The notes beneath the pieces were generated by a model. That model had not been told where the DNA came from and did not search any database. It saw only the letters and a program-made list of their open reading frames with translations. Positions 1 to 23,739 of a stretch of 23,739 nucleotides of DNA are shown one piece after another. The DNA comes from a virus. The DNA is taken from positions 1 to 23,739 of the IMG/VR virus record IMGVR_UViG_3300023236_000032. One strand, 5' to 3'. The position numbers and the translations under genes are program-made. Positions within the stretch are counted from its first letter, which is position 1. Every line of letters starts with the position of its first letter.

Positions 1-121
1 CCAGCTAGACTTACTCGAATCTGACAGCACGCTGAGGAAGTACACCAAAGAAGGTCTGGTTGAGATTGCCAGGCACTACAACGCAGAAGCTAGGCAATTG
101 CTCAAAGAGAGGTTACAATGA
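1..121 (+). CDS. C-terminal end of an unidentified phage protein (partial)
   Basis: An open frame starts at base 2 (no start codon in the window) and runs 39 codons to a TGA at 119-121. The visible tail is charged and looks helical, ending in AEARQLLKERLQ. I do not recognise the family. It is followed by two hairpins, the second a Rho-independent terminator, so it is probably the last gene of the upstream transcription unit rather than part of the structural operon. Confidence 0.6.
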   Translation, partial: QLDLLESDSTLRKYTKEGLVEIARHYNAEARQLLKERLQ

Positions 122-135
122 AGGCTCTTTCTCCT

Positions 136-152
136 AGTCGTTTGTAGCGACT
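136..152 (+). repeat. Short inverted repeat upstream of terminator
   Basis: AGTCG and CGACT form a 5-bp stem around a 7-nt loop, immediately before the terminator hairpin at 157-181. It may be part of the transcription-termination region or the 3' end structure of the upstream mRNA. It is short enough to be chance. Confidence 0.35.
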
Positions 153-156
153 TTAG

Positions 157-181
157 ACCGCTACCGTAGCGGTTTTTTTTT
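157..181 (+). terminator. Rho-independent terminator
   Basis: ACCGCTA, loop CCG, TAGCGGT forms a perfect GC-rich stem followed directly by a run of T (173-181). It ends the unit containing the gene at 1-121. Only 11 bases separate it from the next start codon at 193, so the next gene has no room for a normal promoter downstream of the terminator. Confidence 0.85.
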
Positions 182-192
182 AGGTAAACACA

Positions 193-471
193 ATGGCAAC
201 CATCAAACGAGGCAAAGAAACGTTTAAAGGGTACAACGAGCCAAAGCGCACGCCAAGCCATCCAGAGAAAAGCCATGCGGTTCTTGCAAAGTCTGGCGAA
301 GATGTGAAGCTAATCCGCTTTGGTCAGCAAGGCGTAAGCGGGTCACCTAAGCGGGAAGGTGAGTCAAAAGCAGACGAGGCAAGGCGTGCGTCGTTTAAGG
401 CTAGGCACGCTGACAATATTGCGAAGGGCAAAATGAGCGCAGCATATTGGGCGGACAAAGTTAAATGGTGA
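193..471 (+). CDS. Small basic conserved phage protein
   Basis: A 92-residue, strongly basic protein with no membrane segment. Its C-terminal half carries the pattern IRFGQQGVxGSP, GESKA, RRASFKARH and AKGKMSAAYWADKVKW, which I recognise as a pattern conserved in small proteins of many tailed phages, including T7-like ones. Its role is not established to my knowledge; the many Lys/Arg residues suggest a nucleic-acid-binding or virion-associated protein (inference). The start is ATG 193, with AGGT at 182-185 as a short ribosome binding site. It stands between the upstream terminator and the parB-mom-terminase operon. Confidence 0.8.
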   Translation: MATIKRGKETFKGYNEPKRTPSHPEKSHAVLAKSGEDVKLIRFGQQGVSGSPKREGESKADEARRASFKARHADNIAKGKMSAAYWADKVKW

Positions 472-494
472 TAAGATAGCTTGGCTTGGGCGTA

Positions 495-539
495 ACCTTG
501 TGGGTTAAGTCCGTAAGTGCAAATTTTTACCTTGTGGGT
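495..539 (+). repeat. 11-bp direct repeat ACCTTGTGGGT ahead of the ParB-Mom pair
   Basis: ACCTTGTGGGT occurs at 495-505 and again at 529-539, 34 bases apart, in the 72-base gap between the small basic gene and the ParB-like gene. The second copy ends four bases before ATG 544 and overlaps the place where its ribosome binding site should be. It could be a protein-binding repeat or a duplicated leader. Confidence 0.55.
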
Positions 540-543
540 CAAA

Positions 544-1059
544 ATGGCAAAACAGCAAATCGAACAAGTCTCTATTGAGGCGCTGATTCCCTACGCACGG
601 AACAGTCGCACGCACTCAGACGCGCAAGTCGCGCAGATAGCAGCTAGCATACGCGAGTTCGGATTCACAAACCCTATATTGATAGACGCAGAGGGCGGCA
701 TCATTGCTGGGCACGGTCGCACTATGGCGGCACGTAAGCTGGGGCTGGAAGAAGTGCCATGCATACGGCTAAGAAACCTTACAGACGCGCAAAAGAAAGC
801 CTACATCATTGCCGACAACAAGCTGGCGCTAAATGCTGGGTGGGATGATGAAATGCTTAAAGTTGAGTTGACTGAATTAAAGGACTTGGACTTTGACTTA
901 GGTTTAACCGGCTTTGACATGGATGAGCTTGGTAGGTTAATGTCTGACGTAAATTTTGAGCCTGCAACAGAAGATGATCAAGGCAAACTAGATGAGTTAG
1001 ACCCAAAATGGATTTGTTGCCCTAAGTGCGGGAGTGAGTTTGATGCAAGACAAGCCTGA
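544..1059 (+). CDS. ParB/Srx-like nuclease-domain protein with C-terminal CPKC knuckle
   Basis: 171 residues from ATG 544; an in-frame ATG at 517 would add nine residues but lacks a ribosome binding site. Residues 8-105 are the ParB N-terminal domain: an IPYARNSRTHSDAQV stretch, then GGIIAGHGRTMAARKLG (GHGR at 56-59). In phages this domain is often fused to a DNA methyltransferase; here the protein stops before any methylase motif. After an acidic linker it ends with CCPKCGSEF (C158/C159, C162), half of a zinc-binding site that would need a second pair from a partner or dimer. The 3' end overlaps the Mom gene by 17 bases, so the two are probably translationally coupled. Likely role: DNA binding or nicking linked to DNA modification or packaging (inference). 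Confidence 0.85.
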   Translation: MAKQQIEQVSIEALIPYARNSRTHSDAQVAQIAASIREFGFTNPILIDAEGGIIAGHGRTMAARKLGLEEVPCIRLRNLTDAQKKAYIIADNKLALNAGWDDEMLKVELTELKDLDFDLGLTGFDMDELGRLMSDVNFEPATEDDQGKLDELDPKWICCPKCGSEFDARQA

Positions 1060-1750
1060 ACTAAAAATTGACTGGGCAAGCTATGATGCAGCAAAGTATG
1101 CATGCGAGAATTGGCATTACAGCAAATGCTTGCCAGTTGGTAAACTGGTAAAGGTTGGGGCGTGGGAAGATGGCAAGTTTATTGGCGCCGTTTTGTTTGG
1201 TCGAGGTGCAAACCACAATATGCCCAAGCCCTATGGACTAGGACAAGATGAATGTGTTGAGTTAGTTAGGGTTGCACTTACCAAACACAAGACACAAGTT
1301 AGTAAAATAATGATGTTGGCTATTAAATTCCTTGCAAAAAGTAACCAAGGATTAAAGTTAATAGTTAGCTATGCTGATTTAGATGTAGGGCATCACGGAG
1401 GCATTTACCAAGCAACTAACTGGATTTATGAGGGCGTGTTTAACGCTGAAAATAGACAAGGATTTTTAGTAAATGGTCGAGTGCGACATAATAAAAGCAT
1501 ACATTCGATGGGCGTAAAGCAAAGTATAGATGCCGTAAAAAAACATATAGACCCAAATGCAAAAGAAGTTTTTACAAAAGGGAAACACAAGTATTTAATG
1601 CCGCTAGACGATAAAATGCGTGCTAAAATTTCACCATTAGCAAAGCCATACCCTAAGCGTGTCAAAAAGCATGATTCCGAGCACCCCTTGGAACTGGGCG
1701 GGGCAGTACCGACCGACACGCTCCATTTATCAGGGGTTGCTAATGGCTAA
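1043..1750 (+). CDS. mom: Mom-family DNA modification protein (adenine carbamoylmethylation)
   Basis: 235 residues from ATG 1043, which has GGGAG at 1030-1034 as ribosome binding site; a GTG at 1034 would add three residues. Motifs of the phage Mu Mom family are clear: WHYS (24-27), PVGKLVKVGAWEDGKFIG (31-48), FGRGA (52-56), ECVELVRVAL (70-79), and SYAD followed by GHHGGIYQATNWIY (109-129). Mom has a GNAT-like fold and converts adenine to N6-carbamoylmethyladenine, blocking many host restriction enzymes. The last 60 residues include KHKYLMPLD and a Gly/Thr-rich tail. It overlaps the upstream ParB-like gene and the downstream small terminase start. The middle of the gene is visibly richer in A and T (TTA, AAT, ATA codons) than its neighbours, suggesting separate acquisition. 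Confidence 0.9.
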   Translation: MQDKPELKIDWASYDAAKYACENWHYSKCLPVGKLVKVGAWEDGKFIGAVLFGRGANHNMPKPYGLGQDECVELVRVALTKHKTQVSKIMMLAIKFLAKSNQGLKLIVSYADLDVGHHGGIYQATNWIYEGVFNAENRQGFLVNGRVRHNKSIHSMGVKQSIDAVKKHIDPNAKEVFTKGKHKYLMPLDDKMRAKISPLAKPYPKRVKKHDSEHPLELGGAVPTDTLHLSGVANG

Positions 1751-2126
1751 GATAGGAAACCAAGGCGATGGTGGAGGACGCCCAATAGTAGTGTTCGATA
1801 CCACACAGGTGGCGCAGGTAGAGGCGCTTGCCGCTGTATTATCTAAAGGGCAAATGGCTGATTACTTCAGCATTAGCGAGACAACCTTGCGCGAAGTAGA
1901 GAGCCGACAGCCCGAGGTTTTTGATGCGTATAAAAGAGGCAAGGCCAAAGCCATTGGTAATGTGGCAAAGAATCTGATTGGGCAAGCGCAGGCAGGTAAC
2001 ATATCGGCGGCTATCTTTTACTTAAAGACGCAAGCAGGTTGGAAAGAGGACAAAGAGCAAACCGACACACGTCCAACGGTTAACATCAACTATATAACAC
2101 CAAGTGGCGACAATAAACCCAACTAG
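1743..2126 (+). CDS. terS: Terminase small subunit
   Basis: 127 residues from ATG 1743, overlapping the Mom stop by 8 bases with AGGGG as ribosome binding site. The N-terminus is Gly-rich with GRPIVVFD, followed by an HTH-like segment (MADYFSISETTLREVESRQP, about residues 39-58), then KRGKAKAIGNVAKNL and a conserved SAAIFYLKTQAGWKE. This arrangement is typical of small terminases that recognise the packaging site and recruit the large subunit. The gene directly precedes and overlaps the large terminase by 23 bases. An upstream in-frame ATG at 1659 lies inside mom and would add unrelated residues, so it is rejected. Confidence 0.9.
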   Translation: MAKIGNQGDGGGRPIVVFDTTQVAQVEALAAVLSKGQMADYFSISETTLREVESRQPEVFDAYKRGKAKAIGNVAKNLIGQAQAGNISAAIFYLKTQAGWKEDKEQTDTRPTVNINYITPSGDNKPN

Positions 2127-3357
2127 ACCACAGCACGAATACATTACAGCGACAAAGCGATTTCCCGCGTTTGTAGCTGGGTTTGGTGCAGGTAAGACTG
2201 AGGCGGCTGTTTTGCGGTCAATATTGGGTTTGTTGCGTAATCCTGGATGCAATAGGGGTTTCTACGAGCCGACCTATGACTTAATCCGCATGATTGCTTT
2301 CCCAAGGTTTGAGGCAACGCTGAACGAACTGGGCATTGCTTACACGTTGGTAAAGTCGCCTAGCAACTACATTGACATACACGGCTACGGGGTGATTTAC
2401 TTTCGCTCTATGGACAACCCAAGCCGGATTGTTGGCTACGAGCACGCCGACGCTGATGTCGACGAGCTGGACACGCTAAAGAAAGATGACGCGGCTTATG
2501 TGTGGCGGCAAATCCTAGCCCGTAACCGGCAAAAGAAACTAAGCGGTGAGACGAATACAGTAGGGGTTACGACTACGCCAGAAGGGTTTAGGTTTGTATA
2601 TGAGACATGGAAGAAGACGCCAAAGCCTGATTACCAAATAATCCAAGCGCCAACCGAGTCAAACCCACACCTGCCGCCCGATTACATTAGCGGGCTGAGG
2701 GAAATCTATCCTGAGCACTTGTTAGCCGCGTACTTAGACGGCAGCTTTGTGAACTTAAACAGTGGCACAGTCTACGCCAGCTATAACCGCACGGCACATA
2801 ATACAAACGAGGCTATACGCAAAGACGAAAAGGGAGCGGAACCATTGTTTATCGGTTGTGACTTTAACGTAACTAAGCAAGCGGCTACCGTGTATGTACG
2901 CAGAGACGGTGGCAGCCAATGGCACGCTGTAGATGAGTTGGTCAATATGTACGATACGCCAGAAATGATACGAATCATTAAAGAGCGTTACAACGGCCAC
3001 AAGATTTACATATACCCAGACGCAAGCGGGAAGGCTCGCAAGACGGTTAACGCATCTTTGTCTGATATATCTTTGTTGGAGTCTGCGGGATTCACTGTTA
3101 GGGTAAATAGCAAAAACCCAAGCGTTAGGGATAGAATCATGGCTACGAACGCGGCATTAGAAGGTGGCCGGATATTTATTAGCACCAAGGCTTGCCCTAC
3201 TGTTGCACAAAGTTTAGAGCAGCAGGTTTACAAAAATGGCGAGCCTGACAAGACAAGCGGCAACGACCACCAAAACGATGCAACGACTTACCCGATAGCA
3301 TTTGAAATGCCCATCATTCGGCCTGTGGCTAACGTCAGCTTTGGCTTTGCTATGTAA
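2104..3357 (+). CDS. terL: Terminase large subunit
   Basis: 417 residues from GTG 2104, which overlaps the small terminase gene. The ATPase domain has Walker A GFGAGKT (26-32), Walker B ending ADVDE (to E121) and the coupling motif VTTT (155-158). The C-terminal RNase H-like nuclease has its acidic residues in GCDFN (D253), YPDASG (D306) and HQNDAT (D392). All key residues are present, so the motor should be active. It cuts concatemeric DNA and pumps it through the portal. No ATG lies near the start; GTG is the only codon that leaves room for the conserved PxxxQ adenine-binding segment before Walker A. Confidence 0.95.
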   Translation: MATINPTRPQHEYITATKRFPAFVAGFGAGKTEAAVLRSILGLLRNPGCNRGFYEPTYDLIRMIAFPRFEATLNELGIAYTLVKSPSNYIDIHGYGVIYFRSMDNPSRIVGYEHADADVDELDTLKKDDAAYVWRQILARNRQKKLSGETNTVGVTTTPEGFRFVYETWKKTPKPDYQIIQAPTESNPHLPPDYISGLREIYPEHLLAAYLDGSFVNLNSGTVYASYNRTAHNTNEAIRKDEKGAEPLFIGCDFNVTKQAATVYVRRDGGSQWHAVDELVNMYDTPEMIRIIKERYNGHKIYIYPDASGKARKTVNASLSDISLLESAGFTVRVNSKNPSVRDRIMATNAALEGGRIFISTKACPTVAQSLEQQVYKNGEPDKTSGNDHQNDATTYPIAFEMPIIRPVANVSFGFAM

Positions 3358-3359
3358 AG

Positions 3360-3374
3360 TGCGTAAAATACGCA
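3360..3374 (+). repeat. Perfect inverted repeat between terL and portal
   Basis: TGCGTA, AAA, TACGCA is a perfect 6-bp dyad with a 3-nt loop in the 30-base gap after the large terminase. No T run follows, so it is not a classical terminator; the portal ribosome binding site AAAGGA begins just after it. It might be an operator or an mRNA processing or stability hairpin. Confidence 0.5.
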
Positions 3375-3387
3375 TAAAGGACACAAT

Positions 3388-4791
3388 ATGACAGTAAGCA
3401 CGCAACACCCTGAGTATGCTAAATACGCACCTGTTTGGACGCGCACCCGTGACGCTGTAAAAGGTTCACGGGCTGTTAAAGAGAAAAAGCACGCCTACTT
3501 GCCGGTTCCTGATAACGAATCGGGCGAGGAATCAAAAGGAACTGAGACAATCCGCTACCGTCAATATATCAAACGGGCGGTATATACCAACTTTACGGGT
3601 CGGACAAAAAACGCGCTTGTTGGTGCGGCTTTCCGTAAGCAGCCTGATTTTGTAGTGCCGGATTTAATGGGCTACTTGCTGAACGACGCTACAGGCGACG
3701 GCTTGTCATTGGTGCAGTTAGCTAAAGACGAGCTGTCTAACCTGTTAGAAACAGGCCGCACGGCTTTCTTAGTGGACTACCCAAGTGCTGATGAAGGTTT
3801 AAGCGCGGAACAAGTAGCAATGTTGAACCTACAGGCTAGCATCATTCCCTATGGTGCAGAGCAGGTGATTAACTGGCGCACTGAGAGCATGAATGGCCGT
3901 CGCCTGCTAGTGCAAGTGGTGTTGGCTGAGAACTACAGCGCACAGCGTGACGAGTTTGACCACACAACAAAACCGCAATACCGCGTGCTACGTTTACGTG
4001 AGGACGGATACACCACGCAGCTATATCGCGAAGATGAGGCTTACAGCGAGGAAACGTACCCAACAAAGGCTGACGGCTCACGCTGGAGGGAAATTCCATT
4101 TCAATTTGTAGGCGCCAAGAACAACGACGCAACGATTGACGAAGCGCCCTTGGCTGACATTGCCGACGTTAACCTGGCGCACTACCGCAACAGCGCCGAT
4201 TACGAGGAGTCGTGCTTCATTGTTGGCCAGCCAAGCCTATTCATCACGCATAGCCTAAGCATGGAGCAGTGGCAGCAGTACAACCCACAAGGAATTAAGC
4301 TAGGCTCACGCTCCGGTCATGTGCTGGGCGATACAGGTTCAGCCACGTTGCTACAGGCAAACCCTAATCAATTGGTGATGGAGGCCATGAAGTCTAAAGA
4401 GCTTGCGATGGTTGCTATTGGTGCGCGAATTATTACTGACCGCACGGGCAACGAGACGGCGGAAGGTGCGCGTATACGCTTTGCTTCTGAGAATTCAGTG
4501 CTAGGCGACTTGGTTGGCAACCTGTCCGAGGCGCTAGAGGTATGCGTTAACTGGGTAGCTGAGTTTATGGGTGTGCCAGTAAATGACGATGTACGCTTTA
4601 AAATCAACAACGAGTTTTACGACAAGTCGGTTGACCCGCAATTGATTATGTCTATGGTTACGCTGTTAGACAGAGATATTATTGGCGAGGCTGACATATT
4701 CGACCGTTTAAAGAGTGCAGGTGTTGTAGACCCTATGCGCACGTTAGAGATGGTTAAAGAAGAACGTGGAACAGCTAACCCTCTGATTTAA
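3388..4791 (+). CDS. Portal protein (DUF4055 family)
   Basis: 467 residues. The protein follows terL, has no signal or membrane segment, and shows the DUF4055 arrangement: an N-terminal YAPVWTRTRDAVKG segment, a YTNFTGRTKNALVGAAFRK stretch about residues 66-84, LLETGRTAFLVDYP (about 118-131), then late segments such as LGDTGSATLLQANP and ETAEGARIRFASENS. Portals form the dodecameric ring at one capsid vertex that docks the terminase and later the neck. The start ATG 3388 has AAAGGA upstream. Its TAA overlaps the ATG of the next gene by one base, implying coupled translation. Confidence 0.88.
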   Translation: MTVSTQHPEYAKYAPVWTRTRDAVKGSRAVKEKKHAYLPVPDNESGEESKGTETIRYRQYIKRAVYTNFTGRTKNALVGAAFRKQPDFVVPDLMGYLLNDATGDGLSLVQLAKDELSNLLETGRTAFLVDYPSADEGLSAEQVAMLNLQASIIPYGAEQVINWRTESMNGRRLLVQVVLAENYSAQRDEFDHTTKPQYRVLRLREDGYTTQLYREDEAYSEETYPTKADGSRWREIPFQFVGAKNNDATIDEAPLADIADVNLAHYRNSADYEESCFIVGQPSLFITHSLSMEQWQQYNPQGIKLGSRSGHVLGDTGSATLLQANPNQLVMEAMKSKELAMVAIGARIITDRTGNETAEGARIRFASENSVLGDLVGNLSEALEVCVNWVAEFMGVPVNDDVRFKINNEFYDKSVDPQLIMSMVTLLDRDIIGEADIFDRLKSAGVVDPMRTLEMVKEERGTANPLI

Positions 4792-5831
4792 TGTCAAGCA
4801 ATATCGCCTTAATTGACGCGGCAACACGCCACCAAGTATTTGTGCAGATGTACGCGGCTGGCCGTGAGCAACAGGCGGCGCAAGCTATTGAATCTCTTAT
4901 ACAGCAAGTATCAGGCCGGTTATCTGGTAGCGAGCTGACAAGCCTTTCACGCGCTAGGCAACAGGCTATATTGATGGACTTGCAACTATTGCTTGACAAG
5001 TTAAACGGTGATTTAGCTGAAACAGTAATACAGGAATCATTAGACTTTGCCGAATACGAGGCGCAATTTAGTAAAACCATGTTTGACAACACAGTGCGAA
5101 CTAGCGCCGTATTGCCTAGCATGGCGCAGCTTGAGGCGAGTATCTTTACGTCAATAATGAACGTTGCACCAAGAGAGGGCTACACAATACGCGATGCTTT
5201 GAAGGTGTTTGGCCGTAAAAAGTCTGAGCAAATAGTCCAGGCTATACGAGACGGAATATCACTGGGCGACACAAATAGCACGATACAATCGGCGGTTAAG
5301 ACGTTAGCGCCCTTGCAAAAGAACCAGGCAGGCACTATTGTGAGAACAATTGCTAATCATGTGTCTATACAAGCCCGTAACGTTACGATGATTGAGAATC
5401 AAGACCTATTCAACGGCTACGAGTGGGTTTCCACACTAGATGCACGCACAAGCCTTATATGCATGAACCGCGACGGATTGGTGTACCCGTTTGCGCCTGA
5501 AAGCCCGTACCCGCCAGCGCACTTTAACTGTAGGTCTACGGTTATCCCTGTTGTTGACCCTAAGTTTGACTTGGGTAGCAAGGTGGCGGGCAAACGGCCA
5601 GCAGTGGGTGCACAAGGCGCTAAACAAGTCAGTGCTAACACGACTTATGAGCAATGGCTAAAGCGCCAGCCAGCAAGTTTTCAGGATTCAGTATTAGGCA
5701 AGTCACGCGGTCAATTGTTTCGCGAAGGCAAGCTAAGTATTGGCCGGTTTGTTGATAGCCAAGGCCAGACCTTGACGCTTGATGAACTGCGCCGATTAGA
5801 ACCGCAAGCCTTTGAGGATGCGGGTTTGTAA
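4791..5831 (+). CDS. Head morphogenesis protein, SPP1 gp7-like
   Basis: 346 residues. The N-terminal two thirds are helical and Ala/Gln-rich. Around residues 213-250 lies the SPP1 gp7/Mu gpF minor head signature: STLDARTSLICMNRDG followed by PYPPAHFNCRSTVIPV, with conserved Asp, Cys and His. This family associates with the portal and is packaged inside the capsid, affecting assembly and DNA ejection. Its start shares one base with the portal stop (TAATG). It is followed by a hairpin and the scaffold gene. Confidence 0.85.
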   Translation: MSSNIALIDAATRHQVFVQMYAAGREQQAAQAIESLIQQVSGRLSGSELTSLSRARQQAILMDLQLLLDKLNGDLAETVIQESLDFAEYEAQFSKTMFDNTVRTSAVLPSMAQLEASIFTSIMNVAPREGYTIRDALKVFGRKKSEQIVQAIRDGISLGDTNSTIQSAVKTLAPLQKNQAGTIVRTIANHVSIQARNVTMIENQDLFNGYEWVSTLDARTSLICMNRDGLVYPFAPESPYPPAHFNCRSTVIPVVDPKFDLGSKVAGKRPAVGAQGAKQVSANTTYEQWLKRQPASFQDSVLGKSRGQLFREGKLSIGRFVDSQGQTLTLDELRRLEPQAFEDAGL

Positions 5832-5832
5832 C

Positions 5833-5847
5833 TGTGGCAGAGCCACA
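5833..5847 (+). repeat. Perfect inverted repeat before the scaffold gene
   Basis: TGTGGC, AGA, GCCACA is a perfect 6-bp stem with a 3-nt loop directly after the gp7-like stop codon. No T run follows, so simple termination is unlikely; it may protect or process the abundant scaffold-coat mRNA downstream. Its geometry matches the dyad at 3360-3374, though the sequences differ. Confidence 0.5.
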
Positions 5848-5870
5848 ACATTTAGACCAGAGGTTAAAAA

Positions 5871-6533
5871 ATGGACTTTCTTAAAGACTTAGAGCTAACA
5901 GATGAAGTTAAGGCAAAGATTGCCGAGGCAGTCACTGCACATACTCAGGCGCAGATTGAAACAAGCATTGGTGGCTTAAAAGCCAAGAATGATGAATTGT
6001 TAGCCGAGAAAAAGCGGGTTCAACGCGAACGAGACGAGGCTGCTAACTTAGCTAAAACAGAAGCCGAAGAAAAGGCTAAAGCAAGCAACGACTACAAACA
6101 ATTGTTTGAGGCACAAAAGAATGAAGCCGAACAGTTAAAGTCTAAGATGGAGGAATTGCAAACCAACATTAAGCGCGGACAGATTAAAACAACCGCTGCG
6201 AAGATTGCCGCTGGTTTGACAAAAGACACGGCACGGGCATCATTGCTTGAGCAACAAATTACAGCCCGTTTGACATTAACGGACGATGGGATTAAAGTCC
6301 TAGACGATAGCGGTCAATTAACAGTTTCCACTTTGGACGACTTGACTGCTACAATTAAAACTGCGTACCCGTTCCTAGTGGACGGGTCACAAGCAAACGG
6401 AGGCGGAGCCTCACGGTCACAAGGCGGAGCCGATGGTGGTCGAAAACAAGTTAGTCGCTCAGACTTTGACGTTATGGCACAATCAGAACGCGCCAAATTC
6501 GTTAAAGATGGCGGTAAAGTAATTTCAGATTGA
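5871..6533 (+). CDS. Scaffolding protein
   Basis: 220 residues, highly charged, with a long predicted coiled coil from about residue 15 to 105 (repeated Glu/Lys/Ala heptads), then a globular segment and a Gly/Ser-rich linker (GGGASRSQGGADGG) before a basic C-terminal tail ending KFVKDGGKVISD. Size, composition and position just before the coat gene match phage scaffolds that direct coat assembly and then leave the procapsid. The basic C-terminus is the usual coat-binding end (known for the P22 scaffold; inferred here). AGAGG precedes ATG 5871. Confidence 0.85.
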   Translation: MDFLKDLELTDEVKAKIAEAVTAHTQAQIETSIGGLKAKNDELLAEKKRVQRERDEAANLAKTEAEEKAKASNDYKQLFEAQKNEAEQLKSKMEELQTNIKRGQIKTTAAKIAAGLTKDTARASLLEQQITARLTLTDDGIKVLDDSGQLTVSTLDDLTATIKTAYPFLVDGSQANGGGASRSQGGADGGRKQVSRSDFDVMAQSERAKFVKDGGKVISD

Positions 6534-6555
6534 CCATTTTCAAAGGAACATCACA

Positions 6556-7701
6556 ATGGCAAACGTATTAGACAACCTTGCAGCGGACATTTATAAAGCC
6601 GCTGACGTAGTGGGCCGCGAGTTAGTCGGCTTCATCCCTTCAGCAACAATCAATGCCAACGGCTCTGAGCGTGCCGCCAAAGGTGATAATGTCCGTGCCT
6701 CATTCACACGCGCAGCTACCGCTGTAAACGTGGCTGAGTCTATGACTATCCCCGAAGGTACAGACCAGACCGTGGACAACAAAACGTTGGTTATCAGCAA
6801 GGCTCGCGCCGTGCAGATTCCATACACTGGCGAAGATGTGCGTCATTTGAACAACGGTATCGGTTTTGAGACTGTTTACGGTGACCAAATCAAGCAGGCT
6901 ATGCGCACACTAGCTAACGAGATGGAAGTTGACTTGGCTACCGAGGCTTACCGTAACGCATCACGCGCTTTTGGTACTGCTGGCACAACGCCATTCGGCT
7001 CTAACTTTAGCGAAGTAGCTGAGTTGCGACAGATTCTGGTTGACAACGGTATGCCTAGCAACGACGGTCAAGCCTCTATGGTCTTGGGCACTTTGGCTGG
7101 TACTAACTTGCGCCAATTGGCTCAGTTGCAAAAAGCAAACGAAGCCGGCGGTATCGATATGCTGCGCCAGGGTACATTGCTCGACTTGCAAGGCTTGATG
7201 ATTAAAGAGTCAGCACAAGTTCGCTCACACACCAAAGGTACAGGCGCAAGCTACTTAGTAAACGATGCAGCCCACGCTGTTGGCCAAACAAGCATCGCTG
7301 CTGACGGTGGCTCGGGTACTATCATCGCTGGTGACATTTTGACCTTTGCTGGCGACACCAACAAGTACGTTGTAAACACAGCACTCTCAGGTGGCTCATT
7401 CGCAATCGGCAATCCAGGCTCACGCATCGCACTGGCTGACAACGCTGCAATTACTGTTGGCAACAACTTTACTGCAAACGTTGCTTTCCACCGTACTGCT
7501 TTGGAAATCGCTATGCGCGCTCCAGCAGTGCCAGATGGCGGTGATACTGCAACCGACTCTATGTTGATTCAAGACCCATTCACCGGCATGGTGTTTGAAG
7601 TCCGAGTCTACAAAGGCTACCGCAAGACAATGATTGAGGTCGCTGCCTCATGGGGTGTCAAAGCATGGAAGCCTGAACACATCGCTGTGTTGTTGGGCTA
7701 A
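6556..7701 (+). CDS. Major capsid protein, P22 coat-like
   Basis: 381 residues with the P22 gp5-type coat pattern: MANVLDNLAADIYKAADVVGREL at the N-terminus, then VRASFTRAATAVNV, a conserved IPYTGEDVRHLNN segment and a C-terminal FEVRVYKGYRKTMIEVAASWGVK. An inserted portion about residues 235-310 (GDILTFAGD and AITVGNNF) is Gly/Asp/Ala-rich and fits the accessory domain common in this coat group. Codons are strongly biased towards GCT, GGT, CGT, TTG and AAC, unlike its neighbours, as expected for the most abundant virion protein. The ribosome binding site AAAGGA is close to ideal. A terminator follows. Confidence 0.92.
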   Translation: MANVLDNLAADIYKAADVVGRELVGFIPSATINANGSERAAKGDNVRASFTRAATAVNVAESMTIPEGTDQTVDNKTLVISKARAVQIPYTGEDVRHLNNGIGFETVYGDQIKQAMRTLANEMEVDLATEAYRNASRAFGTAGTTPFGSNFSEVAELRQILVDNGMPSNDGQASMVLGTLAGTNLRQLAQLQKANEAGGIDMLRQGTLLDLQGLMIKESAQVRSHTKGTGASYLVNDAAHAVGQTSIAADGGSGTIIAGDILTFAGDTNKYVVNTALSGGSFAIGNPGSRIALADNAAITVGNNFTANVAFHRTALEIAMRAPAVPDGGDTATDSMLIQDPFTGMVFEVRVYKGYRKTMIEVAASWGVKAWKPEHIAVLLG

Positions 7702-7709
7702 AGCAAAAC

Positions 7710-7736
7710 GGGTTAGCCTTTCGGGGCTAGCCCTTT
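7710..7736 (+). terminator. Hairpin terminator after the coat gene
   Basis: GGGTTAGCC, loop TTTCGG, GGCTAGCCC forms a 9-bp stem with one G-T pair, followed by TTTCTT. The U tract is short and interrupted, so termination is probably partial, which would leave coat mRNA in excess while letting neck and tail genes be transcribed. Confidence 0.75.
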
Positions 7737-7749
7737 CTTGGGATTAATT

Positions 7750-7944
7750 ATGCGAGGAATAAAAAATGCCGAAAGCACTAAAGCAGTACAAAGTGAAGCC
7801 AGCCAAACCACCGAAACCCGCCAAGCCGATGCCAAAGCCGAAAAAGTGAAGATTGTAAAAATGGTGCGCGATGACGGTAAGACAGCCGACGTTCACCCCG
7901 ATGAAGTTGCCAATTACGCCTTGGGCGGTTACAAGAAAGTTTAA
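7750..7944 (+). CDS. Small conserved protein after the coat gene
   Basis: 64 residues from ATG 7750 (a TTG at 7738 would add four). The first half is a Glu/Gln/Ala/Lys linker; the second half, KIVKMVRDDGKTADVHPDEVANYALGGYKKV, is the part resembling small neck-region proteins of other phages. ATG 7750 has only a GGGA at 7740-7743. A second start, ATG 7766 in another frame, has the much better GAGGA ribosome binding site and makes a Pro/Lys-rich 27-residue peptide whose TGA at 7847-7849 overlaps a GTG (7846) in the frame of this gene. The conserved half could therefore be reached by the 64-aa frame, by a -1 shift, or by reinitiation at GTG 7846. Confidence 0.6.
   Translation: MRGIKNAESTKAVQSEASQTTETRQADAKAEKVKIVKMVRDDGKTADVHPDEVANYALGGYKKV
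7766..7849 (+). CDS. Pro/Lys-rich 27-aa ORF overlapping the small post-coat gene
   Basis: ATG 7766 follows GAGGA (7754-7758) with seven bases of spacing. The product is made mostly of Lys, Pro and Ala (KPAKPPKPAKPMPKPKK at the end) and stops at TGA 7847-7849, immediately after CCG AAA AAG. A -1 slip on the A run would join it to VKIVKMVRDDGKT of the overlapping frame to give a 59-residue protein; alternatively the GTGA overlap allows reinitiation. It is too short to be certain it is translated. Confidence 0.4.
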   Translation: MPKALKQYKVKPAKPPKPAKPMPKPKK

Positions 7945-7946
7945 TC

Positions 7947-8423
7947 ATGGCCTTGATTGTGGAAGATGGCTCACTGGTGCAAAACGCCAACAGCTACGTT
8001 ACCCTTGCTGAGTTCAAAGCATGGGCAGACGCACGCGGGTTAACTTATTCAGCCGACGACACCACGGTCGAGCAACAGATTTTGCGAGCTATGGACTACC
8101 TAGAGCGAATCGCCTACATTGGCAACAAGGCCAACGAAAACCAGTTTTTGCAATGGCCTCGAACCGAAGCGCAAATTGACGGCTACTATGCCGACGCGAC
8201 AGAGATACCCAAAGAGGTCAAAACGTCCACCTACGAGGCGACCAAGGTGCAGGCAGACGGGTACAGCCAGTTCGAGACTGAGGCTCGTAAAACTACATCT
8301 GAGACTGTTGGCGACATTTCCGTGACCTATGCGGACAACAGTTCAAACCGAACCGTTACGCCTGCGCTTACATTTGCGCTTGGCAAGATAACTAGGCCGA
8401 TGGGAATGGTTAGCCGTGTATAA
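7947..8423 (+). CDS. Head-tail connector/adaptor, DnaT-like phage protein
   Basis: 158 residues beginning MALIVEDGSLVQNANSYVT, then a helical FKAWADARG segment, QQILRAMDYLE and FLQWPR about residues 68-73, and IPKEVKTSTYEATKV. This is the pattern of the proteins annotated as DnaT-like ssDNA-binding in phage neck modules, which occupy the place of the first head-completion (adaptor) protein. The adaptor role below the portal is inferred from family and position. ATG 7947 lies two bases after the previous stop. The next gene overlaps by 8 bases. Confidence 0.8.
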   Translation: MALIVEDGSLVQNANSYVTLAEFKAWADARGLTYSADDTTVEQQILRAMDYLERIAYIGNKANENQFLQWPRTEAQIDGYYADATEIPKEVKTSTYEATKVQADGYSQFETEARKTTSETVGDISVTYADNSSNRTVTPALTFALGKITRPMGMVSRV

Positions 8424-8763
8424 CTACTCGCTGCTAGCTGGTAACGCAAAGGCTTTGCTAGAGAAGTTCGGCAAGTCTTACACATTTACGCGCACAACAA
8501 ACGGCACATACAACCCTGCGACTGGCACGGTGTCGCAAACTACAGCCACATTTGACAAGTACGCATGTATTTTTGAGTACACAAGCCGAGAGCGTGCAGA
8601 CCAAGCCATTGAGCAAAACGACAGACGTTTATTGTGTGAAGGCCATGCTTACGCAGTGGGCGACACGGCAAGCATTGAAAGCCAAACCTATCGCGTTATA
8701 TCGGTATCTGAGATTAAACCGGCTGACGTTGTTGTAGCCTGCAATTTACAGGTTCGCGTATGA
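8416..8763 (+). CDS. Head-tail stopper/joining protein (putative)
   Basis: 115 residues from GTG 8416, overlapping the preceding gene by 8 bases. It has an N-terminal helix, a beta-rich middle with GTYNPATGTVSQTTAT, and RRLLCEGHAYAVGDTASIESQTYRVISVSEIKPADVVVA, which resembles the small beta-barrel head-closure proteins of siphophages (gpFII/gp16-type). The assignment is from size, position between connector and gp10-like protein, and fold-like pattern, not a diagnostic motif. Its TGA overlaps the ATG of the next gene (ATGA). Confidence 0.65.
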   Translation: MYNYSLLAGNAKALLEKFGKSYTFTRTTNGTYNPATGTVSQTTATFDKYACIFEYTSRERADQAIEQNDRRLLCEGHAYAVGDTASIESQTYRVISVSEIKPADVVVACNLQVRV

Positions 8764-9146
8764 GCTTTGCAACTGACTTAGACAAAGCAGTGCTGAACAT
8801 CAAAGGCTTTACAGAGAAGCAGGTGCGAGGGACATTGTTTGGCTTGTCTTCGCGCATCATTAAAGAAAGTCCCGTTGATACGGGTAGGTTTCGCGGCAAC
8901 TGGCAGGCATCTATTGGTTCGCCGGCTCCGTCAACAACAAGCCGTTTAGACAGCACGGGAGCTGGCTCAATAAATGACGTTGCTGTAACCGTGCAAGGTT
9001 TAAAGCTAGGCCAAACATTTTATTTAGCAAATAACTTGCCCTATGCTAGGCGGCTAGAGTACGGTTACTCAAAGCAAGCGCCTAGCGGGTTTTTGCGTAT
9101 TAACTTGCAGCGTGTGCAACTTGAAATCAATAAGGCAAGGCAATGA
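8760..9146 (+). CDS. Tail completion protein, HK97 gp10-like
   Basis: 128 residues. The signature IIKESPVDTGRFRGNW (about residues 33-48) is the core of the HK97 gp10-like/tail-completion family, followed by a beta-rich region and NNLPYARRLEYGYSKQAPSGFL (about 91-112), also typical. Such proteins act at the head-tail interface. Both ends overlap neighbours as ATGA, indicating coupled translation in one mRNA. Confidence 0.85.
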   Translation: MSFATDLDKAVLNIKGFTEKQVRGTLFGLSSRIIKESPVDTGRFRGNWQASIGSPAPSTTSRLDSTGAGSINDVAVTVQGLKLGQTFYLANNLPYARRLEYGYSKQAPSGFLRINLQRVQLEINKARQ

Positions 9147-9550
9147 GTACGCACTTTAATGACATTCAGGCCGCATTGGACACTCGCCTATCAATATTGG
9201 CTGGTGGCAACCCTATTGCGTGGCCTAACATTGAATACGCACCTACAGGTGGCGCAACTTACTTGCGCCCTAGTTTTTTACCGGCTGACACGCTGCAAAG
9301 TGGCTTAGGTGCTACCGGCTTAGACGAGACAAACGGCATTTATCAGGTTGACGTTGTTTACAAAGCCAACAGCGGTCGCACAACAGTGGTGGACGCAGTG
9401 GCAGACCACTTTAAGCGCGGGACGGTTGCGTCATATAATGGCGTTAACGTTCGGGTGCGCTCCGTATCGATTGCGCCTGCAATCTTTGAGGGTGCTTGGC
9501 ATTTTGTGCCAGTGTCCGTATCATTTCAAACTTACACAGAAGCGAGGTAA
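9143..9550 (+). CDS. Tail terminator protein (DUF4128-like)
   Basis: 135 residues. An N-terminal helix (FNDIQAALDTRLSIL) precedes WPNIEYAPTGGATYLRPSFLPA, ETNGIYQVDVVYKANSGR and a final strand ending FVPVSVSFQTYTEAR. This order and length match the DUF4128 tail terminators that cap the tail tube (gpU-like fold). Position immediately before the tail-tube gene supports this. It starts at an ATGA overlap. Confidence 0.82.
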   Translation: MSTHFNDIQAALDTRLSILAGGNPIAWPNIEYAPTGGATYLRPSFLPADTLQSGLGATGLDETNGIYQVDVVYKANSGRTTVVDAVADHFKRGTVASYNGVNVRVRSVSIAPAIFEGAWHFVPVSVSFQTYTEAR

Positions 9551-9555
9551 CTCAA

Positions 9556-10473
9556 ATGGCAATCGCAAACGGCGCACAACATTCACTGCACTACGTTGCA
9601 GAATCGGCCTACGGCACAACGCCGTCGACACCGACTTGGACACCTGTTCCACACACGGGTACGAATATGGCAATGACCAAGGACGCAATCGAAAGCGAAA
9701 AGCTACGAGGCGACCGCCAGATTGAGGACTTTAGACACGGCAACAAAACCATTGGCGGTGAGATTAGTTCTGAGTTGGAGTACGCAGCCTTTGACGTGCT
9801 GTTGGAGGCCGTCATGTGTGGCTCATGGACAACCGACGTATTAAAGGCAGGCACTACCCGTCGTTCGTTTACGTTTGAGCGCAAATTTGGCGACTTGGCG
9901 ACTCCTGAGTACCATCGGTATACCGGCGTGGAAATGAACAGCCTTGCTTTAGCGGTTGCGCCTAACAGCATGGTGACTGCAACCTGGGGTGTGGTGGGCA
10001 AAGACTTGACCCTGAATACTACGCAAGTTGCAACTAGCACTTACAGCGCTGATAGTGGCAACACACCATTTGACTCATTCACCGGCTCAATCACAGAGGG
10101 CGGTTCAACTATCGCGACGGTTACGTCGCTAGAACTGAGTATTGAGAACGGCATCGAACCATTATTTAGCATTGGTTCATCCACCACTAACCGACCAAGC
10201 ATCGGCAAGTCACGAGCCACAGGCACATTGACCAGCTACTTTGACAGCAAAGCGCTGTACGAAAAGTTTATCAACGAGACGTCTAGTTCCGTCGTGCTAA
10301 CGCTGACCGACACTGCTGGTAATGACTACGAGATTGATATTCCAAACGTGAAGTACAACAGCGGTCAACCTGACGTATCAGGCGAGGGCGCAGTCACAGT
10401 GTCAATGGAGTTTGTTGCTCTGTACTCATCTGGCGACGCATCGCAAATTGTCGTCACACGCACGGACGCTTAA
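9556..10473 (+). CDS. Major tail tube protein
   Basis: 305 residues from ATG 9556, with GAGG at 9544-9547; an in-frame ATG at 9496 lies inside the terminator gene and is rejected. It begins ANGAQHSLHYVAESAYGTTP, a typical tail-tube opening, has GDRQIEDFRHGNKTIGGEI and is beta-rich throughout, with two halves of similar composition as in other long siphophage tube proteins. Stacked hexamers would form the tail channel. It lies directly ahead of the frameshifted chaperone and tape measure. Codons again favour high expression. Confidence 0.85.
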   Translation: MAIANGAQHSLHYVAESAYGTTPSTPTWTPVPHTGTNMAMTKDAIESEKLRGDRQIEDFRHGNKTIGGEISSELEYAAFDVLLEAVMCGSWTTDVLKAGTTRRSFTFERKFGDLATPEYHRYTGVEMNSLALAVAPNSMVTATWGVVGKDLTLNTTQVATSTYSADSGNTPFDSFTGSITEGGSTIATVTSLELSIENGIEPLFSIGSSTTNRPSIGKSRATGTLTSYFDSKALYEKFINETSSSVVLTLTDTAGNDYEIDIPNVKYNSGQPDVSGEGAVTVSMEFVALYSSGDASQIVVTRTDA

Positions 10474-10475
10474 GC

Positions 10476-10859
10476 ATGGAACTAAACAGCCTACGCACGG
10501 TTGAAAGCCACGAAGCGGGCGCGGAGTGTAATATCCTCTCGCCCGTGGACGGCTCGCCAACTGATGTATTCATTAAAATAAAAGGCTCTGACTCAAAAGA
10601 GTGGCGCAACGCCAAAAAGACCCAGACAAGCCAAATCATTGCGGCAAAGAGTGGTGGCAAAGATATAGACCTTGACTATGACAAGATGGACATTGACGCG
10701 CTGGTGGCTGTTACGATGGACTGGAGTGGCATCGTTGATAACAGCGAGCCGTACCCGTTCAACAAAAAGAACGCACTCAAGCTGTACGCAGATTCACCGG
10801 CAATTGTTAGCCAGTTGATCGACTTTCTGACGCGCAGGGCAAATTTTACGACCGGCTAA
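10476..10859 (+). CDS. Tail assembly chaperone, short form (gpG-like)
   Basis: 127 residues, acidic, with NSLRTVESHEAGAECNI near the start and KIKGSDSKEWRNAKK in the middle; it stops at TAA 10857-10859. It stands between tail tube and tape measure, exactly where lambda G lies. The slippery heptamer A AAT TTT at 10841-10847, four codons before the stop, allows a fraction of ribosomes to move -1 and make the longer form. Chaperones of this type coat the tape measure before tube polymerisation and are absent from the virion. Confidence 0.85.
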   Translation: MELNSLRTVESHEAGAECNILSPVDGSPTDVFIKIKGSDSKEWRNAKKTQTSQIIAAKSGGKDIDLDYDKMDIDALVAVTMDWSGIVDNSEPYPFNKKNALKLYADSPAIVSQLIDFLTRRANFTTG

Positions 10860-11179
10860 TTGATGAGTTTGTAATCTTCGGACGGTGGTGTTTTTGGATA
10901 AACGACCGCGCCGAAGGCTCAAAGATTAGCCGATACGAAGCTCTGCAACAGGTGGCCAAAAGTCGAGGGTCTACGCCAGCCGAGTTAGCCAACGCGCCCA
11001 AGTTAAGGTCTGAGCATAACGACTGTTGGAATGTGTACACCAGCCTGACTGATTACACTTACAATGAGATGCATCGATACATGGAACTGACGGGTAACCG
11101 TTTAGACGCTTGGGAAGTCGAGGCTGTGATGGGCTTGGCTAAATACAGGAACGCAGAACCAATATGGCCACCGAAGTAG
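10476..11179 (+). CDS. Tail assembly chaperone, -1 frameshift product (gpGT-like)
   Basis: The -1 frame is open from 10811 to TAG 11177-11179 and has no good start of its own near its beginning. Reading AAT TTT at 10842-10847 then slipping back one base continues with YDRLIDEFVIFGRWCFWIN and 91 further residues, giving a fused protein of about 234 residues (124 from the G frame, 110 from the T frame). The T part has EALQQVAKSRGSTPAELANA and ends AKYRNAEPIWPPK. The last 16 bases overlap the tape-measure start. In lambda the T domain binds the tape measure and tube subunits; here this is inferred from order and slip site. Confidence 0.85.
10841..10847 (+). promoter_or_regulatory. Programmed -1 ribosomal frameshift site A AAT TTT
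   Basis: In the G frame the codons AAT TTT are preceded by A, which fits the X XXY YYZ slippery rule perfectly (re-pairing on AAA TTT). It lies just before the G stop and inside the open T frame. I see no strong downstream stem, only a weak ACCG/CGGT pairing. Confidence 0.85.
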
Positions 11180-12975
11180 CAACCCTCTTATTTAAGGCTG
11201 ACACGGGCGACTTAGTTAACGCTGGGAAAGCCCTAGACGACGTTACCGAATCTGGTAAGCGTGCGAATAATGCTACCAAGGAATTTAGCAAGTCAACCCA
11301 AAAAACATCTGACTCGGTTCGCAAGATGCGATACACTGCTGGCCAGTTAGGATTCCAAGTACAGGATATTGCGGTGCAATTGCAGTCGGGCACAAGCGCA
11401 ATGGTTGTGTTTGGTCAGCAGGGCTCTCAAATCGCTGGTGCATTTGGCCCAGGTGGTGCTATCTTTGGTGCGGTTATCGCAATTGGCGCGGCTGTCGGCA
11501 GCCTGCTTGTGGCTTCATTTAGCAAAGGCACTCAATCAGCAAAAGACCTTAAAGCGGAAATTGAAGGGCTAACAGAGAACTTTGAAGCTCTTGGTGAAGC
11601 GGCGCGAGCAGTTTACATTCGTGAACTGACTAAGGAGATGGAAGACCATATTGAGACGCTGGACGAACTAAAACTCCAGTACATTGCCTCAAGGAATGAA
11701 GTTGCTGCATTAGGCCGCCTTTTTGGTGATAACGCAGACCGCATAAAAGAACAAACTGTTATAACTCAAGACTTGGCAAAGGCAGTTGAGGATTACGAGA
11801 AGAAAATAACTGACGCTGGCGAGAAGGTCGACTTGCTTACCGGCAAGAAAAAAGAGGAAACCACAGAGACAAAGCGGCAAATTGAAGATATCAAGCGTTA
11901 CGTTGAACGTATGCAAGAGCAGGCGGCAACGATTAGCCTAAACACTATTGAACTAGCCAAGTACAAAGCTGTTCAAATGGGGGCTAACGCAACGCAGACG
12001 CAATCGATATTGTTGTCGGCACAACGCATTGCTCAATACACAGCCGAGCAAGAGGCAATTAAGAAAGCCACAGTTGAGGCTGAAAAGCAAAAGAAGATAG
12101 AAGAACAGAGCGCCCAAAGAAAAACACAAGACCAGAACAGGCTTGATGAGAAAATAAAGCAGATTACTGACGGTGAAGCTCGCAAAGCAGAAGCCGAGCA
12201 AGCAGCTACCGACCAGCGTGCCGTGCAGATTGCCGAAAGCCTAATGTCCGAGGAGGAGCAGATTCGTATGTCATACGAAAGGCGCTCACAAATCATTCTC
12301 GACAGCACACTGCTAACTGGCCAACAAGTAAATGAAGCGATGGCAGCTCTGGAATTGGAGCGCCAGGACAAGTTGAGGGCTATTAAAGACAAGTCAGCCG
12401 AAGAAGATAAGGCACGCTCTGCACAGACTACTAGCCAGTTACTGGCCTTTGAAGATATCTTACTGCAAGGCAAAAGCGAAAAGCAAAAGACCGCCTACAG
12501 GCTGGCTGTAAATCTTGCTAGTGCTGAGAAACGACAGAACGCGGCTAAGATTGTCTCCGACAGCTATGCGGCTGCTATGGGTGCTTACAAGGCCTTAGCG
12601 GGCATTCCTATTATTGGGCCTGCGCTGGGCGCTGGTGCTGCTGCGCTTATTCTGGGTGCTGGTGTTAGCTACGCTGCCAAATCGCTCACAGGACGCGCTC
12701 TTGGCGGTCAGGTGCGTGGTGGCGAGTCTTACGTGGTTGGCGAGCGGGGCCCAGAGGTCTTAACAATGGGTGGCAGTGGCCGGATTACGACAAATGAAAA
12801 GATACGAAATAGCAGCAGTGGTGATTCTGGCGGCGTAAAGCAGGCTAATATCACATTTCAAATTAGCACTGTAGACGCGCAAGGGTTTGACGACTTGCTG
12901 GATTCAAGGCGCGGTCAAATCATCAACATGATTAACACAGCACTATATGACCAAGGTCGCGGAGCAATTGCATAA
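11164..12975 (+). CDS. Tail tape measure protein
   Basis: 603 residues. The N-terminus has the common tape-measure opening (ATLLFKADTGDLVNAGKALDD, MRYTAGQLGFQVQDIAVQL about 55-73, MVVFGQQGSQIAGAFGPGGA about 80-99) and then a hydrophobic stretch to residue 119. A long Glu/Lys/Gln-rich helical region follows (about 120-475). A second hydrophobic Ala/Gly segment (about 477-508) precedes ALGGQVRGGESYVVGERGPEVL, the typical tape-measure C-terminal motif. At about 0.15 nm per residue the tail would be near 90 nm. It sets tail length and is ejected with the DNA. Start ATG 11164 overlaps the chaperone T frame. Confidence 0.92.
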   Translation: MATEVATLLFKADTGDLVNAGKALDDVTESGKRANNATKEFSKSTQKTSDSVRKMRYTAGQLGFQVQDIAVQLQSGTSAMVVFGQQGSQIAGAFGPGGAIFGAVIAIGAAVGSLLVASFSKGTQSAKDLKAEIEGLTENFEALGEAARAVYIRELTKEMEDHIETLDELKLQYIASRNEVAALGRLFGDNADRIKEQTVITQDLAKAVEDYEKKITDAGEKVDLLTGKKKEETTETKRQIEDIKRYVERMQEQAATISLNTIELAKYKAVQMGANATQTQSILLSAQRIAQYTAEQEAIKKATVEAEKQKKIEEQSAQRKTQDQNRLDEKIKQITDGEARKAEAEQAATDQRAVQIAESLMSEEEQIRMSYERRSQIILDSTLLTGQQVNEAMAALELERQDKLRAIKDKSAEEDKARSAQTTSQLLAFEDILLQGKSEKQKTAYRLAVNLASAEKRQNAAKIVSDSYAAAMGAYKALAGIPIIGPALGAGAAALILGAGVSYAAKSLTGRALGGQVRGGESYVVGERGPEVLTMGGSGRITTNEKIRNSSSGDSGGVKQANITFQISTVDAQGFDDLLDSRRGQIINMINTALYDQGRGAIA

Positions 12976-13550
12976 TGGCCGGCACATACCCAACAACGCC
13001 TGAGTTTCAGGCTATTAACCTAAAAAGCACGCACAACAACGTAAAAAGCACAACTGTTAGCGGACGTGTGCAGGTTCGCTCTATTGGTGGGCAGAAGTGG
13101 GCTTTTAGCGCCAAGTACAACCCAATGACCCGTGCTGAATTCCAGCCGGTGTTTGCGTTTGTAACGTCTCAGCAGGGTATGTTGGGCACGTTTGGCATTG
13201 TGCCACCTGTAATAGGCTCTACAAGCGGTTCTGCGACTGGTACGGCGTTGGTCAATGGGTCAACTAGTGCGGGTGTTACCAGCGTGCCTGTAGACGGTTT
13301 TACGGGTGACATAAAGGCTGGCGACTTTGTTAAATTTGGGCATGGCAAGGTTTACATCGTTACGGCTGACCGCGACGGGGCTGGCGATATCAGCATTGAG
13401 CCAGCCCTTATAAGTGCCGTTTCTGATAATGAGACCATGACCTACAACAGCGTTTCGTTTACCATGCGAATGACCAACGATGTACAGTCTTACTCTTTAA
13501 GCCAGTTTGAGTATTACACCTACGAGATTGACATGGAAGAAGTGCTGTGA
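12975..13550 (+). CDS. Distal/minor tail protein (putative)
   Basis: 191 residues, beta-rich, without membrane segments. It opens TYPTTPEFQAINLKSTHNN, has GGQKWAFSAKYNPMTRAEF about 33-51 and a central GDIKAGDFVKFGHGKVYIVTADRD (about 110-133), ending with strongly acidic EIDMEEVL. Its position after the tape measure and before the DUF2163-type protein equals lambda M or a distal tail protein. The exact role is inferred from order only. It begins at a TAATG overlap and ends at a GTGA overlap. Confidence 0.72.
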   Translation: MAGTYPTTPEFQAINLKSTHNNVKSTTVSGRVQVRSIGGQKWAFSAKYNPMTRAEFQPVFAFVTSQQGMLGTFGIVPPVIGSTSGSATGTALVNGSTSAGVTSVPVDGFTGDIKAGDFVKFGHGKVYIVTADRDGAGDISIEPALISAVSDNETMTYNSVSFTMRMTNDVQSYSLSQFEYYTYEIDMEEVL

Positions 13551-14101
13551 CGCGCTCAATAAACGCATCAACCATTGCTGCGCTACAGGCTGACGCAATA
13601 CGGCTTTGTCACTTGGTGCAGATTGAATTTCCAACGGTCGCGTACATCACCGACAATTTCCATGAAGTGCAACTAAACGGCAATACATTTGAGCCGGTCG
13701 GACACTTGTTAAGCATAGGACAGCCGCAGGAAACGCAAGAACTGCGTGTTGGCACGGTGCAAATAACTTTGTCCGGCGTTGACCAGGCCTATGTGTCTGT
13801 GTTTTTAAATCAGCAATACATCAACCGCAGGGCAAGAATATGGAAGGCGGTCTTAGATGACGCTGGCGAGATTATTGGTGATGCCATTTTAACTTTTGAC
13901 GGGCAGTTAACCGGCTACAGTTTGCAAGACAACGAAAGCAGCTCTGTCATTACGGTTTCCTGTGCGTCGCATTGGGCAGACTTTGAGCGTAAAGCTGGAA
14001 GGTTGACCAACACAAACTCGCAGCAATACTTTTTCCCAGCCGATACGGGGTTCAGGTACGCTGCCAACAGCATCAAAGATATAAAATGGGGCAAAGCGTA
14101 A
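13547..14101 (+). CDS. DUF2163-type tail protein
   Basis: 184 residues from GTG 13547 (GTGA overlap). The segments LCHLVQIEF, GNTFEPVGHLLSIGQPQETQELR, GVDQAYVSVFLNQQYINRRARIW and the late SCASHWADFERKAGRLTN follow the pattern of the phage DUF2163/BR0599 proteins that occupy the lambda L position at the tail tip. I see no cysteine cluster of the lambda L iron-sulphur type. It overlaps the next start by 16 bases. Confidence 0.8.
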   Translation: MTRSINASTIAALQADAIRLCHLVQIEFPTVAYITDNFHEVQLNGNTFEPVGHLLSIGQPQETQELRVGTVQITLSGVDQAYVSVFLNQQYINRRARIWKAVLDDAGEIIGDAILTFDGQLTGYSLQDNESSSVITVSCASHWADFERKAGRLTNTNSQQYFFPADTGFRYAANSIKDIKWGKA

Positions 14102-14388
14102 ACTCCAGCCACGTTGATTATTTGCTGCGCTCTGGCGACGACACTATAGAGTCTGACAACTACATTGAAAACGAGCACGGCTTTGCAAGCTACCAAATAG
14201 ACGGCCGGCAGTTTACAATCATTCAGTGCTACGGTGAGGGGCTATGGTGGGACGCTGAATTTATGCGCCTAGCAAAGCTAAACGGCTGCAACACTATATT
14301 GTTTGCAACAAAACGAAACCCTGAAACATTTACCCGCAAGTTTGGATATAAAACAATGGCTACTGTTATGACTAAAGAGGTTGCCTAA
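14086..14388 (+). CDS. Small GNAT-like tail-tip-associated protein
   Basis: 100 residues from ATG 14086. The C-terminal half, LNGCNTILFATKRNPETFTRKFGYKTMATVMTKEV, has the strand-helix-strand end of a GNAT-like fold and resembles in layout the phage T7 gp13-type internal virion proteins. No complete acetyl-CoA loop (Q/RxxGxG/A) is seen, so it is probably structural rather than an enzyme. Lambda-like phages usually have an NlpC/P60 peptidase (gpK) at this place; here none is present. It overlaps neighbours at both ends. Confidence 0.65.
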   Translation: MGQSVNSSHVDYLLRSGDDTIESDNYIENEHGFASYQIDGRQFTIIQCYGEGLWWDAEFMRLAKLNGCNTILFATKRNPETFTRKFGYKTMATVMTKEVA

Positions 14389-17165
14389 TGAGTAAAATAG
14401 TCAAAAGTGTTGTTGGCGTTGTCCGTAAAGTTGTTAGGGCTGTAACCAGTGTTGTCGGTGACGTTATTTCTTGGCTGGTTCCGCAGCCTGATGTGCCGAA
14501 TATGGGAAACGTTGACAATGAAGCCCGTGGCGCACTTGTCAATAAGCAGTCAAGCATTGAGCCAATCCCTGTTATCTACGGCAAGCGTAAAGTAGGTGGC
14601 ACTATAGTATTTGTCGAAACAAGCGGTTCGTCCAATACTTACCTATATATGTGTTTAGTGCTAGCTGAAGGCGAGGTGAACAGCATTGGCGATATTTACA
14701 TTAACGACGAGCTGTTAGCCTCTGGTAGCAAGTACTTTAGCAAGGTCAGCATTGATAAAAAACTAGGCACTGACGGTCAGGTCGCTAGCAGTGTGCTAGT
14801 TGACGCACCTAGCTGGGGTGCTAGTGATACTCTAAACGGCATTGCTTACCTCGGCATACGCCTAACTTACAATTCAGACGTATTTAGCGGTTTGCCGACA
14901 ATTAACGCTGAAGTTGAAGGCCGCAAGGTTTACGACCCGCGAACAAGCACAACCGCTTACTCAAGCAATCCAGCATTGTGCTTACGTGATTATTTAACAA
15001 ACGCTCGATATGGCAAAGGTTTGCCGGTAGATGTAATTGACGACACAACATTTAGCGCGGCAGCCAACGACTGCGACGTAGTTGTTCCGGCATACGACGG
15101 CGGCGATGAAGTTAAGGCGTTTTCCTGTAATGCTTTAATTCTTACTAGTAAACCGTTGTTTGACAACGTTAAAGTATTTCTATCTGGTATGCAAGGCATC
15201 ATGCCTTACCAAAATGGGCAGTATCGTTTGTTTGTTGAAAAGGATAAAGTTAGTACGTTTGATTTTACGACCGACAACATTATTGGCGGCTTTAGCATGA
15301 CCGGCTCTAGCAAGTCGTCAAAGTTCAATAAAGTCACAGCCAAGTTTGTTAACCCTGGAACAAACTGGCAGGCAGACGCAGTGATATGGCCTGACGCTGA
15401 CAGCGCACAAGCAACAACGTACTTAACCGAAGATTCAAATATTGAACTGAGTACGGAAATCAATTTAACGACAGTTACAAGCTACTACCAAGCGCGCAAC
15501 ATTGCAAAGACAGCCGTTTTAGCGTCTAGGCTTGCTGGTATCCGTTTGGAGCTAGAAGCCACCTCTGAGGCGCTAAATTGTGTGGTTGGTGATATTGTCA
15601 CGGTCACGCATCCAACGCCAGCATGGAACGCTAAAGAATTCCGCGTTACCCGTCTAGTGCTGAATTACGAAGGCACGGTATCTGTTTCTATGGTTGAACA
15701 CATTGCAGCGGTTTACCCTTGGGTCAGCGACAAACAGCAGCCTGCCAGTGCACAATCTAACCTACCAGACCCATTTGATACAACGCCACCGACATTATTG
15801 GTTAGTGATGAACTGAGGGCATATAACGAGGATGTAACCGCGGTTTTGTTTGCCAGAGTGTCAAGTGGTAACAGCTTTTCCATCGGTTTTGAGGTGCAAT
15901 CTAAACTAGAGGGCACGACAGAATGGGTCAACATGGGCCAGTCTGGCGGTAGCGTATTTGAGCAAGTCAACGTGCAAGATGACCGGACTTACTCGGTTCG
16001 TGCTAGAACCGTAAACAGCATTGCCGTTAAGTCTGACTGGGCAACCGTTGACCACCAGGTAGTTGGCAAGACTGCACCACCTGAGAACGTTACCAACCTC
16101 ACTGGCAACCTAATCGGCAATCAATATTTGCTGACTTGGAGCGCTGTTCCAGACCTTGACTTGTCGTACTACCGAGTTCGCTACGCATCACCAGACAGTG
16201 GTGGTAGCTACGAAAACTCGGTGTCTCTTGTTCAAAAAGTATCTCGCCCAGCAACTTCTGTATTTGTGCCAGCACGAAACGGAACTTACTTTGTTAAAGC
16301 TGTGGATAAGCTAGGCTTGGCATCCATCACTCCAACAAGTATTGCTTTAGACACAAACATTGCGGCGGTTGAGTCTCTTAACTTTGTGCAGACCATAAAC
16401 GAAGCGCCAGATTTTAACGGCACGTTTGACGACACAGTAGAGTTAGACGACGACGATGCATTGGTGCTGAACACGAGTTTATTGTTTGACGCTGTATCGG
16501 GTAATTTTGATGACGCAAGTGGTTTATTTGATGGCGGCTCCGGTAACGTAGATGCATTTGGCTACTACTACTTTGCAACTGCCGTTGACTTGGGCGCAAT
16601 TTACATATCACGTTGCACAGCCTACGTTAAACACACACGCTTAGACTATGTTGTATTGTTTGACTCCGCCGAAGGTTTGTTTGATGACCGGCAAGGCGAC
16701 TTTGAAGGCGATGTAAACGCTTTTGACGATACAGACGTACAAATAGAGGTAAGGCATACCCAAGACAACCCAAGCGGCACGCCTACTTGGTCGGCTTGGC
16801 AATCGTTCGCAGTTGCTGACATAAGGGCTCGCGCCATTCAGTTTAGAGCCAAGTTAAGCACGACAGACCAACAAGCGACACCCAAAGTTACTCAGTTGAG
16901 CGTTAATGTAGATATGCCAGACCGCACTGTATCTGGGAATGATGTTGTTTCTGGTGCTGGCGCAAAGGTTGTAACGTTTTCGCAAGGCTTTAGGGAAACG
17001 CCTGCAATCGGTATTGGCGCCCAGGATATGCAGACAGGCGACTACTACGAAATCACCTCAAAGTCTCGCACGGGGTTTACAATAACTTTTAAAAATTCAT
17101 CTGGTACGGCTGTCAGCCGAAGTTTTGATTATGTAGCCAAAGGCTACGGAGTGGAGTTAAGCTAA
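14388..17165 (+). CDS. Tail tip/host specificity protein, lambda J-like
   Basis: 925 residues. The N-terminus has an amphipathic segment (SKIVKSVVGVVRKVV) followed by ARGALVNKQSSIEPIPVIYGKRKVGG, the usual J-type opening. A central hub region is followed by a fibronectin-III-like domain (about 561-655), then two Asp-rich clusters (about 670-720 and 760-790, repeating FDD, LFD and GxFD) around a lectin-like beta region, and a C-terminal domain (about 855-925) with VVTFSQGFRETPAIGIGAQ and FDYVAKGYG, similar to H-type-lectin-like phage tips. J proteins bind the receptor and close the tail tip. It begins at a TAATGA overlap and is followed at once by a fibre gene. Confidence 0.88.
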   Translation: MSKIVKSVVGVVRKVVRAVTSVVGDVISWLVPQPDVPNMGNVDNEARGALVNKQSSIEPIPVIYGKRKVGGTIVFVETSGSSNTYLYMCLVLAEGEVNSIGDIYINDELLASGSKYFSKVSIDKKLGTDGQVASSVLVDAPSWGASDTLNGIAYLGIRLTYNSDVFSGLPTINAEVEGRKVYDPRTSTTAYSSNPALCLRDYLTNARYGKGLPVDVIDDTTFSAAANDCDVVVPAYDGGDEVKAFSCNALILTSKPLFDNVKVFLSGMQGIMPYQNGQYRLFVEKDKVSTFDFTTDNIIGGFSMTGSSKSSKFNKVTAKFVNPGTNWQADAVIWPDADSAQATTYLTEDSNIELSTEINLTTVTSYYQARNIAKTAVLASRLAGIRLELEATSEALNCVVGDIVTVTHPTPAWNAKEFRVTRLVLNYEGTVSVSMVEHIAAVYPWVSDKQQPASAQSNLPDPFDTTPPTLLVSDELRAYNEDVTAVLFARVSSGNSFSIGFEVQSKLEGTTEWVNMGQSGGSVFEQVNVQDDRTYSVRARTVNSIAVKSDWATVDHQVVGKTAPPENVTNLTGNLIGNQYLLTWSAVPDLDLSYYRVRYASPDSGGSYENSVSLVQKVSRPATSVFVPARNGTYFVKAVDKLGLASITPTSIALDTNIAAVESLNFVQTINEAPDFNGTFDDTVELDDDDALVLNTSLLFDAVSGNFDDASGLFDGGSGNVDAFGYYYFATAVDLGAIYISRCTAYVKHTRLDYVVLFDSAEGLFDDRQGDFEGDVNAFDDTDVQIEVRHTQDNPSGTPTWSAWQSFAVADIRARAIQFRAKLSTTDQQATPKVTQLSVNVDMPDRTVSGNDVVSGAGAKVVTFSQGFRETPAIGIGAQDMQTGDYYEITSKSRTGFTITFKNSSGTAVSRSFDYVAKGYGVELS

Positions 17166-18025
17166 TGTCACAGCACGATATGAACATTGCGAACCAGGGT
17201 TTTCCTGCTTTTCGTGAGGATTTAAACAACGCTCTGCCAGCATTGGCGAGCAACAACGCGGGAGCAGCAGAGCCAACCACTATGTTCGCCCATCAATGGT
17301 GGGTTGATACATCTGCGGCACCAAACCTGCTTAAGCAACGCAACGCCGACAATGACGCATGGATAACCGTTGGCAGCTTTGACCAAGCCGCAGATACTTT
17401 TAACCTTGCGTTGGCACAAGGCGGCACTGGTTCGGCTACGGCATCAGGGGCACGAACCGCCTTTGGCCTTGTAATTGGTACTGATGTGCAGGCAAATTTA
17501 GTTTCAGGCACCAACATTAAAACTGTAAACAGCACATCGTTGCTTGGGTCTGGCAACATTGTTGTTGGCTTGTTTGATGGCGATAAAGGTGATATTACCG
17601 TCTCTGGCTCTGGCGCTACTTTTACAATTGATAACACAGTTGTTACAGATGCCAAATTAAACTTATCCGCTAATGCTTCAAATATAAAAACAGCATTAAA
17701 CGCCACAGGCTCTGCACCTATTTATGCTTGTCGGGCTTGGGTTAATTTCAACGGCACTGGCACGGTGGCGATTCGAGCCAGTGGGAACGTGTCGAGTATT
17801 ACAGATAACGGTGTTGGTGATTACACGGTTAATTTTGCTACTGCAATGCAAGATGTAAATTATTCTACTAATGTAACTACCTGTAACCGAGTAGGGGAAG
17901 GCGCATTTGGAATAGGCGGTCTATTCGGGCAAAATACAGGTACTGTATCGGCACAGAGAGTCAGAACGATGAATCCCGTAAACTTTGAAGATTTTGTAGC
18001 AGTAAACGTACATATTTTTAGATAA
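17165..18025 (+). CDS. Tail fibre protein
   Basis: 286 residues. The N-terminus (NQGFPAFREDLNNALPALASN, then QWWVDTSAAPNLLKQRNADND) is the virion-attachment region found on many phage fibres. Residues about 88-145 hold ALAQGGTGSATASGARTAF and SGTNIKTVNSTSLLGSGNIV, the beta-rich shaft motifs that recur in the second fibre gene. The C-terminus, rich in Asn, Thr and Gly, would be the receptor-binding tip. Start ATG 17165 overlaps the J stop codon by one base. Confidence 0.85.
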   Translation: MSQHDMNIANQGFPAFREDLNNALPALASNNAGAAEPTTMFAHQWWVDTSAAPNLLKQRNADNDAWITVGSFDQAADTFNLALAQGGTGSATASGARTAFGLVIGTDVQANLVSGTNIKTVNSTSLLGSGNIVVGLFDGDKGDITVSGSGATFTIDNTVVTDAKLNLSANASNIKTALNATGSAPIYACRAWVNFNGTGTVAIRASGNVSSITDNGVGDYTVNFATAMQDVNYSTNVTTCNRVGEGAFGIGGLFGQNTGTVSAQRVRTMNPVNFEDFVAVNVHIFR

Positions 18026-18035
18026 AGGAAGACAA

Positions 18036-18218
18036 ATGAAAAGAATTATCTATCAAACAAACGAAGGTGGCGTTGCCATCATTGTCCCAGCCGACTGCGG
18101 CTTAACCATCGAAGAGATTGCAGCCAAAGACGTACCCGCCGGCAAGCCCTACAGCATCGTGGACGTTTCCGACATTCCAACCGACCGCACATTTCGCAAC
18201 GCATGGGAGATGACATGA
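18036..18218 (+). CDS. Small fibre-associated protein
   Basis: 60 residues with AAGGA as ribosome binding site. The sequence MKRIIYQTNEGGVAIIVPAD and KDVPAGKPYSIVDVSDIPTD RTFRNAWEM is a pattern I associate with small genes next to tail-fibre genes in tailed phages; function unknown, possibly fibre assembly. It forms a coupled pair (ATGA) with the next gene. Confidence 0.75.
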   Translation: MKRIIYQTNEGGVAIIVPADCGLTIEEIAAKDVPAGKPYSIVDVSDIPTDRTFRNAWEMT

Positions 18219-18445
18219 TTACAGTGAATATAGGTAAAGCCAAAGACATTGCACATGATGTTCGCCGCGCTGCTCGTTTAGTTGAGTTTGCTCCACTGGA
18301 CATTAAAGCAACCATTCCCTCAGAAGCCGTAGCAGCCGAAGAAGCTCGTGCTGTTGTCCGCACCAAGTATGACGATATGCAAACAGCCATCAATGCGGCA
18401 ACTACCGCAGACGCAATTAAGGCGGCAATGCCACAAGGGGTTTAA
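18215..18445 (+). CDS. Small fibre-associated protein, partner gene
   Basis: 76 residues from ATG 18215, chosen over ATG 18203 because it forms an ATGA overlap with the preceding stop and has GGGAGA five bases upstream. The start ITVNIGKAKDIAHDVRRAARL and the later EEARAVVRTKYDDMQTAINAA are helical and recur in phage genes beside tail fibres. A chaperone or accessory role is possible but unproven. Confidence 0.75.
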   Translation: MITVNIGKAKDIAHDVRRAARLVEFAPLDIKATIPSEAVAAEEARAVVRTKYDDMQTAINAATTADAIKAAMPQGV

Positions 18446-18483
18446 TGAGTAAAGTAGAAGTAAATGCTAAGTATCCTCAATGA
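18445..18483 (+). CDS. 12-codon bridging ORF (possible coupling peptide)
   Basis: ATG 18445 shares its A with the TAA of the preceding gene and the frame reads MSKVEVNAKYPQ to TGA 18481-18483. That stop overlaps the ATG (18480) of the downstream membrane-protein gene, which has no recognisable ribosome binding site. The tiny frame may exist to carry ribosomes across 34 bases. Translation is not proven. Confidence 0.4.
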   Translation: MSKVEVNAKYPQ

Positions 18484-18830
18484 ACTATCTTACCCTCTTA
18501 GGTTATTACATTGCAGCTAGCGCCTTTGGCTTCTACGTTCTTTGGATTTTCTACCTTGCTGTAATGAACTTAAAGAGGGTTAAGGATGCTGGCTTGATGA
18601 CCAAGACCGCCATGGTGTTCGGTTACCCGATTTTGCTTGCGGGGTGGCTGGTTGACTTTATAATCAACGCAATGGTTTTAACGTTGTTATTGCTTGAGTG
18701 GCCTAAAGAAATGACGGTAACTGCTCGTTTAAAGCGTCACAACGCAACAAGCACTGGCTGGCGCAAAGCTGTAGCGGTGTGGTTTGAACCTTTGTTAGAC
18801 CCTTACGACCCCAGTGGAGACCATATTTAA
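18480..18830 (+). CDS. Phage membrane protein with two hydrophobic regions
   Basis: 116 residues. Hydrophobic segments lie at about 4-29 and 43-72 (the latter long enough for one tilted or two short helices), separated by a basic loop (NLKRVKDAG). The C-terminal part is cytoplasm-like and basic: TARLKRHNATSTGWRKAV, then LLDPYDPSGDH. I know similar proteins from other tailed phages, unnamed, often near lysis or late genes. Possible roles include holin/antiholin function or superinfection exclusion; neither is shown. It lacks its own ribosome binding site and is probably coupled to the 12-codon ORF. Confidence 0.78.
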   Translation: MNYLTLLGYYIAASAFGFYVLWIFYLAVMNLKRVKDAGLMTKTAMVFGYPILLAGWLVDFIINAMVLTLLLLEWPKEMTVTARLKRHNATSTGWRKAVAVWFEPLLDPYDPSGDHI

Positions 18831-19031
18831 ATGGAAAACATCGACCCAGTGCAATACGGCCGTTTGATTGCTCAAGTTGAGAACTTGACAACTAAAGTGG
18901 AGTCGATGGACACAGACATTAAAGAGCTGCTTGCCCTGGCAAACAAAGGGCGCGGTGGGTTTTGGATGGGCATGACAATCGCGAGCATGTTGGGTGGCGC
19001 CCTTGCCTGGGCTTTAGGTCACTTCAGGTAA
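18831..19031 (+). CDS. Small coiled-coil/one-TM protein, XhlA- or holin-like
   Basis: 66 residues. Residues 8-38 are a heptad-like helix (RLIAQVENLTTKVESMDTDIKELL), residues 44-63 a Gly-containing membrane segment, with a short basic end. The arrangement (N-terminal coiled coil, C-terminal TM) resembles XhlA-type holin-associated proteins. It starts immediately after the preceding stop and its TAA overlaps the next ATG. A role in membrane permeabilisation is possible, but the main holin appears to be the gene at 22607. Confidence 0.72.
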   Translation: MENIDPVQYGRLIAQVENLTTKVESMDTDIKELLALANKGRGGFWMGMTIASMLGGALAWALGHFR

Positions 19032-19474
19032 TGCTGGCTGAATTAGCGGTTGCTAATGCATGCTTTGCGGCGGTAAAAACAGCGCTAAAAAATGGTTCTG
19101 AACTAGCCGATTGCGCATCAAAGCTGGGGGAGTATTTTGGCCTCAAGGCTGAGATTGCAAAAAAGGCATCAACCAAGGGCAGTGACTCAGATGCTTTTTG
19201 GGCAATGGAATCCTTGCGTGAAGCTGAAGCTGAGTTAAAAGAGGTGCTTATCTACACAGGACGCCCAGGACTATACGATGATTTTTTGCAATATCAGTCT
19301 TTAAAAAAACGCGAGCGTGAGCAAGAGGTTCGCAACAAAGCCTTAGCTATCTACAAGCGCAGGCAGTTGGTCTGGTCGTGGGTAAATGGCTTACTGATTG
19401 GCATATCAGTTTTAACAGGGTTTATTGCTGTAGTTGGCATAGTTTGGATTATTGCAAAGCGTGGAACTTTTTAA
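19031..19474 (+). CDS. C-tail-anchored phage membrane protein
   Basis: 147 residues from ATG 19031 (TAATG overlap); an upstream in-frame ATG at 18962 lies inside the preceding gene. The N-terminal 115 residues are helical (LAVANACFAAVKTALKNG, SDAFWAMESLREAEAELKE, IYTGRPGLYDDFLQYQSL), followed by Arg/Lys-rich sequence and a single TM helix at about 118-141 ending AKRGTF. Proteins of this layout are widespread in tailed phages and uncharacterised; the GRPGLYDDF core is the recognisable part. It is third in a run of membrane-protein genes. Confidence 0.8.
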   Translation: MLAELAVANACFAAVKTALKNGSELADCASKLGEYFGLKAEIAKKASTKGSDSDAFWAMESLREAEAELKEVLIYTGRPGLYDDFLQYQSLKKREREQEVRNKALAIYKRRQLVWSWVNGLLIGISVLTGFIAVVGIVWIIAKRGTF

Positions 19475-19501
19475 CGACGTGTAAATTTATTAGGTGCAAA
19501 A

Positions 19502-19852
19502 ATGACAGCTGTAACACACAACTTCACTATTGAGCAAGGCGCAACATTAGCCAAAGTTTTTGTCTGGAAAGACAGCTCAGGAGCGGTGATAAACTTGACT
19601 GGCTATAGCGCAAGGCTTCAGAGTAGGCCAACTGCTAGAAGCGCGACCATATATCTTGAAGCGAACACCTCAAACGGTGCTATCGTTATCGACGCTGTAA
19701 ATGGAAAAATTACTTTGAGCTTAACCTCTCATGAAACATCGGCACTTGATTGGCTTTCAGGCGTTTACGACCTTGAGCTAGAAGACGCCAGCGGCACTGT
19801 TACCAGGTTGGCCCAAGGCTCAATCACAATAAGCAAAGAGGTTACAAGATGA
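19502..19852 (+). CDS. Beta-sandwich adhesin-module protein, baseplate upper/Ig-like
   Basis: 116 residues. The pattern [29 protein letters not shown] and [20 protein letters not shown] is a widespread phage module found just before large fibre genes and related to the N-terminal domain of phage baseplate upper proteins. It probably links the collagen-like fibre to the virion. It ends at an ATGA overlap with the fibre gene, so both are made together. Confidence 0.8.
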
Positions 19853-21879
19853 CAGACCAAGTGACAATTATTGAGACGGTTGAAAACCAATTCGTTGAAA
19901 TTTTAACCGCTGGAGTTACTGGGCAGCAAGGTGTCCAAGGTATTCAGGGTTTAACCGGCGCCCAAGGCATCCAAGGCATTCAAGGTGAGACTGGCATCCA
20001 AGGTGAGACAGGATTGACAGGTGACACAGGAACCCAAGGTATTCAGGGTGAGACAGGTGCAACGGGGGCAGACTCAACAGTTGCTGGGCCTCAAGGTGAT
20101 ACAGGAGCCCAGGGGGTTGCAGGTGCTCAGGGCATCCAAGGTGAGACAGGATTGACTGGCGCCCAAGGTGCCCAAGGTGAGACAGGTGCTCAGGGCATCC
20201 AAGGTGAGACAGGCATTCAGGGCGTCCAAGGTGATGCAGGAACCCAAGGGGCTACAGGTGCTCAGGGCATCCAAGGTATTCAAGGTATTCAAGGTATTCA
20301 AGGTGAGACGGGTGAGGCTGGTGCTCAGGGCATCCAAGGTTTAACAGGAACCCAAGGTATTCAGGGTGAGACAGGTGAGACAGGTGCCCAAGGCATCCAA
20401 GGTATTCAAGGCTTAACTGGTGCAACGGGGGCAGACTCAACTGTTGCTGGGCCTCAAGGTGATACAGGTGCTACAGGTGCTACTGGGGTTGGACTAACTT
20501 CGCAGTTAGTGGGATTTACAGCCACTCTTGGCGCAACGCCTAAAACTTTGACTGTTGAAGCGGACGCAAATGTGGCTGGCACAAACACAGGCGACCAAAC
20601 GGCAGCAAGCCTTGGCCTTGGCAACGTTGACAACACTTCTGATGCTAACAAACCCGTTTCTACTGCGCAAGCAAACGCAGACACAGCAGTGCAAAACGCA
20701 GCAGCTACTGACGCTACAAACAAAGCCAATGCTCGCCAAGAAACCTTAGTCAGCGGCACAAACATCAAGACCATAAACGGTGGCACACTTTTAGGCTCTG
20801 GTAACGTTGTAATTTCAAGTGGTACAGCCCTTGAGTTGTATGCTGAAAACCCTGTCACTCCAACTACACCTTCTGCTACTGGTACTAATGCTGTTGCTAT
20901 AGGTAGTGAAAGTATTTCAAGTGGGTTGGACAGTATTGCTATCGGCCGAAACGTAAATGCCGCAAATATCAGAGCGATAGTTCTAGGCGGGTACTCTCAA
21001 GCATACGGGATTAGTTCAATTGCATTAGGGTTTTCAGCCACCGTTAACCCCGGCAGCACTGAGTCAAATGCGTTGGGCAGTAGAGCGCAAGTTGGCTCTA
21101 ATGTGACTGGTGCAACAGCTATTGCCAAATCCTACGCCTCTGGCACAAACAGCTTCGCAGCAGCTATAGCAAACAACGCATCAGCCTATGGTGCTACTGG
21201 GGCTAACTCTGTGGCTATTGGGGAGCTTTCTAAGGCTACGGGAAATGGGTCGCAAGCAATCGGGCATGGGGCAACAGCTTCAGGAATCTCGGCAACGTCT
21301 TTAGGGGGTTCTAGTGGTTCAACAGCCTCTGGTACAAACAGTTTTGCTTGGGGTAGCTTTGCGACAGCCTCTACAACCTACGCAGTGGCTTTTGGTCCGT
21401 TCTCAAGCTCCACTCACGAAAGCGCAGTTTCTCTCGGCAACGGGGCAACCTCCAACTCTGTTGGGAAACTGACATTTGCAAACGGAGACCCTGACCATCA
21501 AACGGGCTTTAATCTTTTACGTCAGATAACGGCTGATGCAACCCCTGAGCAAATGACCACGACAAACGGTACTGCTGCCACCACTAACGGTATCAACTTA
21601 CAGAGTAACACAGCTTTTGCGTTCTCTGGTACTGTTGTGGGAAAACAGGCATCAACAGCTAACTGTGCAGCGTGGAAGGTGGAGGGTTTAATCGTCAACA
21701 ATAGTGGTACAGTTACTCTGGTTAATTCTGCCGTGACAGTCCTTGATAACACCCCATCTTGGGGCATGGCACTGACGGCGGACGACACAAATAACTGCTT
21801 GGCTATTACGGTCACAGGCGAGGCTGCAACTACCATAAGCTGGACCGCATCTATCACCACCAGCGAAGCTGAAGATTAA
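19849..21879 (+). CDS. Collagen-like/YadA-like chimeric tail fibre
   Basis: 676 residues. After a 21-residue head, residues about 22-215 are Gly-X-Y collagen-like repeats, mostly GIQGxTG and GAQG, with two copies of the non-repetitive [15 protein letters not shown]. Next come shaft motifs ([38 protein letters not shown]), then about residues 345-535 with repeated (S/A)xAIG and SGxxSxA units like YadA/trimeric-autotransporter head beta-rolls. The C-terminal 140 residues ([45 protein letters not shown]) form a domain I recognise from other phage fibres. A trimeric rod with a receptor-binding tip is inferred. Confidence 0.88.
19918..20490 (+). repeat. Collagen-coding minisatellite tract
   Basis: Imperfect tandem 9-, 18- and 21-base units such as GGTATTCAGGGTGAGACAGGT repeat through 19918-20490 and keep the Gly-X-Y frame. 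A run of four ATTCAAGGT-type units at about 20268-20304 is nearly exact. Such tracts expand and contract in steps of three codons. Confidence 0.85.
20056..20468 (+). repeat. 50-base direct repeat within the collagen tract
   Basis: Bases 20056-20105 and 20419-20468 (GGTGCAACGGGGGCAGACTC...) match except for one base in the threonine codon (ACA/ACT) apart from the edges. The spacing of 363 bases is 121 codons, so the frame is kept. Recombination between the copies would delete 121 codons of collagen rod. Confidence 0.75.
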
Positions 21880-21897
21880 CACTTAAAGGAACCCAAA

Positions 21898-22197
21898 ATG
21901 GCTATTGAAAAAGACTTATCTAACTCACAGTATGGCGTGCCATTCACAGGCGCTTACTTTCGCATTGTTACAGCGGCTATATCTCGTACTCGTGATGCAG
22001 ACAGCCGACACACTGTTATGATTGATGTAGCTGGTTATGCGACTGCACCAACTGATGAAGACACTCGTGACATTGAGTTTCGCCGCTACCACTGTTCAAT
22101 AGCAGAAGTTGAAGCCCAGACAGGCAATGACTTTCTTTCTAAATGTTACGAATGGGTCATGACGCAGGATGATATGGCTGGCTCGGTAGGCGTCTAA
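21898..22197 (+). CDS. Conserved small phage protein after the fibre gene
   Basis: 99 residues with a good ribosome binding site (AAAGGA). It is soluble and beta-rich at the start (YGVPFTGAYFRIVTAAISRTRD, HTVMIDVAGYAT) and helical at the end (IAEVEAQTGNDFLSKCYEWVM). I recognise the pattern from genes next to phage fibre modules; function unknown, perhaps a small structural or assembly protein. Confidence 0.75.
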   Translation: MAIEKDLSNSQYGVPFTGAYFRIVTAAISRTRDADSRHTVMIDVAGYATAPTDEDTRDIEFRRYHCSIAEVEAQTGNDFLSKCYEWVMTQDDMAGSVGV

Positions 22198-22240
22198 GTA
22201 GAAATAAGTTAGCGTGTAAGCATAACTAGCCATTAAAGGC

Positions 22241-22447
22241 GTGCTGACGGTTATTTTAGTGTTTCTGCTAGGGGTAACAGGCATTGGCGCTATTGCTTTG
22301 CTTGTATGGATTGTAGTGACAAAAGGGGACTTTTTAATGGCCTACCAACTTGATGAACACGACCAAACCTCCAGCATTTTCTTTGACGTTGCTAGGAACG
22401 GGTACAAAAACTGTAAGCAACACTTCTTCAGTTGGGATGGTGATTGA
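22241..22447 (+). CDS. Small membrane ORF, possibly remnant plus a 36-aa gene
   Basis: From GTG 22241 the frame reads 68 residues: a TM helix (about 3-26), then DFLMAYQLDEHDQTSSIFFDVARNGYKNCKQHFF. An internal ATG at 22337 has a good ribosome binding site (AAAGGGGA, 7 bases away) and would make a soluble 36-residue protein. GTG 22241 has an AAAGG too close to it. The TM part resembles the end of the C-tail-anchored protein at 19031 (TGFIAVVGIVWIIAKRGTF versus TGIGAIALLVWIVVTKGDF), including a shared ACTTTTTAA at the DNA level, suggesting a decayed partial copy fused to a small gene. Confidence 0.5.
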   Translation: MLTVILVFLLGVTGIGAIALLVWIVVTKGDFLMAYQLDEHDQTSSIFFDVARNGYKNCKQHFFSWDGD

Positions 22448-22454
22448 GGGCGTA

Positions 22455-22484
22455 TTGACTTGGGATGAATAATCTAATTATTAT
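22455..22484 (+). promoter_or_regulatory. Sigma-70-like promoter with overlapping dyad, upstream of lysis genes
   Basis: TTGACT (22455-22460) is the -35 and TATTAT (22479-22484) the -10, 18 bases apart, each one base from consensus. Transcription would start near 22491 and read the micro-ORF, holin and endolysin. A perfect inverted repeat AATAAT-CTA-ATTATT (22468-22482) overlaps the -10 and could be an operator. The 97-base gap 22448-22544 holds nothing else I can recognise. Confidence 0.6.
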
Positions 22485-22544
22485 GGTTGCTAAATTCTTT
22501 ACTTTAACCTTATCTTTTTATACTTAAACGAAAGGGCGATTCTA

Positions 22545-22610
22545 ATGACTAGACCACTACCAGTTCGCAATATGCGAAAAGCCAAAAACAAAAAGCCACC
22601 AAAAAAATGA
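22545..22610 (+). CDS. 21-aa basic micro-ORF coupled to the holin
   Basis: ATG 22545 preceded by AAGGG; the product MTRPLPVRNMRKAKNKKPPKK is very basic with no membrane segment. Its TGA (22608-22610) overlaps the holin ATG (22607) as ATGA, so translation of the holin probably depends on it. It may be a true small protein or a coupling leader that sets holin level. Confidence 0.55.
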   Translation: MTRPLPVRNMRKAKNKKPPKK

Positions 22611-23017
22611 TTGCACTAGCTGGACTACTTGAAATTGGCGGCAAGCTGATTGACAAACTTATCCCAGACCCAACGGCCAAGGCTAATGCGCAGCTGGAAC
22701 TAGCAGCACTTGTGCAAAGCGGTGAGCTGGCAAAGATGGCCAATGAAACCGACCTCTACAAAACGGAGCAAGGAAACCTCACAGAGCGCCTGAAATCCGA
22801 TATGGGTAGTGACAGTTGGCTGTCAAAGAATATACGCCCTATGACCCTCCTAGCCATCCTAGTGGGCTATTTCACGTTCGCCATGATGTCAGCATTCGGT
22901 CTTGACGCAAATTCAGCCTACATTGAGCTTCTCGGCCAGTGGGGTATGCTAATCATGTCGTTTTATTTTGGCGGCCGAACGCTTGAGAAAATCATTGACA
23001 TGAAAGCAAAGAAATAA
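22607..23017 (+). CDS. Holin, 3TM family
   Basis: 136 residues. A hydrophobic N-terminal helix (about 1-19), a soluble acidic helical middle (KANAQLELAALVQSGELA), then SDSWLSKNIRPMTLLAILVGYFTF with TM about 79-97, a short loop, TM about 105-122 and the conserved SFYFGGRTLEKI end. This is the gene-transfer-agent/phage 3TM-type holin pattern. It would open the inner membrane to let the M15 endolysin reach peptidoglycan. It lies two genes before the endolysin and downstream of a candidate promoter. Confidence 0.88.
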   Translation: MIALAGLLEIGGKLIDKLIPDPTAKANAQLELAALVQSGELAKMANETDLYKTEQGNLTERLKSDMGSDSWLSKNIRPMTLLAILVGYFTFAMMSAFGLDANSAYIELLGQWGMLIMSFYFGGRTLEKIIDMKAKK

Positions 23018-23030
23018 TCTGGAGTACGTT

Positions 23031-23225
23031 ATGTCTTTTTGGTTGCCTGTTGTTTTTATTTGTCTCAGTGGCGGCAATTGCGGGTTTGCCAACGGCAGCT
23101 TAACAGCGACAGCCAGCCAGTGCGAGGCGACGAATTACGCGGTCAGACAAAAGCTGGCCACAGACTTAGATGTTGCAAGTTTTAAACTTGTCTGCATAGA
23201 AATAAAGAAAGACGATTTTATATGA
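23031..23225 (+). CDS. Small cysteine-containing protein in the lysis cassette
   Basis: 64 residues. The N-terminus MSFWLPVVFICLSGGNCGFAN is hydrophobic and may be a signal or anchor; cysteines are at 11, 17, 31 and 55. LSGGNC is not a proper lipobox. Similar short proteins beginning FWLPVVF occur in phage lysis regions without assigned function. A role as a periplasmic lysis accessory is inferred from its place between holin and endolysin. GGAG precedes ATG, and its TGA overlaps the endolysin start. Confidence 0.65.
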   Translation: MSFWLPVVFICLSGGNCGFANGSLTATASQCEATNYAVRQKLATDLDVASFKLVCIEIKKDDFI

Positions 23226-23677
23226 AGCTGTCCGCAAACTTCTCGCTGAACGAACTTACCAAGTCTGAGGCGGCAACTCGCAACGGCATATTTAACACCC
23301 CATCTGCGCTTGTCATTGAAAAGTTGCAAGCATTGACTGACAACATCCTGCAACCCTTGCGCGACAAGTTCGGCCCAGTCATTGTTACAAGCGGCTACCG
23401 TTCGCCGGAGGTAAATAAAGCGATTGGTGGCAGCACAAACTCGCATCACTGCTTTGGGTACGCAGCCGATTTTGAGGCGCTTGGGATGGATAACCGCGAG
23501 TTAGCTATATACATCCGAGACTCGCTAACTTATACGCAACTGATACTTGAGTTCTACAATGGCGACCCAGAGTCAGGATGGGTTCACTGTTCTTATGACG
23601 AGGCAGACCTAAAGTGCCAGACTCTTACTGCGCGGCGGGTTAACGGGCGCACTCAATACTCCAACGGGATTCTTTGA
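23222..23677 (+). CDS. Endolysin, M15 family D-Ala-D-Ala-type peptidase
   Basis: 151 residues. After an N-terminal FSLNELTKSEAATRNG, the M15 zinc-peptidase motifs are TSGYRSPEVNKAIGG (56-70), SHHCFGYAADF (zinc ligands H76 and D83) and GWVHCSYD (H122). All expected ligands are present. Members cleave peptide cross-links of peptidoglycan. No signal peptide is seen, so it needs the holin. It starts at an ATGA overlap. No recognisable i-/o-spanin pair is in the window; one may lie beyond the right edge. Confidence 0.9.
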   Translation: MKLSANFSLNELTKSEAATRNGIFNTPSALVIEKLQALTDNILQPLRDKFGPVIVTSGYRSPEVNKAIGGSTNSHHCFGYAADFEALGMDNRELAIYIRDSLTYTQLILEFYNGDPESGWVHCSYDEADLKCQTLTARRVNGRTQYSNGIL

Positions 23678-23739
23678 CCGACCCGCAACGACCACTTCTT
23701 TTGTTGAAAAGAGGTGACCGTTGGCGCACACGTAACGCC
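23674..23739 (+). CDS. Possible TTG-started ORF running off the right edge
   Basis: TTG 23674 overlaps the endolysin TGA by two bases (TTGA) and the frame stays open for 22 codons to the window end, reading TDPQRPLLLLKRGDRWRTRNA. The endolysin and its neighbours use tight overlaps, which makes a coupled gene believable, but the piece is too short for identification and it contains the hairpin below. Confidence 0.35.
   Translation, partial: MTDPQRPLLLLKRGDRWRTRNA
23686..23723 (+). repeat. Strong two-part hairpin at the right edge
   Basis: CACTTCTTTT (23693-23702), loop GTTG, AAAAGAGGTG (23707-23716) makes a 10-bp stem with one G-T pair; outside a 2x2 internal loop, CAACG (23686-23690) pairs with CGTTG (23719-23723). 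No T run follows. It could be an RNA structure, a protein-binding dyad or part of the phage end region. Confidence 0.6.

Follow-up and report, generated by a model that had tools for sequence, protein, structure and literature searches.

A recurrent pair of small membrane-protein genes found upstream of phage lysis genes that probably helps to time host lysis

Three small membrane-protein genes joined end to end beside the fibre genes of a tailed phage raise the question of what such proteins do, and of whether their place among the fibres reflects their role. The window (the whole stretch of DNA analysed, 23,739 nt) is a 23.7 kb linear piece of a tailed phage from IMG/VR, and the three genes, here named A, B and C, lie in it as follows.

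Gene A, 18480-18830, + strand: 116 aa; transmembrane (TM) hairpin and amphipathic C-terminal helices
Gene B, 18831-19031, + strand: 66 aa; predicted N-terminal cytoplasmic coiled coil and a single C-terminal TM segment
Gene C, 19031-19474, + strand: 147 aa; predicted helical cytoplasmic domain and a C-terminal TM anchor

B starts at the base directly 3' of the TAA of A, and at the B/C junction the ATG of C and the TAA of B have one base in common (TAATG); the coordinates and the abutting or one-base-overlap junctions are as the initial annotation gave them. When compared with locus L026, A, B and C showed dN/dS values of 0.15, 0.05 and 0.15, respectively, and since these are low and each gene has many homologues, the three are real genes under purifying selection rather than chance ORFs. 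A promoter and terminator scan returned sites no commoner than in shuffled sequence. Upstream lies an overlapping pair of small genes, T1 and T2 (18036-18445), with no assigned function; about 36 fetched loci have the two together behind fibre genes.

The predicted architectures also fit those first proposed, namely two hydrophobic regions for A, a coiled coil with one TM segment for B and a C-terminal tail anchor for C. AlphaFold2 modelled A as a two-helix membrane hairpin (helices 3-36 and 42-71, pLDDT 88) followed by the amphipathic helices. In an alignment of 21 sequences, invariant W, Y, D and N residues fell in or near the membrane part, the polar D59 and N63 being located in the second TM helix, and the tail 'DPFDPSG-H' was conserved. 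In B, residues 9-38 presented a clean heptad pattern, hydrophobic at 8 of 9 a/d positions in the best register, followed by one C-terminal TM segment with near-invariant residues and a conserved, glycine-zipper-like GGFWxGM; the pattern GxxxGxxx[AGS]xxx[GAS] was present in 28 of 33 B clusters. C was modelled as three helices and then a long helix, 80-144, entering the membrane (pLDDT 74). Lysine and arginine were richer before than after the TM segment, as called by a simple hydropathy window, in 32 of 33 sequences of B and in all 37 of C, and because the positive charge is higher on the N-terminal side, B and C are both predicted to be N-in/C-out, C with one TM segment.

Database comparisons of A, B and C with Pfam, NCBIfam and PADLOC gave nothing usable, and PHROGs returned families of unknown function only. 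A was without match in Pfam, NCBIfam and plasmids, Foldseek found nothing for it in the PDB, and its sole PHROG match was phrog_8793 (E=0.005). Sequence comparison with solved structures yielded generic coiled-coil or helical matches and nothing more specific, the best for B being HP1531 (E=4e-4), on the coil. The C of the window had no match in Pfam or NCBIfam and its fold had none in the PDB (Foldseek, best E 1.5), while 13 BFVD matches at probability 0.99-1 were all uncharacterised or unnamed; phrog_32327, of unknown function, matched 29 of 41 members of the C family, the window copy not among them. Relatives were nevertheless plentiful in viral contigs: single-query scans gave 58 for A and at least 596 contig stretches for B, and for C gave 30 with the window query and 404, 538 and 50 with other C queries (up to 80 loci were taken per scan, and overlaps between scans are not subtracted). 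B was almost absent from bacteria, being found at 5 loci among 84,980 bacterial species genomes.

Relatives were clustered at 70% identity to determine which of the genes travel together. B lay just downstream of A in 1 of 18 A clusters and C in 2 of 18, and A also occurred apart from lysis genes, for instance with terminase genes on one side and portal-side genes on the other. C, by comparison, lay just downstream of B in 7 of 16 B clusters, and B itself occupied the slot before C in 17 of 35 C clusters. A-B-C triples were found at 33 fetched loci (overlapping fetches, hence fewer contigs), all of the window lineage or L060. A conserved three-gene device was therefore rejected; of the co-occurrence that the initial annotation proposed to check, the part concerning B and C held while A proved scattered, and the recurrent unit is B-C, not A-B-C. 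Recent mobility via bacterial genomes was likewise rejected, given the rarity of B among bacterial species and the lack of a plasmid match for A, and the A-B-C DNA had no match in E. coli genomes.

The slot before C is itself conserved in kind. A single-TM ORF of 45-120 aa was located directly upstream of C in 24 of 35 C clusters, against 3 of 83 for structural genes (nine families pooled, same test). Besides B, the occupants were the types c48 and c45, a roseophage type with an N-terminal TM segment and the RLKRLE type. Profile comparison of B with two other slot types indicated no relation (probabilities 1.6% and 0.5%, from thin alignments), suggesting that the slot is usually filled from families with no detectable mutual homology.

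To place the pair in its genomic context, lysis-family genes were scored within 3 kb. They were found downstream of C in 28 of 36 clusters and upstream in 2 of 33, downstream of B in 12 of 17 and upstream in 0 of 16, and downstream of A in 8 of 16 and upstream in 0 of 16; the lysis profiles behind these counts were grown from loci of the same dataset, the holin-like families c12, c32, c37 and c73 were named mainly from place and topology, which is partly circular, and Fisher values are descriptive, as 70% clusters share ancestry and are not independent. The counts left out minus-strand matches, C domains below 110 aa, B below 50 and A below 85, L009, and six whole or near-whole phage records (L178-L183). 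For C, 28 of 36 is a slight undercount, since two of the eight misses have lysis genes after all: the window, whose cassette lies 3.1 kb away, and CRP-227, whose holin was missed by the lysis profiles and recognised by PHROGs (phrog_3427). In 15 of the 28 clusters the first lysis gene can start between -15 and +30 nt from the stop of C. These data favour the auxiliary lysis-timing device that was one of the roles first suggested.

The lysis genes downstream were of unrelated types (M15, GH108, GH24, GH19, CHAP-like amidase, GTA holin and holin-like TM families), indicating that the link is with lysis function and not with one cassette. It is strong but not universal. Downstream of C in 252 unclustered loci that extend at least 2.5 kb beyond it, lysis genes were found in 163, tail genes in 40, scaffold or capsid genes in 36 and others in 13. 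When nine contigs were searched, two long ones of the tail class had C and the M15 gene separated by about 26 kb, and one of the capsid class had C and the lysozyme separated by about 15 kb. Since the lysis genes of P1, as described in PMC9025707, are unlinked too, distant lysis genes in these two classes are not decisive.

If the pair normally precedes lysis genes, its place among fibres in the window calls for an explanation, for which the DNA following C is needed.

Fibre block, 19475-22300, + strand: about 2.8 kb between C and the lysis cassette; absent from L026
U, 19502-19852, + strand: phrog_1084 / phrog_3304
F2, 19849-21879, + strand: collagen and YadA-head repeats
V1, 21898-22197, + strand: last gene of the fibre block
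C relic, 22220-22336, + strand: TM-coding 3' part of a second copy of C
V2 relic, 22337-22447, + strand: truncated gene of V2 type, complete in L051 (238 aa)
Second C relic, 22524-22545, + strand: terminal 22 nt of a further C gene
Mini-ORF, 22545-22610, + strand: 21 codons, strongly basic, conserved
Holin, 22607-23017, + strand: GTA_holin_3TM, PF11351 (E=9e-10); phrog_3427 (E=5e-21)
R, 23031-23225, + strand: small protein with a signal-like N terminus, between holin and endolysin
Endolysin, 23222-23677, + strand: M15 peptidase, PF08291 (E=2e-20); phrog_894 (E=2e-41)

L026 aligned to window positions 18459-19474 and then to 22301-23739 with nothing between, U, F2 and V1 being missing; its DNA equivalent to the first stretch stops at the stop codon of C and that equivalent to the second begins inside the final 36 nt of C. 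The same absence is seen in L053, which was fetched from the same contig and overlaps L026. The right junction of the block falls inside the C relic, whose region (22220-22336) is 81.6% identical to L051 4040-4215, comprising a C 3' end and the start of V2, and an ORF at 22241-22447 reads the TM tail of C in frame into the V2 relic. This chimera, 22220-22447, is a fossil left by modules having been exchanged repeatedly where C ends. A C end of the type at 22524-22545 directly precedes the holin in L021, L023 and L029. The ATG of the mini-ORF overlaps the stop of this relic (TAATG) and its TGA overlaps the ATG of the holin (ATGA). L021, L022, L023, L025 and L029 encode the mini-ORF too, with no more than two differences, and in them C, mini-ORF and holin are chained through the same two overlaps; the mini-ORF could be a leader peptide or a setter of holin translation. 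R, which had homologues in 43 fetched loci and no family match, is a candidate new lysis accessory protein.

The absence of the block from L026, the C-tail relics and the mini-ORF before the holin indicate that the 3' end of C is where a fibre module came in, by insertion or by recombination. The position away from the lysis cassette is thus true of the window but is not the usual state, as C lies directly or almost directly before the holin in the relatives L015, L021, L023, L025, L026 and L029. A system matched to the receptor used by the fibres, as also suggested at first, finds no support here: the adjoining block is an insertion that relatives lack, and a fibre or chaperone family was found upstream of C in only 12 of 32 clusters, as judged with a limited set of fibre profiles.

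The named phages present the same arrangement. B was found in six records representing five phages, with an endolysin within about 1.3 kb downstream in all five, and in Venkman, DSL-LC05 and P26218 it lies just before holin and endolysin. With the C of CRP-403 as query, C was found in 13 records, or 15 with two Manatee Spring phages, and its neighbours were read in 11 of the 15 (CRP-113, CRP-235, CRP-3 and CRP-738 left out). Lysis genes follow C in CRP-118, CRP-403, CRP-227, CRP-361, CRP-114, CRP-406, MW202879 and MW202710, while CRP-171 has a small 2-TM ORF and a lipoprotein-like ORF after it, and in Mosig and CRP-212 no recognisable lysis-family gene was found beside it. In the T7-like roseophages the pair sits between fibre/chaperone and terminase genes. 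In CRP-118 and CRP-403 a CHAP-like amidase and an Rz-like gene come next, and in CRP-227, CRP-361 and CRP-114 a GTA holin does (profile match shown for CRP-227). In CRP-406 the pair lies within a muramidase to lysozyme-Rz-like cassette. The membrane proteins of the CRP-118 late operon are a B-like protein, C, the amidase (with a C-terminal TM segment) and the Rz-like protein; no other annotated holin candidate was found in that operon, and an unannotated 65-codon TM ORF lies elsewhere, at 39562. CRP-403 encodes a separate small 2-TM protein, gp51. The excerpted text of the T7-like roseophage paper reports several lysis genes and does not contain the word 'holin'.

Several deposited annotations at these loci merit comment. 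CRP-118 gp37 is truncated as deposited; in the full ORF (31609-31881 in L179, 90 codons), which shares 1 nt with C, the N-terminal TM segment is recovered. In CRP-403, an unannotated lipoprotein-like ORF (L178, 32508-32708) overlaps the Rz-like gene and is likely an o-spanin (Rz1) missed in the deposited record. The C homologue of CRP-406 (L397, 2995-3465) is annotated as 'peptidase' and the B homologues of three records as 'heat shock factor binding protein', both of which look like mislabels from chance resemblance.

We then compared the pair with known lysis systems. XhlA has a coiled-coil/one-TM architecture, and B likewise has a coiled coil and one C-terminal TM segment; its place before holin and endolysin agrees with that of XhlA in Venkman, DSL-LC05 and P26218, and in the window if the inserted block is discounted. 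Membership of the XhlA family was rejected, however, as neither B nor the B of L128 matched the profile (PF10779) at E<=1, and the best score, that of CRP-212 gp43, was 17.8 bits against a cut-off of 34.7. In the lysis operon of the Bacillus prophage PBSX, all three of the xhlA, xhlB and xlyA genes are described as required for vesicle formation (PMC5589764). That operon resembles the present one in encoding a small membrane protein, with which B shares architecture and place, together with holin and endolysin, and differs in its Gram-positive host and in that no C-like partner figures in the description given in PMC5589764.

Also comparable are LysF1a and LysF1b of the mycobacteriophages Girr and NormanBulbieJr, two unlike membrane proteins jointly needed for efficient lysis, whose genes overlap by ATGA and one of which is a single-TM protein with a long charged cytoplasmic helix (PMC13056207). 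According to the same account, deletion showed that a single-TM lysis protein of mycobacteriophages works beside a two-TM one (PMC13056207). LysF1b has an N-terminal TM segment and is N-out/C-in, unlike the C-terminal segments and predicted N-in/C-out topology of B and C, and the host is an actinobacterium. P1 LydC and LydD are described as accessory holins, encoded in separate operons, whose loss delays lysis (PMC9025707); like the proposed B-C role, they act beyond a main holin, although LydA, LydC and LydD have two TM helices and B and C one each with an extended cytoplasmic part. Several distinct TM genes, including some for one-TM proteins, lie beside the endolysin in Gordonia phages as reported in PMC9671378, although these one-TM proteins are there predicted to be N-out/C-in and without coiled coils. 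The type III holins (T4 T and the PhiKZ 'type IIIb' holin) have a single TM segment, and that of PhiKZ, which a second-hand account gives as N-in/C-out and with a globular domain in the cytoplasm (PMC13056207), has the topology predicted for C; C differs in being mostly accompanied by another holin-like gene.

No sequence or fold match of C to a known holin was found in Pfam, NCBIfam, PDB or BFVD, and A, B and C did not match GTA_holin_3TM (PF11351). A spanin (Rz) was rejected, as B and C have a C-terminal TM segment with N-side positive charge and not an N-terminal TM segment and periplasmic coil; the roseophages carry separate Rz-like genes. Structural homology was rejected as well, Foldseek finding nothing in the PDB for A or C and BFVD only uncharacterised phage proteins. 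Because they fail the profile tests of every named family tried, B and C are reported as new families, which may work like XhlA, LydC/LydD and LysF1b by analogy without being members. Searches of abstracts and passages of the literature retrieved nothing on A, B or C.

Taken together, these results make it slightly more probable than an even chance that A, B and C form the upstream end of a late lysis module in which B and C are accessory lysis proteins, as co-holin or antiholin. This is the best supported of the readings considered, and the interpretation first offered is partly upheld. No Pfam, NCBIfam or PDB match for A, B or C speaks for a lysis function. The B-C pair is very common and probably helps to time host lysis. 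B and C would form an inner-membrane pair with helical or coiled-coil domains in the cytoplasm and C-terminal TM helices in the membrane, A being an optional third member with a TM hairpin. Made together, they would associate with each other and with the holin, via the cytoplasmic coiled coils and, in the membrane, the glycine-zipper TM helix of B, and would thereby set the moment of holin triggering. The step from a place in the lysis operon to the setting of holin timing is one that we infer by analogy with XhlA, P1 LydC/LydD and mycobacteriophage LysF1b.

A real holin beside B-C in many phages indicates that the pair is not simply the holin, but in some roseophages without a better candidate B-C may be the holin itself. 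Another version, that C by itself is the holin, of a new kind built from a globular domain in the cytoplasm and a TM helix at the C terminus, with B as its obligatory oligomerising partner, seems unlikely: the resemblance of its topology to that of PhiKZ type IIIb in the second-hand description (PMC13056207), the glycine zipper of B and CRP-118, whose late-operon membrane proteins besides the TM-bearing amidase and Rz-like spanin are B' and C, speak for it, while most cassettes have a GTA holin or another holin-like gene after C, and CRP-403 gp51 and the CRP-118 65-codon ORF could be holins. We consider it similarly doubtful that B-C is a new two-protein lysis machine, common in aquatic phages, with C a tail-anchored holin or holin gate and the single-TM coiled-coil partner in the B slot obligatory but swappable. 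In such a machine the cytoplasmic helical domain of C would read a timing signal, partners unrelated to one another but built alike (B, c48, c45, the roseophage N-terminal-TM type and RLKRLE) would be interchangeable just upstream of C, and selection would act on architecture, not sequence.

A role of B and C as membrane proteins linked to the virion or its assembly (DNA ejection, or tail assembly at the membrane), their genes belonging to the end of the structural operon, we regard as improbable. In many phages the pair comes right after fibre, chaperone or ejection-protein genes, and tail or capsid genes are next in 76 of the 252 loci; against this, non-homologous single-TM partners and switching downstream lysis genes are unexpected of a structural protein, and 28 of 36 C clusters have lysis genes downstream. 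Even less can be said for a late membrane device for superinfection exclusion or against competitors, carried as a moron next to the fibre genes. Exclusion roles in general suit small membrane proteins that are encoded near fibres, and the tail and capsid classes have B-C beside fibre or chaperone genes, far from lysis genes. Exclusion genes are often prophage-borne, however, whereas B is nearly missing from bacterial genomes, and the downstream association with lysis genes is strong. PADLOC gave no family for the window proteins P0001-P0003 at E<=0.1 and a single weak, irrelevant match, to a distant A relative, so that exclusion, the remaining role first suggested, finds no specific support. 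Finally, that the neighbourhood is a dumping ground of small late-operon genes, B and C having no common function, is hard to credit despite the scatter of A and the free recombination of module boundaries here, in view of the low dN/dS, the near-invariant TM residues of B, the more than 500 relatives that B and C each have, and a small TM gene before C in 24 of 35 clusters against 3 of 83.

The reading as accessory lysis proteins bears on phage biology in several ways. Relatives of B and C number at least 596 and at least 538 contig stretches, yet are 'hypothetical' or mislabelled in the annotated records examined, and the window illustrates that insertion of a fibre module where C ends can give a lysis operon the look of an adhesin island. 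Should they prove to be lysis proteins, B and C fill a gap in phages such as CRP-118, which are without an annotated holin, and give a test of the division of labour among several membrane lysis proteins. Exchange of unrelated coiled-coil/TM proteins within a single slot would clearly exemplify selection acting on architecture.
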